From Acidobacteriota bacterium (GTDB lineage: Bacteria > Acidobacteriota > Vicinamibacteria > Vicinamibacterales > CAVVIG01), in the NCBI GenBank assembly GCA_018268955.1, contig JAFDVO010000022.1, positions 124,001 to 188,000 on the forward strand: a stretch of DNA of 64,000 nucleotides, given 5' to 3'. Both the position numbers and the translations under genes were made by a program. The notes below the pieces were generated by a model that saw only the letters and a list, made by a program, of their open reading frames with translations, had not been told where the DNA came from and searched no databases. Position 1 is the first letter of the stretch, and each line of letters starts with the position of its first letter. Shown piece by piece: positions 1-64,000 of the stretch.

Positions 1-2
1 TG

Positions 3-2369
3 CGCAGGCAAGCCGAGACAGTGCGGTCGCTGATGAGGGCCGGGCGCCGCCAACCAGGCGAGCGGCTTGCGCGACAGGTCATGCACGGGGCGGCTCGTCG
101 CGGTGAGTGGCGCCTTGCGGTGGAGTGTGCGTGCCTTCTGGGAGCGTCGCTGCGCCGCTCGGGGCGGTGTACTGCGGCGTTCCAGGTCGTCGAACCGGCG
201 CGCACGTGGGCGGAGGCGTGTGAGGACCTGACAATCGCGCAGCAACTGGGTCTGCTCTGGGCCGAACTGCTCATCGACCAGGCGCGTCTCGACGACGCTC
301 ACACCTGCCTTGAACGCCTTCGGGTCGTTGCGGACAGCACCGGCAGCGAGTGGCACCTGCCCATCGCCCTCGCGCTCGTCCGCTGCCTGACGTGGCAAGG
401 CCGGTTCCTCGATGCCTGGCACCAGATCGGTGTCATCGAGGCACGCCTCGCCGGGAAGCACGAGGGTGGGTCCCGGATCGCGGTGGCCCGGGCCATGGTG
501 GCGATCGGCCGCGGCCGTGCGGCCGACGCGATCGGTCACGCTGCGTTGGCGCGGGAGCGTGCGATGGCCGCACCGGATCCGGAGGACCGTGCGGAGGCGC
601 TGGAGGCGTGCGTGTGGGCCCAGCTCGCGGCCGGGGATGCCGGCGAAGCATGGGCGCTCGGGCAGCGCGCCGCCGCCGAGGTGGGGCAGGCCCATCATCC
701 GATGCTCCGCTGGCGAATTCAGTGTGCATCCGCGGAGGCCGCGCGACGTCTGGGGCGTCGGGAGCGGGCCGCCACGTTCCTGCGGCGGTACGCGCGAGTG
801 CCTGACGCGTTGCTGCCCCGACTGAGCCGCGTGCGGCTCGATCTGCTGCGTGACCTGCTGACTGCGCCGGACGACCGGGGCGCCATCGAGCGGCGCGCGG
901 AGACGTGCGGTCTGCCGGGTCTGGTGCTCTTCGCACCGCCACAGCAGACCGCGACGGGCGCTGCCGACCCCGAGGATGTGATCGGCCTGCTGCAGTGTTG
1001 TGAGGCGGCTGAGGACGAGCGGGTGGTGCTGGCGAAGGTCGCGGGACGATTACGCGGACGCCTGAACGCGATCGGCGTGAGCATCTTCGGCGTGGAACAC
1101 GGCCAGTGCACGATCGTCGCGAGCGACGGGGCGCGCGCAGACACCGCCGCTGCTGCGCGTGTGAAGACGGCCGGGCAGCTCGTGCTGCCACACTCGGACC
1201 GCGAGCGGGCCCACGGCGGAGTGCCCGTGCGGTATGCCGGCACCATCGTCGGCGTGCTCGTGGCCACGTGGCCACCGGGCGGGCGGTGGATCGGCAGCGA
1301 CGTATCGCTCCTCCTTTCCACAGCGGCAGCCGTTGCTGGTCCCGCGGTGGCGGGCCTTCTCGCCCGTCGCGAGGCGGAGCGCGGCGTCCGGGCCTCAGAG
1401 CTGATTGGGATCAGCCGCGCCGCAGCGGAGCTGCGCTCGGCCACCGACAGCGCGTCGTCCGCGCCGTTCCCCGTGCTGATCGAAGGCGAGAGCGGCGCGG
1501 GGAAGGAACTGGTCGCACGCCTGTTGCACAAGCGTGGGCCCCGCCGCGACCGTCCGTTCTGCACATTGAACTGCGCGGCGCTGCCGGACGACCTCGTCGA
1601 GTCCGAGCTGTTCGGCCACGCACGGGGCGCGTTCACGGGCGCTGCGGCCGATCGGCGCGGCGTGTTCGAGGACGCGCACGGCGGCACGTTGTTCCTCGAC
1701 GAGATCGGCGAGCTCTCGCTGCGCGCCCAGGCCAAGCTGCTGCGTGCGATTCAGGAGGGCGAGATTCGGCGGGTTGGCGAGAACCAGAGCCGACGCGTGG
1801 ACGTGCGTCTGGTGACTGCGACCAACCGGGACCTCCGCGGCGAGGCCGCAGCGGGACGCTTCCGGCACGACCTCCTCTACCGCCTCGACGTCATCCGGAT
1901 TGTCGTGCCGCCGCTGCGCGACCGGCGGGAAGACATCCCGGTGCTCGCCGAGCACATCTGGCGCGAGGCGGCCGGTCGCGTCGGCAGCCACGCCATGCTG
2001 GCGCCCGCCACGCTCGAGGCACTGACGCATTACCATTGGCCCGGCAACATCCGCGAACTGCAGAACGTCCTCGCCGCGCTGGTGGTCCGCTGCCCGAAGC
2101 GCGGTGCCGTGCCGCCGACCGCATTGCCGTCCTCGTTGATCGCCACGCCCGATCGCCGGATGCAGCGGCTGGAGGCCGCACGCGAGGCGTTCGACCGCGC
2201 CTTCATACGGGCCGCACTCTCGCGTGCGGGCGGCCGACGGTCGCGTGCGGCGCGTGAACTGGGGTTGTCCAGGCAGGGGCTCGCCAAGCTGATGGCACGC
2301 CTGTCGATTGACGATGGGCTCGAGGCCGCCCCCGTGAGGGGCGGCAACCGCGCGGAGGAGTTCGCGTGA
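3..2369 (+). CDS. Sigma-54-dependent transcriptional activator, TPR-like/GAF/AAA+/Fis-HTH (5' partial)
   Basis: Enhancer-binding activator that would use ATP hydrolysis to remodel sigma-54 RNA polymerase. Counting from a GTG at 21: an alpha-helical, TPR-like N-terminal third; a GAF-like region about residues 320-450; then an AAA+ domain with Walker A GESGAGKE near residue 490, the sigma-54-contacting loop GAFTGA near 540, and Walker [11 protein letters not shown] Fis-type HTH ([17 protein letters not shown]) ends the protein. The frame stays open upstream to base 3, so the true start is probably outside the window. The sensed signal and target genes are not visible. The family call is certain; the sensory ligand is unknown. 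Confidence 0.93.
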
Positions 2370-2422
2370 TCGACGACCGAGGCGCGCAGCAATTCTTGCG
2401 TCGGCGCGCTCGAGGAGTTAGT

Positions 2423-2698
2423 ATGGCAATCAGTATGGCAACCATGAAGGTGACGGTCACCCTGGAGGAGGAGCAGGTGGAGGACATCCGCGACCTCGTC
2501 GAAGCCGGGAAGGCGGACAGCGTCTCAGGATTCGTGCAGCACGCCGTGGATATCGCCTTGAGCGATGCGGCAGGATGGAAGCGAATGCTCGATGAGGCGC
2601 TGGATCGTACCGGCGGCCCCCCCACGGCCGCTGAGCGCGCCTGGATCGAGAGCCTGCTCGGGCCAGCGAAGGGACGGAAGCGACGGAGGCAGGCGTGA
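2423..2698 (+). CDS. Probable VapB/ParD-like antitoxin (ribbon-helix-helix)
   Basis: A 91-residue protein whose N-terminus (MKVTVTLEEEQVEDIRDLVE) looks like a ribbon-helix-helix DNA-binding antitoxin, with a basic Lys/Arg tail. I chose the ATG at 2423 because a GAGGAG ribosome site lies six bases before it; in-frame ATGs at 2435 and 2444 are alternatives. The stop codon overlaps the GTG of the downstream PIN-domain gene by four bases, the usual antitoxin-toxin coupling. It would bind and neutralise that toxin and repress the pair. The exact antitoxin family was not established. Confidence 0.75.
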   Translation: MAISMATMKVTVTLEEEQVEDIRDLVEAGKADSVSGFVQHAVDIALSDAAGWKRMLDEALDRTGGPPTAAERAWIESLLGPAKGRKRRRQA

Positions 2699-3072
2699 AC
2701 GGCTTCACGTTCGACGCCGGCGCGCTGATTGCGCTGGACCGCGACGACCGCCGCGTCCTTCTGCTCATTGCTGCAGCTGCTGAGCGCCGGCTGTCCATCA
2801 CGATTCCCGCAACGGCCCTTGCGCAGGCGATTCGTCTGCCGGTGCGTCAGGTGCGGCTGACCCGCTTCATGCGGCAGCCGGGCGTGCGAATCGCGACGCT
2901 CGACGGGCCTGCGGCAACGGCCGTCGGGCGTCTGCTGGCCCTCACGAGGACTTCAGACATCGCAGACGCCCACGTCGTCCTGTGCGCACGGCGAGCGGGC
3001 CAGGCGGTCGTGACGTCAGATCCCCGCGACCTGCGCCGAATTGATCCGTCGCTGACGGTCGTCGAACTCTGA
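2695..3072 (+). CDS. PIN-domain ribonuclease toxin, VapC-like
   Basis: A 125-residue PIN-domain protein, predicted Mg-dependent RNase of a type II toxin-antitoxin pair. Visible acidic sites are Asp7 (FDAGALIAL), Asp91 (IADAHVV) and Asp109 (TSDPRDL). The glutamate normally found about residue 44 is glutamine here (ALAQAI), so metal binding may be weakened. The gene begins with GTG overlapping the antitoxin stop, without its own ribosome site, implying translational coupling. Length is normal for VapC. Activity is inferred, not certain. Confidence 0.8.
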   Translation: MNGFTFDAGALIALDRDDRRVLLLIAAAAERRLSITIPATALAQAIRLPVRQVRLTRFMRQPGVRIATLDGPAATAVGRLLALTRTSDIADAHVVLCARRAGQAVVTSDPRDLRRIDPSLTVVEL

Positions 3073-3078
3073 GCGACA

Positions 3079-3170
3079 CCAATTAAAGAAGTCAGAACTC
3101 GGAAGTCAGAAGTCACAACGCCGGTTCCTCGCGTCCGACTCCGGGCTCCCGAGTTCCGAGTCCCCCAATT
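3079..3170. repeat. Low-complexity intergenic repeat tract
   Basis: The gap between the toxin gene and the convergent propeller gene is filled by drifting short direct repeats: GAAGTCAGAA-type units, then CCGAGTTCC/CGAGTCCC-type units. The same vocabularies recur at 4343-4602, 7303-7360 and, inverted, at 30283-30352. No coding sense on either strand. Confidence 0.7.
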
Positions 3171-3172
3171 GC

Positions 3173-4330
3173 CTATCGCTTGAGCCGCGGGATGAACTTC
3201 GTCAGCCCCTGAATCGGGCCGACCTCGCCCGCGTAGACGTTCCCTTGTGCGTCAGCCGTGACGCCTTCTCCCATTGACCCGAAGCCGCCCATTCCCGACG
3301 CCTGCTTGGACACGTGCTCGGGCACGAAGTACCAGACCTCGCCGGTCTTCGCGCTGCCGACGCGCAGCCCCTTGCGCCAGCCCGGGTTGAAGTTGTCGTC
3401 GGATTCCGAGTCAATCGCGTAGAGGGTGTCGTCGGCCGCGATGTGGATCCCTGAGATGCGGCTGAACTGATACCAGGTGTCCAGGTGCTTGCCGTCCTGA
3501 TCGAAGATCTGGATCCGCCGGTTGCCGCGATCGGCGACGAAGAGGCGCCCTCGCGAATCGAACGCCAGGGAGTGCGGCCCGCGGAACTGGCCGGGGCCGT
3601 AGCCGTAGCTGCCGAAGCTCTTGATGAACTTGCCGTCAGGCGAGAACTTCGAGATCCGGCCCACCGCATCAGGCGTCGGATCATCGATGAACTGCGCGCT
3701 GTGCGACTCGGACACGTAGATGCTGCCGTCCGGCCCGACGACGACGTCGTTCGGTTCGGTGAAGGCTTGCGGTGGTGCGCCGGTCTTGCCGCCGGTGCCG
3801 AGGACCATCAGCACCTTGCCGTCCGGGCTGAACTTCGTGACCGTGTTCCCCTTGTTGGCCCAATCGGGGAACTTCTTCAGTTCATCCGCGGTCGGCACGC
3901 GGGCGTCCACCACCCACACGTTGCCCTGCTTGTCGACGTCCATCCCGTGCGGCCAGAGGATCTGGCCAGCGCCGAACATCTTCAGGATGTTGCCGTTCGC
4001 ATCGAGCTTGATGATCGGGTCGACGGTCGAGCCCGCGCAGGAGTTCGAGCCGCAGCGGTCTGCGGCCCAGATGCTCTTGCCATCAGGGTCCACATCAATG
4101 GCGGACACCGAGCCCCACTTGCGCCCGTTCGGCAGCGGACCGAAGTTCCGCACCGTCTCGTACGGGTTCGGCAGGAAGTTCACCGGCTTCACGTTCGCCT
4201 GCTCGGGGGGCGCCGTCGCGCCGCGCGGCTTGGCGGGTGGGTTCGCACCACCCTGGTTCTGGGCGGCGAGGGACATCGACAACGCCACGCCGGCAATGGC
4301 GGTCGTGGCAAACAGGGCGTATGGCTTCAT
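3173..4330 (-). CDS. Secreted NHL-repeat six-bladed beta-propeller protein
   Basis: A 385-residue exported protein. The N-terminus (MKPYALFATTAIAGVALSMS) is a signal peptide followed by a Pro/Ala-rich linker. The rest is a run of NHL blades recognisable by motifs such as PDGSIYVSE, DSRGRLFVADRGNRRIQIF and the blade start GQFRGPHSLAF. Such propellers resemble peptidyl-alpha-hydroxyglycine lyases and bacterial NHL proteins, but no enzymatic signature can be claimed. I start at the ATG at 4330, which has GAGGTG seven bases upstream; the frame stays open much further upstream but that region is repeats and the antisense of the next gene. Confidence 0.85.
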   Translation of the reverse strand: MKPYALFATTAIAGVALSMSLAAQNQGGANPPAKPRGATAPPEQANVKPVNFLPNPYETVRNFGPLPNGRKWGSVSAIDVDPDGKSIWAADRCGSNSCAGSTVDPIIKLDANGNILKMFGAGQILWPHGMDVDKQGNVWVVDARVPTADELKKFPDWANKGNTVTKFSPDGKVLMVLGTGGKTGAPPQAFTEPNDVVVGPDGSIYVSESHSAQFIDDPTPDAVGRISKFSPDGKFIKSFGSYGYGPGQFRGPHSLAFDSRGRLFVADRGNRRIQIFDQDGKHLDTWYQFSRISGIHIAADDTLYAIDSESDDNFNPGWRKGLRVGSAKTGEVWYFVPEHVSKQASGMGGFGSMGEGVTADAQGNVYAGEVGPIQGLTKFIPRLKR

Positions 4331-4342
4331 AAACACCTCAGC

Positions 4343-4602
4343 GGAAGGCAGAACTCGGAATTCAGAAGTCAGAAGTGACGGCACGTCGCCAGCGCCTGGG
4401 CTGGCGTGTACGTCGCCGGGATTGTCGCACGCTTCCTTAGCGGGGCTACGCGATTGGGAGTTCGGCGCTCGACGCTGTGCGTCGAGTCCCGCGTCCGAGT
4501 TCCCGACGCCGAGGTCCGAGTTCCCAATTCCCAGCCCAGGGTCCCCAATCCCGAGTCCCCAATCCCCAGTTCCCAGCCCCGAGTTCCCAGTCCCGGAATT
4601 GA
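4343..4602. repeat. Low-complexity intergenic repeats between divergent genes
   Basis: The space between the propeller gene and the acylase gene holds a GAATTCAGAAGTCAGAAGT-type block (about 4343-4378) and a longer block (about 4446-4602) of drifting GAGTTCCCA/GAGTCCCCAAT units, interrupted by an inverted repeat around CGACGCTGTGCGTCG. No gene is supported. Promoters for both neighbours must lie in or beside it. Confidence 0.7.
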
Positions 4603-4702
4603 CACCGCCCCAGCGGCGCGTCATCATGCGCGCGGTTTCTGGCGTTGGCGGCCTGGCAGGCGATCTGTTCGGGCGGACGACGCGTCGCCTGCGGAGGAGC
4701 TG

Positions 4703-7054
4703 ATGTCCTCGATCCGGACCCACCTGCGTGCTGGTTGCCTGCTCGCGCTGCCGATCCTCGCTGCCGCGTGCAGCACGCCCAGTGCCGAGGCGCCGAAGGC
4801 ACCCGCCTCGCTCGATGACGCCGCACGGCAGTCGCTGGCGAAGATCGACGGGGACCTGAAGGTGCCCGGACTCAAGGCGCCGGTCGAGATCATCCGCGAC
4901 CAGCAGGGCGTGCCACACATCTACGCGAAGAACGACGACGACCTGTTCTTTGCGCAGGGGTACGTGATGGCGCAGGACCGCCTCTGGCAGCTCGAGATGT
5001 GGCGCCGGTGGCGCGAGGGGCGCCTCGCCGAGGTGTTCGGGCCCAAGGCGGTCGACTACGACATCCGCGCGCGCCAGATGATGTTCCGCGGGCCCTGGGA
5101 CGAGAAGGAGTGGACGTCCTACCACAAGGACGCCGAGCGGCTCTTCACAGCGTGGGCCAACGGCCTCAATGCCTACGTGAAGGAGAACTGGGACAACCTG
5201 CCTGTTGAATTCAAACTGACAGGCATCAGACCCGAGCCGTGGACGGCGAAGACGCTGACGCTTCGATGGGCCAACCTCGGGATCGACAGCGTCCGCTATC
5301 ACGGCGTTGCCGAGATCCAGCTCGCGCTGAACGCGAAGAAGCTCGGCGTCGCAGAGGCGAACCGTCGCGCAGCGCCGGATCCGTGGGACGACCTGAAGGT
5401 GCCCGACGGGCTCGACCTGAATTGGTTTACGGACGAACTGCTGGCTGCCGCACGGCGCGGTGATGGCAATCCGTTCGAGCCAGGCGCCCTGCCATCACCC
5501 GAGATCGTCGAGCCGTACCGGGCGCTCGTGCCAAAGACCATGGCGGCGCGGCTGATGCCGGAGCTGCAGGACATGGACGGCAGCAACAACTGGGTGGTCA
5601 GCGGCACGCACACGGCCAGCGGGGTGCCGATCCTCTCGAACGATCCCCACCGCACGATCGAGATGCCGTCGCTGCGGTACTTCGTGCACCTCAACGCGCC
5701 TGGATGGGACGTGATCGGTGGCGGTGAGCCGCCGTTCGTCGGCGTGGACGCCGGCAACAACGGCTCGATGGCGTGGGGCTTCACCTTCGCCGGCACCGAC
5801 ATGGTTGACGTCGTCGTCGAGCAGACGAACCCGGCAAACCCGAACGAGACGAAGTTCAAGGACGCGTGGGTGCCGATGCAGGTCATCCGCGAGGAGATCA
5901 AGGTCAAGGGTGAGGATCGCCCGCGAACGGTCGAGGTGAAGATCGCGAAGCACGGGCCGGTGTTCTACGAGGATTCGGTGAACCATCTGGCGTTCGCAGC
6001 CAAGTCGGTGAACCAGGAGCCAGGGACGGCCGCGTTCAAGGGAAGCCTGAAGCTGGCGCAGGCGACGAGCTGCGAGGACTTCTTCGAGCGCGCGATGTTC
6101 TGGAAGATGCCGACGCACAACCTGATCTGCGGCGACGCGAAGGGCAACATCGCGATGCAGGTGACCGGGCTCACGCCGGACCGCGACGGGTGGAACGGCC
6201 GGCTGCCCGTCCCGGGCACGGGCAAGTACGAGTGGAAGGGCTTCCGCTCCGATCTGCCACGCGAGTTCAACCCGGCGCGTGGCTACATCGCCACGGCGAA
6301 CGACAACACGCATCCGAAGGAGTTCAAGGGACGTCCGGTCTTCTACAACGTCTCGACGGACGTGGACGTCTCGCGCATCGCTCGCATCCGGCAGATGCTC
6401 GACAAGCAGATCGCGTCAGGCAGGAAGTTCACGATCGACGACATGGAGCGCATGCAGCAGGACGCGTACTCGCTCCGCGCGGAACGGGACGCGCCACTGT
6501 TCAAGGGCTGGAAGGCGTCGAACCCAGAAGCCGAGAAAGCACGCGCCATGATCGAAGGCTGGGATCATGTCCTCTCCCAGGACACGGTGCCGGGTGCGAT
6601 CTACGTCCGGTGGTCGACGAGCGATGCGGGCCGCAAGGCGGTCGCCGCGCACGGCACGGAGCAGCAGAAGCTGACGGAAGAGGGGTTGAGCCAGGCGATT
6701 GCGCGGGCGACGAAGGACTGGGGCGCCGACTGGACGCAGTGGCGGTACGGCCGCATCAACGAGAGCCGGCTGCCGCACATGTTCATCGACCAGTACAGCC
6801 TCCAGTCGATCGAACGCCCAGGCGGGTTCAACACGGTGAACGCCACCGGTGCGAACTTCCGGCGCGTCATCGACCTCTCGAACATCGACGCGACGATGGC
6901 GACGAATGCGCCGGGTCAGTCCGCCCAGCCTGGTAGTCCGTACTACGGCAACCTGCGCGAGAAACTGGCGAACGGGGTCTACTTCAACCTGCCGTACTCG
7001 CGAGGAGCGGTGGACAAGGCGCAGGCCCACAAGCTCACACTCGCGCCGCGATAG
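4703..7054 (+). CDS. Penicillin acylase (S45) family Ntn-hydrolase, exported
   Basis: A 783-residue precursor of the penicillin amidase family, which hydrolyses amide bonds of acylated substrates (beta-lactams, acyl-homoserine lactones or other N-acyl compounds) after self-cleavage into alpha and beta chains. The N-terminus is a signal peptide ending LAAACS, a weak lipobox with Cys23. The beta chain should start at Ser294 in DGSNNWVVSG, the catalytic N-terminal serine, preceded by a spacer. Later motifs SNDPH and MAWGFTFAGTDM fit the family. The start is the ATG at 4703 behind GGAGGAG. Substrate cannot be told from sequence; it is followed by an oligopeptide-type permease pair. Confidence 0.92.
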   Translation: MSSIRTHLRAGCLLALPILAAACSTPSAEAPKAPASLDDAARQSLAKIDGDLKVPGLKAPVEIIRDQQGVPHIYAKNDDDLFFAQGYVMAQDRLWQLEMWRRWREGRLAEVFGPKAVDYDIRARQMMFRGPWDEKEWTSYHKDAERLFTAWANGLNAYVKENWDNLPVEFKLTGIRPEPWTAKTLTLRWANLGIDSVRYHGVAEIQLALNAKKLGVAEANRRAAPDPWDDLKVPDGLDLNWFTDELLAAARRGDGNPFEPGALPSPEIVEPYRALVPKTMAARLMPELQDMDGSNNWVVSGTHTASGVPILSNDPHRTIEMPSLRYFVHLNAPGWDVIGGGEPPFVGVDAGNNGSMAWGFTFAGTDMVDVVVEQTNPANPNETKFKDAWVPMQVIREEIKVKGEDRPRTVEVKIAKHGPVFYEDSVNHLAFAAKSVNQEPGTAAFKGSLKLAQATSCEDFFERAMFWKMPTHNLICGDAKGNIAMQVTGLTPDRDGWNGRLPVPGTGKYEWKGFRSDLPREFNPARGYIATANDNTHPKEFKGRPVFYNVSTDVDVSRIARIRQMLDKQIASGRKFTIDDMERMQQDAYSLRAERDAPLFKGWKASNPEAEKARAMIEGWDHVLSQDTVPGAIYVRWSTSDAGRKAVAAHGTEQQKLTEEGLSQAIARATKDWGADWTQWRYGRINESRLPHMFIDQYSLQSIERPGGFNTVNATGANFRRVIDLSNIDATMATNAPGQSAQPGSPYYGNLREKLANGVYFNLPYSRGAVDKAQAHKLTLAPR

Positions 7055-7204
7055 GCCGGGAGGGCGGGAAGGCCGGGTGGGCCGGGAAGGCAAGGGGGCC
7101 GGGAAACCCGGGAAACCCGGGACGGCCGGGAGGGCCGGGGCGGGGGCAGGCGCACGGCTGGCAAGGCGAGCGAGGCGGGCAGGCAAGGCAAGGCAGGGCT
7201 CGTT
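7055..7204. repeat. G-rich tract downstream of the acylase gene
   Basis: Strand-biased sequence with many GGG runs in drifting units such as GGCCGGGAGGGC and GGGAAACCC. The spacing of G-runs would permit G-quadruplex formation on the plus strand. No coding function is supported; it reads as low-complexity protein in several frames only because of its periodicity. Confidence 0.7.
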
Positions 7205-7267
7205 GGGCAGGTGGGGCAGGTAGGGCAGGTGGGGCAGGTAGGGCAGGTAGGGCAGGTAGGGCAGGTA
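7205..7267. repeat. 9-bp tandem repeat, seven copies
   Basis: Seven consecutive copies of GGGCAGGTA/GGGCAGGTG, units at 7205, 7214, 7223, 7232, 7241, 7250 and 7259. Only the last base of the unit varies. It lies in the 323-bp gap before the permease operon. Confidence 0.9.
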
Positions 7268-7302
7268 GGACTGACGGGGAGGCGTGGGAACATCCCTGCC
7301 GA

Positions 7303-7360
7303 CCCGAATCCCCAATTCCGAGTTCCCAGTCCCGAGTCCCAATCCCGAGTCCCCCAGTGG
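7303..7360. repeat. Low-complexity repeat tract (GAGTCCC family)
   Basis: Drifting CCGAGTTCCCA/CCGAGTCCCAAT units, same vocabulary as 4446-4602 and 3140-3168, ending 18 bases before the permease start. Confidence 0.65.
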
Positions 7361-7377
7361 CACAATAGTCCCCGTCC

Positions 7378-8298
7378 GTGGTCCGCTTCCTCGCTCGACG
7401 ACTGCTGCTCACCATTCCCGTGCTCATCGGGGTGGCGACGCTCGTCTTCTCGCTCATCCATCTCGTTCCGGGTGATCCGGTCCAGGCCATGCTCGGGGAG
7501 AGCGCTTCACCGCAGGATGTGGCGCAACTGCGCGCGAAGCTCGGGCTCGACCGGCCCCTGCTCCAGCAGTACGCGTCGTTTGCGGCCGGCGTGCTCCATG
7601 GTGACCTCGGCACCTCGCTCCGCACGAATCAGCCGGTCACGGGCGTGATTCTCGAGCGCATGCCGGCGACGCTCGAACTGGCCGTCGCCGCGATGCTCGT
7701 CGCGATGTTGATCGCGATCCCGCTGGGCATCATTGCGGCCGTGCGAAAGGGGACGGCAATCGACCACGGGGCGACGACGCTGGCACTGGTTGGCATATCC
7801 ATGCCGACGTTCTGGCTCGGCCCGCTGCTCGCGATCGTGTTCTCCGTCTGGCTGGGATGGTTTCCGGTCTCTGGACGCGGCACGTTCGCCAACCTCGTGT
7901 TGCCGGCCGTGACGCTCGGCGCTCCGCTGTCCGCCATGCTCGCTCGAATGACGCGGGCGAGCGTCCTCGAGGAACTGCGCGAGCTGTACGTGACCGCGGC
8001 GCGGGCACGCGGCGTCTCAGAGGCGCGTGCGGTGCTTGCCCACGCCTTCCGGAACAGCCTCATCCCAATCGTGACCGTCATCGGCCTGCAATTTGGCTCG
8101 GTGCTGACCGGTGCCGTCATCACGGAGACGATCTTCGCGTGGCCCGGTGTCGGCCGTTTGCTCGTGCAGTCGATCAGCGCCCGCGACTACCCGGCCGTGC
8201 AGGGCTGCATCCTGCTGATCGCGGTCACCTACGTGTCGATGAACCTGCTGATCGACGTCCTCTACGGCGTGCTCGATCCGCGGATCCGCTATGAGTGA
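7378..8298 (+). CDS. ABC transporter permease, OppB/DppB type
   Basis: A 306-residue inner-membrane permease with the N-terminal signature of the OppB/DppB family (RRLLLTIPVLIGVATLVF, then LVPGDP) and about six membrane segments. The cytoplasmic EAA loop reads EELRELYVTAARARGVSEAR, followed by the usual HAFRNSLIP. It would pair with the adjacent OppC-type permease to import peptides or similar solutes. No ATPase or binding protein is adjacent, so the complex is completed elsewhere. Start is GTG at 7378 without a clear ribosome site; CACAAT at 7361-7366 could be a -10 box. Confidence 0.9.
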   Translation: MVRFLARRLLLTIPVLIGVATLVFSLIHLVPGDPVQAMLGESASPQDVAQLRAKLGLDRPLLQQYASFAAGVLHGDLGTSLRTNQPVTGVILERMPATLELAVAAMLVAMLIAIPLGIIAAVRKGTAIDHGATTLALVGISMPTFWLGPLLAIVFSVWLGWFPVSGRGTFANLVLPAVTLGAPLSAMLARMTRASVLEELRELYVTAARARGVSEARAVLAHAFRNSLIPIVTVIGLQFGSVLTGAVITETIFAWPGVGRLLVQSISARDYPAVQGCILLIAVTYVSMNLLIDVLYGVLDPRIRYE

Positions 8299-8307
8299 GC
8301 CGTCCAC

Positions 8308-9108
8308 ATGTTGAGGGTTGGCGCCGCGCTCGTCGGCGTTGCGCTGCTCGCCGCGCTCGTCGGGCCGGTCGTGACGCCCTGGGATCCGGCGTCGCAGGAG
8401 CTCGCGTTGCGTCTCGCGGCGCCCTCGCTGGCGCACCCGTTCGGGCTGGACGAGCTCGGACGCGACATCCTGGCGCGCGTGCTCGCCGGGGCTCGGATTT
8501 CATTCCTGGTCGGCCTCACCGTCGTAACCGTGTCGGCGACAGTCGGGACGATGCTCGGCGCGATCGCGGGATACGCAGGCGGGCGCGTGGACGACGTGAT
8601 CAGCCGCGTGATCGACATCCTGCTGGCGTTCCCCGGGCTGCTGCTGGCCATTGCGCTGGTCGCGGTGCTTGGGCCGAGCCTGGTCAACGTCCTCTTCGCG
8701 CTGACGATCATCGGATGGGTCGGCTACGCGCGGCTCGTGCGCGGGCAGGTCCTGCGCGCACGCGAGTTCGAATACGTGCAGGCCGCGCGAGCGCTCGGGG
8801 CGAGCATGACGCGGATTCTCCTGAAGCACATCATCCCGACAGCGATTCCTGCAGTCATCGTGCAGGGCACGCTCGGCATGGCCGGCGCCATCATCGGAGA
8901 GGCGTCGCTCAGCTTCCTCGGGCTCGGCGTGCAGCCGCCAACCCCGAGCTGGGGGACGATGCTGAACGGCGGGCGCGCCCACATCCTCGATGCGCCGCAC
9001 CTGACGATCTTCCCGGGGCTCGCGATTGCGTTGCTCGTGCTGGGGCTCAACTTCCTCGGCGATGGCCTCAGGGACCGCATCGACCCGCGGAGCGAGAGCG
9101 GGCGATAG
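8308..9108 (+). CDS. ABC transporter permease, OppC/DppC type
   Basis: A 266-residue permease partner. It has the family motifs HPFGLDELGRDILARVL after the first membrane segment, an EAA loop REFEYVQAARALGASMTRIL with KHIIP, and the C-terminal LNFLGDGLRDRIDPR. It is about 20-30 residues shorter than typical OppC because the cytoplasmic N-terminal stretch is nearly absent. ATG at 8308 lies ten bases after the OppB stop, so the two are one operon. Substrate unknown; dipeptide or oligopeptide by family. Confidence 0.9.
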   Translation: MLRVGAALVGVALLAALVGPVVTPWDPASQELALRLAAPSLAHPFGLDELGRDILARVLAGARISFLVGLTVVTVSATVGTMLGAIAGYAGGRVDDVISRVIDILLAFPGLLLAIALVAVLGPSLVNVLFALTIIGWVGYARLVRGQVLRAREFEYVQAARALGASMTRILLKHIIPTAIPAVIVQGTLGMAGAIIGEASLSFLGLGVQPPTPSWGTMLNGGRAHILDAPHLTIFPGLAIALLVLGLNFLGDGLRDRIDPRSESGR

Positions 9109-9115
9109 ACGGGGA

Positions 9116-9137
9116 CCGCCACGCTGAAGCGTGGCGG
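9116..9137. terminator. Perfect 10-bp stem with 2-nt loop after the permease operon
   Basis: CCGCCACGCT (9116-9125), GA, AGCGTGGCGG (9128-9137). It starts seven bases after the OppC stop. There is no T-run, so it may end transcription with Rho or stabilise the 3' end. Its right arm is also the seed of the 26-bp tandem repeat that follows. Confidence 0.55.
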
Positions 9138-9378
9138 CTACGCGTGCCGCTGAAGCGTGGCGGCTACGCGTGCCGCTGAAGCGTGGCGGCTACGCGTGCC
9201 GCTGAAGCGTGGCGGCTACGCGTGCCGCTGAACCGTGGCGGCTACGCGTGCCGCTGAACCGTGCGGCTACGCGTGCCGCTGAAGCGTGGCGGCCACGCGT
9301 GCCGCTGAAGCGTCGCGGCGACGAATGCGGCCAGAGCGTTGCGGCTACGAATGTGGCTGAAGCGGGCCGGGGACGAAT
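9123..9378. repeat. 26-bp tandem repeat array, about ten copies
   Basis: Head-to-tail unit GCTGAAGCGTGGCGGCTACG + CGTGCC. Copies start at 9123, 9149, 9175, 9201 (identical), 9227 and 9253 (AACC variants, the second one base shorter), 9278, then diverged copies at 9304, 9330 and a partial one at 9356. There are no spacers. The array fills almost the whole gap between the permease operon and the convergent TPR gene. Confidence 0.92.
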
Positions 9379-9409
9379 CCGATCGCCAGCGGCCGTGAGG
9401 CGTCGACGG

Positions 9410-10825
9410 TCAGTGTCCAGGGCTGTCGTGCGTGGATTCGCGCGTTGTCAGGCGTTGGTCGAGTGCGGCGATGGTAAGGTTGGCGGCATCGAGCAACTGC
9501 GCGCGCGTGATGCTGACGCGCGCGCCGCGGAGTTCACCGGCCTCGATCTGCGCGTGCGCGAGGTCGCCGAGGAGGCCAATGTCGGTTGGGCGCTCCGCCA
9601 CCGCCTTCTGCAGCCAGGGGATTGCCGTGGGCCAATCGTGCAGCGTGACGGAGAGCGCCCCGATGCGTGCGGCCTGGCCCGCCGCGATGGTGTCGGGGCC
9701 GGTGAGCGCGACGTAATCCATCAGGGCCGTCCGTGCGACATCGTGGTGCCCGAGCTGCTGGGCCACGGTGGCGAGCTGTGGAAACGCTGAGGGATCCAGC
9801 GGGTACCGCTCGACCGCCTGCTGGAACACCTGCTCGGCAGCGTCGAGCTGGCCCGAGAGGGCGAGCGCACGGCCGTACAGCGTCTTGATCTCGCTCGTGG
9901 CGTTCAGGGCGGAGGCGGCGCGTTCGAGCGCTTCGAGCGCCTTGCCGAGCGCCTCGGCGCCGTCGCGCCGCTCTTCGACCACCTGCAGCCAGACCCGACC
10001 CAGCGCGGCATTGACGAGGGCCTGATCGGTCGTCTGCTCGAGCGCCGCCGTCAGGGTGGCTACGGCAAGATCGGCCTTGCCCGCTTTCGCCTGAGCGAGG
10101 CCGACCGCCACCTGGCGTTCGACCCGGCGGCCTTCGAGGCCGGCCAGCACCTGCAGTTGCTGCACCTGCTCGGTATAGCGGCCCTCGGCCGCGTAGAGGT
10201 CGGCCAGCTCTTCGCGGGCGGGCACGAGCCCGGGCGCGCGCTCGACCGCTTCGCGCAGCAGCGCGAGCGCCTCGTCGCGATGCCCCTGATCGCGCAGGCA
10301 GAGCGCGGCGAGATAGCGGGCGTCACCGGATCGATCGTCCAGCGCGATCGCCGCCCGCGCATCGGTCAGCGCGGCGTCGAGCTGCCCGTCACGGTACCGC
10401 GCAAGGGCCAGCTTGTACCGGACAAGGGCGGAGTGGTCATCGAGGGAGAGGCGCGCCTGGTACGTGTCGGCGGCGCGGTGGAAACGCTCCTGCGCGAACA
10501 GGACGTCGCCGAGCAGCTCGAGCGGCCGGGTGGCGGTCGGGTCGAGCGCAGCAGCCGCGCGGAAGTCGCGCGCGGCCACATCGTAGTCGCCACGCTGCCT
10601 GTAGGTTTCGCCGCGGCGCAACCGAGCCAGCATCGCATCAGGTCGTACCGCGATGGCGCCACTGAAATCCTCGATCGCCGCCAGCGTCTCGCCCGCGGCG
10701 AGCGCGGCCTCGCCCGATGCGATCAGCGTCCGGTAGCTGCGGTCCCTGGCTGCGGCGCGGTAGGCAAGTGCCCCGGCGACGGCAGCGACGGCAAGCAGCG
10801 CGGTGAGGACAAGTGCTCGTTTCAC
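9410..10825 (-). CDS. Membrane-anchored tetratricopeptide repeat protein
   Basis: A 471-residue protein with an N-terminal membrane anchor (RALVLTALLAVAAVAGALAY) and consecutive TPR units through the rest, e.g. PDAMLARLRRGETYRQRGDY, PTATRPLELLGDVLFAQERF and EIKTLYGRALALSGQLDAAE. TPRs are protein-protein scaffolds; the partner is unknown. It is divergent from the ECF sigma gene, sharing a 72-bp intergenic region. Start is GTG at 10825. A TACGAT box ends nine bases before it on the same strand, so the mRNA may be leaderless. Confidence 0.85.
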   Translation of the reverse strand: MKRALVLTALLAVAAVAGALAYRAAARDRSYRTLIASGEAALAAGETLAAIEDFSGAIAVRPDAMLARLRRGETYRQRGDYDVAARDFRAAAALDPTATRPLELLGDVLFAQERFHRAADTYQARLSLDDHSALVRYKLALARYRDGQLDAALTDARAAIALDDRSGDARYLAALCLRDQGHRDEALALLREAVERAPGLVPAREELADLYAAEGRYTEQVQQLQVLAGLEGRRVERQVAVGLAQAKAGKADLAVATLTAALEQTTDQALVNAALGRVWLQVVEERRDGAEALGKALEALERAASALNATSEIKTLYGRALALSGQLDAAEQVFQQAVERYPLDPSAFPQLATVAQQLGHHDVARTALMDYVALTGPDTIAAGQAARIGALSVTLHDWPTAIPWLQKAVAERPTDIGLLGDLAHAQIEAGELRGARVSITRAQLLDAANLTIAALDQRLTTRESTHDSPGH

Positions 10826-10833
10826 CGGCGTTT

Positions 10834-10839
10834 ATCGTA
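10834..10839 (-). promoter_or_regulatory. Candidate -10 box of the TPR gene (leaderless)
   Basis: TACGAT on the minus strand, eight bases between it and the GTG start at 10825, no ribosome site in between. No convincing -35 box. Confidence 0.4.
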
Positions 10840-10859
10840 ACAGCGCCAGCTGATGTCAG

Positions 10860-10887
10860 GGAACTTTCACAGGGAAGCGGGGTCTAA
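10860..10887 (+). promoter_or_regulatory. Sigma-E/ECF-type promoter of the first ECF sigma gene
   Basis: GGAACTT (10860-10866), 15-bp spacer, GTCTAA (10882-10887). This is close to the classical sigma-E consensus. The same arrangement with the same spacer precedes the second ECF sigma gene (48718-48745), which suggests autoregulation. Confidence 0.75.
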
Positions 10888-10897
10888 GTCCGGTAAC

Positions 10898-11512
10898 ATG
10901 TTGTCTGTGAAACAGGCCAGGGCGGTCGGTTGGTCAGACATCGGCGTCCGAGAAGCGGAGCTCATCCAGCGCTGCGCCACTGGCGATGAGTCCGCGTTCG
11001 CTGAGCTTGTCGCCGAGCACCAGAGAATGGTGGTGCAACTCGCGATGAATCTCCTCGGCGATCGTGACGAAGCCCTGGATTTGTCGCAGGACGTGTTCAT
11101 CCGCGTGTTCCGGACGATTGGCCAGTTCCGCGGGCAGTCTGCGCTGCGCACCTGGATCTACCGTATCGCGGTCAATCAGGCGCGCAACCGCCATCGCTTC
11201 TGGCGTCGCCGGCGGCGCGCCGACCAGGTGTCGCTCGACGCGCATGTCGAAGCGCACGGCGAGTTCCAGTGCGCGGCCGACGTTGGCCCGGATCGCATCC
11301 TCGCACAGAAGGAACTGGCCACCCGTCTCCAGAATGCCCTCGACGCGCTGCCGTTCGATCAGCGCACGGTGATCGTTCTGAGGGAAGTGGACGGTCTCAG
11401 CTACGACGAAATCGCGTTTTCGCTCGGTGTGGCGGTTGGCACGGTCAAGTCCCGGCTCACGCGCGCGCGACAGACGCTCCGCGCGGGGCTTCGGGAGCAG
11501 AGGACGGCATGA
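10898..11512 (+). CDS. ECF RNA polymerase sigma factor (RpoE-like)
   Basis: A 204-residue sigma-70-family factor with region 2 (EAELIQRCATGDESAFAELV; DEALDLSQDVFIRVFRTIGQ; TWIYRIAVNQARNRHR) and region 4 (LDALPFDQRTVIVLREVDGL; YDEIAFSLGVAVGTVKSRLT) joined by a short linker. It directs RNA polymerase to stress promoters. I start at ATG 10898 because an upstream in-frame codon at 10853 would lie before the probable promoter at 10860-10887; the resulting mRNA would have almost no leader. The stop overlaps the anti-sigma ATG (ATGA). Confidence 0.93.
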   Translation: MLSVKQARAVGWSDIGVREAELIQRCATGDESAFAELVAEHQRMVVQLAMNLLGDRDEALDLSQDVFIRVFRTIGQFRGQSALRTWIYRIAVNQARNRHRFWRRRRRADQVSLDAHVEAHGEFQCAADVGPDRILAQKELATRLQNALDALPFDQRTVIVLREVDGLSYDEIAFSLGVAVGTVKSRLTRARQTLRAGLREQRTA

Positions 11513-12417
11513 AGGTCCTCATCTGCGAAGAAGCTCGACCCCTCCTCGAGGAGTACCACGACGACGAGCTGCCGGTCAGCGACCAGATCGCGGTCCGGGC
11601 GCACCTTGAATGGTGCGACGAGTGCTCGGAGATCTTCTCTGACCTGCGGCTGATGCGAGGGCTGGTCCGGTCGACCGCGCCGGGGCAGGCGCTCCTCGAG
11701 CAGCAGGATCGCACCACCTTCCAGGCAGGCGTCATTACGCGTGCGAAGGCCGAGGCCCGCTACTCCTGGTCGGCCCGGGTGCGCGGCGTGTTCGATGAGT
11801 CGCACCTCGTCTACGCAGGCATCGGCGCCGCGGCAGCGACCGTGTTCTGCGTGCTGATCCTGCTCAGCATGATGCGGTTCGCGACCCGCGAGCGTCCCGA
11901 CTCGCTGGCCGCCATCGTCAGCCTGCTCGCGTCGCCGAAAGTGGCGACCATCGATGAGTACGCACCGGGCATGAACAAGAACCCGGTCGTGGTCGACGCC
12001 CGCATGTTGATGCCGCGCGCGCTGGACCAGTTGTTCCTCGCCGCCGCCTCCGCGACCGACGAGTCGGTGTTCACGCTGTCGGCCGTGGTCACGCGCGAGG
12101 GGCGCATTGCCAACCTCGAGTGGCATTCCCCGAGCGGCCGCACGCCAAAGGCGGGCAGCCGCGAGGCCGAGACGGTTGACACGCTGCTCAACACCGCGTC
12201 GCTTGCCCGGTTCGAGCCCGCACGCGTCCAGGGCCTGCCGATCGCCGTCAACATGGTGTGGCTGGTGGCCAACACCACCGTGCGCGCGCCCAAGCTCGCG
12301 ACGACGCTCGAGCTTCCGCCAACCACCGCGCCAGCCGCGACCAGCACCACGCCGGGCCCGCGCAAGCGCCGCGTCGACATCATCCTCGCCGCCGACCCGC
12401 GCCGCATCGTCGCCTGA
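11509..12417 (+). CDS. Transmembrane zinc-finger anti-sigma factor with TonB-C-like domain
   Basis: A 302-residue protein. Its N-terminal cytoplasmic part carries the HxxxCxxC zinc-binding anti-sigma motif (His32, Cys36, Cys39). One membrane segment follows at about 100-123 (VYAGIGAAAATVFCVLILLS). The periplasmic part, about 160-275, resembles a TonB C-terminal domain (VVTREGRIANLEW; ARFEPARVQGLPIAVNM), with a Pro/Thr-rich tail. It should hold the upstream sigma factor inactive until an envelope signal acts. It starts at ATG 11509 inside the sigma stop. The TonB-C resemblance is by eye. Confidence 0.85.
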   Translation: MKVLICEEARPLLEEYHDDELPVSDQIAVRAHLEWCDECSEIFSDLRLMRGLVRSTAPGQALLEQQDRTTFQAGVITRAKAEARYSWSARVRGVFDESHLVYAGIGAAAATVFCVLILLSMMRFATRERPDSLAAIVSLLASPKVATIDEYAPGMNKNPVVVDARMLMPRALDQLFLAAASATDESVFTLSAVVTREGRIANLEWHSPSGRTPKAGSREAETVDTLLNTASLARFEPARVQGLPIAVNMVWLVANTTVRAPKLATTLELPPTTAPAATSTTPGPRKRRVDIILAADPRRIVA

Positions 12418-12447
12418 TCGCGACGCGCACACCTGAAACAGCAGAGG

Positions 12448-12473
12448 GCACGCACCCGGGTTCCGGGTCGTGC
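12448..12473. terminator. Hairpin between convergent genes (probable bidirectional terminator)
   Basis: GCACG-C-ACCCGG (12448-12459) pairs with CCGGGT-CGTGC (12463-12473): an 11-bp stem with one bulged C and a three-base loop, midway between the anti-sigma stop and the stop of the minus-strand propeller gene. No T-run is present. Confidence 0.5.
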
Positions 12474-12478
12474 CGCGC

Positions 12479-14719
12479 CTACTTCGCCTCGACCTGCGTC
12501 GTCGCGACGTTGTTCATCGCGTCCATCGCACGCAGGGTGAGCCCACGCGGCCCGAGTGCACCATCGATCGTGAACTCGTAGTGCTCGTTGCGTGAGTCCG
12601 CGATGCCGTCCGCGGGGAAGAGCGGCCGCCAGTTCTGGCCGTCGCTCGACACCTCGAGCTTCGCGATGGGGGAGTGGTCGTCCCGTACGTCGATGGTGAT
12701 GACGGTTCGACCGCCGTCCTGCTTGATCGACGGGGCTCCAAACGTGGGAGCGGTGTTGTCGATATCGAAGGCGGAGCTTTCCAGCTCGCCGGTCATCGCG
12801 GCGCCGGCAGCGTTCGACGGCGCATCCGAAGCGACTACCCGGACGAAGTAGGTGCCGTTCGGCACGGTTGTCGTGTCCCACACGAGGATGTTGTCGGTAA
12901 GACCCGTGCGCAGCACCTTCCAGTTTGCATCTCCCTCGCGTCGGTACTGCACGTCGTAGGCGAGTTCGTCTTCGTTCTCGTCTTCAGCCCGCCACTGTAG
13001 TGTCTGGAGGCCCTTCTGATACGTCTTCCGTCCGACCGCGGAGCCCGAGCCCTGCGTCTGGGCAGCCTGGGTCAGCTTCCGCTCTGGCGTGGTCTGGTTG
13101 TCGAAGCCGGCGAGATCCGGGTCGCCGGTGCTGTACGGCTTCTGATAGACGATGCCCGGCGGCTGCACCGTGATCGAGCGCACGACCGGCCTGATGTTGC
13201 GGGGCAGATACGCGGCGGTGACCGACGTGAGCACCGGCCCATCGCCGCTGCCCGACAGGGTGGCGCGCCACTGCAGGTAGCGGGCCTTCGGGCTGACGAT
13301 CGCGGCCGGGGAGGTCGTGTACGGCGCGGACCAGGCGCTCCACGTGTCGTCGGGTGTTTCGGTGTTGCCGCTGCGCGTGGACATCTCGATGCGGTTGTTC
13401 CCGCTGGCTGTGCCGCGCCAGGTGATGCTGCCCCACGACGAGGCCTGCGTGGCGTCACGCACCTCCGACTCGTAGGTGCCACGACTGGCGTGGTCGGCAG
13501 AGAGCCTCGAGACTTTTCCCGGGTTCGCCGTGGCGAAGTAGATCCGGCCGCGCGCGTCCTTGTAGAGCGCGGTGACCTGCGCCGCTGGAGCGCGGGCGAG
13601 GAGGACCGGCCTCACGGGATCGCCGTCGAGCCTGTAGATCTTCCCTTTGTCACCGGTGGCGACCACCACGTGCTGATCGCCGTCGAAGGTCAGGTCGTAC
13701 GGAAGGTCCTCACGGGAATCCCAGAGCATGTCCCAGAGCCCATCCGGGGCGATGCGGTAGATGGCGCCCTTCGAGGTTCCCGACGCGGGCCGGGTGGTGC
13801 TGCCGCTGCCGCCGCCGCTGCCCGAGTCGACGACCACCGCCGTGATCTCCGTCGACACGGAAACCGAGGCAACGGGCGCACCGGGCGTGCTGCCGCCTGT
13901 CTGCTGGGGCGTGACGTCGGCCGGTGTGGCAGGGGCCGCGTTGCTGTTCGGTCGTCCGTTCGCCGCGACAACCAGGAGCGTGCCCTTGTCGTCGAACCGC
14001 AGGGCGCGGATCTCCTGGTAGGGCGTATCGAGCAGGAGGAACCCCTTGCCCTGCGCGTCGACCTTGAAGACGCGACCGGGCGACTCGGTGCCGACGAGCA
14101 GGTTGCCCGCCTTGTCGAACGCGAGTGCCGTCGCGTGGGTCGCCTTCGTGTCGTAGAAGAGGGCACCGATGCCATCCGGCGCGATCCTGTAGACGACACC
14201 CCGCTCGCCCGTGCCGGCGTAGACGTTCCCCTTCGCGTCGGTCGTCAGGGCCCAGACGTACTTCTGGGCCGGGTCGAAGAACGGTGTCGCCTTTCCGTCC
14301 CGGTCGACCTTATAGATCTGGCCGTCGGGTGAACTGCCGACGTAGATGCCGCCGTTCGGCCCCGGGGCGATCGCGTGAATCTCCAGTTCGGTGGCGTCGA
14401 AGAACTGCGACCCGCGTCCCTGCGGATCGATGCGGTAGACGCGGCCGTCATTGCCGGTGCCGACGAACAGGCTGCCGTCAGGTGCGGGCACCACCGTCCA
14501 CAGGTACGGCGAGGGCGTCTCGTAAACGACCTCGGTCGCCGGGCCGAGCATCAACTGGCCCCTGGCGTCCACCGAGAGGTTCTGCAGGTCGCCCTTCAGG
14601 AACTCGGGCTGTGTTGCGGCGGTGAAGAACTTCGGGGACGAGGCGTCGGTGGCTGCACCGGCGCAGGCGACGAGCAGCGCGACGGCGAGCGCCCGTCGCG
14701 CATACCGGGAAATCAGCAT
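12479..14719 (-). CDS. Large secreted beta-propeller protein with C-terminal beta-sandwich domains
   Basis: A 746-residue exported protein with an N-terminal signal peptide (ALAVALLVACAGA). Residues about 60-440 hold repeated propeller blades with motifs such as GSLFVGTGNDGRVYRID, GGIYVGSSPDGQIYKVD and GNVYAGTGERGVVYRIA, interrupted by a low-complexity Gly/Ser/Thr insert near 300-330. The C-terminal part contains fibronectin-III-like stretches (VQYRREGDANWKVL). Function unknown; probably periplasmic or surface binding. Start ATG at 14719 lies 32 bases after the S55 peptidase stop, so the two form an operon. Confidence 0.83.
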   Translation of the reverse strand: MLISRYARRALAVALLVACAGAATDASSPKFFTAATQPEFLKGDLQNLSVDARGQLMLGPATEVVYETPSPYLWTVVPAPDGSLFVGTGNDGRVYRIDPQGRGSQFFDATELEIHAIAPGPNGGIYVGSSPDGQIYKVDRDGKATPFFDPAQKYVWALTTDAKGNVYAGTGERGVVYRIAPDGIGALFYDTKATHATALAFDKAGNLLVGTESPGRVFKVDAQGKGFLLLDTPYQEIRALRFDDKGTLLVVAANGRPNSNAAPATPADVTPQQTGGSTPGAPVASVSVSTEITAVVVDSGSGGGSGSTTRPASGTSKGAIYRIAPDGLWDMLWDSREDLPYDLTFDGDQHVVVATGDKGKIYRLDGDPVRPVLLARAPAAQVTALYKDARGRIYFATANPGKVSRLSADHASRGTYESEVRDATQASSWGSITWRGTASGNNRIEMSTRSGNTETPDDTWSAWSAPYTTSPAAIVSPKARYLQWRATLSGSGDGPVLTSVTAAYLPRNIRPVVRSITVQPPGIVYQKPYSTGDPDLAGFDNQTTPERKLTQAAQTQGSGSAVGRKTYQKGLQTLQWRAEDENEDELAYDVQYRREGDANWKVLRTGLTDNILVWDTTTVPNGTYFVRVVASDAPSNAAGAAMTGELESSAFDIDNTAPTFGAPSIKQDGGRTVITIDVRDDHSPIAKLEVSSDGQNWRPLFPADGIADSRNEHYEFTIDGALGPRGLTLRAMDAMNNVATTQVEAK

Positions 14720-14751
14720 CGTGAGTCTCTGCAAGAAGGTGTGGGCGAGCG

Positions 14752-16596
14752 TCAGTTGCCCGAGAGCTGAATCGTGAGCGAGCGGACCCCGCTGATCGCC
14801 TGCTCGGTGCGGAGCTGCCATTCGCCGAGCGTCGCGGTCTGCAGCGCGCTGGTGTTGCCGCCGCTGCGGTCCGACTCGATGACGGCCAGCACGGACGGCG
14901 GGAGCGAGGACAGCAGTTCACCGCTCACCACGGCACCCGCATCCGACGACATCAGCTTCACGTAGATGGTGTTCGTGCGGCGGGCCCGGTTGAGCGCCTT
15001 GACGATCTGCGGCACGCTGCGCGGTTGCGGAAGCCGTGCCTCGCGCTGCTCGGTCTGGTTGAGGCGCTGCCCGTCGGACACGGTGAGCGCCAGCGTGCCG
15101 CGCGCATTCGGCGGGATCTCGATCGGAATCGTCTGGATGATGTCCTCGCCGCGATAGGTGCGCAGCAGCACCTTGAGCGGGATGGTGCGGCCAGGCCGAG
15201 GGCGTGGGTCGTCCAGCCACACCCGTTCGAGCTGGGCGGTGCGGGGCTGCTCGGTCGACTTCACCGAGATCTCCAGCGCCTCCATGTCGACCGTTTCGTA
15301 CTCGTTGTTCACCATCGCGGTGATGGGCGCGACGATGTAGGCCGAGGTATTCGACGCGGCGTTCTCGCCGGCAAACATGTTGTCGAGCGCGATCGGCTCG
15401 TGCCCCTTGATCTTCAGCCGGCCCTGCACGGAGTACGTGGAGGTGCCAAACTGCCGCTCGTACGACGTCAGAGTGTTCACGAGCGCGGTGTAGGTCATCA
15501 GCGGGCCGAACATCTGATCCTTCACCGCGTTGAAGTGGAAGGTGCGGGTCCCGATGCCGCGATCAGCCTCGAGGGTCATCGTGACCGGCAGCAGTGACGG
15601 CCCTGATCCGAGCCGCCCCGCGATCGCGGTGGCGCGATCCTGGTTGAAGGTACCGATGACCTCACCGGTGCTCGAGAGCTTCGCGGACGAGAAGAGGCTC
15701 GGCAGCACCGTGTAGACGTAGGCGCGGGTCATCGGGAACTCGATCGGCCCGAGGTTGTACATCGGGTGGCCGAACGCGTAGACCTTGTTGTCGTCGATGT
15801 GTGTCACCGTGCCGGTCGCGCCGAGCTCGAGGTCGCCGCTGACGAAGGTGACACCCACCGCGTCGCCTGGCTTCAGCGGTCCGTCGAACTCCGCCATGCC
15901 CGCACGTGCGGCCGCGGCCGCACCGACCGGCACGAACCCCGAGTTGCGGAAGGTCGGTGCGAGGACGTCCGCTGCGCGCGTGTCGAAGCCCGAAATCGAC
16001 AGCGGCGTCGCAATCGGCCGCATCATCGTGCCGATCTCCGCGCCGAAGCCCGAGACGGACGAGACGCCCACGAGCTGGGCGTCGCCCGCGCGCTCGGTGA
16101 ACGGGCGATTCAGGTTGAGTGCCTTGCGAAAGGAGGCAAGCAGCGACTCGGGCTCGAGCGGAAAGGTGACATCGACACGAGCGCCGCCGGGGCGCGTCGC
16201 CGCCAGTGCCGTCGCATCGGTCATCTCCGCGATAGGCGTGATGCCCGCAATCGGTTCCTTGGGGAAGCTGCCGAGGGAATACGAGACGGCGCCAATCAGC
16301 TTGCCGTCGACGTAGACCGGGCTGCCGCTCATGCCGGCGATGACGCCGGTGTCAGCCAGCGGGCCGCCTTCGAGCCTGGCGAGGATCAGGTTGCGCTGCG
16401 TGCCGATGACGTTCTCGATGACCCCGATGATGTGGGCCTTGAACTCCTCGACACGGGTGCCGTTGAACACGGTCCGTCCGACCCCGACCATGCCTGGTCG
16501 GATGTCGTCGACGCTCATCTGCGGCGTGGCCGCCCGAAGCGTCGAGAGGAGCAGGAGCGACAGGCTGAGCACGATCGCGACGCGTCGGATCTTCAT
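14752..16596 (-). CDS. SpoIVB-like peptidase S55 family protein
   Basis: A 614-residue exported protein with a signal peptide (VAIVLSLSLLLLSTLRAA). The S55 (SpoIVB) serine peptidase domain follows: DDIRPGMVGVGRTVF, then GVIAGMSGSPVYVDGKLIGA, where Ser92 of MSGSP is the expected catalytic serine. Further family motifs include GDLELGATGTVTHIDDNKVY and AFGHP. In sporulators SpoIVB triggers pro-sigma-K processing; here there is no sporulation context, so a different periplasmic role is likely. The C-terminal third is unassigned. First gene of an operon with the propeller protein, divergent from the aromatic operon. Confidence 0.85.
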   Translation of the reverse strand: MKIRRVAIVLSLSLLLLSTLRAATPQMSVDDIRPGMVGVGRTVFNGTRVEEFKAHIIGVIENVIGTQRNLILARLEGGPLADTGVIAGMSGSPVYVDGKLIGAVSYSLGSFPKEPIAGITPIAEMTDATALAATRPGGARVDVTFPLEPESLLASFRKALNLNRPFTERAGDAQLVGVSSVSGFGAEIGTMMRPIATPLSISGFDTRAADVLAPTFRNSGFVPVGAAAAARAGMAEFDGPLKPGDAVGVTFVSGDLELGATGTVTHIDDNKVYAFGHPMYNLGPIEFPMTRAYVYTVLPSLFSSAKLSSTGEVIGTFNQDRATAIAGRLGSGPSLLPVTMTLEADRGIGTRTFHFNAVKDQMFGPLMTYTALVNTLTSYERQFGTSTYSVQGRLKIKGHEPIALDNMFAGENAASNTSAYIVAPITAMVNNEYETVDMEALEISVKSTEQPRTAQLERVWLDDPRPRPGRTIPLKVLLRTYRGEDIIQTIPIEIPPNARGTLALTVSDGQRLNQTEQREARLPQPRSVPQIVKALNRARRTNTIYVKLMSSDAGAVVSGELLSSLPPSVLAVIESDRSGGNTSALQTATLGEWQLRTEQAISGVRSLTIQLSGN

Positions 16597-16659
16597 GGGA
16601 AACCCATTTCGGTTATAGGGGAGAAGTGCTTACTGGTCAAGGAGAAATGGCCTTTCTCG

Positions 16660-16686
16660 TTGACACGGTCGAGCGGCGTCTGTTAT
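16660..16686 (+). promoter_or_regulatory. Promoter of the aromatic amino acid operon
   Basis: TTGACA (16660-16665) is a perfect -35; TGTTAT (16681-16686) matches four of six -10 positions at a short 15-bp spacing. Transcription would start near 16693, leaving about 190 bases of leader before aroDE. The leader contains the attenuator. Confidence 0.6.
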
Positions 16687-16742
16687 CGTCCAGACTTTCC
16701 GTGGCTGGTCACGCTCCTCTTCATTTCACCAACCGTGTCGAC

Positions 16743-16811
16743 GTGCCGGGCGCGAGCCTGTCTGCGTGGTGGTATTGGTGCACATCGGAAGAGGCGTCCG
16801 CTCTGGCCTGA
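16743..16811 (+). CDS. trpL: trp leader peptide with Trp-Trp-Tyr-Trp codons
   Basis: A short leader frame ending in TGA at 16809-16811. Read from GTG 16743 it encodes 22 residues; codons at 16767-16778 are TGG TGG TAT TGG. Tryptophan is otherwise rare, so the cluster is diagnostic. No good ribosome site is seen. An in-frame GTG at 16701, about eight bases from the predicted transcript start, would give a 36-residue version that also translates through segment 1. The peptide's function is its translation: stalling at Trp (and possibly Tyr) codons switches the downstream RNA fold. Start codon uncertain, reading frame secure. Confidence 0.8.
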   Translation: MPGASLSAWWYWCTSEEASALA

Positions 16812-16838
16812 ACTGCCACCGCGAATACGACATGGACT

Positions 16839-16874
16839 GCCTCTTCAGCCCCCGGTTGAAGAGGCTTTTTTTTT
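16839..16874 (+). terminator. Intrinsic terminator of the trp attenuator
   Basis: Nine-bp perfect stem GCCTCTTCA/TGAAGAGGC (16839-16847 and 16857-16865), nine-base loop, then nine consecutive T (16866-16874). It is the only strong T-run I noticed in the window. It lies eight bases before the aroDE start, so it must act as a conditional terminator. Confidence 0.93.
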
Positions 16875-16882
16875 GACGTGCT

Positions 16883-18358
16883 GTGACCACGACACCCCGG
16901 CTCTGCGTAACCATCACCGCTCCCACCACGGCGGAACTCCGTCGGCAGCGGGACCTCGTCGCCGACGCGGACCTGATCGAACTGCGGCTCGACAGCGTCA
17001 GCGATCCGGACGTTGACGCCGTGCTCGAGGGTCGGACCCGTCCGGTCATCGTCACCTGCCGGGCCCGCTGGGAGGGCGGTGGGTTCAGTGGCTCCGAGGA
17101 TGAGCGCCGGTCGATCCTGCGGCGGGCCCTGGAACGCGGGGCCGAGTTCGTGGATATCGAATGGCGCGCCGGCTTCGCGGATCTCCTCGCCGAGTTCGGT
17201 CCGCGCGTCGTTCTCTCGTCGCACGACTTCACGGGCGTTCCGGCGGACCTGCAGGCGCAGGCGGATGCCATGCGGGCGACCGGCGCCGGCGTCGTGAAGA
17301 TCGCGGTGAAGGCCACACGGCTCCGCGACTGCCTGACGCTGCTCGACCTGTCCCGGCGTTTCGGACCTGCCGAACGAGCGGTGCTGATCGGCATGGGGGA
17401 CGCCGGCATGGCGACCCGCGTGCTCGCGCAGCGATTCGGCGCGGCCTGGACGTACGCCGGGCTGGTGCGGGACGTCGGGCAGATCTCAGCCTCCCGGCTG
17501 CTCGAGCAGTTCCGCTTCCGTCAGATCACCGACGCGACGGCGGTCTACGGCCTCACCGGCTTCCCGCTCGGTCACTCCGTCTCGCCGGACATGCACAACG
17601 CCGCCTTCGCCGAGGCGGGGATCGATGCGGTCTACCTGCCACTGCCTGCGGCCGATGCCGACGATTTCGTGGCGTTCGCGCGGGCGTTCGGCGTCAAGGG
17701 CGCGAGCGTCACCATCCCACACAAGGTGTCGTTCCTCGATCGCGTGCAGGAACTCGACGACTTGTCACGGCGTGTCGGCGCGCTCAACACGCTTCGGATG
17801 GATGGCGACCGCTGGAGCGGCTGCAATACCGATGTCGCCGGGTTCCTCCAACCGTTGCGCGATCGCGGCGTGACACTGCGAGGGTGCCGTGCCTCGATCC
17901 TCGGCGCGGGCGGCTCCGCCCGAGCCGTCGCCGTGGCGCTTGCCTCGGAAGGCGCGCGGGTGACGGTGCATGCGCGCGACGCGCAGAAGGCCGCCATCGT
18001 TGCCAGTGCAGTTGGCGGTGACGCAGGGCCATTTCCGCCAGCGGTCGGATCGTGGGACCTGCTGGTGAACTGCACGCCGGTCGGCATGCAGCCACGCATC
18101 GACGTGAGCCCGATGCCTCCGGACGCCTACGACCGCGGGCTCGTCTACGACCTGATCTACAACCCGGCGGTCACCCGCCTGATGCGTGACGCGGCGACTG
18201 CCGGATGCGACACGATCGGTGGCCTCGACATGCTGGTGGGCCAGGCCGAGGCGCAGTTCCGCTGGTGGACCGGCGTCAGCGCGCCCACGGGAGTGATGCG
18301 GACAGCGGCCACGCGGCGGCTTGCGGAGTTCAACGCCAATGAAAATCACGTCGTTTGA
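16883..18358 (+). CDS. aroDE: Bifunctional 3-dehydroquinate dehydratase (type I)/shikimate dehydrogenase
   Basis: A 491-residue fusion covering two successive steps, dehydroquinate to dehydroshikimate to shikimate. Residues 1-215 are type I dehydroquinase: Glu33 and Arg35 (LIELRLDS), catalytic His114 (SSHDF) and Schiff-base Lys139 (VVKIAVKA). Residues 220-480 are shikimate dehydrogenase: substrate site GFPLGHSVSPDMHN, catalytic Lys281 (TIPHK), Asp317 (NTD) and NADP loop GAGGSARA at 341-348. The fusion is known from plants and some bacteria. GTG 16883 follows the attenuator immediately and has no obvious ribosome site. First structural gene of the aromatic operon. Confidence 0.95.
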   Translation: MTTTPRLCVTITAPTTAELRRQRDLVADADLIELRLDSVSDPDVDAVLEGRTRPVIVTCRARWEGGGFSGSEDERRSILRRALERGAEFVDIEWRAGFADLLAEFGPRVVLSSHDFTGVPADLQAQADAMRATGAGVVKIAVKATRLRDCLTLLDLSRRFGPAERAVLIGMGDAGMATRVLAQRFGAAWTYAGLVRDVGQISASRLLEQFRFRQITDATAVYGLTGFPLGHSVSPDMHNAAFAEAGIDAVYLPLPAADADDFVAFARAFGVKGASVTIPHKVSFLDRVQELDDLSRRVGALNTLRMDGDRWSGCNTDVAGFLQPLRDRGVTLRGCRASILGAGGSARAVAVALASEGARVTVHARDAQKAAIVASAVGGDAGPFPPAVGSWDLLVNCTPVGMQPRIDVSPMPPDAYDRGLVYDLIYNPAVTRLMRDAATAGCDTIGGLDMLVGQAEAQFRWWTGVSAPTGVMRTAATRRLAEFNANENHVV

Positions 18359-19811
18359 AGAGTTCTCGGAGCTGGCCCGGCGCGGCACGTTCGTGCCGGT
18401 GTGCAAGGAGCTGGTCGCCGACCTGCTGACGCCGGTGTCGGCCTTCCTGAAGATCGCCGAGGACGCGGACTACGCCTTCCTGCTCGAGTCGGTCGAAGGC
18501 GGTGAGCACGTGGGCCGCTACTCGTTCCTCGGCAAGGATCCGTTCCTGATCCTGCGCGCCTCGAACGGACGCACGACGATCGAGCGTGGCGGTGAAGTGA
18601 CCGCAAGCGACGCGCCGTTCCTCGAGACGCTCCGGAAACTGATGACCGATTATCGGTCGCCGTTCGTGCCGGACCTGCCACGTTTCACGGGCGGGGCCGT
18701 GGGCTACTTCGGCTACGGCGCGGCCTCCTGGTTCGAGCCGGTGCTCGGGGATCTGGGGTCGTCACCGGACGGCGCAGACGAGGCCGGGTTCATGCTCTTC
18801 GACACGGTGCTGGCGTTCGACCATGTCCAGCACCGGATCCTGATCATCGCCAACGCCCGCATCACGGCCGACGACGACCTCGAGTCGCTCTATCAGTTCG
18901 CGTGCGCGAAGATCGGCTTCCTCGAACGCGAACTCGAGCGCAACCTGTCCGTTGCGAAGAGGTCCTACGCCGACGACCTCGCGTTCACCTCCAACCTGAC
19001 GCGCGATCGGTTCGAACAGCAGGTGCGGACGGCGAAGGAGCACATCGCGGCTGGCGACATCTACCAGGTCGTCCTCTCGCAGCGGTTCGAGGCGGAGGTG
19101 AAGGCCGACCCCTTCACGGTCTACCGCGCGCTTCGTCACGTGAATCCGTCGCCCTACATGTATTTCATCCGCATGGCCGGCGTGTCGGTGGTCGGCTCGT
19201 CACCGGAAATGCTGGTCCGCGTGGAGGGCTCGCGTGTGGAGACGCACCCCATCGCGGGCACGCGGCCCCGCGGCCGCAGCGAGGACGAAGACCTCCGCCT
19301 CGCCGACGAACTGAAGCGCAACGAGAAGGAGCGGGCCGAGCACGTGATGCTCGTGGACCTCGGTCGCAACGATGTCGGACGGGTCTGTGATTATGGGTCG
19401 GTGCGCGTGCCGCAGTTCATGGGCCTCGAGCGGTTCTCGCACGTGATGCACCTGACGTCCGTCGTCGAAGGGCGCCTGTCGAGCGAGTGCGATCGGCTCG
19501 ACGCGCTTGCCTCGTGCTTCCCGGCGGGCACCGTGTCGGGCGCCCCCAAGGTGCGCGCGATGCAGATCATCCGCGAGCTCGAGCCGTCTGGACGGGGGCT
19601 CTATGCCGGCGCGGTCGGCTACCTGGATTTCGCTGGCAATCTCGACTTCTGCATCGCCATCCGCACGATCATCATGTCTGCGGGGAAGGCGTTCGTGCAG
19701 GCCGGCGCCGGCATCGTGATGGACTCGAACCCGACCGCGGAATACGACGAAACACGCGACAAGGCCCGCGCCGCGATGCGGGCGCTGCAACTCGCCGAGG
19801 CGGGGCTATGA
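18339..19811 (+). CDS. trpE: Anthranilate synthase component I
   Basis: A 490-residue subunit that converts chorismate to anthranilate using ammonia from TrpG. The allosteric Trp-binding motif is seen at LLESVEGGEHVGRYSFLG (N-terminal domain). The chorismate-binding domain shows GDIYQVVLSQRFE, PIAGTRPRG, LVDLGRNDVGRV and SGAPKVRAMQII. I start at ATG 18339, which overlaps the end of aroDE by 20 bases; a longer frame starting at 18321 gives an atypical N-terminus. Feedback inhibition by Trp is expected from the motif. Confidence 0.97.
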   Translation: MKITSFEEFSELARRGTFVPVCKELVADLLTPVSAFLKIAEDADYAFLLESVEGGEHVGRYSFLGKDPFLILRASNGRTTIERGGEVTASDAPFLETLRKLMTDYRSPFVPDLPRFTGGAVGYFGYGAASWFEPVLGDLGSSPDGADEAGFMLFDTVLAFDHVQHRILIIANARITADDDLESLYQFACAKIGFLERELERNLSVAKRSYADDLAFTSNLTRDRFEQQVRTAKEHIAAGDIYQVVLSQRFEAEVKADPFTVYRALRHVNPSPYMYFIRMAGVSVVGSSPEMLVRVEGSRVETHPIAGTRPRGRSEDEDLRLADELKRNEKERAEHVMLVDLGRNDVGRVCDYGSVRVPQFMGLERFSHVMHLTSVVEGRLSSECDRLDALASCFPAGTVSGAPKVRAMQIIRELEPSGRGLYAGAVGYLDFAGNLDFCIAIRTIIMSAGKAFVQAGAGIVMDSNPTAEYDETRDKARAAMRALQLAEAGL

Positions 19812-19852
19812 CGGGCCGGCGCTGGCGTGGCGCACTCAGCGTGGACACGGTC

Positions 19853-19890
19853 CAATCTGCCATCAGCAATCTGCCATCAGCAATTCTGGA
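19853..19890. repeat. 14-bp tandem repeat in the trpE-trpG gap
   Basis: CAATCTGCCATCAG at 19853 and 19867, then a decayed copy from 19881. The 93-bp trpE-trpG gap is otherwise empty and is the only large gap between the seven trp genes. Confidence 0.7.
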
Positions 19891-19904
19891 ATCCAGCGGG
19901 GCAT

Positions 19905-20480
19905 ATGGTGTTCGTCCTCGATAACTACGACTCGTTTACCTACAACCTGGTGCAGTACCTCGGCGAGCTTGGCGCCGACGTGGTGGTCAAGCGGAACGAC
20001 GAAGTGACGGTCGACGAGATCCGCGCCATGCACCCGGACCGCATCGTGCTCTCTCCCGGGCCAGGCCGCCCTGAGGACGCCGGTGTGATGATGGATGTCA
20101 TCCGCGAGCTCGGGCCGACCACGCCAATCCTCGGCGTGTGCCTCGGGCACCAGGGAATCGGTGCGGCGTTCGGCGGGAAAGTCGTGCGGGCGCCCGAGCC
20201 AATGCACGGCAAGACGTCCACCGTCGAGCACAACGCGCGCGGCGTGTTCAGCGGGCTGACCGCCCCGTTCGAGGCCTCGCGCTACCATTCACTCGTTGTC
20301 TCTCCAGAAGGGTTCCCCGCGGACCTCGAGGTCACCGCGCGCACCCAGGGGGACGGCGTCATCATGGGCCTGAGGCACAGGACCCTGCCGATTCAGGGCG
20401 TGCAGTTCCACCCGGAATCGATTCTCACCAGTGAAGGACGCCACATCCTGCGGAACTTCCTCGACGGACGGTTCGACTGA
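19905..20480 (+). CDS. trpG: Anthranilate synthase component II (glutamine amidotransferase)
   Basis: A 191-residue class I amidotransferase delivering ammonia to TrpE. Seen motifs: DNYDSFTYNLVQYLGELGAD at the N-terminus, oxyanion loop LSPGPGRPEDAG, nucleophile Cys in GVCLGHQ, and the His/Glu pair in QFHPESI. I start at ATG 19905 because homology begins there; the upstream open frame is repeat sequence. The stop overlaps trpD by one base (TGATG). It could also serve p-aminobenzoate synthesis, as TrpG does in some bacteria. Confidence 0.96.
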   Translation: MVFVLDNYDSFTYNLVQYLGELGADVVVKRNDEVTVDEIRAMHPDRIVLSPGPGRPEDAGVMMDVIRELGPTTPILGVCLGHQGIGAAFGGKVVRAPEPMHGKTSTVEHNARGVFSGLTAPFEASRYHSLVVSPEGFPADLEVTARTQGDGVIMGLRHRTLPIQGVQFHPESILTSEGRHILRNFLDGRFD

Positions 20481-21511
20481 TGTTCCAGGCACTCATCGAG
20501 AAGCTGATTCGGCGCGAAGACCTGACGACGGACGAAGCGGCCGCTGCCATGGCCGAGGTCATGGAGGGACGCGCCGCGGACCCGCAGATTGCGGGCTTCC
20601 TGATCGGCCTCGCCATGAAGGGCGAGCGCCCACAGGAGATCGTCGGCCTCGCGCGCACAATGCGGGCCCACAGTGTGAAGCTCTCACGCACCTTCGATGA
20701 CGTGTTCGACACGTGTGGGACCGGCGGCGACCGGTCCGGCACCTTCAACATCTCCACAGGCGCAGCCATCGTGCTTGCGGCGGCCGGGGTGCGGGTGGCC
20801 AAGCACGGCAACCGCTCGGTCTCCAGCCTCTCGGGTAGCGCCGACGTGTTCGAGGTTCTCGGAGTGTCGGTCAGCGCGACGCCTGCGACGGTGGAGCGGT
20901 GCCTCGGCGAGGCCGGCATCGGCTTCTTCTTCGCCCCGACCTTTCATCCGTCGATGCGCCACGCCGGCGCGGCGCGGCGGGCGCTCGGGGTGCGAACCGC
21001 CTTCAACCTGCTGGGCCCGCTCACGAACCCGGCCGGGGCCACGCGGCAGATCGTCGGTGTGCCCCGTCCTGAGTTCACCGAGCTGATGGCACGAAGCCTC
21101 ATGCTGCTCGGGTCCGAACGGGCGTGGGTGGTCCACGGGGCCGATGGCATCGATGAGATTTCGACCACGGGCTACACGAAGGTGTCCGAGTGCCGCAACG
21201 GTGCCGTGAAGACCTTCTACCTGCACCCGGCCGACTTCGGGCTGCACAAGGCATCCGCGGGCGCGCTCAAGGGCGGGTCCGCTGCGGACAATGCCGTCAT
21301 CATCCGTGACGTGCTCGATGGTACGGCCGGACCGGCGAGGGACGTGGTCGTGCTGAACGCGGGCGCCGCGCTCTTCGTCGCTGGACGCGCCGAGTCCATC
21401 CGCGCGGGCATGCAGATGGCTGCGCAGGCGATTGACACGGGCGCTGCGCGCGCGACCCTCGCACGGTTGGTGACGCTCTCGCAGGCCGACGCAGCAGGGG
21501 TGACGCAATGA
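20480..21511 (+). CDS. trpD: Anthranilate phosphoribosyltransferase
   Basis: A 343-residue enzyme joining anthranilate to PRPP. Family motifs are visible: the PRPP loop DTCGTGGDRSGTFNIST, KHGNRSVSSLSGSADVFE, and FAPTFHPSMRHA followed by RTAFNLLGPLTNPAG. The ATG overlaps the trpG stop by one base and its own stop overlaps trpC (ATGA), so translation is coupled on both sides. Confidence 0.97.
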   Translation: MFQALIEKLIRREDLTTDEAAAAMAEVMEGRAADPQIAGFLIGLAMKGERPQEIVGLARTMRAHSVKLSRTFDDVFDTCGTGGDRSGTFNISTGAAIVLAAAGVRVAKHGNRSVSSLSGSADVFEVLGVSVSATPATVERCLGEAGIGFFFAPTFHPSMRHAGAARRALGVRTAFNLLGPLTNPAGATRQIVGVPRPEFTELMARSLMLLGSERAWVVHGADGIDEISTTGYTKVSECRNGAVKTFYLHPADFGLHKASAGALKGGSAADNAVIIRDVLDGTAGPARDVVVLNAGAALFVAGRAESIRAGMQMAAQAIDTGAARATLARLVTLSQADAAGVTQ

Positions 21512-22317
21512 GCGTCGAACAGGCCACCACCGCCGACCTCCTCGGCACCATCATCGCTGCGACCAGGCGGATCACGGAGGTGCGCGCCGAGCGGGAGCCG
21601 CTGGCGGCGCTCGCGAAACGCGCGGAGCAACGGACCCCGAGGCCAGGCGTCTTCACCGAGGCGTTGTCGAGGACCGGCCGATGGAACGTGATCGCCGAGT
21701 GCAAGCGGCGTTCGCCCTCGAAAGGGGTGCTGCGGCACGAGTACGATCCAGTGACCATCGCTGCCTCCTACGCCGCCGCAGGCGCTGCAGCCATTTCCGT
21801 GCTGACGGAGCCGACCTTCTTCGATGGCGCCCCTGCGCACCTGGAAGCCGTGCGCGCCGCCGTCACGACGCCGCTGCTGCGGAAGGACTTCATCGTGTCG
21901 GAGTACCAGCTGCTCGAAGCGCGCGCGATGGGGGCAGATGCGGCACTGCTGATCGTTGCGGCGCTGACGCCCGCTGAACTCCGGCTGTTGTCGGATACGG
22001 CGGCGTCACTCGGCCTCGACACGCTCGTCGAGGTGCACAGTGCCGACGAACTCCGGATTGCGATCGACACCGGCGCAAAGGTCATCGGCGTGAACAACCG
22101 CAACCTGCGAACGCTCGCGGTCGACGTGCACGCCTCTGAGACGCTGGTCTCGATGATGCCCACGGGGGTGGTGGCCGTCAGCGAGAGCGGATTGCGGAGC
22201 TCCGCGGACCTCTCGCGGCTGTCGGCGCTTGGCTACCGGGCCTTCCTGATCGGCGAGCGGTTCATGACCGATCCGGATCCGGGCGCCGCGCTCGCGACGC
22301 TCTTGCGGGGCGCCTGA
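21508..22317 (+). CDS. trpC: Indole-3-glycerol phosphate synthase
   Basis: A 269-residue TIM-barrel enzyme that closes the indole ring. Seen are the phosphate/substrate motifs VIAECKRRSPSKGVL, LRKDFIVSEYQLLEARAMGA, VIGVNNRNLRTLAVD and AVSESGLRSSADL. It is a separate gene from trpF here, unlike the enterobacterial trpCF fusion. Overlaps trpD by four bases and trpF by one. Confidence 0.97.
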   Translation: MSVEQATTADLLGTIIAATRRITEVRAEREPLAALAKRAEQRTPRPGVFTEALSRTGRWNVIAECKRRSPSKGVLRHEYDPVTIAASYAAAGAAAISVLTEPTFFDGAPAHLEAVRAAVTTPLLRKDFIVSEYQLLEARAMGADAALLIVAALTPAELRLLSDTAASLGLDTLVEVHSADELRIAIDTGAKVIGVNNRNLRTLAVDVHASETLVSMMPTGVVAVSESGLRSSADLSRLSALGYRAFLIGERFMTDPDPGAALATLLRGA

Positions 22318-22964
22318 TGTTCGTGAAAATCTGCGGCATTACTCGGGTGAGTGATGCGCAGGTCGCCGCCGCCTGCGGGGCATCGGCGATCGGGTTCATC
22401 TTCTGGCCGAAAGGGAAGCGGTGGGTGGAGCCGGACGTGGCCCGTGCCATCGCGAGGTCGCTGCCCCCGTTCGTCACCCCGGTTGGGGTGTTCGTGGACG
22501 AAACGGTCGAGCGCATGAACGAGATCGCGACGTTCGTCGGGCTTGGAGCCATTCAGCTCCACGGCGCTGAACAGCCGGACATCGTCGACCGCCTCGTACG
22601 TCCCGTCGTCAAGGCGGTGGGACGGATTGACGCGTCGCGGATTGGCGAGTGGCCGGCGCGTGTGACGATGCTGGTTGACGCGCCTGACCCGGTGAACCAC
22701 GGGGGCACGGGGGCCCGGGCGGACTGGGCCGGGGCGGCGCGGCTGGCCGCCGTGCGCCGGACGATTCTTGCGGGCGGCATCCGGCCTGAGAATGTGGTCG
22801 AGGCCGTCACGACCGTCCGACCCTTCGGCATCGATGTCGCGTCCGGTGTGGAAGATGCGCCCGGTATCAAGAACCCGGACCGGATCCGGGACCTGTTCGA
22901 CGCGCTTCGCGCCGTGCCGCGGAGCGACGATTCTCGAGAGGCGCGCGAACTCCGCGCGCGGTGA
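22317..22964 (+). CDS. trpF: Phosphoribosylanthranilate isomerase
   Basis: A 215-residue TIM-barrel isomerase. The N-terminal motif [13 protein letters not shown] contains the catalytic Cys6; [13 protein letters not shown] carries the catalytic Asp and [10 protein letters not shown] and [10 protein letters not shown] bind phosphate. Start ATG overlaps the trpC stop by one base, and the stop overlaps the trpB GTG by four. Confidence 0.96.
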
Positions 22965-24172
22965 TGACAATGCAGACGCCTGTGCGCCGCGATCCTGATG
23001 AGCGCGGCTACTTCGGACCCTTCGGCGGGAAATACGTGCCGGAAACGCTGGTCGAACCGATCGAGGAACTCCAGCGCGCGTACTACGCCATTCGCGACGA
23101 TGTCACGTTCCAGAGCGAACTGGCGCGCCTGCTGAAGCACTACGTCGGTCGGCCGACGCCGCTCTACGAAGCGGGCCGGCTGTCGGCCGCGTCCGGCGGT
23201 GCCCGGATCTTCCTCAAGCGCGAGGACCTCACCCATACGGGTGCGCACAAGATCAACAACGCCCTGGGGCAGGCGCTGCTCGCGCGGCGCATGGGCAAGA
23301 AGCGGATCGTGGCCGAGACCGGCGCAGGCCAGCACGGGGTGGCGACGGCAACCGCGTGTGCGCTGCTCGGGCTCGAGTGCCACGTCTACATGGGCGTCGA
23401 CGACATGGCGCGGCAGGCGCTGAACGTCGTGCGCATGCGCATGCTGGGGGCCGAGGTGATCGGCGTGGACGCCGGCAGCCGCACGCTGAAGGATGCAATC
23501 AACGAGGCGATGCGCGACTGGGTGACCAACGTCACCACGACGTATTACCTGCTTGGCTCTGCCCTTGGCCCGCATCCCTACCCGCTGATGGTCCGCGAGT
23601 TCCAGTCGGTCATCGGCCGCGAGGCCCGGGCGCAGATCATCGAGCAGGCGGGCCGGCTGCCGGAAGCGGTGGTGGCGTGCGTCGGCGGCGGCAGCAACGC
23701 GATCGGGATCTTCGATGCGTTCGTGAACGACACGGGCGTGCGGCTGATCGGCGTGGAAGCGGGCGGCGAGGAGATCATCAAGGGGCGCCATGCGGCCCGG
23801 TTCGCTGGCGGGAGCATGGGCGTGCTGCAGGGGACGCGCACATTCGTGCTGCAGGACGACAACGGCAACATCGAGCTGACGCACTCCGTCTCCGCGGGCC
23901 TCGACTACGCGGCCATCGGACCCGAGCACGCGTTTCTCCGTCACATCGGCCGCGCCGAGTACGCCTACGCGACCGACGCGGATGCGATTGCCGCCTTCAA
24001 GACGCTGGCGCGGCTCGAGGGCATTCTCCCGGCGCTCGAGTCGTCGCATGCCATCGCGCATGCGCAGCAACTTGGAAAGACGCTCGGGCCCGGCGCCGTG
24101 ATCCTGGTGAACCTGTCGGGCCGCGGTGACAAGGACGTGCACACGATGGAGCAGTATGTCGAGACTCGCTGA
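22961..24172 (+). CDS. trpB: Tryptophan synthase beta chain
   Basis: A 403-residue PLP enzyme condensing indole with serine. The standard TrpB1 type: [15 protein letters not shown] near the N-terminus, PLP-binding Lys97 in [25 protein letters not shown], and the phosphate-binding loop [13 protein letters not shown] at 22961 overlaps the trpF stop; ATGs at 22964 and 22970 are alternatives. Its 3' end overlaps trpA by 17 bases, consistent with the alpha-beta complex. Confidence 0.97.
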
Positions 24173-24962
24173 GACGTTTGCGGCACTCCGCAAGGAGGGG
24201 CGCCCCGGCCTTGTCACGTACGTGACGGCAGGGGATCCGGACCTCACCAGGTCCGCCGAGATCGTGAAGGCGCTTGCGCGGGCCGGTGCCGACGTGCTCG
24301 AGGTCGGGGTGCCGTTCTCCGATCCGCTCGCGGATGGCCCGGTGATCCAGCGGGCGACCGAGCGGGCCCTGGCCGCAGGGGGCAGCTTGCGCGCGACGCT
24401 CGATCTCGTGCAGTCGGTCCGGCGCGAAATCGCGACCCCGATCGTCATCTTCACGTATGCCAACCCGATCGTCCGCATGGGGCTGGACGCTTTTGCGCGT
24501 CGCGCGGCCGAGGTCGGTGTCGACGGCGTCCTCGCACTGGACCTGCCGGTCGAAGAGGCGGACGACTTCCGGGATGCGATCACGCGCGCCGGCCTCGACA
24601 CCATCTTTCTGCTGAGCCCGACGACCACGGATGCCCGGATCAGGAAGGCGGCCGAACTGGGTCGCGGCTTCCTGTACGGCATCTCGCGCCTCGGCGTGAC
24701 CGGCGCACGCGACACCGTGGCCACCGGCGCGAAGGAGATGGTCGCCCGCATCCGCGCGATCACGGACATGCCGCTTGCGCTCGGGTTCGGCATCTCGCGC
24801 CCCGAGCACGTCGCGGAAGTGGGCACCTACGCGGACGCGGCAGTCGTCGGCAGCGCGCTCGTGGCGCTGATTGCAGAAGCGGGGCAGTCACCCGATCTGA
24901 TCCGGCGCGTGGAGGACTACGTAGGCTCGCTCCGGGCGGCCTGCGTCCCGACAAAGGCCTGA
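24156..24962 (+). CDS. trpA: Tryptophan synthase alpha chain
   Basis: A 268-residue TIM-barrel lyase that releases indole to TrpB. The catalytic pair is Glu49 (LEVGVPFSD) and Asp60 (DPLADGP), the same numbers as in the enterobacterial enzyme. Other motifs are [22 protein letters not shown] and [11 protein letters not shown] start at ATG 24156 ([20 protein letters not shown]) inside the trpB end; a longer frame gives a non-homologous extension. Confidence 0.96.
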
Positions 24963-24967
24963 GGCAC

Positions 24968-25303
24968 ATGGCGACGCTCGACGACCTCCGGAACGACATC
25001 GATCGCGTGGACGAAGTGCTGGTGCGGCTCCTGAACGAGCGTGCCCGATGTGTCTGCGAGATCGGACGATTGAAGAAGGACACCGGCATGGCGATCTACC
25101 AGCCGGACCGCGAGAAGCAGGTGCTCGCGCACGTGCGGGCGATTGCGTCCGAAGGGCCGCTCGGTCCCGACGCGATTGCGCGGCTGTTCGAACGGATCAT
25201 CGACGAGGCGCGCCGCCTCGAGCGACGGGTCATTCACGGGGAGGCCGACGAACTGGGCCAGGACGTGACGACACCTGGAGCCGCGGCCGCCGCGCAGGAG
25301 TAG
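24968..25303 (+). CDS. aroQ: Chorismate mutase (AroQ class)
   Basis: A 111-residue all-helical monofunctional chorismate mutase, converting chorismate to prephenate for Phe and Tyr. Typical pattern: LDDLRNDIDRVDEVLVRLLN (first-helix Arg), RARCVCEIGRLKKDTG (second Arg and Lys), YQPDREKQVL, and an FERIIDEARRLE helix. The last ~25 residues are Ala-rich and outside the fold. It starts six bases after trpA and is followed 15 bases later by aroF. Confidence 0.93.
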   Translation: MATLDDLRNDIDRVDEVLVRLLNERARCVCEIGRLKKDTGMAIYQPDREKQVLAHVRAIASEGPLGPDAIARLFERIIDEARRLERRVIHGEADELGQDVTTPGAAAAAQE

Positions 25304-25317
25304 GAAAGCAGGGTCCT

Positions 25318-26364
25318 ATGGTTGTGGTGATGCAGGAGGGCGCGTCCGAGGCCCAGATCGAAGGGGTGGTCAAGCGTCTCGTCGAGATGGGCATGGACGT
25401 GCACCGTTCGACCGGCGTCGAGCGCACCGTGCTCGGTGCCGTCGGACAGGGCCGACCTGACGCAACACTCATCGAGATGATGGACGGCGTCGACGAGGTC
25501 GTGCGGATCTCGTCCCCCTACAAGCTGGCGAGCCGCACCTTCAAGGCGGAGCCGACCGTTGTCACCGTCGGGGACATCCGGATTGGCGGCGACGAAGTGA
25601 TCGTGATGGCGGGCCCCTGCTCGGCCGAGAACGAGCAGCAGGTCAGGTCCACCGCCGCGGCTGTCCGTCGAGCCGGCGCGAAGATCCTGAGGGGCGGCGC
25701 GTTCAAGCCACGGTCCTCCCCGTATGCGTTCCAGGGGCTCGGCGAAGAAGGTTTGCGCCTGCTGCGCGACGCGGCGAACGCCGAGAACCTTGCGCTGGTG
25801 TCCGAGGTGATGGACATCAGCCAGATCGACCTGATCGAGCGCTACTGCGACATCTTCCAGGTCGGCGCCCGGAACATGCAGAACTTCACGCTGCTCCGGG
25901 AACTCGGCCATCGTCGCAAGCCGGTCCTGCTGAAGCGCGGTATCTCGGCCACCATCGAAGAGTGGCTGCTGTCCTCCGAGTACATCCTGAGCGGCGGCAA
26001 CACGGACGTCATCCTGTGCGAACGCGGCATCCGGACGTTCGAGACGGCGACCCGCAACACGTTCGACGTGTCGGCGATTGCCATGGTCAAGAAGCTGAGC
26101 CACCTGCCGGTCGTCGCGGATCCGAGCCACGGCGCGGGTCGTCGTGACATGGTCGCGCCGCTCGCGCGAGCGGCAGTCGCTGCCGGTGCCGACGGCCTGA
26201 TCGTCGAGGTCCACTGCGACCCCGACCACGCGCTTAGCGACGGCGCGCAGTCCATGTTCCCTGCGCAGTTCGATCGGCTGATGGCCGAACTCCGCATCAT
26301 CGCGCCGGCGATCGGCCGGTCGATCTGCCTCGAGAGCGCACCGCGCCGAGGCTGGGGGAAGTAG
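25318..26364 (+). CDS. aroF: 3-deoxy-7-phosphoheptulonate (DAHP) synthase, type I-beta
   Basis: A 348-residue first enzyme of the shikimate pathway. Residues 1-70 form the ferredoxin/ACT-like N-terminal domain found in Thermotoga-type enzymes, associated with feedback control by Tyr or Phe. The barrel follows: VMAGPCSAEN, GGAFKPRSSPYAFQG, VGARNMQNF, KRGISATIEEWL and VADPSHGAG. ATG 25318 follows an AGGAAAG site. Being in the Trp-attenuated transcript, entry into the whole pathway appears linked to Trp (and perhaps Tyr) charging. Confidence 0.95.
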   Translation: MVVVMQEGASEAQIEGVVKRLVEMGMDVHRSTGVERTVLGAVGQGRPDATLIEMMDGVDEVVRISSPYKLASRTFKAEPTVVTVGDIRIGGDEVIVMAGPCSAENEQQVRSTAAAVRRAGAKILRGGAFKPRSSPYAFQGLGEEGLRLLRDAANAENLALVSEVMDISQIDLIERYCDIFQVGARNMQNFTLLRELGHRRKPVLLKRGISATIEEWLLSSEYILSGGNTDVILCERGIRTFETATRNTFDVSAIAMVKKLSHLPVVADPSHGAGRRDMVAPLARAAVAAGADGLIVEVHCDPDHALSDGAQSMFPAQFDRLMAELRIIAPAIGRSICLESAPRRGWGK

Positions 26365-26367
26365 GGG

Positions 26368-26399
26368 AACGCAGAAATGCAGGAATGCAGGAATGCATG
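26368..26399. repeat. 8-bp drifting repeat (GAATGCAG family)
   Basis: AACGCAGAAATGCAGGAATG and following copies, directly after the aroF stop. Same vocabulary as the 52766-52890 tract. It lies within the 86-bp aroF-tyrA gap. Confidence 0.6.
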
Positions 26400-26450
26400 T
26401 GCCTCGCGCGACGGCGGTTCTGAAGATCACGAGTCACTCACACACGTGCA

Positions 26451-27329
26451 ATGCTGAATGCTGAAGGGCCGGCGGCGGCTCCGTTTGCGTCGATCGGAAT
26501 CGTCGGTCTGGGCCTCATCGGTGGGTCGATCGCGCTCGCCGTGCGTGAGGTGTGGCCCGCTGTGCGGGTCGTCGGTGTCGACCGCGCGGAGGTTGTCGCA
26601 TTTGCGGAGGACGCACAGGCGATCGACGCCGGCGGTGACCAGCTGGGACTCCTCGGGGACGTGGACCTCATCGTCCTGGCTGCTCCTGTTCGCCAGAACC
26701 TCAAGCTCCTGCCGGAGCTGCCGCGTATCGTGAGGCCGGACGCCGTCATCACGGACGTCGGCAGCACGAAGCGCGACATCGTCCAGGCCGCTGCCGCGCT
26801 ACCGCCTGGCACGCGGTTCGTGGCGGGGCATCCAATCGCCGGTGCGGCGGTGGGCGGCTTCCAGAACGCACGCGCCGATCTGTTTCGGCAGCGCCCGTGG
26901 CTGTTCACGCCGACCCCGTCGACCGATCGTGAGGTGGTGCTCTCGCTCGAGCGCTTTGCCGCGGCGCTCGGTTCCACACCAGGCGTCATGACGCTCGACC
27001 AGCACGACCGCGTCTTTGCGTTCGTGAGTCACCTGCCGCAGCTGGCCGTGAGCGCACTGATGGCTGTGGCCGGCAGCGCCGTCGGCGCCGATGGGCTTGC
27101 CCTCTCGGGCCGCGGCCTGCTCGACTCGACGCGGCTCGCTTCGAGCCCTGCGGATATCTGGCGTGACGTCGCCGCGGTGAACGCGGACCAGATCGGGCCA
27201 GCGCTGGATGCGCTCATCGCCGTGCTCCAGGACCTCCGCACCGACCTGACCCAGGGAACGCGCCTGACGGAGGTCTTCGAGCAGGCGGCCCGATGGCGGG
27301 ACGAACTCGTCCGGCGCACGCAGCTATAA
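26451..27329 (+). CDS. tyrA: Prephenate dehydrogenase
   Basis: A 292-residue NAD(P)-dependent enzyme making 4-hydroxyphenylpyruvate for Tyr. The N-terminal Rossmann loop is IGIVGLGLIGGSIAL; ITDVGSTKRDIV and the substrate-site motif GHPIAGAAVGGF follow, then HDRVFAFVSHLPQL in the helical dimerisation domain. No C-terminal ACT domain is present. Start ATG 26451 has no ribosome site and sits in an AATGCTGAATGCTGAA repeat. Last gene of the aromatic group; the TAA stop overlaps a TATAAT box for the next operon. Confidence 0.94.
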   Translation: MLNAEGPAAAPFASIGIVGLGLIGGSIALAVREVWPAVRVVGVDRAEVVAFAEDAQAIDAGGDQLGLLGDVDLIVLAAPVRQNLKLLPELPRIVRPDAVITDVGSTKRDIVQAAAALPPGTRFVAGHPIAGAAVGGFQNARADLFRQRPWLFTPTPSTDREVVLSLERFAAALGSTPGVMTLDQHDRVFAFVSHLPQLAVSALMAVAGSAVGADGLALSGRGLLDSTRLASSPADIWRDVAAVNADQIGPALDALIAVLQDLRTDLTQGTRLTEVFEQAARWRDELVRRTQL

Positions 27330-27330
27330 T
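27325..27330 (+). promoter_or_regulatory. Consensus -10 box before scoA (probable leaderless start)
   Basis: TATAAT overlaps the tyrA stop codon and ends six bases before the scoA ATG at 27337, so the transcript would begin at the start codon itself. No clear -35 at 16-18 bp. It would separate scoAB expression from the attenuated aromatic transcript. Confidence 0.6.
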
Positions 27331-27336
27331 CCCCGC

Positions 27337-28028
27337 ATGAACAAGGTGCTCGCGAGCGCCGACGCAGCCGTGGCCCTCGTGCCGAATGGCTCATCGATCC
27401 TGATGGGCGGCTTCGGTCTCTGCGGCATCCCCGAGAACCTCATCAAGGCCCTGCACGCGAAGGGGACACGTGACCTGACGGTCATCAGCAACAACGCCGG
27501 TGTGGACGACTACGGCATCGGCATCCTGCTGCGTGCCCGCCAGGTCCGGAAGATGGTCTCGACCTACGTCGGCGAGAACAAGGAATTCGAACGGCAGTTC
27601 CTGAGCGGCGAACTGACGGTCGACCTGGTGCCGCAGGGCACGTTCGCCGAGCGGATCCGCGCCGGCGGTGCCGGCATCGCCGGCTTCTTCACCCCGACCG
27701 GCTACGGCACGCTCGCGGCGGAAGGCAAGGAGACGCGGCTCATTGGTGACCGGCACTACGTGCTGGAGTCGCCCCTCACCGCCGACTTCGCGTTCGTGAA
27801 GGCGTGGAAGGGCGACCGGCTCGGCAACCTCGTCTACCGACGCACGGCCCGCAACTTCAACCCGGTCATGGCCACGGCTGGACGGGTCACCATCGCGGAG
27901 GTCGAGCATCTGGTCGAACCGGGCGAACTCGATCCCGACCACATCGTGACCCCGGGCATCTTCGTCAAGCACGTCGTCGTGGGGACGACGTATGAGAAGC
28001 GCATCGAGAAGCGCACGGTGCGACAGTC

Positions 28029-28032
<4 letters not shown>
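27337..28032 (+). CDS. scoA: 3-oxoacid CoA-transferase, subunit A
   Basis: A 231-residue alpha subunit of a succinyl-CoA:3-ketoacid (acetoacetate) CoA-transferase. Motif [19 protein letters not shown] with the oxyanion glycines, [27 protein letters not shown] and FFTPTGYGT are characteristic. ATG at 27337 is likely the 5' end of the mRNA. The stop overlaps the subunit B start by four bases. With the thiolase downstream it would activate and split acetoacetate. Confidence 0.95.
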
Positions 28033-28683
<651 letters not shown>

Positions 28684-28691
<8 letters not shown>

Positions 28692-29874
28692 GGACTTCGA
28701 GGTCGTCATTCTCGGTGCGTGTCGCACCGCAATCGGGTCGTTTGGCGGCGCGCTGAAGGACTTTACCGCGCCTGATCTGGGCGCCATCGTGGTGCGCGAG
28801 GCGATTAGGCGAGCCGGTGTCGACAAGGCGGATGTCGGCGACGTCATCCTCGGCTGCGTGCTGCAGGCCGGTGCCGGCATGAACGTCGCCCGGCAGGCGG
28901 CCCTGAAGGCCGGGTTGCCGAACGAAATCCCGGGCGAGGTGGTCAACCGCGTCTGCGGGTCTGGCCTGCAGTCGGTCGTGCACGCCATCGAGGCCATTCG
29001 GGTGGGATACGTCGACACGATGCTGGCCGGCGGCACCGAGTCGATGTCGAATGCGCCCTATCTCCTGAAGCAGGCGCGCTGGGGCTACCGCATGGGCAAC
29101 GCCGAGGCGGTGGACTCGATGATCAGCGACGGGCTGACCTGTGCCGTCTGCGACATCCATATGGGACTCACGGCCGAGGAGGTCGCGAACCGTTTCGCTG
29201 TTTCACGCGCCGATCAGGATGCGTTCGCGGCGGAGAGCCAGCGTCGCGCGGCGGCCGCCATTGCGGCGGGAGCGTTCGCGGACGAAATCGTCCCGGTCGA
29301 CATCCCGCAGCGGAAGGGCGATCCGATCCGCTTCGCGGTGGACGAGTACCCGCGCGCCGGGACGACCGTGGAGAAACTGGCCGCACTGAAGCCGGCGTTC
29401 CGCAAGGACGGTACGGTGACGGCTGGCAACGCCTCTGGCATCAACGATGGCGCCGCGGCATTGGTGATCACGAGCGGGGAGAAGGCGAGGACGGTCGGCA
29501 CGCGTCCGCTCGCGCGCATCCTGTCGTACGTGTCCACCGGGGTCGACCCGAAGATCATGGGCATCGGCCCCGTGCCCGCCGTGCGCAAGGTGCTCGATCG
29601 GGCCGGGCTGTCCATTGCCGACATCGACCTCTTCGAGCTCAACGAGGCATTCGCCGCCCAGTCGCTTGCGGTTGTACGTGAGCTGCAACTGGATCCAGCG
29701 AAGGTGAACGTCAACGGCGGTGCGATTGCGCTGGGCCATCCGATTGGCGCGAGCGGCGCGCGCGTGCTCACCACGCTGGTGTACGCCCTGCGTGCACGTC
29801 AGCTGCGCTACGGTGTCGCGTCCCTCTGCATCGGCGGCGGCATGGGCATCGCGATGGCCGTCGAAGCGTTGTGA
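28684..29874 (+). CDS. atoB: Acetyl-CoA C-acetyltransferase (thiolase)
   Basis: A 396-residue thiolase, cleaving acetoacetyl-CoA to two acetyl-CoA or the reverse. Cys91 ([11 protein letters not shown]) is the acyl nucleophile; the C-terminal motifs [19 protein letters not shown] (His) and SLCIGGGMG (Cys) complete the active site. The only start consistent with homology is TTG 28684, inside the scoB end. The GTGA at its stop overlaps the next gene. A scoAB-thiolase order indicates ketone-body or short-chain acid degradation. Confidence 0.94.
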
Positions 29875-30302
29875 TCCTCATCGCCCGGCCGGTCCTCGAC
29901 GACATACGGGCGCACGCGCAGCAGGAGCAACCGCGGGAGTGCTGCGGCATGCTCATCGGTTCCGAGGGACGGATCGTGTCGCATGCCCGCGCACGAAACC
30001 TCGCGGACGGCACGACGCGCTTCCTCATCGATCCGGTCGACCACATCCGCGCGATGCGCGACTCGCGGCATCAGGGGCTCGATGTGGTCGGCTTCTATCA
30101 CTCCCACCCGAACTCACCCGCGTATCCGTCAGCGACCGACATCGAGGAGTGCGGCTACTTCGGCGTGCTGCACCTGATCGCGGGCATCGAGGCCGCGCAG
30201 CCGCAACTGCGGCTCTTCAGGCTCGACGAGACCTGCGTGACCGAGCTCACATATCGGGTCGTCGAGCGCCAGGGGTTTCCACTTCTGACTTCTAACTTCT
30301 AA
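29871..30302 (+). CDS. JAMM/Mov34 (MPN+) metalloprotease-like protein
   Basis: A 143-residue JAMM-domain protein with a complete zinc motif: Glu23, His77 and His79 (YHSHP), Ser87 and Asp90. Bacterial members remove C-terminal residues from ubiquitin-like sulfur carriers, usually beside ThiS/MoaD or cysteine synthase genes; none are adjacent here. It overlaps the thiolase by four bases and is fourth in that operon. The last residues, LLTSNF and the stop, are encoded by a CTTCTAA-type repeat, so the original C-terminus may have been replaced. Confidence 0.9.
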
Positions 30303-30352
30303 CTTCTGACTTCTGACTTCTGAGTTTTGAGTTCCAGCCTCTGACGTCTGAA
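30283..30352. repeat. ACTTCTGA-type repeat tract overlapping a gene end
   Basis: Consecutive ACTTCTGACTTCTAACTTCT-type units, the reverse complement of the GAAGTCAGAAGT tracts at 3079 and 4343. It begins inside the last codons of the JAMM gene and supplies its stop. Confidence 0.75.
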
Positions 30353-30354
30353 CG

Positions 30355-30822
30355 CTAGAAGGGTCCGTTCTGCAGGCCGGGCTGCACCTGGACGGTGGTG
30401 GACGCCGAGGCCAGCACGCGTTCCTTGTTCTTCAGGTGGAAGGAGAGCTTGAAGTTCCCTGGCCGTCGGAACTGGTGCTGGGTGGTGTACCGCCGCTTGA
30501 TCTGGCTCTTTCCCGCCTCGTATGGCTCGCAGTCGGTGGTCGACTCCGAACTCGTGTCGTCACCCCACTCCCAGACGACCGTGGGGCAGTAGTACTCCTC
30601 GAAGTCGTCCGCGCCGCCGCTGAGTTCAACCGAGATCGTGACCCGTGCCGGGGCGATGACCACCTGAGGGTTGGCGCGCATGCTGATCTTCGGCCGCTTG
30701 GCCTCCTGTTCTTTGGAGGACTCCTTCGAAGGCTTATCGCCCCTCTGTGCCGCGATGACCACGCCCGCCGCGAGCGTCGTGCAGATCATGGTGCCGAGAA
30801 GGATGCGCCGGAGACCAGCCAT
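30355..30822 (-). CDS. Small secreted PKD-like domain protein
   Basis: A 155-residue exported protein. Signal peptide RRILLGTMICTTLAAGVVIA, a charged Lys/Glu/Ser linker, then one Ig/PKD-type beta-sandwich: VTISVELSGG, TVVWEWGDDTSSES, and RRYTTQHQFRRPGNFKLSFH as the typical closing strands. Two cysteines flank the WEWGDD strand and could form a disulphide. I chose ATG 30822 because GGTGAGGA lies five bases upstream; ATG 30837 is possible. Function unknown. Confidence 0.75.
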   Translation of the reverse strand: MAGLRRILLGTMICTTLAAGVVIAAQRGDKPSKESSKEQEAKRPKISMRANPQVVIAPARVTISVELSGGADDFEEYYCPTVVWEWGDDTSSESTTDCEPYEAGKSQIKRRYTTQHQFRRPGNFKLSFHLKNKERVLASASTTVQVQPGLQNGPF

Positions 30823-30865
30823 AGGAGTCCTCACCATCGTGTGCATGCTCGCCTTCAGCATTGTA

Positions 30866-30904
30866 CCGCCCGCTTTGTGGGCGGCAATGGCGTTCAGGGA
30901 TAAT
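30866..30904 (+). promoter_or_regulatory. Promoter of pepA with overlapping inverted repeat
   Basis: TTGTGG (30875-30880), 18-bp spacer, GATAAT (30899-30904). GATAAT ends seven bases before the pepA ATG, so the mRNA is probably leaderless. CCGCCC/GGGCGG (30866-30871 and 30879-30884) forms an inverted repeat across the -35 and could be an operator. Confidence 0.5.
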
Positions 30905-30911
30905 AGGCCCG

Positions 30912-32462
30912 ATGTCGACCACATCCTCGTCCGCTCCGATTGCCTGCCGTTTTGGCGAGCTTCCCGCCGCGACGGTCGAACTGCTCGTGCTGCCGTGGTT
31001 CGAGGGCGAAACGCCCGCGGCGTTCGCGTCGCTCGACGAGGCGACCGGGCGTGAGCTCTCACGCGCGCTGGGAAGCGGCGAGTTCGCGGCACGACCGTTC
31101 GAGACGTTCGTCACGCCGCTGCGTGGCGAGGGGTGGTCGGCCCAGCGCGTGATGCTGATCGGCGCCGGACGGGAAGCCGCGTTCACCGTTGGACTCGCAC
31201 GTCGGCTGGCGACCGCCGCCGCGTTGGTCGCCCGCAACCGCCGCGTTCGCGGACTTGGGTTCGCGCTTCGTCCCGGGCAGGCGGCGCCGTCAGGCGACGT
31301 GGATGTTGCCGGGTTGGCCCAGGCGATTGCGGAAGGGCTCACGCTCGCGGAGTTCTCCTCCTCTGCATATCAGACGAGCGCACCGGGAACAGGCGACCTC
31401 CCGCAGCTCACGATCGTGATCCCTGACCTGCGTGACAGCTCGCCCGAGAGCCCGGCGCGTGTGGAGGGGGCGGTCCAGCGCGGCCGCGTGCTCGGCGAGT
31501 CGACGAACCTGGCCCGTGGGCTCGCGAACGAGCCGGGCAACACGCTTACGCCACGGGAGTTCGCCGCCCGTGCCTCGTCCATCGCCAGCCAGGGGGACGT
31601 CTCCACCGAGATCCTGGACGAGACGCAGATGGCCGCGCTCAACATGGGCATGCTGCTTGGCGTCGCGCGCGGCAGCAGCGAGCCGCCGCGCCTCATGGTC
31701 TTCCGGTACGCACCGGCGGACCTCAAGACCGGACCGGTGCTTGCGCTCGTCGGCAAGGGGATCACGTTCGACTCGGGCGGCATCTCGATCAAGCCTGCCG
31801 AGGGCATGGACAAGATGAAGGACGACATGTCCGGCGGTGCGGCCGTCGCCTGCGCGATGCGCGCCATTGGCATCCTGCGTCCGCGTGTGCGAGTGATTGG
31901 CGTCGTCCCGGCCACGGAGAACATGCCGGGCGGACGGGCACTGAAGCCAGGGGACGTCCTCACGAGCGCGGAAGGGAAGACCGTCGAGGTGACGAACACG
32001 GACGCCGAGGGGCGTCTCGTGCTTGGCGACGCGCTCTGGTACGCGCGGCAGCTTGGCGCCACACACCTCGTCGACGTGGCCACGCTGACCGGCGGCATCA
32101 CCGTGGCGCTCGGCCGGACGACGAGCGGCATCTTCGGCACGCCGGACTGGTGGGTCGATCACGTCCGCCGCGTCGGTGATCGGGCCGGCGACCGCATGTG
32201 GCCGATGCCGGTGTTCGACGATTACCGCGATCAGCTGAAGAGCGAGATCGCGGACATGATCAACTCTGCCGGGCGACCGGCAAGCTCGATCACGGCCGCC
32301 ATGTTCCTGAAGGAGTTCACCGGCTCGCTGCCCTGGGCGCACATCGACATCGCGGGCACTGCCTGGGCGGATGAGGCCAGGCCGTTCATGCCAAAGGGCG
32401 CGACCGGCGTCGCAGTCCGGACACTCGCCGAACTGCCGTTCACCACGGATGCGTGGAAGTGA
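30912..32462 (+). CDS. pepA: Leucyl aminopeptidase (M17)
   Basis: A 516-residue cytosolic two-metal aminopeptidase that removes N-terminal residues from peptides. Metal and catalytic motifs are intact: VGKGITFDSGGISIKP, MSGGAAV, and the signature NTDAEGRLVLGDAL; PGGRALKPGDVLTS precedes it. The N-terminal macro-like domain is present (residues 1-170). Start ATG 30912 gives MSTTSSSAPIACRF; upstream codons fall before the promoter. In some bacteria PepA also binds DNA, which cannot be judged here. Confidence 0.95.
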   Translation: MSTTSSSAPIACRFGELPAATVELLVLPWFEGETPAAFASLDEATGRELSRALGSGEFAARPFETFVTPLRGEGWSAQRVMLIGAGREAAFTVGLARRLATAAALVARNRRVRGLGFALRPGQAAPSGDVDVAGLAQAIAEGLTLAEFSSSAYQTSAPGTGDLPQLTIVIPDLRDSSPESPARVEGAVQRGRVLGESTNLARGLANEPGNTLTPREFAARASSIASQGDVSTEILDETQMAALNMGMLLGVARGSSEPPRLMVFRYAPADLKTGPVLALVGKGITFDSGGISIKPAEGMDKMKDDMSGGAAVACAMRAIGILRPRVRVIGVVPATENMPGGRALKPGDVLTSAEGKTVEVTNTDAEGRLVLGDALWYARQLGATHLVDVATLTGGITVALGRTTSGIFGTPDWWVDHVRRVGDRAGDRMWPMPVFDDYRDQLKSEIADMINSAGRPASSITAAMFLKEFTGSLPWAHIDIAGTAWADEARPFMPKGATGVAVRTLAELPFTTDAWK

Positions 32463-32725
32463 TGATCTTCGCCCTGCAGCAGACGCCGCCACCCGACGGG
32501 TTCGTCGTCAAGATCATCCAGCCGCCAAGTGACGTCGAAGGGCTTGCCGACGTCCTGCTGGGTTCGCTCGGACTGGTCGGTGTGTTGGTGCTCAGCGCAG
32601 TCGTCCTGGCGCTGGTCTTCGCGGGCGGGTTGTACCTGTATCGCCTGTGGTTCGCAGACCCGTTCCCGTCAGCCTCCGAACAGCGGCCGGGCGACGGCGG
32701 CTCAGCCGGTCACATCACGCGCTGA
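32462..32725 (+). CDS. Small single-pass membrane protein, unknown
   Basis: An 87-residue protein with one clear membrane segment at about 30-58 (LLGSLGLVGVLVLSAVVLAL and following) and a short Gly/Ser-rich cytoplasmic tail after LYRLW. Start ATG overlaps the pepA stop by one base (TGATG), so it is coupled to pepA. Not recognised. It ends one base before the convergent amidase gene, leaving no room for a terminator. Confidence 0.65.
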   Translation: MIFALQQTPPPDGFVVKIIQPPSDVEGLADVLLGSLGLVGVLVLSAVVLALVFAGGLYLYRLWFADPFPSASEQRPGDGGSAGHITR

Positions 32726-32726
32726 T

Positions 32727-34862
32727 TCAGTTCTGCTGCGCGGCGACCGCGGACACGTTCTTCAGCGAGGCCTGGTACTTCTTCACGCCTGCGAGCAGCG
32801 CTTCTGCAATCTTCTGCCGGTAGGTCGTGCTCTTGAGGAGCTTCGCTTCCTGGGGGTTCGTCACGAACGAGATCTCCGCGAGGATGCTCGGCATCGACGC
32901 GCCGATGAGGACGACGAATGGCGCCTGCTTCACGCCAAGGTCCTTGAGGGCGCCGTTCGCGCTCTTGAGCGACGCGAGCATCTCGCGCTGCACGTACGTG
33001 GCGAAGTCGCGCGACTCGTCCACCTTTGTGTTCAAGGCGATCGCCTTGATTACATCCTGTAACGACCCCATGGTCTGGTCGGACGTCGCGTTCTCGCGCG
33101 CGGCAACCGCGGCCGCGCTCTGGTTCGAGGCGAAGTTCAGGAAGTAGGTCTCGATTCCGCGCGCAGCCGGGACGCTGCTGGCGTTCGCGTGGATCGACAG
33201 GAAGAGGTCCGCCCCCTCACGGTTCGCGATCGCCGTGCGTTCCTGCAGCGGGATGAACGTGTTGTCCCGGCGCGTGAGGACGACCTCGACACCCGGCATC
33301 TTCGCAAGCAGCTTCTCGAGCCGGAGCGCGACGTCGAGGACGAGATCGGCTTCCGTGACGCCCGGCCCCTTTGCGCCCGGGTCGTGCCCGCCGTGGCCGG
33401 GATCGATCACGATGCGCGAGACGCCGAGTCCGAGCTGGCGCGCAATCGACAGGCCGCCGGTCATGTTCTTCGCAGGTGGGGCGGCTGGCAACGCGGGCGC
33501 GGCCGCCGCCTTCGTCGCAGGCTCCGCCACGATTGCCGAGGCAGCCGTGGTGGGCATGGCAGCCGCGAGGTCGGCTGCCGAGAGCATGAGCGGCTCTGGC
33601 TTGCTTGGGAGAGGCGCGACCCAGGGCACCGGCTTCGCCGGGATTGCAGGCGGCGCCTTCTTCAGCGTCGTGGCCCACGCAGGTCGCGCGTCAGAGTCCG
33701 CCGCGGCGGCCGTCGGTGGCTTAGACGCTGATGTGGGCAGCACACCGGTGGTGAGTGACGGCGCATGGTCGGCTCGTGACGTCGCCGCCGACGCGCTCGT
33801 GCTGGCGCCACTCTGGCCTGGCGTCGTGTCCGACGGAGATCCGGAGGCTGACGCAGCCAGAGGCGCGGCCCTCAGGCAGTCGATGACCAGGCGGAAGGGG
33901 CTGTACAGCGGGTAGATGCTGTAGCTCGAGACTCCCGAGGCCTCGAGGACGATCCGAGTGACGGCATTGGCGTGGCGGCCGACGCGTACCTGACGGACGA
34001 TGTCCGTATCCGCATCGAAGCGGAGCGTGCGGTCGATCAGCGCAGGGTTCGCGCGAGTGGACTCGAGATCCACGAACACGCGCGGCGGCCCATCGATGCG
34101 CTCGTCATGAAACGCCACCTCATCGTCCAGCTCGATGACGACGCGCACGAGGTCCTTCATCACGGCGCGTCGGATGGCTTTGACGCCGACGAGTTTCGCG
34201 GACGACGTGGGCGCAGGCGGAAGCGTGGGAGCCTTGAGGTCCGTGTCCGAGGCTGCGCGCGCCAACGTCCCTGTCGGCGGTCGAGCCGGGGTAGCGGGCG
34301 TCGACCGTGCCACATCCGTGGGTCGCGGTACGCCGGCCGACGGCGTGCGCGGCGGCGGGAGGGACGTCGGCACCGTGGTGATGGTCGTGGCTGGATGCGC
34401 CTCGAACCAGGCCAGCTGCTCCGGGGCTGCCTTGGCAAGTCGGCTCGTTGGGTACTGCGAGGCGAGCAGCTTCAGCAGACGCAGCCCGGTCGTCCGTTCA
34501 CGGGACTCCCCGAACTCCTCGAACGCATCGCGCGCCAGCTTCGCCGCCCTCCACAGCGCATCGTCGCAGTACCCGCTGGTTGGGTAGCGCCGGACGACGT
34601 TCTCGTAGTCGCCGACCACCGTGCGGACGGCGCGGAGGAGTGTTGGGGAGGGGGACTCCTCCGCGAGCGCCTTCCGGACGGCGACCTCCTTGGCACTCGC
34701 GTCAGCGAACAGCGCGTCGGCCGACGGCTGGGCCGGCGCGACCTGCGCGGCTGGGGCCTGGACCGCCTGTGCCTGCGCCTGCGCGCACACGGCCGATCCG
34801 CTGGCTCCGAGGAGGCCAAGCAGCCATGTCGCAGTCGTGCTGACGCGGACCAGAGCCTTCAT
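32727..34862 (-). CDS. N-acetylmuramoyl-L-alanine amidase (AMIN + Amidase_3)
   Basis: A 711-residue exported cell-wall hydrolase that cuts the amide between MurNAc and the stem peptide. Order: signal peptide; TPR/BamD-like helical region about 45-155 (YPTSGYCDDALWRAAKLARD); Pro-rich linker; AMIN domain about 225-340 (VRVVIELDDEVAFHDERIDG); a long Pro/Ala linker; Amidase_3 about 480-700. Zinc ligands are His in IDPGHGGHDPG, His in LSIHANASS and catalytic Glu in ILAEISFVTN. The start overlaps ftsK by four bases, linking septal wall cleavage with chromosome translocation. Confidence 0.93.
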   Translation of the reverse strand: MKALVRVSTTATWLLGLLGASGSAVCAQAQAQAVQAPAAQVAPAQPSADALFADASAKEVAVRKALAEESPSPTLLRAVRTVVGDYENVVRRYPTSGYCDDALWRAAKLARDAFEEFGESRERTTGLRLLKLLASQYPTSRLAKAAPEQLAWFEAHPATTITTVPTSLPPPRTPSAGVPRPTDVARSTPATPARPPTGTLARAASDTDLKAPTLPPAPTSSAKLVGVKAIRRAVMKDLVRVVIELDDEVAFHDERIDGPPRVFVDLESTRANPALIDRTLRFDADTDIVRQVRVGRHANAVTRIVLEASGVSSYSIYPLYSPFRLVIDCLRAAPLAASASGSPSDTTPGQSGASTSASAATSRADHAPSLTTGVLPTSASKPPTAAAADSDARPAWATTLKKAPPAIPAKPVPWVAPLPSKPEPLMLSAADLAAAMPTTAASAIVAEPATKAAAAPALPAAPPAKNMTGGLSIARQLGLGVSRIVIDPGHGGHDPGAKGPGVTEADLVLDVALRLEKLLAKMPGVEVVLTRRDNTFIPLQERTAIANREGADLFLSIHANASSVPAARGIETYFLNFASNQSAAAVAARENATSDQTMGSLQDVIKAIALNTKVDESRDFATYVQREMLASLKSANGALKDLGVKQAPFVVLIGASMPSILAEISFVTNPQEAKLLKSTTYRQKIAEALLAGVKKYQASLKNVSAVAAQQN

Positions 34863-37204
34863 CGCAACTGCGCGTCGACCTCGTCGAAGTACGCCTTGTC
34901 GACCAGCACCTCGCGTGGCTTGCCGCCTGCCGACGGGGAGACGAGCCCTTCCATCTCCATCATGTCCACGAGCCTGGCCGCACGGGAGAAGCCGATGCGG
35001 AGACGACGCTGCAGGTAGGAGATCGATGCCTGGCCGCTCTGGACGACGATGCGGGCGGCCTCGTCGTAGAGGTCGTCCTTCTCCATGTCGATCGCATCGG
35101 CGCCGGTCGGCTTCTCCTCGGCGGTGATCGTCTCGTCGTAGGTCGGCTTGCCCTGCTTGCGCAGGAAGCTGGCGAGCCGCGCGCTTTCCTGTTCCGAGAT
35201 GTAGGGGCCGTGAAGTCGGATGGCCCGGGAGGACGCTGGCGGCAGGAACAGCATGTCGCCCCGGCCCAGCAACTGCTCGGCGCCGTTGCTGTCCAGGATC
35301 GTGCGTGAATCGATCTTGGACGCGACGCGGAACGAAATGCGCGACGGCATGTTGGCCTTGATCAGGCCGGTGATGACGTCCACCGACGGGCGCTGCGTCG
35401 CGAGAATCAGGTGGATCCCGACGGCGCGCGCCATCTGCGCGAGGCGGCAGATCGACTGCTCGACCTCGTTGCCGGCGACCATCATCAGGTCGGCCAACTC
35501 GTCGATGAGGACGATGATCATCGGGAGTGGCTTCGGATACTCGCCGTCTTTCGGCGTGCGCTTCTCCGCGATCATCTGACGGACGTTCCGGTTGTACTGC
35601 TCGAGGTTCCGCACCCCTTCAGCGGCGAGCGTCTTGTAGCGCTCTTCCATCTCGCGCACCGCCCAGCGGAGCGCGTTGGCCGCCTGCTTGGGGTCGACGA
35701 CCACTGGGGTGAGGAGGTGCGGAATGTCCTCGTACATCCCGAGCTCGAGACGCTTCGGGTCCACCATGATCAGCCGCACATCGTCCGGCGTGGCGCGGTA
35801 GAGGATGCTCGTGAGCATCGAGTTGATGCCGACCGACTTGCCGGTGCCGGTCGAGCCGGCGATGAGGAGGTGGGGCATTCCCGCAAGGTCGGTGACGTAC
35901 GGGTCGCCGTGAATGGTCTTGCCGAGGGCGATGGGCAGCTTGGCCGTGCTGCTCTCGTAGGCCTCGGACTCAAGCAGCTCACGGAGCGAGATCTGCGCGC
36001 GCTGGCTGTTCGGGATCTGGATGCCGACCGTGCTCTTGCCGGGGATGCGATCGATCAGGACCGACTCGGCCTGCATGGCGAGGCAGAGGTCGTCGGCCAG
36101 CCCGGTGATCTTCGAGTACTTGACCCCTGCCTCCGGCTTGAACTCGTAGGTGGTGACGACCGGCCCCGGATGGATCTGCGTGACCGTGCCTTCGACCGAG
36201 AACTCGCGGCACTTCTCCTCGAGCAGCCGCGCGCTCGCCATGAGCTCGCGCTCGTCGATCTTGCGCTCCGCCTTCGGCGCATCGAGCAGCGCGAGCGGCG
36301 GCAGCGTGTAGTCGCCGACGCGCCGTTCGGCCGGTGCCTTGGTCGAACCCTCGCTGGGCACGAGCGGCAGCGGGGTCGGGTTGGACACCTTCGGCCTCGG
36401 CGGCGGGACGATCGCCTTCGGAGCCGGAGGCACCGGCGCCGACGCGGGACCTTTCGCCGCCGCCTGTTCGCCCGCGTCCTGCGGCGTGCGCTTCCGCGTC
36501 TGTGCGCGGGAGGCGGCCTGCTCGACGGCCGACACCGCGGCTGGGTCGTCTCCCGCCTGCTTCGTGTGCTTCGCGATCACCTCACGTCGCTGACGCTCGC
36601 GCTCGCGGTTCTCCCGCCATTCTCGGAAGGACGTCGTGGCCTTGAGCGCGCTGTCGCGCGACGACTCGAACATGGTCGAGAACGCGCGCCCGAACGAGAA
36701 CTGCGTGGAGATGATGACGGCGATGAACAGCAGCGCCATCAGGATGATGAGCGAACCGGTCCGCCCGAAGTAGGAGACCATCTCGAGCGACAGCCACTTG
36801 CCGAGATAGCCGCCCCCCGTATTCGACGTCATGCCCGGGACGCCGTCACGCGCGAACGCCATGCTGAGGAACGTGCTGACGCATCCGAAGAGGAGCGCTG
36901 CGCCGACCGCCTTCGTGCCCGGAGCATCGACGGGACGGCACCAGAAGTAGTTCCATCCAAGCACAATCAGCCCGGCGGGGATGGCGAACGCCGCGTAGCC
37001 CACCAGCTGGAACGTCAGCTCGGACAGGAAGGCGCCGACCTGTCCGGCGAAGTTGGCCGTGGCGCCGACCTGGCCGACCTTGAAGAACCACGCCGGGTCC
37101 CTGGGTTCGTAGCTGGCAAGCGAGACAATCCAGAAGAGGGCCGCTGCGAACAGCGCCACTCCCGTGAACTCGCTCATCCGGCGTGAGAGCGTCGAATCCT
37201 TCAC
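34859..37204 (-). CDS. ftsK: DNA translocase FtsK/SpoIIIE
   Basis: A 781-residue septal DNA pump. Four N-terminal membrane segments within 1-190, a charged linker about 200-300, then the RecA-like motor: Walker A AGSTGTGKSVGINSM, Walker B MIIVLIDELADLMM, and LATQRPSVDVITGLIKANMP. The C-terminal gamma winged helix (YDEAARIVVQSGQASISYLQ; RRLRIGFSRAARLVDMME) reads KOPS-like sequences. The linker is short compared with E. coli FtsK. Starts five bases after the rnj stop, so rnj-ftsK-amidase is one operon. Confidence 0.96.
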   Translation of the reverse strand: MKDSTLSRRMSEFTGVALFAAALFWIVSLASYEPRDPAWFFKVGQVGATANFAGQVGAFLSELTFQLVGYAAFAIPAGLIVLGWNYFWCRPVDAPGTKAVGAALLFGCVSTFLSMAFARDGVPGMTSNTGGGYLGKWLSLEMVSYFGRTGSLIILMALLFIAVIISTQFSFGRAFSTMFESSRDSALKATTSFREWRENRERERQRREVIAKHTKQAGDDPAAVSAVEQAASRAQTRKRTPQDAGEQAAAKGPASAPVPPAPKAIVPPPRPKVSNPTPLPLVPSEGSTKAPAERRVGDYTLPPLALLDAPKAERKIDERELMASARLLEEKCREFSVEGTVTQIHPGPVVTTYEFKPEAGVKYSKITGLADDLCLAMQAESVLIDRIPGKSTVGIQIPNSQRAQISLRELLESEAYESSTAKLPIALGKTIHGDPYVTDLAGMPHLLIAGSTGTGKSVGINSMLTSILYRATPDDVRLIMVDPKRLELGMYEDIPHLLTPVVVDPKQAANALRWAVREMEERYKTLAAEGVRNLEQYNRNVRQMIAEKRTPKDGEYPKPLPMIIVLIDELADLMMVAGNEVEQSICRLAQMARAVGIHLILATQRPSVDVITGLIKANMPSRISFRVASKIDSRTILDSNGAEQLLGRGDMLFLPPASSRAIRLHGPYISEQESARLASFLRKQGKPTYDETITAEEKPTGADAIDMEKDDLYDEAARIVVQSGQASISYLQRRLRIGFSRAARLVDMMEMEGLVSPSAGGKPREVLVDKAYFDEVDAQLR

Positions 37205-37209
37205 GTGCG

Positions 37210-38859
37210 TCAGATCTCCATGATCACCGGCAGCACGAAGGGCCGCCGGCCAGATCGCCTGCGGAAGAAGCGGCGCAGCTCGACCCGCAGCTTCTCCTTG
37301 ATGATGCCCTGGTCGGTCCGTTCCTCCAGGCTGGCCTGCTCGAACACCTCGGCGAGCACGCGCGCACCATCGGCCAGGAGTTCCTGGCTGTTCTCCATGA
37401 CGAAGCCGCGCGTGATGATGTCCGGCACGCCTTCGAGGGTTCCGTGCTGCTTGTTGATCGCGACGACCGGCACGACCAGCCCGTCCTCTGCCAGATGGCG
37501 ACGGTCGCGCAGCACCTCGTCCCCGATCTCGCCCGTACGCGTCCCGTCGATCAGCACACGGCCGACCGGAGCCTTCCCCGTGACGCGCCCCCCTTCGTCG
37601 TCGAAGGTGACGATGTCGCCGTTCTCGATCAGCAGGACGTCAGGCCGCGGATCCCGGCCGGCGAACACCCGCTTGGCCACGCCCGCGTGGTGCGACAACT
37701 GGCGGAACTCGCCGTGGACCGGGATGAAGTAGCGCGGCTTGACGAGCGAGAGCACGAGCTTCAGCTCTTCCTCGCTGCCGTGGCCCGAGACGTGGACGTG
37801 CTTCATCCCCTCATGGATGATCGACGTGCCGCGGCGCGCCAGGTGGTTCATCACGCGGCCGATTGCCTTTTCGTTCCCGGGAATCGACCGCGCAGAAATC
37901 ACCACCGTGTCGTCATCCGCCAGCTTCACTGACCGATGGTCGTCGACAGCAATCCGGGAGAGCGCGGACATCGGCTCACCCTGCGACCCGGTCGTGAGGC
38001 ACAGGACGTCCTGCGCCGGATAGCTCATGACGTCGGTGTCCCGGATCTGCAGTCCCGCCGGGACCCGCAGATACCCGAGCCGCTGCGCGATCGCGGAGTT
38101 CTCGATCATGCCGCGCCCGACGAACGCCACTTTCCGGTCGAACTGCGCCGCGAGGTCCACCACAATCTGCATGCGGTAGATGCTCGAGGAGAACGCCGAG
38201 ACGATCAGCTTGCCTTGCGCACTGGTGAAGATCTCCTCGAACGCGTCGACGACCTCGGTTTCGGATCCGGTGAAGCCACGGCGATCGACATTCGTGCTGT
38301 CGGCGAGGAGCGCCAGCACCCCTTCGGCCCCGAGTTCGGCGAAGCGGTGCAGGTCGAAGTGCTCCCCGTCCAGGGGCGTCTGGTCGATCTTGAAATCGCC
38401 GGTGTGGACGATGGTGCCGAGCGGCGTCCTGATCGCCAGCGCGACGCAGTCGGGCATGCTGTGCGTGACCCGGATGAACTCGATCTCGAACGGGCCGACC
38501 GTCGTGCGCTGGCGCGGACGGACCGACTGCAGTTCGCGGTCCTCGAGTCCGTGCTCCTTGAGCTTCGGCTCGACGAGGGCCAGCGTGAAGGGCGTACCGA
38601 TGATCGGGCCACGCACGTGAGCGAGCACGTGCGGCACGCCGCCAATGTGGTCCTCGTGCCCGTGCGTGAGCACGAGCGCCGCGGCGCCGCCTTTCTGTTG
38701 CAGGTAGGTCAGGTCGGGGATGATCCGGTCGACCCCGAGCAACTCGGGATCCGGGAACATCACGCCGGCATCGATCACGATGGTGGTCTCACCATAGGTG
38801 AGCGCCAGCATGTTCATGCCGAACTCGCCGAGCCCGCCAAGCGGAACGATTTCGAGCAT
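37210..38859 (-). CDS. rnj: Ribonuclease J
   Basis: A 549-residue metallo-beta-lactamase/beta-CASP nuclease with 5' exo- and endonuclease activity in mRNA decay and rRNA maturation. The zinc site is THGHEDHIGG; MLEIVPLGGLGEFGMN is the typical N-terminus. beta-CASP motifs are ADSTNVDRRG, TTGSQGEPMSAL and HVSGHGS, with YFIPVHGEFRQL downstream and a C-terminal dimerisation domain. First gene of the rnj-ftsK-amidase operon. Confidence 0.96.
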   Translation of the reverse strand: MLEIVPLGGLGEFGMNMLALTYGETTIVIDAGVMFPDPELLGVDRIIPDLTYLQQKGGAAALVLTHGHEDHIGGVPHVLAHVRGPIIGTPFTLALVEPKLKEHGLEDRELQSVRPRQRTTVGPFEIEFIRVTHSMPDCVALAIRTPLGTIVHTGDFKIDQTPLDGEHFDLHRFAELGAEGVLALLADSTNVDRRGFTGSETEVVDAFEEIFTSAQGKLIVSAFSSSIYRMQIVVDLAAQFDRKVAFVGRGMIENSAIAQRLGYLRVPAGLQIRDTDVMSYPAQDVLCLTTGSQGEPMSALSRIAVDDHRSVKLADDDTVVISARSIPGNEKAIGRVMNHLARRGTSIIHEGMKHVHVSGHGSEEELKLVLSLVKPRYFIPVHGEFRQLSHHAGVAKRVFAGRDPRPDVLLIENGDIVTFDDEGGRVTGKAPVGRVLIDGTRTGEIGDEVLRDRRHLAEDGLVVPVVAINKQHGTLEGVPDIITRGFVMENSQELLADGARVLAEVFEQASLEERTDQGIIKEKLRVELRRFFRRRSGRRPFVLPVIMEI

Positions 38860-39088
38860 CAGGTCTTGTTACGCACACCACAGCCAGCTGCGCCCCGGGC
38901 GGGACGTCGGCGGACGATGGGAGCCGCCTGTCTGGCGGCTCGGTCAGGCGCCTGGGCGCACCTGAAATCCGGGAGGCGGGTTTGCCGACAACACTCGTCG
39001 GTAGAACAAGATAGCTCGAAAACTATAGCACAGGCCCGAGCGGCGGATGCGGGTGAATCTCGTGCCGCCGCCCTTCAGGACCTCCGGT
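38860..39088. other. 229-bp intergenic region with a stem-loop
   Basis: Between the rsmA stop and the rnj start, both minus strand. A perfect stem GAGCCGCC/GGCGGCTC (38921-38928 and 38934-38941, five-base loop) lacks a T-run. TATAGT on the minus strand (39022-39027) could be a -10 box for rnj. No gene is supported. Confidence 0.5.
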
Positions 39089-39940
39089 TCAGGCCCGTAC
39101 GGCGAGGACGGCATCCGCGAGCGTTGCGAACTCCGCGATCGTCAGCGTCTCGGGCCGTCGAACAGGGTCGATGCGCGCGAGCGTCAGCGCTGCCGCCGCC
39201 GTCGCCGGAGTGACCCCGCCGAACGCCAGCAGCGCGTTCCCCAGCGTCTTCCGCCGGCGTGAGAAGACCGCGGTGGTGAGTGCCTCGAGCGTCGACTCGT
39301 CAGTCACGGGCGGCTCGGGGCCGTGAAAGCGGAGGCGGATGAGGCTCGAGTGCACCTTCGGCGCGGGCCGAAAGGCGCCAGGTGGCAGGTTGAGCAGCCG
39401 CTCGACAGCCGCGCGATGTCGTATGAGGACGGTGAGGACGCCGTAGTCGCGTGAACCGGGCTCCGCGAGAAGGCGGTCGGCGACTTCGCGCTGGAGCATG
39501 AGCGTCGCGTCGGCGATCGGCAGGCCGCGTCGGTGCAGGTCGACCAGCCGGAACATGATGGGAGACGCGACGTTGTAGGGCAGGTTGCCCGCCACGCGAA
39601 TCCGGGCCGCGTCCGGCGTCGTTGCCTGAAGTTCCCGCGACAGGACCTCCGCCGGCATCTTCAGGAAGTCACCCTCCAGCACGCGGAGCCCTGGCATCTG
39701 GCGCGCGCGCAAGGATGCCGCGAGGTCGCGGTCGATTTCGCACGCGAGCAACCCGCGGCAGCCGCCGGCCAGCAGGGTCGTGATGGCCCCGGGCCCTGGC
39801 CCGATCTCCAGGAAGACCTCGTCGGCGCCGGGCCTGATGGCCGTCACCACCTTGCGGGCCCAGGCGGGCTCGAGGAAGTTCTGGCCGAATCGCTTGCGGG
39901 CGCGCGGCTTCGGTTCGGTGCGATCAGTCGTCGCGGCCAT
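39089..39940 (-). CDS. rsmA: 16S rRNA dimethyladenosine transferase (KsgA)
   Basis: A 283-residue methyltransferase that dimethylates the two adjacent adenosines near the 3' end of 16S rRNA. Motifs: RKRFGQNFLEPAW at the N-terminus, SAM loop EIGPGPGAIT, catalytic NLPYNVASPI, and the C-terminal helical domain with FRPAPKVHSSLIRL and SRRRKTLGNAL. Its start overlaps the metallopeptidase gene by 17 bases; third gene of the nth-peptidase-rsmA operon. Confidence 0.95.
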   Translation of the reverse strand: MAATTDRTEPKPRARKRFGQNFLEPAWARKVVTAIRPGADEVFLEIGPGPGAITTLLAGGCRGLLACEIDRDLAASLRARQMPGLRVLEGDFLKMPAEVLSRELQATTPDAARIRVAGNLPYNVASPIMFRLVDLHRRGLPIADATLMLQREVADRLLAEPGSRDYGVLTVLIRHRAAVERLLNLPPGAFRPAPKVHSSLIRLRFHGPEPPVTDESTLEALTTAVFSRRRKTLGNALLAFGGVTPATAAAALTLARIDPVRRPETLTIAEFATLADAVLAVRA

Positions 39941-40319
39941 GGCGGTGCCAGTACTCGTCTTCGATGTGCTCGATCTCCTCTTCGCTCAACCCGAAGTAGT
40001 GGCCGATCTCGTGAATCAGCGTCTCGCCGATTGAGATGAGCAGGTCGTCCTCATCAGCCGCCTCGCGCTCGTGCGGCCCCTGGAAGAGGAGGACGCGATC
40101 GGGCAGCGCATTGCCGTGCGCCCATTCCCGCTCGGTCAGCGGCACTCCGGTATACAGCCCGAACAGCTCATCGTCGTCCTCGAGCCCCATCTCCTCGAGC
40201 ACGAGGGGATCGGGTTCGTCCTCGACGACAATGGCCAGATTGTTCATGGCGTCCCGGAACCGGGTCGGGATCATCGTCAGCGCCGTCGCGACGGCGGTCT
40301 CGAACTCGGCGCGTGTCAT
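39924..40319 (-). CDS. Zincin-like metallopeptidase family protein (Zincin_1)
   Basis: A 131-residue acidic protein with the zinc peptidase motif HEIGH (His103, Glu104, His107), LYTGVPLTER and a Glu-rich end. It matches the small zincin family seen widely in actinobacteria and acidobacteria, of unknown substrate. It overlaps nth by four bases at its start and rsmA by 17 at its end. Confidence 0.87.
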   Translation of the reverse strand: MTRAEFETAVATALTMIPTRFRDAMNNLAIVVEDEPDPLVLEEMGLEDDDELFGLYTGVPLTEREWAHGNALPDRVLLFQGPHEREAADEDDLLISIGETLIHEIGHYFGLSEEEIEHIEDEYWHRHGRDD

Positions 40320-41089
40320 TTGCCCTGCTTCCGTGGCTTCACCAGGGTTGGACGCGCAGCCGCCGTTCGCGTGGCGCGAGCGGTGGTCTTACGCTGAGCG
40401 CTCGCGGCAGTGCCGCGCGTGCGCGCGCTCGCCTGTGTGCGCTTGCGTGGGTCGGTCGTCTCGCCGGTGCGGTAGTCGTCGCAGTGGTCCCGCACAAGGC
40501 ACTGCTCGCAGAGCGGCTTGGGCTTGCAGACGCGGCGGCCGTGGAGAATGAGGCAGTCGGACGCGCGGGTCCACCGCTCCGTCGGCACCACCGCACACAG
40601 CTGGGCCTCCACCTTCTCCGCATCGTCCCCCTCGGCGAGGCCGATGCGGTTCGAGACGCGAAGGACGTGGCGGTCCACCGGGAGCCCGGGGATCCCGAGT
40701 GCGTGGCCAAGGACGACGTTGGCGGTCTTGCGGCCGACTCCGGGCAAGGCGGTGAGCGCATCCATGTCCGGCGGCACCTCGCCGCCGTGCTTGTCGATGA
40801 GGGCGGTCGCCATGCCAATGAGCGCGCGGGACTTGGCCCGGAAGAACCCGGTGGAGTGGATCTGCGGCTCGAGTTCCTCAGCCGTGGCCTTCGCCAGGGC
40901 GGCGGGCGTCGGGTAACGCTTGAACAGGGCAGGGGTCACCATGTTCACGCGCTGGTCGGTCGACTGCGCCGAGAGGATCGTGGCGGCCAGCAGCTCGTAC
41001 GCGTTCGAGTAATGCAGCTCCGTGTCCGCACCTGGATGCTGCTCGTCCAGCAGATCGAAGATGGTGATCGTCTCTGTGGCTGACTTCAT
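40316..41089 (-). CDS. nth: Endonuclease III
   Basis: A 257-residue base-excision DNA glycosylase/AP lyase for oxidised pyrimidines. The HhH motif LPGVGRKTANVVLGHALGIP has catalytic Lys121, with catalytic Asp139 in PVDRHVLRV, close to E. coli Lys120 and Asp138. The 4Fe-4S ligands are in CKPKPLCEQCLVRDHC (Cx6Cx2Cx5C). About 45 extra basic, Ala/Thr-rich residues follow the cluster. I start at ATG 41089; a TTG at 41131 would add 14 residues. First gene of its operon. Confidence 0.94.
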   Translation of the reverse strand: MKSATETITIFDLLDEQHPGADTELHYSNAYELLAATILSAQSTDQRVNMVTPALFKRYPTPAALAKATAEELEPQIHSTGFFRAKSRALIGMATALIDKHGGEVPPDMDALTALPGVGRKTANVVLGHALGIPGLPVDRHVLRVSNRIGLAEGDDAEKVEAQLCAVVPTERWTRASDCLILHGRRVCKPKPLCEQCLVRDHCDDYRTGETTDPRKRTQASARTRGTAASAQRKTTARATRTAAARPTLVKPRKQGK

Positions 41090-41166
41090 CCTCACGCCCG
41101 CAGTCCATCTGTCGCCGAAGCGCACGAGCAACGCGCGCGGCGACTGCCAATCAGCAACCCACTGTG

Positions 41167-41490
41167 TCAGTGAATCGGCCCGCCCTTGTTCCAGCCGACA
41201 TTGCTGTACGACTCGGAGTACACGCGCATGTGCTCCTGCAGCGCGTTGATCAGGTTCGGGATGAACTGCACGGGCACGACGATCTTCGCGCGCACCGGGG
41301 CGCGGACGACGTGCTCGGATTCCGCCTCGCGGATCTCCTTCTCGGAGAGCGGCATCACCTCGCAGAAGGTGAGGGTGAAGTCGAACGGCGTGTGCGCGAT
41401 GGAGCAGAAGTTCGAGTATGTCCGGCGTCTGTCGTCCGGGTCGTCTTCAGGGATGATGGTGAAGTTGATCTGCTTGGGCTGATCGGCCAT
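41167..41490 (-). CDS. DUF3467 family protein
   Basis: A 107-residue protein matching the DUF3467 pattern: INFTIIPEDD, the YSNFCSIAHTPFDFTLTFC strand, and KIVVPVQFIPNLINALQEHM. Family members are small, widespread and uncharacterised; the fold is reminiscent of a dimeric beta-sandwich. ATG 41490 is chosen since upstream codons lie in a repeat tract. It stands alone between nth and lexA. Confidence 0.83.
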   Translation of the reverse strand: MADQPKQINFTIIPEDDPDDRRRTYSNFCSIAHTPFDFTLTFCEVMPLSEKEIREAESEHVVRAPVRAKIVVPVQFIPNLINALQEHMRVYSESYSNVGWNKGGPIH

Positions 41491-41504
41491 GGTGAGATCG
41501 TAGC

Positions 41505-41570
41505 GGAAGTAAGAATTGAGATGTGAGAACTTAGAATTCGAATTCTCACGTCTCACGTCTCACGTCGGAA
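41505..41570. repeat. Low-complexity repeat tract between DUF3467 gene and lexA
   Basis: GAAGTAAGAATTGAGATGTG, then an AGAATTCGAATTCT palindrome and three TCTCACG units. Similar in style to the other intergenic tracts. It contains no visible terminator. Confidence 0.65.
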
Positions 41571-41573
41571 CGA

Positions 41574-42179
41574 TCAGTACTTGCGCATGACCCCGACGAC
41601 GACGCCCTGGATCTGGACCTGATTGGGGTCGGCCCAGATCGGTTGCATCGTGGCATTCGCAGGCTGGAGGCGAATCCGGCCGTTGTCCCTGTAGAACTTC
41701 TTGAGCGTGACGTCCGACCCGCCGAGCAGCGCGATGACCATCTCGCCGTTCTCCGCGCTCTTCCGATCCTCGACCACGACGTAGTCGCCGTCGCGGATCT
41801 GCTCGTCGATCATCGAGTCGCCCCGAACACGGAGCACGTACGTGTCGCGCTTGCCCGTGAAGTCTTCAGGGACGGCGATGGTTTCGTTCGAGGCCACCGC
41901 CTCGATCGGGAGGCCAGCGGCAACATAGCCGAGCAGGGGCAGCTCGACCGCGCGGTTCCCCGTTCGGGCCTGGACCATCTCGACAGACCGGCTCCGATTC
42001 CAGGCGCGCTTGATGAACCCCTTCTCCTGCAGGTTCGTGAGGTGCTTGTGGACCGTCGCCAGTGAGGACAGGCCGAAGCGACGGCCAATCTCTTCCAGGC
42101 TCGGCGCGTACCCGTGCTGCTGGATGAATTCGTTCAGATAATCGAGGATTTCTCGCTGCCGTTTGGTGAGCGGGAGCAT
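41574..42179 (-). CDS. lexA: LexA SOS repressor
   Basis: A 201-residue repressor. The N-terminal winged HTH reads LTKRQREILDYLNEFIQQHG then LSSLATVHKHLTNLQEKGFI. The self-cleavage site is Ala88-Gly89 (YVAAGLP), with catalytic Ser122 (RGDSMID) and Lys160 (DVTLKKF). RecA-stimulated cleavage would induce SOS genes. ATG 42179 follows GGAGG at nine bases. I did not find a CTGT-N8-ACAG or GAAC-N4-GTTC operator in its promoter, so the recognition sequence here is unclear. Confidence 0.96.
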   Translation of the reverse strand: MLPLTKRQREILDYLNEFIQQHGYAPSLEEIGRRFGLSSLATVHKHLTNLQEKGFIKRAWNRSRSVEMVQARTGNRAVELPLLGYVAAGLPIEAVASNETIAVPEDFTGKRDTYVLRVRGDSMIDEQIRDGDYVVVEDRKSAENGEMVIALLGGSDVTLKKFYRDNGRIRLQPANATMQPIWADPNQVQIQGVVVGVMRKY

Positions 42180-42205
42180 GGGATCGCGCCTCCTGAGCTG
42201 CACGG

Positions 42206-42234
42206 ACTATATGCAAAGGGAAGGCGAAAATCAA
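42206..42234 (-). promoter_or_regulatory. lexA promoter
   Basis: On the minus strand TTGATT (42229-42234), 17-bp spacer, TATAGT (42206-42211). It leaves a leader of about 20 bases containing the GGAGG ribosome site. Confidence 0.65.
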
Positions 42235-42267
42235 CAGCGTCATCGCTCTTTGTTCGCTACAGCATCA

Positions 42268-42288
42268 GATGCGCGATGTATGATGCGC
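42268..42288 (+). promoter_or_regulatory. vapB promoter -10 box and direct-repeat operator candidate
   Basis: GATGCGC occurs at 42268-42274 and 42282-42288, a 14-bp period. Between them TATGAT (42279-42284) ends six bases before the antitoxin ATG, so transcription probably starts at the ATG. The repeats would suit autorepression by the antitoxin. Confidence 0.45.
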
Positions 42289-42290
42289 CT

Positions 42291-42515
42291 ATGCGCACGA
42301 CGCTGGAACTGGACGACGACGTGCTGGCGGCGGCCAAGGCGATCGCCGTGCACCGCGGTGTCACCGCCGGGCAGGTGATTTCCGAACTGGCGCGCAAGGG
42401 GTTGCGAGTTGAGCGGTCGGCGGCACCGGTCCGGAACGGCGTGCCGCTCCTTCGTTCCGTGGCCGGGCGGATCGTCACGCCACAAATGGTGGACGAGGTC
42501 CTCGATCAGGCATGA
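42291..42515 (+). CDS. VapB-type antitoxin
   Basis: A 74-residue protein with a ribbon-helix-helix N-terminus (MRTTLELDDDVLAAAKAIAV) and a C-terminal toxin-binding segment ending MVDEVLDQA. ATG 42291 lies seven bases after a TATGAT box; an in-frame ATG at 42276 is upstream of the likely transcript start. The stop overlaps the toxin ATG (ATGA). Divergent from lexA. Confidence 0.85.
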   Translation: MRTTLELDDDVLAAAKAIAVHRGVTAGQVISELARKGLRVERSAAPVRNGVPLLRSVAGRIVTPQMVDEVLDQA

Positions 42516-42964
42516 AGCGCCGAGGGGTCGCGCTGCTGGACGTCAACGTCCTTATCGCCCTGTTCGATCCAGATCACGTGCATCATGACGAGGCGCACGA
42601 CTGGTTCGCCGACCACCGGAGTGGCGGATGGGCGACGTGTCCCCTCACGGAGAACGGGTTCGTGCGAACGGCCGCGGCGTTGTCGAGAGGTCGCGAACTC
42701 GTCACGGTGGCGGAGTGTGCGCAGGCCCTGCGGACCTTCACGCAGAGCGGCGACCATGAGTTCTGGCCTGACGACGTCAGCCTGCTCGACACCGAGCTGA
42801 TCAACGTCGACGTCGTCGTCGGTCACCAGCAGTTAACGCATGTCTACCTGCTTGCGTTGGCTGTGAGGCGACAGGGGAGGCTCGTCACCTTCGACCGCAA
42901 GGTGGCCCGGGCTGCCGTCAAGGGGGCGACGGACGCCCACCTCGTCATCATCGAACCAGCCTGA
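42512..42964 (+). CDS. VapC-type PIN-domain toxin with altered active site
   Basis: A 150-residue PIN RNase-like protein: Asp10 (LLDVNVLIALFD), Glu47 (PLTENGFVR), and Asp128 (LVTFDRKV). The third conserved acid, normally Asp in TDxYLLALA, is His110 here (QLTHVYLLALA). Otherwise it fits the family of VapC toxins that cut tRNA or rRNA. It may be weakened or use the histidine as a ligand. Overlaps its antitoxin by four bases. Confidence 0.88.
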   Translation: MKRRGVALLDVNVLIALFDPDHVHHDEAHDWFADHRSGGWATCPLTENGFVRTAAALSRGRELVTVAECAQALRTFTQSGDHEFWPDDVSLLDTELINVDVVVGHQQLTHVYLLALAVRRQGRLVTFDRKVARAAVKGATDAHLVIIEPA

Positions 42965-42998
42965 CACTCGACGTCCGCCTCGGATCGGTTCCTGCGGT

Positions 42999-44660
42999 CT
43001 ACCTGCTGGTGAGCAGGTACACGCGCATGTTCCCGTCGGTCTGCCACAGGTGCAGTTCAGGGAACGATGCGATGGCATCCACCTGTCCCGGCCGCATGCT
43101 GCGCGCATCCACGTAGACGTGCGTCACGCCCTGGTCGAGCAGGTAGTCGATCGAGGGCTGGTCGGGGAAGGTCGAGAGCCGCCGCACATGCTCGTAGTAG
43201 CTGGCCGGCTTGAAGCCCGAGTAGCCGTTCAGCATCGGGTGGAACGTGCGCGTGGTCGCGGTGGCCAGCATGAACGGCGTGTTCATGTGGAACCGGGCCG
43301 AGTCGAAGAACGGGAAGTACACGATCACGGCCTTCGGGCCAAGTTGCCGCATTGTGTCGTAGATGGCGGGCGTGCCGGTGTACTCCGTGTACCGGAGTGG
43401 CGAGCGGAGCGCTTCAGCGTTCACGGCCACCACCAGCACAGCGGCGACCGCGACACCGGCGGGAGCGGAGAGGCGCCGCTGGATGGCCGCAAGCCCGAAC
43501 CCCGCGAGGAGCCCGACCGCGATGAGCATGAACTGCCCAAACCGCACCGCGCCGCGGATGCCCGTGAGCAGCGGGTAAATCCGGTACAGGATGCGATACG
43601 GCGGGAACGCCGGGCCGAACGACAGGGCGAACGCGACGACCGCGATGGCGAGCAGCATGCGAGCGCGCCGGTCGCGGAGCCCGTGCGAGGCAATACCGAC
43701 GAGCGCAAGGGCGAGGCCGACAAAGCCGGGAAAGAGCGCATCGCCCTGGAAATACGATCGGCTCCACTGCAGGATGTCGAAGTGGATCCGCCCGGCGGCG
43801 GCGAAGTAGTCGGTCAACTCCGCCGAGTAGCGCTGCGTCTCCGCCAGCGAGCGGCCCAATCCGACTTCGGCGCTGGCGCGGTAATACGGCAGGAGGAATG
43901 GCGCCAGCAGGACGACCGCGATCACCGCGGCGAGCCCGACGTAGCCGACCACCTGCCGGAAGCGCGGACCCAGCCAGTCGTCTGGCCGCGCGAGCGCGGC
44001 TCCCGCGAGCGAGAGGCTCGAGAAGACCATCACGTACGTGCCGGTCAACGAGTGCAGGACGAACCAGCCGGCGAGCGACAGCGCGTGACGCAGGCGTGGC
44101 TCCGTCAGCAGCCGATCGAGCGCATAGAGCGCCAGGGGGAAGAACTCGACGTGCAGGTCCTGAATTTGCGGCAGGCGCGTCAGCGAGAACGCATTGAACG
44201 CGACGAGGGACCCACTGCCCACCGCGGCGACCCACGACCCGGTCCACCGGTGCATCACGAGGGATGCGGTCCAGCCGGTCAGCGCGAAGCCGGCGATGAG
44301 CACCAGGTTGTGGACCAGCACGGGGCTGGCTCCAGCCCACAGCAGTGGCGCGCCGAGCATCGACTGCACGAACAGGTGGTCCGAGTAGGACAGCGTGCCG
44401 CGTTCCGGATAGAAGATGTTCGCGTCGAAGAGATGGAGGGGGTTGGTGGCGACCGCGTGCGCCACCCACGCCATGATCCACTCGTGGAGCACGAAGTCGC
44501 CGTTGTCATTGCGCGAGAGGGTGCCCGGAGCGGACGCCAGCGGCCACAGGTGTACGACTGCCAGCACCACGAAGAGCAGGAACGTCCAGAGCGCGGCCCG
44601 ACGGTTGCTGCGCCAGAGCGGCGCGCGATCGTCAGCGATCGGTGGCACGTGCGGAAGCAA
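42999..44660 (-). CDS. Polytopic membrane protein, GT-C-like, unknown
   Basis: A 553-residue protein with about ten to eleven membrane segments followed by a soluble C-terminal domain (about 440-553; KAVIVYFPFFDSARFHMNTP). The N-terminal half resembles GT-C lipid-linked-sugar transferases, with an acidic first loop NDNGDFVLHEW. No definite enzyme class can be assigned. Its start overlaps the preceding membrane-protein gene by 29 bases on the same strand, so the pair are one operon; the neighbouring methyltransferase suggests cell-surface glycan work. Confidence 0.75.
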   Translation of the reverse strand: MLPHVPPIADDRAPLWRSNRRAALWTFLLFVVLAVVHLWPLASAPGTLSRNDNGDFVLHEWIMAWVAHAVATNPLHLFDANIFYPERGTLSYSDHLFVQSMLGAPLLWAGASPVLVHNLVLIAGFALTGWTASLVMHRWTGSWVAAVGSGSLVAFNAFSLTRLPQIQDLHVEFFPLALYALDRLLTEPRLRHALSLAGWFVLHSLTGTYVMVFSSLSLAGAALARPDDWLGPRFRQVVGYVGLAAVIAVVLLAPFLLPYYRASAEVGLGRSLAETQRYSAELTDYFAAAGRIHFDILQWSRSYFQGDALFPGFVGLALALVGIASHGLRDRRARMLLAIAVVAFALSFGPAFPPYRILYRIYPLLTGIRGAVRFGQFMLIAVGLLAGFGLAAIQRRLSAPAGVAVAAVLVVAVNAEALRSPLRYTEYTGTPAIYDTMRQLGPKAVIVYFPFFDSARFHMNTPFMLATATTRTFHPMLNGYSGFKPASYYEHVRRLSTFPDQPSIDYLLDQGVTHVYVDARSMRPGQVDAIASFPELHLWQTDGNMRVYLLTSR

Positions 44661-46347
44661 ACGCCACGTCGCGACGGGCGTACACGACGAAGTTGGGTCC
44701 CGGACGCTTCACGTACTCGAGTCCGGAGAACGGCACGAAAAACATATCCTGCCGATCGTAGACGAGGTCGTCGCGCAACGTGAGCGCGTCGAAGCGCGCC
44801 ACCAGCACGTAATCGCCTGAGAGGAATTCCAGTACCTGCGATTGCGTCGTGCTGGGCAGCGGCGAGTCCTGCACGACGATCCAGTCGGGCTGCCCGGTCG
44901 CCGGCCGACCCTTCACGCGGAAGATCATCCCGGTACCATCCCACACCCACTGCTGATACTGCAGCGTCCCCGGAAACTGTGCGTGTCCGTACCGGGACCC
45001 GCTCTGGAGGACCGAACTGCCGGGCGGGACATGATCGGCAAACCACTGCGCCAGCACGACGCGGTTGTCAGCACGGGCCACGATGCGGTCGAAGCGCGCC
45101 AGCGCCTGCGCGGAGGGCGCGATCACCAGCGCCGCGAGCAGGGTGGCGAGGACGGTGCGCACCCACGCCGCTGTCCGGGCATCGGCTACCTTCGTGCTGA
45201 TCGATTGCGCCACGCTCCACACCAGGAACGCGGCGGTCAGGCAGGCGAACGGCACCATCGGGAGGGTGTAGCGGAAGAACAGGTTCCTCAGGCCTCCGGC
45301 CACGCCGTAGTACGCGAGGGGGAACGCCACCACGACGAGACCAATCGCCGGGGCCTGGACGAGTAGCCATGCCGTGCCAGCGATCGCGGCGAGCAGGAGC
45401 GGCAGGCCAAGGCCGTAGCGGAGCGAATTCCGCAGGTGGTGGAGCCATCCGTTCTCGAGGCCGAGCCTGGGGTCACCCACGGCCATCGAGCTCTGCAACT
45501 CCCGCATCGCCGCGATGAAGTTCGGGTAGTCCAGGACGACGAACGGGATGCCGAGGCTGAACGCCGCGAGGAAGGGCAGGCCGTACGTGAACAGCCTCGG
45601 ATCCCGCGCGGCCGTCGCCTTGTCCCGAGCCGTCCACACGTGCACCAGATAGCTGGCGACGATCGGCGCGATGAGCAGCACGGCGTTGTACTTCGTCGCT
45701 GCACCCAGCCCGCCCGCCAGGCCAGCCAGCACGAAGTCGCGCTGGCGTCCACTCTGGTGCGCGTCGACGATCAGGCTGACCGAGAGTGCGATGAAGAAGG
45801 TGAGGGCCGTGTCCGTCGTGCCGAAGTGCGAGTCCCGCGCGTGAATGAACACGAGCGCCTGGAAGGCCGCCGCGATGAGCCCGGCTGCGTCACCCCAGAG
45901 CCGGCGCGCCGTGCGAAAGACCACATAGACCGTCGCGGTGCCGAACGCCGCCGCCAGCCCCCGCGAGATCAGAAAGAACGGCACCCAGTCGAGCGGCCAG
46001 CTCGCCACCATGTCGGCAACGGCGTGGAACGTGCCGGTTGCGGCGCCCACCAGGAAGTACCCGAGGTACAGCACCGAGACGCACGCGATGTACAGCCAGG
46101 GGTAATCGTAGAACTTCGGCAGTCGCCCCGAGAGCATCGTGCGCGCTGCCTCGATGATGTGGGTCTCGTCGGGACGGGCCTGCGTGTGCGGGAGCCCGAA
46201 CCCCAGCCCCCAGACGCGCACGAGCGCGGCGACAGCGAGGATGCCGCCCAAGGCGAGCAGAACCCCGCGGCGGGTCGGTGCAGTCACGAGTGCGCCAGCC
46301 ACCAGCAGCAGGCAGATGTCATGTGTGGGACCTGCGGATCTTAGCAT
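44632..46347 (-). CDS. GT39/ArnT-like membrane glycosyltransferase
   Basis: A 571-residue integral membrane protein with about twelve helices. The first external loop has the acidic motif of GT-C enzymes (ARPDETHIIEAARTM), a second conserved piece is FGTTDTALTFFIAL, and the C-terminal periplasmic domain follows. It would move a sugar from a polyprenyl carrier to a lipid or protein. A GTG at 46287 (then TAPTRRGVLLALGG) is as likely a start as ATG 46347. Acceptor unknown. Confidence 0.82.
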   Translation of the reverse strand: MLRSAGPTHDICLLLVAGALVTAPTRRGVLLALGGILAVAALVRVWGLGFGLPHTQARPDETHIIEAARTMLSGRLPKFYDYPWLYIACVSVLYLGYFLVGAATGTFHAVADMVASWPLDWVPFFLISRGLAAAFGTATVYVVFRTARRLWGDAAGLIAAAFQALVFIHARDSHFGTTDTALTFFIALSVSLIVDAHQSGRQRDFVLAGLAGGLGAATKYNAVLLIAPIVASYLVHVWTARDKATAARDPRLFTYGLPFLAAFSLGIPFVVLDYPNFIAAMRELQSSMAVGDPRLGLENGWLHHLRNSLRYGLGLPLLLAAIAGTAWLLVQAPAIGLVVVAFPLAYYGVAGGLRNLFFRYTLPMVPFACLTAAFLVWSVAQSISTKVADARTAAWVRTVLATLLAALVIAPSAQALARFDRIVARADNRVVLAQWFADHVPPGSSVLQSGSRYGHAQFPGTLQYQQWVWDGTGMIFRVKGRPATGQPDWIVVQDSPLPSTTQSQVLEFLSGDYVLVARFDALTLRDDLVYDRQDMFFVPFSGLEYVKRPGPNFVVYARRDVAFASARATDR

Positions 46348-46369
46348 CCGGTTTGTGCGTGGTTCCAGC

Positions 46370-46375
46370 TACGAT
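46370..46375 (+). promoter_or_regulatory. Candidate -10 box of the PfkB gene
   Basis: TACGAT, eight bases before the GTG start at 46384, with no ribosome site between; suggests a leaderless transcript. No good -35 seen. Confidence 0.35.
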
Positions 46376-46383
46376 GCGGATAC

Positions 46384-47334
46384 GTGCACCTTCCGCTCAC
46401 CATTGCGCCCGCGGATGCGGCCGCTTTCGATGTCGTCACCTGTGGGCTGAACAGCCTCGACTTCGTCGCCGTCGTCGAGCGCTACCCGGCCTGGAATTCG
46501 AAAACGCGGCTCGAACAGTTCGACAAGCGACCGGGCGGACAGATGGCGACGGCCGCAGCCGTGTGCGCGCGTCTCGGCTGGCGCGCGCGCTATATCGGAA
46601 GTTTTGGAGACGACGAGCTCGGCACCATTGGTCGCGCATCGCTGACCGACGAAGGCGTGGAGATTGGTGCCGCCTGGTGCGTGCCCGGCGCCACGAGCCA
46701 GTTCGCCGTGGTCATCGTCGATCGCACCAGCGGCGAGAGGACGGTACTCTGGAACCGGCACCCCGGTCTGAAGGTGCGCGCGGATCAGATTGACCCGGCG
46801 GCGGTCACCTCGGGACGGCTTCTCATCGTCGATTGTCACGAGACCGTTGCGGCCACGGCGGCCGCGCGTGCGGCCCGCGCCGCGGGCATCCCGACCATCG
46901 TGGATGTCGAGAGGGTGCGGGAGGGGATTCACCAACTGCTTGCGAACATCGATGTGATCATTGCCGCCGAATCGTTTCCAGCGGCGCTCACCGGATACGA
47001 AGAACCGGGGCGCGCGCTGGCTGCGCTGGCGGCCGAATACCGCGCGCCGATCGTGGCCATGACCCTCGGCGAAGGGGGCAGCCTCGCGCGCTGTGGCAGC
47101 CGTGAGATCCGGACCCCTGGCTTCCGTGTGGCCTGTGTCGACTCGACCGGTGCGGGGGATGCCTTCCGCGGCGGGTTCGCGGCGGCGTGCCTGCGATGGC
47201 CTGACGGTGACCTGGAGACGATCATGGCATTCGCCAATGCCGTCGCGGCCCTGAACTGCCGCGGCCTTGGTGCCCGTGGGGGGATGCCGACCCTTGCGGA
47301 GGTCGACGCATTGATGGCTGGTGCACGCCCCTAG
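46384..47334 (+). CDS. PfkB/ribokinase family sugar kinase
   Basis: A 316-residue kinase of the ribokinase fold that phosphorylates a sugar or nucleoside. Motifs: GLNSLDFVAVVERYP and KRPGGQMATAAAVCARLGWR near the N-terminus, and the C-terminal signature DSTGAGDAFRGGFAAA, with the catalytic Asp in GAGD. The substrate cannot be deduced. Start GTG 46384, probably leaderless. It overlaps nothing upstream and ends 19 bases before the methyltransferase start. Confidence 0.9.
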   Translation: MHLPLTIAPADAAAFDVVTCGLNSLDFVAVVERYPAWNSKTRLEQFDKRPGGQMATAAAVCARLGWRARYIGSFGDDELGTIGRASLTDEGVEIGAAWCVPGATSQFAVVIVDRTSGERTVLWNRHPGLKVRADQIDPAAVTSGRLLIVDCHETVAATAAARAARAAGIPTIVDVERVREGIHQLLANIDVIIAAESFPAALTGYEEPGRALAALAAEYRAPIVAMTLGEGGSLARCGSREIRTPGFRVACVDSTGAGDAFRGGFAAACLRWPDGDLETIMAFANAVAALNCRGLGARGGMPTLAEVDALMAGARP

Positions 47335-47353
47335 TGCTAGGCTCAGGAGTCAC

Positions 47354-48703
47354 GTGACCGATCCGCAGACCGTCGAAGACCTGCTGGCCCGTCTCGAGCG
47401 CGAGCGTCTCGAAGCCGACCGGCTTTACAACATCGCCCTGACCGCGCTGGACCGTGCCCTCCAGACGGCACCCGCACTCCCGGCCCCGCCCCGCGCGTAC
47501 GATCCGTCGCGGCTGCCGGACGTCAACGCCGCGTGGGAGATCCTCCCCGGCGGAGCGCCGGTGTTCGACAGCAGCTGGCGCGGACGTCTCGGCCGGTTCG
47601 TCTGGCGCCTTGTCGGTCCCGCCCTCGAACAGCAGCAGCGGTTCAACGCGGCGGTCGCCGACCACTTGAACCGCAACGTCTCCGCGCACCAGGAGACCGT
47701 AGCCGCGCTCGGCGCAGTGGTCGTCGCGCTTCGGGATCACACCGACGGGCTGGTCCGCTTCGAGCATCAGCTGCTCGAGTACCTGCGATCGATCACGCTG
47801 TATGTCGACACGAAGGACCGGAGCCTCGGCGGCGCCGAGATCCGCCAGCGGCTCGCGCTGACCGAGCAGCGGCTGCTGGCGCTCAAGCGCGAACTGGAGA
47901 TGGCCGCGGTCAATGGCGCCAGCACGGCTCCGGCGCCGGGCGTTCCCAGGCGGGATGCCAGTGTGCAGGAGCCAACGGCGTCGCCGACCCCGGCCTTCAC
48001 CGGCACGGTCGACTCGCTCACTTACGTCGCCTTCGAGGATCAGTTCCGCGGCGCGTCATCGGAGATCCGTCGTCGCGTGGCCGACTACGTCCCGCTCTTC
48101 GCGGGGGCGCAGGACGTGCTGGATGTGGGCTGCGGTCGCGGTGAACTGCTCGATGCCCTCCGGGAGAGCGGCGTGTCGGTCCGCGGGGTCGACGTCAGCC
48201 CGGCAATGGTCGAGCTCTGCCGCAGCCGCGGCTTCGATGTGGCCCTCGGAGATGCCCTGGGCTACGTATCCAGCCAGGAAGACGGCAGCCTGGGCGGGCT
48301 GATTGCGATTCAGGTCGTGGAGCACTTCACGCCGGCGTACCTGGTGAAGTTCCTCGAGGCCGCGTTCCATGCGATGAGGCCGGGCGCCCCGCTCGTGCTC
48401 GAGACGATCAACCCGAACTGCTGGATGGCGTTCTTCGAGACCTACATCCGGGACCTGACGCACCAGCACCCCCTGCATCCGGACACGTTGCGGCACCTGG
48501 TCCAGGCGAGCGGGTTTTCCCAGGTCGACGTCCAGTTCCGGGCGCCGGTTTCCGAGGACGACCGTCTGGCCAACGTGGCCCTGCCCCCGGACTTCTTCCC
48601 CGCCGGCGTGCTGCCGCTGATCGACGCCATCAACGACCACGCGGCCAAGCTGAACCGACGGCTCTTCTCCTCGATGGACTACGCGGTCGTCGCGCGCCGA
48701 TAG
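47354..48703 (+). CDS. Coiled-coil SAM-dependent methyltransferase (O-antigen terminator-like)
   Basis: A 449-residue protein. The N-terminal half has long helices and likely coiled coil (TVEDLLARLERERLEADRLY; LALTEQRLLALKRELEMA); the C-terminal half is a class I methyltransferase with motif I VLDVGCGRGELLDAL and GLIAIQVVEHFTPAYLVKFL. This layout resembles WbdD-type methyltransferases that cap O-antigen chains. GTG 47354 with AGGAG four bases upstream is preferred over GTG 47321. The nearby GT-C-like genes fit a glycan role. Confidence 0.82.
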   Translation: MTDPQTVEDLLARLERERLEADRLYNIALTALDRALQTAPALPAPPRAYDPSRLPDVNAAWEILPGGAPVFDSSWRGRLGRFVWRLVGPALEQQQRFNAAVADHLNRNVSAHQETVAALGAVVVALRDHTDGLVRFEHQLLEYLRSITLYVDTKDRSLGGAEIRQRLALTEQRLLALKRELEMAAVNGASTAPAPGVPRRDASVQEPTASPTPAFTGTVDSLTYVAFEDQFRGASSEIRRRVADYVPLFAGAQDVLDVGCGRGELLDALRESGVSVRGVDVSPAMVELCRSRGFDVALGDALGYVSSQEDGSLGGLIAIQVVEHFTPAYLVKFLEAAFHAMRPGAPLVLETINPNCWMAFFETYIRDLTHQHPLHPDTLRHLVQASGFSQVDVQFRAPVSEDDRLANVALPPDFFPAGVLPLIDAINDHAAKLNRRLFSSMDYAVVARR

Positions 48704-48717
48704 CGGCTCACGACCGT

Positions 48718-48745
48718 GTAACCTTCTGATGGCTGGCCGGTCTAA
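48718..48745 (+). promoter_or_regulatory. Sigma-E/ECF-type promoter of the second ECF sigma gene
   Basis: GTAACCT (48718-48724), 15-bp spacer, GTCTAA (48740-48745). The -10 and spacer are identical to the promoter at 10860-10887, and the -35 keeps the AAC core. The ATG lies 14 bases after the -10. Confidence 0.7.
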
Positions 48746-48759
48746 CCGGTCAACAGCCT

Positions 48760-49401
48760 ATGGCCACTTCGTTCGCGTTGACCTGCGACGGCCCTTCAGG
48801 CGCAGACTGGAATGTGACCGTCGTGAGGCAGGACGCCCCCGCCGATGGACCCGCGCCCGTGCTGGAGTCGCTGAGCGAAGCCGAACTGGTGGCCGCGTGT
48901 CTCGAAGGCCGGCCCGGCGCCTTCGACCTCATCGTCCAGCGCCACCGCCGGCAGGTGTATCAGATCTGCTACCGCTTCATGAACAGCCACGAGGATGCGA
49001 GCGACCTGAGCCAGGATGTGTTCCTGCGGGCCTACCGCGGCCTGAAGAACTTCAAGGGCAACGCGGCGCTGGGAACCTGGCTGCATCGGATCGCCGTCAA
49101 CACGTGCCTGAATCGGGTCGCGGTGAAAGCGCCGAAGAGCGAGCCCATTGACGATGCGGACTTCGTCGATGCGAAGGGGGAGTCGGCGTCCGAGCAGCTC
49201 CTGCGGGACGAGCGGGCTGGTCGCGTTCGTGCCGCGGTGGCGCAGTTGCCGCCAAAGCAGCGGGCGGCGCTCATCATGCGGACCTATGAGGACCGGTCGC
49301 ACCAGGAGATCGCCCAGGCGCTCGGCACGTCGGTCGGCGCGGCGAAGGCCAACGTCTTCCACGCGCTGCAGAACCTGAAGAAGATCCTCGGGAACATCTA
49401 G
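48760..49401 (+). CDS. ECF RNA polymerase sigma factor (RpoE-like)
   Basis: A 213-residue ECF sigma factor. Region 2 is LEGRPGAFDLIVQRHRRQVY, EDASDLSQDVFLRAYRGLKN and TWLHRIAVNTCLNR; region 4 is LPPKQRAALIMRTYEDRSHQ then IAQALGTSVGAAKANVFHAL. About 35 extra N-terminal residues precede region 2. ATG 48760 lies just after a sigma-E-like promoter, so the gene is probably autoregulated. The anti-sigma gene begins three bases after its stop. Confidence 0.93.
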   Translation: MATSFALTCDGPSGADWNVTVVRQDAPADGPAPVLESLSEAELVAACLEGRPGAFDLIVQRHRRQVYQICYRFMNSHEDASDLSQDVFLRAYRGLKNFKGNAALGTWLHRIAVNTCLNRVAVKAPKSEPIDDADFVDAKGESASEQLLRDERAGRVRAAVAQLPPKQRAALIMRTYEDRSHQEIAQALGTSVGAAKANVFHALQNLKKILGNI

Positions 49402-49403
49402 CC

Positions 49404-49994
49404 ATGGCTCACCTGTCTCCGGACACGTTCGTCGACCTGCTGGAGGGCACGCTCGAAGAGAGCGCGGTGCCGCATCTGGCGCAGTGCGAGGCGTGCCGCG
49501 ACGAACTCTCCGGGCTGAGGAGGACGTGGCAGGAGGCCATGAACACAGACGTGCCGGAGCCGTCTCCGCTCTTCTGGGATCATCTTTCCGCGCGGGTGCA
49601 CGAGGCTGTGGCCGCCGAACCGGAGCCGCGGCGCCCCTGGTGGAACGCCGCCTGGGCGGTCCGCTGGTTCGGTCTTGCGGCTGCGGCCGTCGCCGCAATC
49701 GCCCTGGTGGCGTTCCTGAACCGTCCCGCGTTCGTTGACCAGCGGACCGCACAGGTCGGGGGCGAGGCTCAGGGCACGCCAGCGGCATCGGGGCAGCGGC
49801 TCGAGGTGCTGCCTCCGCTGGCCGAGGATGAGTCCGTGGGGCTGCTGGCCGATCTCGCGAGCGACCTGGACTGGGACGCGGTCGTGGAAGTCGGGCTCGT
49901 GCGGCCGGGCGGCGCCGACCGGGCGGTTGCGGAGTTGAGTGCGGACGAGCGGGTCGAGCTCCAGCGGCTCCTCACGGAAGCCGGCGTCATGTGA
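49404..49994 (+). CDS. Transmembrane zinc-finger anti-sigma factor
   Basis: A 196-residue inner-membrane protein with an N-terminal HxxxCxxC zinc site (His24, Cys28, Cys31: PHLAQCEACRDEL), one membrane segment about 88-106 (FGLAAAAVAAIALVAFL), and a short acidic periplasmic part. It should sequester the sigma factor encoded immediately upstream. Unlike the other anti-sigma factor in the window (11509-12417) it has no TonB-C-like domain. Confidence 0.87.
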   Translation: MAHLSPDTFVDLLEGTLEESAVPHLAQCEACRDELSGLRRTWQEAMNTDVPEPSPLFWDHLSARVHEAVAAEPEPRRPWWNAAWAVRWFGLAAAAVAAIALVAFLNRPAFVDQRTAQVGGEAQGTPAASGQRLEVLPPLAEDESVGLLADLASDLDWDAVVEVGLVRPGGADRAVAELSADERVELQRLLTEAGVM

Positions 49995-50046
49995 CCAGCC
50001 ACCGTGCGATGCGGGCTTGGTCACCGGCGCATGAGAGTGGCAGCGA

Positions 50047-50580
50047 GTGGATATGAAGACGATGATGCGGGTCGTGGCGTGGGTGATCGTCGCAGCGGCG
50101 ATGGCGACGTCGGTGTCGGCGCAGGGACGACTGCCGAGACGGAATGCGCCGGCGGGTCCGGACGGCGTGTCGCCCGCAGAAATCCAGCGGCTCTTCGACG
50201 CCTACGTTGTCATGCAGGCGCAGCAGGAACTGCAGCTCTCCGACGAGCAGTATCCGAAGTTCCTGGCGAAGGTGAAGGCACTGCAGGCGGCCCGCCAGCG
50301 CGGGCAGGCGGATCGGACGCGTATCCTGCAGGATCTCCGGCGCCTGGACAGCGCGTCATCGCTCGACGAGAACCAGGCGCGTGCGCAGCTCAAGACGCTC
50401 GCCGAGGTCGACGCCCGCACCGCCAACGAGGTGCGTGATGCCCTCGCCGGCATTGACGAGGTGCTCGATGTGCGTCAGAGGATCCGCTTCCGGCTCTTCG
50501 AGGAGCAGATGGAACGGCGGAAGGTCGACCTCCTGATGCGTGCGAGGCAAGCCAACCGTGCACGCACGCAGCAACCCTGA
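50047..50580 (+). CDS. Spy/CpxP-like periplasmic protein
   Basis: A 177-residue exported protein with signal peptide (MMRVVAWVIVAAAMATSVSA) and an all-helical, charged body: LQLSDEQYPKFLAKVKALQA resembles the LTxxQ-type repeat of Spy/CpxP, and IRFRLFEEQMERRKVDLLMR is a long amphipathic helix. Such proteins are periplasmic chaperones of envelope stress. GTG 50047 or ATG 50053 may start it. Third gene in the ECF sigma operon, supporting an envelope-stress regulon. Confidence 0.78.
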   Translation: MDMKTMMRVVAWVIVAAAMATSVSAQGRLPRRNAPAGPDGVSPAEIQRLFDAYVVMQAQQELQLSDEQYPKFLAKVKALQAARQRGQADRTRILQDLRRLDSASSLDENQARAQLKTLAEVDARTANEVRDALAGIDEVLDVRQRIRFRLFEEQMERRKVDLLMRARQANRARTQQP

Positions 50581-50602
50581 GGGGGCGCTCAGTGATCGCC
50601 GT

Positions 50603-50628
50603 GCTGGAGCTGTGAAACAGGCTCCAGC
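50603..50628. terminator. Stem-loop between the ECF operon and recG
   Basis: GCTGGAGC (50603-50610), ten-base loop, GCTCCAGC (50621-50628), followed by only two T. Probably the end of the sigma operon transcript. Confidence 0.5.
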
Positions 50629-50655
50629 TTCGTAAGGTACACTGCTCGACTCAGA

Positions 50656-52764
50656 GTGTCCGCTCCCGCCAACGAAGATGTCCTCGCGACCCCGCTGCAG
50701 TTCCTGAAGGGGGTCGGGGAGAAGCGTGCCGCCGACCTGGCGCGCGTCGGCCTCCACACCCTCGAAGACCTGCTGTTCCGGTTTCCCAGGCGATACGAAG
50801 ATCGCAGCCGCCTGCTGCCGATCGCCTCTGTGCGTCCCGGCATCCGTGCGACGTTGACGGGCCGCATCGTGCACGCCGCACTGCGGACCACGCGCCGCCG
50901 CGGCTTCATGATCTTCGAGGTCATCCTCAGCGACGACAGCGGGAGCATCCTCCTCACCTGGCTGAACCAGAAGTTCCTCACCAACGTCCTGAAGGCCGGT
51001 CAGCACATCGTGGTGTACGGCCTTGCGGAGATGCGCGGGCACGGCGGGCTCCAGATCACGAACCCGGAGTTCGAGCACCTCGATGAGGAAGAGGGCGGGG
51101 CGGTGCTGCACACCGGCCGCATCGTGCCGGTCTACGAACGTGCCGGGACGGTCACGCCGAAGCTTCAGCGCAAGATCGTGTTCGATGCGCTCGCGAGGCT
51201 CCCGGCCGACCTGTTCGACCCGGTGCCCGAGGCGCTGCGGTCGCGCGAGGGGTTGCCGACTCGCTATGCCGCGCTGCACGCGACCCATTTCCCACCGTCC
51301 GACGTCAGCCTCGAGGACCTCAATCGCTTCCGCACGTCGGGCCAGCGCCGGCTGATTTTCGAAGAGGCCTTCCTGTTCCAGCTCGGGGTGGCCGCGCGCC
51401 GAAGGTCGACGCTCACGGAACCCAAGTCCGCATCCATTGTGGTGACCGATGCCACGCGCGAGGCCGCACGGCAGGTGCTGCCGTTCAAGCTCACGGCCGG
51501 TCAACGGACCGCCCTGAAGGAGATCGTCGACGACCTGCAGAAGCCGCATCCGATGAATCGCCTCCTGCAGGGGGACGTCGGGGCAGGGAAGACGATCGTC
51601 GCGCTCCTGGCGGCGGTGGTGGCGATGGAAAACCACCTGCAGGTCGCGTTCATGGCGCCGACGGAAATCCTCGCCGAACAGCACTTCGCGACCATCTCGC
51701 GGCTGCTGGCCGGCTCACGCTTCCGTGTGGCACTCCTGACCGGCTCGACGACGGCCGCGGCGCGCCGACAGCAGCGTGCGGAGATCGCCTCAGGCGCGAT
51801 CCACCTGCTCGTCGGCACGCATGCGCTCGTGCAGGACGACGTGTCGTTCCATCGGCTCGGCTTCGTGATCATCGACGAGCAGCACCGGTTCGGCGTGATG
51901 CAGCGCGCCATGCTGCGCGAGAAGGGGCTGCACCCCGATGTGCTCGTGATGACGGCCACGCCGATTCCGCGGACCCTCGCGCTGACGCTGTACGGGGATC
52001 TGGACTGCTCCGCGATCCGCGACAAGCCTCCGGGGCGCACGCCAGTGAAGACACTGATGATTCCGGATGCACGACGGGACGAGGTGCACCGGTTCCTGCA
52101 AGCGGAACTCGAAGCCGGTCGCCAGGCGTACGTGATCTACCCGCTCGTGGAGGAGTCCGAGAAGATCGACCTCAAGGCCGCAACCGAGATGGCGGATACG
52201 CTGGCCCACGAGGTCTTCCCGCAATTCCGTGTGGGGCTGCTGCACGGGAAGATGAAAGCCGACGCGAAGGATCGCGTGATGAAGGCGTTCGCCGCAGGCG
52301 AGATCGACCTGCTGGTGTCGACCACCGTCATCGAGGTCGGCATCGACGTGCCCAATGCAACGGTGATGGTGGTGGAGCACGCCGAACGCTTCGGGCTCTC
52401 GCAGTTGCATCAGCTGCGCGGGCGCGTCGGGCGCGGCACGCACGCGTCCCACTGCCTGCTCGTCTACCAGACACCGATGACACCCGACGCGAAGGAGCGC
52501 CTCACCGCGATGGTCGAGACGACTGACGGCTTCGAGATCGCCGAGCGCGATCTGCGGCTGCGCGGGGCGGGGGACTTCTTCGGCACGCGACAGGCCGGCA
52601 TGCCGACCTTCAGGCTGATCGATCTCGTGCGCGACCGCGAGCTGCTCGAACTCGCGCAGCGCGAGGCCGAGCGCTGGTTCGGCGAGGCCGCGCCCAACGC
52701 GCGAGCCGTCGGCGAACTGCTGCGGTCGTGGTCCGCGCGGTTCCGGCTCATGGAAGTGGGCTGA
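50656..52764 (+). CDS. recG: ATP-dependent DNA helicase RecG
   Basis: A 702-residue branch-migration helicase for stalled forks. N-terminal wedge/OB domain: LKGVGEKRAADLARVGLHTL, LLFRFPRRYEDRS. Helicase motifs: Walker A LLQGDVGAGKTIVALLA, APTEILAEQHF, Walker B DEQHRFGVMQR, MTATPIPRTLALTLYGDLD, and motif VI HQLRGRVGRGTH. The TRG motif region FFGTRQAGMPTFRL is present. Start GTG 50656; a TACACT box ends 12 bases before it. Confidence 0.96.
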   Translation: MSAPANEDVLATPLQFLKGVGEKRAADLARVGLHTLEDLLFRFPRRYEDRSRLLPIASVRPGIRATLTGRIVHAALRTTRRRGFMIFEVILSDDSGSILLTWLNQKFLTNVLKAGQHIVVYGLAEMRGHGGLQITNPEFEHLDEEEGGAVLHTGRIVPVYERAGTVTPKLQRKIVFDALARLPADLFDPVPEALRSREGLPTRYAALHATHFPPSDVSLEDLNRFRTSGQRRLIFEEAFLFQLGVAARRRSTLTEPKSASIVVTDATREAARQVLPFKLTAGQRTALKEIVDDLQKPHPMNRLLQGDVGAGKTIVALLAAVVAMENHLQVAFMAPTEILAEQHFATISRLLAGSRFRVALLTGSTTAAARRQQRAEIASGAIHLLVGTHALVQDDVSFHRLGFVIIDEQHRFGVMQRAMLREKGLHPDVLVMTATPIPRTLALTLYGDLDCSAIRDKPPGRTPVKTLMIPDARRDEVHRFLQAELEAGRQAYVIYPLVEESEKIDLKAATEMADTLAHEVFPQFRVGLLHGKMKADAKDRVMKAFAAGEIDLLVSTTVIEVGIDVPNATVMVVEHAERFGLSQLHQLRGRVGRGTHASHCLLVYQTPMTPDAKERLTAMVETTDGFEIAERDLRLRGAGDFFGTRQAGMPTFRLIDLVRDRELLELAQREAERWFGEAAPNARAVGELLRSWSARFRLMEVG

Positions 52765-52778
52765 GGAATGCAGAAATG

Positions 52779-52890
52779 CACAAATGCAACAACGCACAAA
52801 TGCAACAACGCACAAATGCAACAACGCACAAATGCAACAACGCACAAGTGCAACAGCGCACGAATGCAGGAACGCGGAAACGCCGAGACG
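52779..52890. repeat. 16-bp tandem repeat, about seven copies
   Basis: CACAAATGCAACAACG repeated perfectly at 52779, 52795, 52811 and 52827, then diverged copies at 52843, 52859 and 52875. The flanking bases use the same AATGCA vocabulary as 26368-26399. It fills most of the 151-bp recG-rsmD gap. Confidence 0.92.
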
Positions 52891-52915
52891 CAAGAACGCG
52901 TGGTGAGGTAGTGGC

Positions 52916-53467
52916 GTGCGGGTGATTGCCGGCGCGCTGAAGGGACGCACGCTGAAGGCGCCGTCGTGGGACGGGCTGCGGCCGACATCCGATCGTCTTC
53001 GCGAGACGCTGTTCAACGTGATTGCGCCGCGCATCGTCGGGGCGCGCGTGCTGGACGTCTATGCCGGGACGGGAGCGATCGGCATCGAGGCGCTGAGCCG
53101 GGGCGCAGATGCGGTGACCTTCGTCGAGCAGGATCGGCGTGCGCAGGCGCTCATCGAGGAGAACCTGCAGCGCTGCGGAATCAGCGAGGGCTATGCTATT
53201 ATCCGCGCGTCTGCCAGCCGGGCTGCGGCGCAGCTTCGGCGCAGCCCCTCGTTCGTGCCGTTCGACATCGTCCTGCTCGACCCGCCGTACGATCATCCGG
53301 CTGCAGAGGCACTCACCGGCGTCGATGCGCTCGTCGCGCCCGACGGTCTCGTGGTGTTCGAACACGCGAGACGCGCGCCGGTTCCGGAAACCGTCGGCCG
53401 GCTTGCGCTGACCCGCGACCTCATGTCCGGCGACAGCGCCCTGGCCTTTTACGCATGCCCACACTAG
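52916..53467 (+). CDS. rsmD: 16S rRNA (guanine966-N2)-methyltransferase
   Basis: A 183-residue SAM enzyme. Family motifs: MRVIAGALKGRTL at the N-terminus, RPTSDRLRETLFNVI, SAM loop VLDVYAGTGAIGIEALSRGA, FVEQDRRA, and the catalytic DPPY (LLDPPYDHP). Start GTG 52916 after GAGG. It overlaps coaD by 13 bases, a common rsmD-coaD arrangement. Confidence 0.95.
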   Translation: MRVIAGALKGRTLKAPSWDGLRPTSDRLRETLFNVIAPRIVGARVLDVYAGTGAIGIEALSRGADAVTFVEQDRRAQALIEENLQRCGISEGYAIIRASASRAAAQLRRSPSFVPFDIVLLDPPYDHPAAEALTGVDALVAPDGLVVFEHARRAPVPETVGRLALTRDLMSGDSALAFYACPH

Positions 53468-53949
53468 CCGTCTACCCCGGTTCGTTCGATCCGTTGACGA
53501 ACGGCCACGTCGACATCATCACGCGCGGTGCGCGCCTGTTCGACCGCATCATCGTCGCGGTGCTGATCAACGAGGAGAAGAAGCCGCTCTTCTCGATGGC
53601 CGAACGGGTGGAGATCGCGCGCGAGGTCTTCCGGCACGTGCCGAACGTGGAGGTCGACACCTTCGACGGCCTGCTCGTCGACTACGTCGAGAAGCGCCAG
53701 GCGCAGGTGATTGTGCGTGGGCTCCGGGCCGTCTCGGACTTCGAGTTCGAGTTCCAGATGGCGCTGATGAACCAGCGGCTGAATGGTAGGATCGAAACCA
53801 TCTTCCTCATGCCCGCCGAGCAGTACACGTACACGAGCTCGCGGTTGATCAAGGAAGTCTTCCGCCTCGGCGGCCGCGTGCATGGCCTGGTACCCGAGAT
53901 GGTGGAAGAGCGGCTGCGTGGCAAGATCACCACGCGCACGTCGGCCTGA
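53455..53949 (+). CDS. coaD: Phosphopantetheine adenylyltransferase
   Basis: A 164-residue nucleotidyltransferase, the penultimate step of coenzyme A synthesis. The N-terminal signature YPGSFDPLTNGHVDIITRG contains the TxGH motif; VRGLRAVSDFEFEFQMALMN and YTYTSSRLIKEV (ISSTxxR-type motif) complete the site. ATG 53455 lies within the end of rsmD. Confidence 0.96.
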   Translation: MPTLAVYPGSFDPLTNGHVDIITRGARLFDRIIVAVLINEEKKPLFSMAERVEIAREVFRHVPNVEVDTFDGLLVDYVEKRQAQVIVRGLRAVSDFEFEFQMALMNQRLNGRIETIFLMPAEQYTYTSSRLIKEVFRLGGRVHGLVPEMVEERLRGKITTRTSA

Positions 53950-53966
53950 TTCCTCACCCTCACGGC

Positions 53967-55163
53967 ATGCCGCAGCTCGCCCGACGCACGTCCCGTATCG
54001 CCTCGTCGCCGACGATGAAGGTGACGGCCGCGGTGGATCGGCTCCGCCGCGAGGGCATTCCTGTGCTGGACTTCGGTGCCGGGGAACCTGACTTTCCGAC
54101 GCCGCCGTCGATCGCCGCCGCCGCGCACGCGGCCATCGATCGGAACGTGACGAAGTACACGCCGGTCGGCGGGACCGCCGACCTGAAGCGCGCCATCCTC
54201 GGGCGATACAGGGCCGACTACGGCGTCGAGTATCGCGAGAACGAGGTCATCGCCTGTGCGGGCGGAAAGCAGGCGCTCTACAACGCGGCGCTGACGCTGT
54301 TCGATGACGGCGACGAGGTCATCACCCATGCGCCGGGATGGCCGACCCTGACGGAACAGATCAAGCTGGCGGACGCGACGCCGGTCGTCGTGCGGGCCCG
54401 AGCCGAGGATGGGTTCGGGCTGACCGCGCAGCTCTTTCTCGATGCCGTCACGCCACGCACGAAGGGCATCGTCGTGAACTCGCCGTGCAACCCGACCGGC
54501 GCGGTCATGTCGGAAGGCGAGCTGACGGTTCTCGCGCAGGAGGCGTCGCGCCGCGGTATCTGGCTGGTCCTCGACCTCTGCTACGAGAAGCTGATCTATG
54601 ACCCGCTGCCGCACAACCTCCCGGCGGTCATCGCTCGGCACTGCAGGGACCTGGGCGTCATCTGCGGCTCCGCGTCGAAAGCCTACGCCATGACCGGCTG
54701 GCGCTGTGGCTGGGCACTGGGGCCGGCGCAGGCCGTTGCCGCCCAGCACGCGCTGCAGAGCCACGCCACGTCGAACGTGTCGTCCGTGACGCAGGCTGCC
54801 ACGGTCGAGGCCCTGACCGGATCCCAGGCGCCCGTTGACGACATGCTCGCGGAATACAGGCGGCGTCGTGATGCGCTGCACAGCTGGCTGCGTGAAGACC
54901 CGCGCCTCACGATCGTGAGGCCGCAAGGCGCCTTCTACCTCTTCCCGGACGTGAGCCGCGTTCTTGCAGAGACCGGCATCGCGTCGAGCACCGCGCTCGC
55001 GGAAGCGTTGCTGGACGAAGCGCGGGTGGCGGTGACGCCGGGCGAAGCCTTCGACGCCCCCGGGTTCATCCGGCTGTCGTATGCGACGTCCATGGAGATC
55101 CTTCGCGAGGGCAGCACCCGCCTGCTCGAGTTCATCGCCAGGCACACCTCCGCGCGCGTCTAG
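53967..55163 (+). CDS. Class I/II aminotransferase, aspartate aminotransferase type
   Basis: A 398-residue PLP enzyme of fold type I. Motifs: LDFGAGEPDFPTP, TKYTPVGGTADLKRAIL, NSPCNPTGAVMSEGEL, and PLP lysine in GSASKAYAMTGWRCGW, with FIRLSYATSMEIL containing the carboxylate-binding Arg. This is the Thermus-type aspartate/prephenate aminotransferase subgroup, so it could supply Phe/Tyr synthesis; sequence alone does not decide substrates. Start ATG 53967, 17 bases after coaD. Confidence 0.92.
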   Translation: MPQLARRTSRIASSPTMKVTAAVDRLRREGIPVLDFGAGEPDFPTPPSIAAAAHAAIDRNVTKYTPVGGTADLKRAILGRYRADYGVEYRENEVIACAGGKQALYNAALTLFDDGDEVITHAPGWPTLTEQIKLADATPVVVRARAEDGFGLTAQLFLDAVTPRTKGIVVNSPCNPTGAVMSEGELTVLAQEASRRGIWLVLDLCYEKLIYDPLPHNLPAVIARHCRDLGVICGSASKAYAMTGWRCGWALGPAQAVAAQHALQSHATSNVSSVTQAATVEALTGSQAPVDDMLAEYRRRRDALHSWLREDPRLTIVRPQGAFYLFPDVSRVLAETGIASSTALAEALLDEARVAVTPGEAFDAPGFIRLSYATSMEILREGSTRLLEFIARHTSARV

Positions 55164-55188
55164 CGGCGGGTGTCACGGCGTCGAGGCC

Positions 55189-55569
55189 ATGCAGAACATG
55201 CCCAAGGTGGTCGCCGTCATCGGCGCCTCGAGCAATCGTCGGAAGTTCGGGAATCGTGCCGTGCGTGCGTTCCTGACGCAGGGATACACGGTCATTCCCG
55301 TGAACCCGAACGAGCCGGAGGTCGAGGGGCTTCGGACGGTGGCCTCCGTCGCGGACATCGCCGGTCCCGTCGATATGGCGACGTTCTACGTGCCTCCCGA
55401 GATTGGGCTGAAGGTCATCGAGCAGGTGGCGCAGAAGCAGATTCCGGAAGTGTGGCTCAACCCCGGAGCCGAGAGCGACGACCTCGTCGCCAAGGCACGC
55501 AGCCTCGGCCTCAAGCCGATCGTGGCCTGCAGCATCGTGGCAGTCGGGCAGAACCCGTACGACCTCTAG
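55189..55569 (+). CDS. CoA-binding domain protein (YccU-like)
   Basis: A 126-residue single Rossmann CoA-binding domain: VVAVIGASSNRRKFGNRAVR, GYTVIPVNPNEPEVEGL, and PEVWLNPGAESDDLVAKARS. Related to the N-terminal domain of acyl-CoA synthetases and yeast/bacterial YccU proteins; function unknown, possibly CoA sensing or protein CoAlation. ATG 55189 follows GAGG; ATG 55198 is the alternative. Confidence 0.87.
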   Translation: MQNMPKVVAVIGASSNRRKFGNRAVRAFLTQGYTVIPVNPNEPEVEGLRTVASVADIAGPVDMATFYVPPEIGLKVIEQVAQKQIPEVWLNPGAESDDLVAKARSLGLKPIVACSIVAVGQNPYDL

Positions 55570-55599
55570 TCAACAACCCCTAATCAGCGACGAACTTCC

Positions 55600-57048
55600 A
55601 TGCCGACATCCCAGAAGCGCCAGCCCACAGGGCGCCCCGCAAGCGGTTCCTCCTCGTCCGACAGCACCGGCAACCCGCCGGAGGCCACCGCACCCGCTGC
55701 TCCCGAGCAGCCACCGACGCAGGCACAGGCGTCGGCAGCGCCACCGCAGGGCACGCAGAAGCCGGCGCCCCAGCAGAAACCGGGTGGTGAGACGCTGCGC
55801 CTCACCGACATGAAGGACCTGAGCATCCAGAAGCTCACCCAGATCGCCAAGGACAAGAACGTCGTCGGCGCCACGGGCATGCGCAAGCAGGATCTGATCT
55901 TCAACATCCTGAAGGCGCAGACCGAGCAGAGCGGGTTCATCTTCTCCGAAGGCGTGCTCGAAGTGCTGCCCGACGGCTTCGGCTTCCTGCGCGCACCGGA
56001 CTACAACTACCTGCCCGGCCCTGACGACATCTACGTGTCGCCCTCGCAGATCCGTCGTTTCGACCTGCAGACCGGCGACACCATCTCCGGCCAGATCCGC
56101 CCGCCAAAGGAAGGGGAGCGCTACTTCGCGCTCATCAAGGTCGAGGCGGTCAACTTCGAGGCACCCGACGTCGCGCGCGACAAGCTGTTCTTCGAGAACC
56201 TCACGCCGCTCTACCCCCAGGAACGGCTCAAGCTCGAGACCGGGGCCGATAACCTCGCCGGTCGCGTGATGGACCTCATGACGCCGATCGGCAAGGGGCA
56301 GCGCGGCGTCATCGTTGCGCCGCCGCGCACCGGCAAGACGATGCTGTTGCAGAGCATCGCGCAGTCGATCACGGCGAACCACCCGGAGGTGTACCTCATC
56401 GTGCTGCTCATCGACGAGCGGCCCGAAGAAGTCACCGACATGCAGCGGTCGGTCGACGGAGAGGTCATCTCGTCCACGTTCGACGAACCGGCGCAGCGGC
56501 ACGTCCAGGTTGCCGAAATGGTCATCGAGAAGGCGAAGCGGCTCGTCGAGCACAAGAAGGACGTCGTCATCCTGCTCGACTCGATCACGCGCCTGGCGCG
56601 CGCCTACAACACCGTGATTCCCCCCTCGGGCAAGGTGCTGTCCGGCGGTCTCGACAGCAACGCGCTCCAGAAGCCGAAGCGCTTCTTCGGCGCGGCCAGG
56701 AACATCGAGGAGGGGGGCTCGCTCACGATCATGGCCACGGCGCTCGTCGACACCGGCTCGCGCATGGACGACGTGATCTTCGAGGAGTTCAAGGGCACGG
56801 GCAACATGGAGATCCACCTGGATCGCAAGCTCGTGGACAAGCGCGTGTTCCCGGCGATCGACATCCAGAAGAGCGGCACGCGGAAAGAAGAACTCCTCAT
56901 CCCGCGCGAGGATCTCAACCGCATCTGGGTGCTTAGGAAGGTCCTCAATCCGCTCTCGCAGGTCGAAGCCATGGAACTGCTCCTCGACAAGATGGGGAAG
57001 ACCCGCTCGAATGCGGAGTTCCTCTCCGCGATGCAGAAGATGGGATAG
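55600..57048 (+). CDS. rho: Transcription termination factor Rho
   Basis: A 482-residue RNA helicase. About 65 residues of low-complexity Pro/Gln/Ala/Ser precede the conserved start [20 protein letters not shown]. The RNA-binding cold-shock-like domain has [20 protein letters not shown]; the motor has Walker [13 protein letters not shown], Walker [18 protein letters not shown], and the Q- and R-loops ([15 protein letters not shown]). The disordered N-terminal extension is longer than in E. coli. No ribosome site is evident before ATG 55600. Confidence 0.96.
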
Positions 57049-57069
57049 CGGGAGAGATACTCACAATTG

Positions 57070-57133
57070 GTGAGTTGGTGAGTTGGTGAGTTGGTGAGTT
57101 GGTGAGTTGGTGAATTGGTAAGTTGGTGACGTT
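57070..57133. repeat. 8-bp tandem repeat, eight copies
   Basis: GTGAGTTG repeated perfectly at 57070, 57078, 57086, 57094 and 57102, then GTGAATTG (57110), GTAAGTTG (57118) and GTGACGTT (57126), directly after rho. Confidence 0.92.
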
Positions 57134-57177
57134 CGTGAATTGGTGAACTGAGTGAGCGGGGAGATGTCGCGGCGGTC

Positions 57178-57268
57178 CACCAAGTCACCACGTCACCTAT
57201 TCGCCAATTCCTTGAACCACCCATTTACCGACGCACCAGGTCACCAGTTCGCCACCTCACGAATTGGT
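57178..57268. repeat. Inverted-orientation relatives of the GTGAGTTG repeat
   Basis: CACCAAGTCACCACGTCACC and CACCAGGTCACCAGTTCGCC-type units, the reverse-complement vocabulary of the 57070 array, so the two tracts could fold back on each other. The open frame of the MFS gene continues into this tract. Confidence 0.6.
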
Positions 57269-57301
57269 GGCGACGCGAAGCCGTCGCTGCCGCCTCCCTC
57301 G

Positions 57302-58441
57302 GTGTTTCCAGTCATCCTCGCTGGTTTCACCGCCTTTCTCGACCTCTACGCCACCCAGCCGTTGCTCCCGCTCCTCATGCGGGTGTTCGACGCGTCGCAC
57401 TTTGCCGTCAGCCTGACGGTCACCGCGGCTACGGTTGGCGTCGCCATCTCGGCTCCGATTGTGGGGCGGGTGGCGGACCTCGCCGGCCGCAAGCGGGTCA
57501 TCGTCTGGTCGTCGTTCATCGTGGCGGCCGCCACGGTGCTGTGCGCCACGGCGACGAGCCTCCAGCAGTTCATCGCCTGGCGATTCATCCAGGGGCTCGT
57601 GACGCCCGGGATCTTCGCCATCACCATTGCGTACATCCACGAGGAATACCCGGCGTGGTACGCGGGGCGTGCGTCAGCCGCGTACGTGTCTGGCACGGTG
57701 ACCGGCGGCTTCTGTGGACGCGCGCTGGTCGGACTCCTCTCATCCTCTTTCTCGTGGGAAACCGCGTTTGCGGTCCTCGCGGTGACGAATGTGCTGGCTG
57801 CGTTCTCGCTCGCGAAGTGGCTGCCACAGGAGCGGACGAGCGAGCCGCGACGCGCCGACGCGGGCGGGCACGGACGCTCCGTGCTGCGGCTCCTCGCCAA
57901 CGGACGCCTCTTTGCGACGAACGCCGTTGGGTTCTGCGTGTTGTTCGTGCAGGTGGCGGTCTTCACGTACGTGACGTTCCACCTCGAGGCGCCGCCGTAC
58001 CTGCTGAGCACCGCCGCGCTCGGCTGGCTCTTCATCGTCTACCTCTTCGGCGCAGCGGTGACGCCGCTCGCGGGCAAGTGGGTCGACATCTACGGACATC
58101 GCACAGGGCTGACCGCGGGCATGGCGGTGGGCGTACTCGGGGCCGTGATGACGCTCGCCGCCCCGCTCTGGGCGATAGTGATCGGCCTGGCCCTGGTCGG
58201 CAGCGGCGTCTTCATCGCGCAGGCGACAGCCAGCAGCTACATCGGTGTCGTCACGAAGGCAGACCGCGGCCTCGCAGTCGGTCTGTACTCGACGGCGTAC
58301 TACCTAGGCGGCACGCTTGGCGGATCGCTGCCGTCGCTGTTCTGGGAGCAGGGAGGCTGGCTGGCCTGCGTCTCGCTGGTCATCGTCGTCCAGGTGGTGA
58401 CGCTCGGCATCGCCGGCGTGTTCTGGCGGCCGTCCGCGTAG
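57302..58441 (+). CDS. MFS transporter (YnfM/multidrug-exporter type)
   Basis: A 12-helix major facilitator protein, 379 residues from GTG 57302. Helix 1 has FPVILAGFTAFLDLYATQPLL; the signature loop 2-3 is GRVADLAGRKRVIVWSS, and loop 8-9 contains GKWVDIYGHRTGL. It resembles YnfM/arabinose-efflux-type exporters driven by the proton gradient; substrate unknown. An in-frame GTG at 57152 would add 50 residues encoded by repeats, which look non-homologous, so I prefer the shorter form; the start remains uncertain. Confidence 0.85.
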   Translation: MFPVILAGFTAFLDLYATQPLLPLLMRVFDASHFAVSLTVTAATVGVAISAPIVGRVADLAGRKRVIVWSSFIVAAATVLCATATSLQQFIAWRFIQGLVTPGIFAITIAYIHEEYPAWYAGRASAAYVSGTVTGGFCGRALVGLLSSSFSWETAFAVLAVTNVLAAFSLAKWLPQERTSEPRRADAGGHGRSVLRLLANGRLFATNAVGFCVLFVQVAVFTYVTFHLEAPPYLLSTAALGWLFIVYLFGAAVTPLAGKWVDIYGHRTGLTAGMAVGVLGAVMTLAAPLWAIVIGLALVGSGVFIAQATASSYIGVVTKADRGLAVGLYSTAYYLGGTLGGSLPSLFWEQGGWLACVSLVIVVQVVTLGIAGVFWRPSA

Positions 58442-58509
58442 ACATCTGGAAGCCCAGCCCTTCTGCACGTGGCTCCGGGGCTGGCTCCGTGATGTAATCA
58501 GACGGTCGC

Positions 58510-59229
58510 ATGCTCATCTCCGCCCTGCTGCCGCTCCTCGCAAGCACCGTCGTTCCGCCGGACGACATCTCCGATGCCTTGTCGCGTCGCTGCGCCGAAA
58601 CGCTGGCAGCCCTCGCCCGTGCGCACGGGGTCCCATTCTCGTTGAGCGGAACGGCTGTGACACTGGATGGTCACGTCGTGGCGACCCGCGCCAGGATCGA
58701 GGCGCGGCAGGCCGCACAGGGTCGACACGTGGCGGCGCTCGCGATCGAAGCGGCCGTGGACGCACAGCCAGGGCTTGTCGTCGGGTGCGTCGGCATCGGC
58801 CGCGACGATGCGGAGGCGGTGGAGACGGCGGTGCAGGAATGGGGAGCACTGGTCGGGCACGCCCTCGTGAGGGGGATCAGCCTGCGTGAACGGTCCCCAG
58901 AGCGTTTCACGGCAGGGCGCTTCATCGTCTATCCGGGGGCGACCGGCTTCAGGGGCACCATGCCACCGCGGTGGCTACCCGCCGATCACGAACGCCTGCT
59001 CGCGGCACTCGAACGGGCGCTGCCGCTGTCGACCTCCGACACCACTCATGGCCTGACGCTGACGGTGATGGTCGAACCCGGGCAGGTGCCGCAAGGCGAG
59101 GTTCGCTTCGACGGCATCCCGGCGCATTCGCTCTGGCTGCCGGTGCAGGGGTTCGACTGGCCGCGTGCCGCCGCGGGCTACATCTTCAAGCAGTTTTACC
59201 TGCTCGTTCCCGAAAAGGCCGCTGGCTGA
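58510..59229 (+). CDS. Hypothetical protein, possibly DUF6348-like
   Basis: A 239-residue soluble protein. No enzyme motif recognised. It has an alternating alpha/beta pattern (HVVATRARIEARQAAQGRHV; LVVGCVGIGRDDAEAVETAV) and Trp/Phe-rich C-terminal end (FDGIPAHSLWLPVQGFDWPR; YIFKQFYLLV), which recalls the DUF6348 family; this is recollection by eye only. ATG 58510; a TGTAAT box lies 11 bases upstream. Confidence 0.65.
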   Translation: MLISALLPLLASTVVPPDDISDALSRRCAETLAALARAHGVPFSLSGTAVTLDGHVVATRARIEARQAAQGRHVAALAIEAAVDAQPGLVVGCVGIGRDDAEAVETAVQEWGALVGHALVRGISLRERSPERFTAGRFIVYPGATGFRGTMPPRWLPADHERLLAALERALPLSTSDTTHGLTLTVMVEPGQVPQGEVRFDGIPAHSLWLPVQGFDWPRAAAGYIFKQFYLLVPEKAAG

Positions 59230-59278
59230 GGCGGCCGCAGGTGAACGCCGCAGCCGTGGGTTCAGTGAAGGTGGGTCG

Positions 59279-59758
59279 ATGAACACGTCGCAGGCGAATG
59301 CGCTTCGGCAGTTGCTCCAGACACAGGAGACCGCTGCCCTTGGTACGGTGCACGACGGTGCGCCATACGTATCGATGGTGCCGTTTGCCGTGATGCCGGA
59401 CGGTCAGGGCATCGTGATTCACGTCAGCGGTCTCGCTGCGCACACGAAGGACATGGAACACGATCCCCGGGTGAGCCTGCTCGTCATGGATGCGCCCCGA
59501 CCGGAAGTGCCGCCGCAGGCACTGGCGCGCGTGACGGTTCAGGGCACCGCCCGCCGGTGTGATGCGGAATCGCCCAGCTACTCTGCCGCGCGAGCCGCGT
59601 ACCTCGGTCGGTTTCCGCACGCCGCGCCGATGTTCGACCTCGGGGACTTCTCACTGTTCCGCATCGAACCGCACGGGCTCCGGTTCGTCGGCGGGTTCGC
59701 CCAGGCGTGGTCGGCATCGGGCGAGAGCTTCGCGCGTGCGGTGACGGGCCGCGCGTGA
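59279..59758 (+). CDS. Pyridoxamine 5'-phosphate oxidase-like (HugZ-type) flavin-binding protein
   Basis: A 159-residue split-barrel protein: ALGTVHDGAPYVSMVPFAVM and GIVIHVSGLAAHTKDMEHDP match FMN-binding PNPOx-like proteins such as HugZ heme-utilisation enzymes, and RVSLLVMDAP follows. The conserved C-terminal segment FDLGDFSLFRIEPHGLRFVG includes the GGF end typical of the HugZ group. ATG 59279 after GAAGGTGGG. Role unclear, perhaps heme or flavin related. It overlaps the next gene by four bases. Confidence 0.8.
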   Translation: MNTSQANALRQLLQTQETAALGTVHDGAPYVSMVPFAVMPDGQGIVIHVSGLAAHTKDMEHDPRVSLLVMDAPRPEVPPQALARVTVQGTARRCDAESPSYSAARAAYLGRFPHAAPMFDLGDFSLFRIEPHGLRFVGGFAQAWSASGESFARAVTGRA

Positions 59759-60621
59759 GGGGGCTCGCGTCTGCCTGCCGTGCTGCCGCGCTGGCGTGCG
59801 GAGTCATCGCCGCTGGTGCGGGCGTGGAGGCGCAGAACCCGTCGCGTCCGCTCCAGATGCGGATTGTCGAGTTCTCCTGGCCTCTTGCCAACGGGGCCGT
59901 CGTGCCGGCTGGCGCGACGGCCGTGACGCTCGATCGCGGGATGGGCTTCACGATGCGCTTTCAGTTGCCGGGCCAGTGCGACGCGCTGCGCGATGCGGGT
60001 GAGCGCTACGGCGTCGATGCCTCACCGTCGATCCGGGACCAGTACGACTCAGCCCGCGCGTTCTGCGGCCGTGCCCGCGTCTTCGCCCTCGGCGTGCCGA
60101 CCGCGCCGCGCGACTTCGTGTCACGGACGGACTTCACGCGGCTGCCCCTCGACCTGATCCCCTACGAGGTCCGCTGTGTGCCGGGCGCCAGCGGCGGCGT
60201 TGCCGACCTCTGCGACGCGTTGAAGCGGCGCGATCCGGCCACCTGCCTCGCCGGCTCCATGCCCGCGGCCCTGTCGCTTGCTCGATTCGTCACGCAGGCC
60301 GATCCGACGACCGGACGCACGCTGCTCGACTGTCGTCCACTGCGGGTGGACGCGTCGAGTTGTCACCTGCGCGCCTCGCAGTTCTCAGGCGCCATCGCCG
60401 CCAGGAGCGGGGTGGTGCACTGCGACCCGGTGCCAGGGGCCACCGCTCCGGTGACCGTCCAGTTGCAGGATGTGACCTACCGCGACGTGAACCGGGACGG
60501 CATCATGGATGCCATCCTCAGCGTCAGCGCTGGCACGCGCATCCCGGCCACGCAGTGGGTGCCGTTCGTGGTGACGAGACGGAGCGCGGCCGCACCACTC
60601 GAGCGGCTCACAATCGAGTAG
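59755..60621 (+). CDS. Secreted hypothetical protein with EF-hand-like loop
   Basis: A 288-residue protein with a signal peptide in the first ~30 residues (ending GAGVEAQ). The mature part carries several cysteines that could form disulphides and near the C-terminus DVTYRDVNRDGIMDAIL, an FG-GAP/dockerin-like calcium loop. Not recognised otherwise. GTG 59755 overlaps the preceding stop by four bases and lacks its own ribosome site. Confidence 0.65.
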   Translation: MRGLASACRAAALACGVIAAGAGVEAQNPSRPLQMRIVEFSWPLANGAVVPAGATAVTLDRGMGFTMRFQLPGQCDALRDAGERYGVDASPSIRDQYDSARAFCGRARVFALGVPTAPRDFVSRTDFTRLPLDLIPYEVRCVPGASGGVADLCDALKRRDPATCLAGSMPAALSLARFVTQADPTTGRTLLDCRPLRVDASSCHLRASQFSGAIAARSGVVHCDPVPGATAPVTVQLQDVTYRDVNRDGIMDAILSVSAGTRIPATQWVPFVVTRRSAAAPLERLTIE

Positions 60622-60634
60622 CAGTCATCCGCTC

Positions 60635-61111
60635 GTGTCCCTCCACGTCGTCCTCGTTCATCCTGAAATCCACTGGAACACCGGCAATGCCGGGCGGACC
60701 TGCCTTGCGGTTGGCGCCACCCTGCACCTTGTCGAACCGCTCGGCTTCTCGCTGGACGAGAAGCAGGTGCGACGGGCCGGCCTCGACTACTGGCCGCACG
60801 TGCCGCTCCGGGTGTGGTACGACTGGGCGGCCTTCGAGCGGGAGCTGGCGGCGCTGGGTGAGCCGTTCTTCTTCTCGACCAGGGCGACCACGCCGTTCTG
60901 GGATGCTCCTCTTGGCGAACCTGACGATGTCGTGCTGATCTTCGGACGTGAGAGCGCGGGCCTACCCGACGACCTGCACGAGCGCTACGCCGCGCGGTTC
61001 GTGACGATGCCGATGCACTCGGCTCGGATCCGTTCGCTCAATCTGTCGACGAGTGTCGGGATCGCGGCGTATGAGGTCCTGCGCCAACGTCGTAGCCGCG
61101 GTCGCGCCTGA
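60635..61111 (+). CDS. trmL: tRNA (cytidine/uridine-34 2'-O)-methyltransferase
   Basis: A 158-residue SPOUT-family (SpoU) enzyme that methylates the wobble ribose of certain leucine tRNAs. Motifs: VLVHPEIHWNTGNAGRTCLA at the N-terminus, LIFGRESAGLPDDL, and the knot motif PMHSARIRSLNLSTSVGIAA. It is the minimal TrmL length with no extra domain. GTG 60635. Confidence 0.94.
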   Translation: MSLHVVLVHPEIHWNTGNAGRTCLAVGATLHLVEPLGFSLDEKQVRRAGLDYWPHVPLRVWYDWAAFERELAALGEPFFFSTRATTPFWDAPLGEPDDVVLIFGRESAGLPDDLHERYAARFVTMPMHSARIRSLNLSTSVGIAAYEVLRQRRSRGRA

Positions 61112-61171
61112 GAGGTCCGGCGCTCCTGGCCATACACTGGTGATGTCAGAAGCTCGAGCTGGAGGTGACTC

Positions 61172-61666
61172 ATGCGGCACGTCCTGATTCTCGTGCTCGT
61201 CGCGTGGGCGGTCGCAGCGGACGTTCGCCCCACTGCCGGCGCGGAGCGACGCTCAGGTGATCCACCGGATGCCTGGAGCCAGGTGCTCCTCGAAATCCAT
61301 CGCGGCGACCGACTGGTCGTCACCCGTCGTGACATGACGCATGTGGACGGCCGCGTCGTATCGATCGACACGGCCGGCCTCACGGTGCTTGTCGACGGCA
61401 CGGAGCGGACGGTGGCGGTCGACGACGTTGCGCAGCTGCGCGTGCGTGGTGATCGTCGTCGGCACGTGCTGGTCGGCATCGCAGTCGGGGCGGTGGCCGG
61501 CGCAGTCGGCACCGTCTTGATTGATCAGCAGTCGTCGCATCCCTCGACGAAGCGCGAAGCGGCTACGATCGGGGCCATCGTGATCGGTGCACCTGCCGGA
61601 GCACTGGCCGGCGCGCTCTGGCCCGCCGGCCACGTGGTGTACGTGGCGCCCGGCTCGCCGCGCTGA
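61172..61666 (+). CDS. Exported/membrane protein with glycine-zipper region, unknown
   Basis: A 164-residue protein with a signal peptide (HVLILVLVAWAVAADV), a small beta-rich region resembling a short SH3-like fold (TRRDMTHVDGRVVSIDTAGL; TVLVDGTERTVAVDD) and two Gly/Ala-rich hydrophobic segments (VGIAVGAVAGAVGTVLI; IGAIVIGAPAGALAGALW). ATG 61172 after GGAGGTG. Not recognised. Confidence 0.72.
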   Translation: MRHVLILVLVAWAVAADVRPTAGAERRSGDPPDAWSQVLLEIHRGDRLVVTRRDMTHVDGRVVSIDTAGLTVLVDGTERTVAVDDVAQLRVRGDRRRHVLVGIAVGAVAGAVGTVLIDQQSSHPSTKREAATIGAIVIGAPAGALAGALWPAGHVVYVAPGSPR

Positions 61667-61702
61667 GCCCATCCCGAGCGCGGTCGTTGCACCGGTCGAC
61701 GC

Positions 61703-61708
61703 TATGAT
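61703..61708 (+). promoter_or_regulatory. Candidate -10 box of the molybdoenzyme gene
   Basis: TATGAT, six bases before the ATG at 61715 with no ribosome site between; probable leaderless transcript. The spacing is the same as at 42279-42284. Confidence 0.45.
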
Positions 61709-61714
61709 CGCGCT

Positions 61715-62890
61715 ATGGCGCTCAACCGCCGCGCGTTCCTGAGCACCCTCGGCGCAACAGGGGCCGCAGCCGTCCTGGAGCAATGGGTCGATGCTCAGCC
61801 CCTGCTCCCGCCTCGAGGCGGACGGCTCGTGCGCACCATGCCGCTCGGGCGGCTCGACGGCCGCCCCAAGCCGCCGACCGGTGTGCTCCTCGGAGAAGGC
61901 CTTGACGCTCGGCTCTTCACGGACCTGTCCGCGCTCGACGTCGACCGTCTCGTGACGCCGACCTCGCAGTTCTATGTGCGCACAGCGCATCCCCCGCTGC
62001 TTCCGCCGGCGAGCGAGTGGCGCATATCCCTTGGCGGGCTCGTGGACAAGACAGGCGTGCTCGACCGCCCCACCATCGAGCGGGAGGCGAAGGACGTCGG
62101 TCTCCGGCTGATGGAGTGCGCCGGTAATTCGGACCCCGCGAACTTCGGCCTCCTGAGCGCCGCCCGGTGGACCGGTGCTGACCTGCTTGCGCTCCTCGAT
62201 CGCGTGCGGCCGCTGGCCAACGCCACCCGCATCAAGGTCGTTGGGATCGACGATGAGCAGCAGGCGTCGGTGACGTCGAACCCCGGCGCCAGTTGGATCT
62301 TCACGCGCGAGGAACTCGAGCGCGCGGGCGCCTTCCTGGCGGTCGGCATGAACGGCGCACCGCTCACGCTCGATCACGGAGCGCCTGTGCGGCTCGTCGT
62401 GCCGAACTACTACGGCTGCTGCTGCATCAAATGGGTGTCCAGCATCGACTGGGTGGCCGACGATGAGCCGGCGACGCTGCAGATGATGGAGTTCTCCGCG
62501 CGTACGCATCAGGCCGGCGTGCCGCGCCTGGCTCGCGACTACACGCCGCCTGCGATCGAGGTCGCCGCGACGCCCGTGCGTGTGGAGCAGTGGGCGATGG
62601 GGCAGGGCGCCGGTGGCCGCATGCTCTACCGCGTCGTCGGCATCCGCTGGGGAGGACGCCGCGCAGAGGTCCCGCTCACCATCAGCTTCCGCGGGCCTGA
62701 CGCATTCGTGCCCGTCAGCAACAATCCACCCTCACCGGACCCCGCGACGTGGAGCCTGTGGTCGCACGAGTGGACGCCGGACGCACCGGGTCGCTACCAG
62801 ATCGCGCTCGCCGTCGCAGACCGCGCGCTCCCGGCGCGGCGGCTGGACCGCGCATACTACACGCGGACCGTAGAGATCGACAGGGTCTAG
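61715..62890 (+). CDS. Tat-exported sulfite-oxidase-family molybdopterin oxidoreductase
   Basis: A 391-residue periplasmic molybdoenzyme. The N-terminus NRRAFLSTLGATGAAAV is a twin-arginine signal. The sulfite-oxidase fold shows LRLMECAGNSDP with Mo-ligand Cys135, the pterin-binding TLDHGAPVRLVVPNYYGCCC and KWVSSIDWV, and a C-terminal Ig-like dimerisation domain (about 280-390). It lacks a cytochrome b5 domain. It could oxidise sulfite or act like MsrP on methionine sulfoxide; no partner heme gene is adjacent. Confidence 0.88.
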   Translation: MALNRRAFLSTLGATGAAAVLEQWVDAQPLLPPRGGRLVRTMPLGRLDGRPKPPTGVLLGEGLDARLFTDLSALDVDRLVTPTSQFYVRTAHPPLLPPASEWRISLGGLVDKTGVLDRPTIEREAKDVGLRLMECAGNSDPANFGLLSAARWTGADLLALLDRVRPLANATRIKVVGIDDEQQASVTSNPGASWIFTREELERAGAFLAVGMNGAPLTLDHGAPVRLVVPNYYGCCCIKWVSSIDWVADDEPATLQMMEFSARTHQAGVPRLARDYTPPAIEVAATPVRVEQWAMGQGAGGRMLYRVVGIRWGGRRAEVPLTISFRGPDAFVPVSNNPPSPDPATWSLWSHEWTPDAPGRYQIALAVADRALPARRLDRAYYTRTVEIDRV

Positions 62891-62915
62891 CGGGGGAGTG
62901 GCTGACCGTCTGGCG

Positions 62916-64000
62916 TTAGAACCGGTCTGCCCGGAAGGGCGCCGGGTCGAATCGGGGTGTCTCACCTGACATCAACTGCGCGAGCAGTTGGCCCGTTGCA
63001 GGTGCGGTCTTCAGCCCGGCCATCTGATGACCGGTTGCGATCCACACGTCTCCGTAGCCGCGTGCGCGTCCGATGACTGGCATGCCGTCCGGCGTGCACG
63101 GACGAAGGCCGCGCCAGACGGAGCGCGCTGCCGGTTCGGGACTCACTCGCAGCATCGCCCGGGCACCCCGAAGGATCACGTCGACGCGGCGGGTGTTGAT
63201 CGAGAAGTCGTTGCGGACCAGTTCCAGCGTGCCGGCGATGCGAAGCGCGTCGTGGTGCGGGTTGACCGCGACCTTGCGCTCGATCAGGTAGATCGAACGC
63301 GAGGGATGCGGGTCGGCCTTGGGCAGGAGCAGCGAGTAGCCCTTCGCACCGATGACCGGCAGGCGGAGGCCGAGCATGCGGCCCATCTGCTCCGACCAGG
63401 AGCCGGTGGCGACGACCAGTTGCTCGGCGCTGAACACGCCGGCTGTGGACTTCACCTCGCGCCGTCCGTGGGCCGTGTTGCCGACGTCGAACACCTCCGC
63501 ACCTTCGACGAACCTGACGCCCGCGGCCGTGGCCTCGTCCGCGAGCACCCGCACCGCCTCGTACGGCTCGCACTGCGCATCGTCTGGAAAGAAGTAGCCG
63601 CCGACGGTCGGTCCGATGACGGCCGGCTCTTGCGCCCGCACCTGCTCGGCGGACCATCGCTCGACGCGCACGCCGGCACGCGCCATCAGCTCGTTGGCCG
63701 CGACCGCGGCATCGATCGACGACTGATGCTCGTACACGGCGAGGAGCCCGCGCCGTTCGAAGCTTCTGAAGGCTGGGTCCCGTGCCGCGAGCGCCTCCCA
63801 CATGTCGACGCTCGCTTTGCAGAGCGCGACAAGGGCCATCGTGGCGGGTTCGAATCGGGATCGGCGTGACGCGAGCAGGAACTCGATGAGCCAGCGCAGG
63901 TACGGCGGGTCGAGCCGTGGCTGGATGTAGAGCGGGCTTTCCGGGTCCAGCATCCACCTGAACGACTTGAAGAGCATCGAGGGGTTGGCCAGGGCGGTGG
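62916..64000 (-). CDS. FAD-dependent D-amino-acid dehydrogenase (DadA-like), partial
   Basis: The C-terminal ~360 residues of a DAO-family flavoenzyme; the N-terminal Rossmann FAD motif lies beyond the window, and the frame is open to base 64000. Visible: LANPSMLFKSFRWMLDPESP at the window edge, and the C-terminal FAD-binding GLRPCTPDGMPVIGRARGYG and ATGHQMAGLKTAPATGQLLA. It matches DadA-type D-amino acid dehydrogenases that feed electrons to the respiratory chain, though related proline/glycine oxidases are possible. Confidence 0.9.
   Translation of the reverse strand, partial: TALANPSMLFKSFRWMLDPESPLYIQPRLDPPYLRWLIEFLLASRRSRFEPATMALVALCKASVDMWEALAARDPAFRSFERRGLLAVYEHQSSIDAAVAANELMARAGVRVERWSAEQVRAQEPAVIGPTVGGYFFPDDAQCEPYEAVRVLADEATAAGVRFVEGAEVFDVGNTAHGRREVKSTAGVFSAEQLVVATGSWSEQMGRMLGLRLPVIGAKGYSLLLPKADPHPSRSIYLIERKVAVNPHHDALRIAGTLELVRNDFSINTRRVDVILRGARAMLRVSPEPAARSVWRGLRPCTPDGMPVIGRARGYGDVWIATGHQMAGLKTAPATGQLLAQLMSGETPRFDPAPFRADRF

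Follow-up and report, generated by a model that had tools for sequence, protein, structure and literature searches.

The genes for aromatic amino acid synthesis in this stretch of acidobacterial DNA are preceded by a promoter, a short reading frame with a cluster of Trp codons and a terminator hairpin, which raises the question of whether the element is a ribosome-mediated transcription attenuator and, if so, which amino acids it would sense. The stretch analysed, hereafter the window, comprises 64,000 nucleotides of a 4.77 Mb genome of the order Vicinamibacterales. The operon that follows the element on the plus strand consists of eleven genes in the order aroDE-trpE-trpG-trpD-trpC-trpF-trpB-trpA-aroQ-aroF-tyrA, all assigned by NCBIfam models except aroQ. 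The first gene, aroDE, encoding a 3-dehydroquinate dehydratase / shikimate dehydrogenase, spans 16883-18358. It is followed by trpE (18321-19811, given as the ORF, whose true start may be internal), trpG (19827-20480, matched from residue 27), trpD (20480-21511), trpC (21508-22317), trpF (22317-22964), trpB (22961-24172) and trpA (24126-24962, matched from residue 18). The last three genes are aroQ, a type II chorismate mutase (24968-25303; PF01817, E 2.9e-26), aroF, a DAHP synthase (25048-26364 as the ORF, with the family match beginning near 25318), and the prephenate dehydrogenase gene tyrA (26451-27329). A sequence-only reading of this DNA had proposed that shikimate genes are controlled together with trp; this proposal holds, and the operon that would be controlled extends beyond it to aroQ, aroF and tyrA. 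Its guess that the DNA is acidobacterial also agrees with the relatives of the genome.

The gene order is widely shared. In all 20 representatives compared, which come from nine families, trp genes follow aroDE as far as the stretches reach; two f11 genomes of this comparison yielded no aroF. A prephenate dehydratase gene is present elsewhere in the window's genome, on another contig (G000:C9), and tblastn searches of plasmids returned distant aroD/aroE only. Behind tyrA in the window, and in the same direction, lie two CoA-transferase subunit-like ORFs and a thiolase-like ORF (27337-29874), relatives of which also stand behind tyrA in several genomes. A genome with a WWWWC leader (G113, locus L178) has CoA-transferase genes right after trpA, and aroF and tyrA are missing in its stretch.

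The promoter ahead of the leader has a -35 box, TTGACA (16660-16665, plus strand), separated by an 18-nt spacer from a -10 box, TATCGT (16684-16689). It is conserved among relatives in the order, with TTGACN present in 88 of the 104 genomes scanned and TANNNT kept at the -10 position. The transcript would have its 5' end at about 16696, a few bases before the GTG at 16701 that opens the leader ORF (16701-16811, plus strand). This frame of 36 codons ends at a TGA (16809-16811) and would be translated as VAGHAPLHFTNRVDVPGASLSAWWYWCTSEEASALA. Its start thus lies almost at the predicted 5' end of the transcript, a near-leaderless arrangement that corrects the earlier reading. Of the 87 genomes with a strict promoter, 69 have a start codon (ATG, GTG or TTG) of the Trp frame at 6-23 nt past the -10 box, compared with 17 and 6 for the other two frames; when ATG only is counted, the numbers are 43 for the Trp frame and 3 and 0 for the others. 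The commonest distance from the -10 box to the start is 9-12 nt, which predicts a 5' untranslated region of a few bases. Since the leader start codons are often GTG or TTG and stand without a Shine-Dalgarno site, it is from these frame statistics that we infer translation of the leader. On the minus strand, a divergent ORF of 614 codons (14752-16596) starts 64 bases from the attenuator promoter; by appearance only, it resembles a signal-peptide-bearing, peptidase-type protein.

Past the Trp codons, the leader RNA can fold in two ways. The terminator (16839-16865, plus strand, as are all segments) is a 12-bp hairpin of 16839-16850 with segment 4 (16854-16865), and nine T (16866-16874), the U-run of an intrinsic terminator, follow it directly. 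Segment 3 (16834-16850) is shared: its first part, 16834-16846 (GGACTGCCTCTTC), is the antiterminator arm and pairs with segment 2 (GAAGAGGCGTCC, 16788-16799, with a core at 16788-16795), while 16839-16850 is the 5' arm of the terminator, so that the 2:3 and 3:4 pairings are mutually exclusive. The predicted energies in the window are -22.2 kcal/mol for the 2:3 duplex and -23.3 kcal/mol for 3:4. With a ribosome placed at the Trp codons, the free RNA ahead of it folds as 2:3 (-24.6) before segment 4 exists; with a ribosome at the stop codon, the free RNA ahead folds as the terminator (-20.9). Folding had been proposed as a check in the sequence-only reading, and these energies agree with it, but the 190-nt leader folded alone gives an unimpressive z of -1.55. 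Because the single-sequence fold reaches only this value, the case rests on comparison. All of the motifs that had been named (TTGACA, CCTCTTC, TGG TGG TAT TGG, the complementary segments and the nine T) do lie where they had been placed.

Comparison across the order supports the two exclusive hairpins. A covariance model, R1, was built from 38 upstream regions of relatives. In the window's genome it matches the attenuator with an E value of 9.5e-21; a match at 0.027 is the same hairpin on the opposite strand, and the next separate match is at 0.18. Within the order, aroDE was detected in 150 of 162 genomes and R1 matches in 143 of 162, directly upstream of aroDE wherever the coordinates of both were compared. 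Seven genomes bear aroDE without an R1 match, and the five of them with listed coordinates have partial aroDE hits only. When 106 genomes are aligned on a segment 3 anchored as GCCYYYYC, standard pairs make up 96% of the 2:3 cells and 99% of the 3:4 cells. A complement of segment 3 matching at 8 of 8 positions, with G-U allowed, is found in 81 of these 106 genomes, compared with 2.1 expected; in the window, the perfect 8-nt complement in the segment 2 region recurs in 0.05% of dinucleotide shuffles.

The variable positions are the most telling. Segment 3 carries C for T (positions 4, 6 and 7) in 23 cells spanning families f2, f7, f12, f14 and f15, and the partner is G in 23 of 23 of these cells in segment 4 and in 21 of 23 in segment 2; the pattern that selected segment 2 did not distinguish A from G. 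One strand that covaries with two competing partners is the signature of a switch. A pair count over the 38 sequences gives 95.5% paired with 26 double-changed cells for 3:4 (slid controls, 33-61%, maximum 60.8%) and 91.3% paired with 18 double-changed cells for 2:3 (slid controls, 38-57%, maximum 56.5%). Both counts exceed all 500 shuffles, although kinship inflates such counts, which were made without a species tree. Most of the relatives are draft genomes. Some of the conservation of segment 2 may be for the peptide, because in the window's family the same nucleotides are read as Glu-Glu-Ala. An explanation by chance resemblance in GC-rich DNA, with which the unremarkable single-sequence fold would agree, is refuted by the order-wide conservation, the covariation and the frame specificity, and we assign it next to no weight.

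The pairing of segment 1 (CCTCTTC, 16716-16722) with segment 2 fares differently. In the window the match is 7 nt long, with a predicted energy of -12.6 kcal/mol, and it receives weak support in relatives: order-wide, the longest match to segment 2 has a mean length of 5.09 nt, versus 4.62 nt in shuffles, a weak tendency. Thus, of the alternating 1:2, 2:3 and 3:4 pairings that had been proposed, the latter two are exclusive and covary, but 1:2 does not appear to be conserved across the order, and the locus should not be forced into the classical scheme of four segments. The classical trp attenuation logic itself is supported by the order-wide conservation of the Trp codons and segments 2, 3 and 4 and by their three-way covariation. 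Absence of conserved Trp codons and stems among relatives had been named as the finding that would speak against attenuation; both the tandem Trp codons and the stems are kept across the order.

Outside the order, R1 also gave weak matches in other classes. Those read in G492, G340, G464, G444, G420, G359 and G511 have no Trp leader, and we rejected them as ordinary terminators or chance. Three others, in genomes of other acidobacterial classes (G427, L203; G524, L205; G222, L206), have a near-leaderless Trp leader of their own, WWWY or WWWC with arms of the GCCCTCCGG..CCGGAGGGC type, upstream of a trpB-like gene that was tentatively assigned by eye as trpB2.

As would be expected for an attenuator, the locus combines a leader ORF bearing codons for the pathway product, an intrinsic terminator before the first gene, a covarying and exclusive antiterminator, and a placement of codons and stop around segment 2 that suits a ribosome-controlled choice. 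We put the probability that the element is a ribosome-mediated transcription attenuator of the aromatic supra-operon at roughly 0.9, based on its parts, their exclusivity and covariation, the conservation of frame and codons, and the gene context, as read from sequence and comparison. The scheme that we infer, which supplies the transcript start, the translation, the stalling, the kinetics and the Tyr signal, is as follows. Transcription would begin at about 16696, and a ribosome would load at the GTG at 16701, nearly at the 5' end of the RNA. If charged tRNA-Trp, and probably tRNA-Tyr too, were scarce, the ribosome would stall at 16767-16778, its front edge reaching almost to segment 2. The latter would then pair with segment 3 once this is made, the terminator would be blocked, and polymerase would enter aroDE-trpEGDCFBA-aroQ-aroF-tyrA. 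If the amino acids were ample, the ribosome would reach the stop at 16809 and cover part of segment 2, allowing the 3:4 terminator to form with its nine U ahead of aroDE.

Two other modes of control were weighed against attenuation. The main role of the hairpin might be to affect translation of aroDE, or the element might chiefly yield a small RNA or peptide that acts in trans like Sinorhizobium rnTrpL/peTrpL. The U-run in the window ends 9 nt ahead of the aroDE start, and the S. meliloti precedent is also leaderless (PMC7298713). Among relatives, however, aroDE begins anywhere from about 10 to 148 nt past the terminator, so that no ribosome site is systematically masked, and both the U-run and the competing antiterminator would be superfluous; we therefore consider this explanation improbable as the main mode of action. 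It is possible that a released RNA or peptide acts in trans, as in S. meliloti, in addition to attenuation.

A leader of another type, binding a protein or a tRNA (TRAP, T-box or riboswitch), was also considered. In B. subtilis, TRAP controls an aromatic supra-operon that unites aro, trp and tyrA genes behind a leader terminator, and the gene set here is similar. In contrast, mtrB, which encodes TRAP (PF02081), was found in 0 of 27 genomes of the window's family by a search whose control hits B. subtilis. Likewise, trpR (PF01371) was found in 0 of the same 27 genomes, with a control that hits E. coli, and Rfam gave no relevant match up to an E value of 5, including to RF00513 (Trp_leader) and the T-box models. 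What is conserved, moreover, is a set of codons and no binding fold. A binding leader thus seems very improbable, even more so than an action on translation or in trans, and ribosome-mediated attenuation remains the preferred reading.

The amino acids that such an attenuator would sense can be approached through its regulatory codons, which in the window are Trp-Trp-Tyr-Trp, TGGTGGTATTGG (TGG TGG TAT TGG; 16767-16778, plus strand). An in-frame cluster of Trp codons lies ~90-120 nt ahead of the terminator in nearly all of the upstream regions compared (109 relatives and the window, order-wide). When the seven codons from the first Trp onward are counted in 104 genomes, Trp occurs 289 times, Tyr 102 times and Phe 43 times. 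Leader motifs across the order include WWYW, WRWYW and WWWY, together with WWWFFYF in family f13 and WWWWC, which lacks Tyr, in family f9. In 68 of 100 genomes, 12 or 15 nt separate the last aromatic codon from segment 2, and in 78 of 100 the leader stop falls 15, 18 or 21 nt after segment 2 begins. A distance of 12-15 nt is about that from the A-site codon to the front edge of the ribosome.

One proposal is that the same mechanism senses Trp alone and that the Tyr and Phe codons play no part. It agrees with the presence of a Trp cluster in nearly every leader and with family f9, whose leaders read WWWWC or WWWC yet whose operon has tyrA; on the same observation, we rejected the idea that leader codons strictly mirror operon content within the order. 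A precedent points the same way: the AroR leader of Corynebacterium glutamicum contains Phe-Tyr-Phe and responds to Phe, but Tyr availability is without effect (PMC11802643), and hence Tyr in a leader need not mean that Tyr is sensed. Against Trp alone stands the enrichment of Tyr and Phe, which make up 33% of the non-Trp codons near the Trp cluster versus 7.7% in the leader body. The Tyr codons of the 104 genomes are both TAT (60) and TAC (42), indicating that the amino acid is kept and not the DNA. Leaders of family f13 (L164-L167) read WWWFFYF or WFWFIYF and are thus rich in Phe too; pheA was absent from the f13 stretches fetched, as judged by one prephenate dehydratase query. The distance from the codons to segment 2 is also tighter when Tyr and Phe are counted (standard deviation 4.0 versus 5.4), a difference that is partly phylogeny. 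Finally, the operon makes Tyr precursors, and its inclusion of aroF, aroQ and tyrA makes a pooled aromatic signal plausible. We regard Trp-only sensing as a serious contender that falls somewhat short of an even chance, and conclude that the attenuator probably senses several aromatic amino acids. The Trp codons named as the signal in the sequence-only reading are therefore borne out as a conserved cluster, but the conserved regulatory codons include Tyr and Phe as well.

A different set of codons is found in family f16, which belongs to another order of the same class. Here, the terminator ahead of aroDE shares its core (CCTCTTC..GAAGAGG or GGAGAGG) with that of the window's order, and the leaders end in His-rich sequences, each running up to the stop codon: RRWRATVHHHRYHA, RRWRPVFRHHRYHP, RRWRPIFHRYHRT, ERWRPTFHHHRHYD, VWRGSVHHHRHHS, RRWRTVFHYHWHP, WRPFFHFRYHP and RRWRAVFHYWHP. 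Leaders of the HHHRYH-like type, with a single Trp and Tyr/Phe, are present at loci L214, L216, L219, L221-L225 and L246. In five f16 genomes, trpE starts about 8-9 kb past the end of aroDE, and his genes were identified in this gap in two of the five: a HisZ-like protein, hisD and a probable hisC in G164 (L248), and hisG, hisB, a HisH-like amidotransferase and hisA in G165 (L244). Thus, the f16 operon appears to run aroDE-his-trp, and the identity of the leader codons appears to follow operon content when f16 is compared with the window's order. The f16 elements differ in two further respects: a GC-rich, hairpin-like additional repeat follows the stop, and the distance to segment 3 is greater. 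No such element was seen in the regions read from families f17, f18 and f19.

Taken as a whole, these comparisons suggest a broader model, which we rate at even odds. A single near-leaderless leader would read Trp and Tyr, and Phe in some families, gating the supply of aromatics all the way from DAHP synthase to Trp and Tyr. Across the class, its codons would have been exchanged, to His with a single Trp and Tyr/Phe kept, as the operon content changed, with the terminator core retained. The attenuator extends over an order of a major soil phylum, where it shows an apparent pooled aromatic signal and, order-wide, a near-leaderless design. Where the operon seems to go from trp to his-trp, the codons turn from Trp/Tyr to His; this change amounts to a natural experiment on the re-tuning of a switch, and it makes multi-signal sensing directly testable.

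For a long time, leader-peptide attenuation of amino-acid operons was known chiefly from Proteobacteria and Actinobacteria. A 2010 survey found almost no function associated with the attenuators predicted in Acidobacteria; as far as its authors knew, these two phyla, Proteobacteria and Actinobacteria, were the only ones in which leader-peptide systems had been demonstrated (PMC2965389). For Chlamydia, too, leaders have been suggested (PMC3937554). The literature that we searched contained no description of such an attenuator in Acidobacteria, although the search was limited and is not proof of novelty. Among known systems, S. meliloti trpL/rnTrpL likewise has a leaderless ORF at the 5' end of its transcript and attenuation without a repressor (PMC7298713), but its leader of 14 codons precedes trpE(G) only, whereas the leader described here has about 36 codons, precedes an eleven-gene aromatic operon and belongs to another phylum. 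The trp attenuators of the actinobacteria Corynebacterium and Streptomyces share the double or triple UGG and a conserved triple of complementary segments (PMC1262725); their core is gGCC-rGCy-GGCC and they control the trp operon only, in contrast to GRRGRGGC-GCCYYYYC-GRRGRGGC here. C. glutamicum AroR resembles the element in placing aromatic codons ahead of an operon with the DAHP synthase gene aroF (PMC11802643), but these are Phe-Tyr-Phe and not Trp codons, the reported response is to Phe and not Tyr, and the locus lies apart from the trp operon. The likeness to enterobacterial trpL (RF00513) extends to tandem Trp codons, competing 2:3 and 3:4 hairpins, an intrinsic terminator and a stop codon that lets the finishing ribosome cover segment 2. 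Our best reading is thus that the element is a variant of this classical attenuator, from which it differs in lacking a match to the Rfam Trp_leader model and, it seems, a conserved 1:2 pairing, in belonging to a family without TrpR, in its near-leaderless start without a Shine-Dalgarno site, in its mixed aromatic codons, with Tyr and Phe beside Trp, and in its gene set, which begins with aroDE and ends with tyrA.
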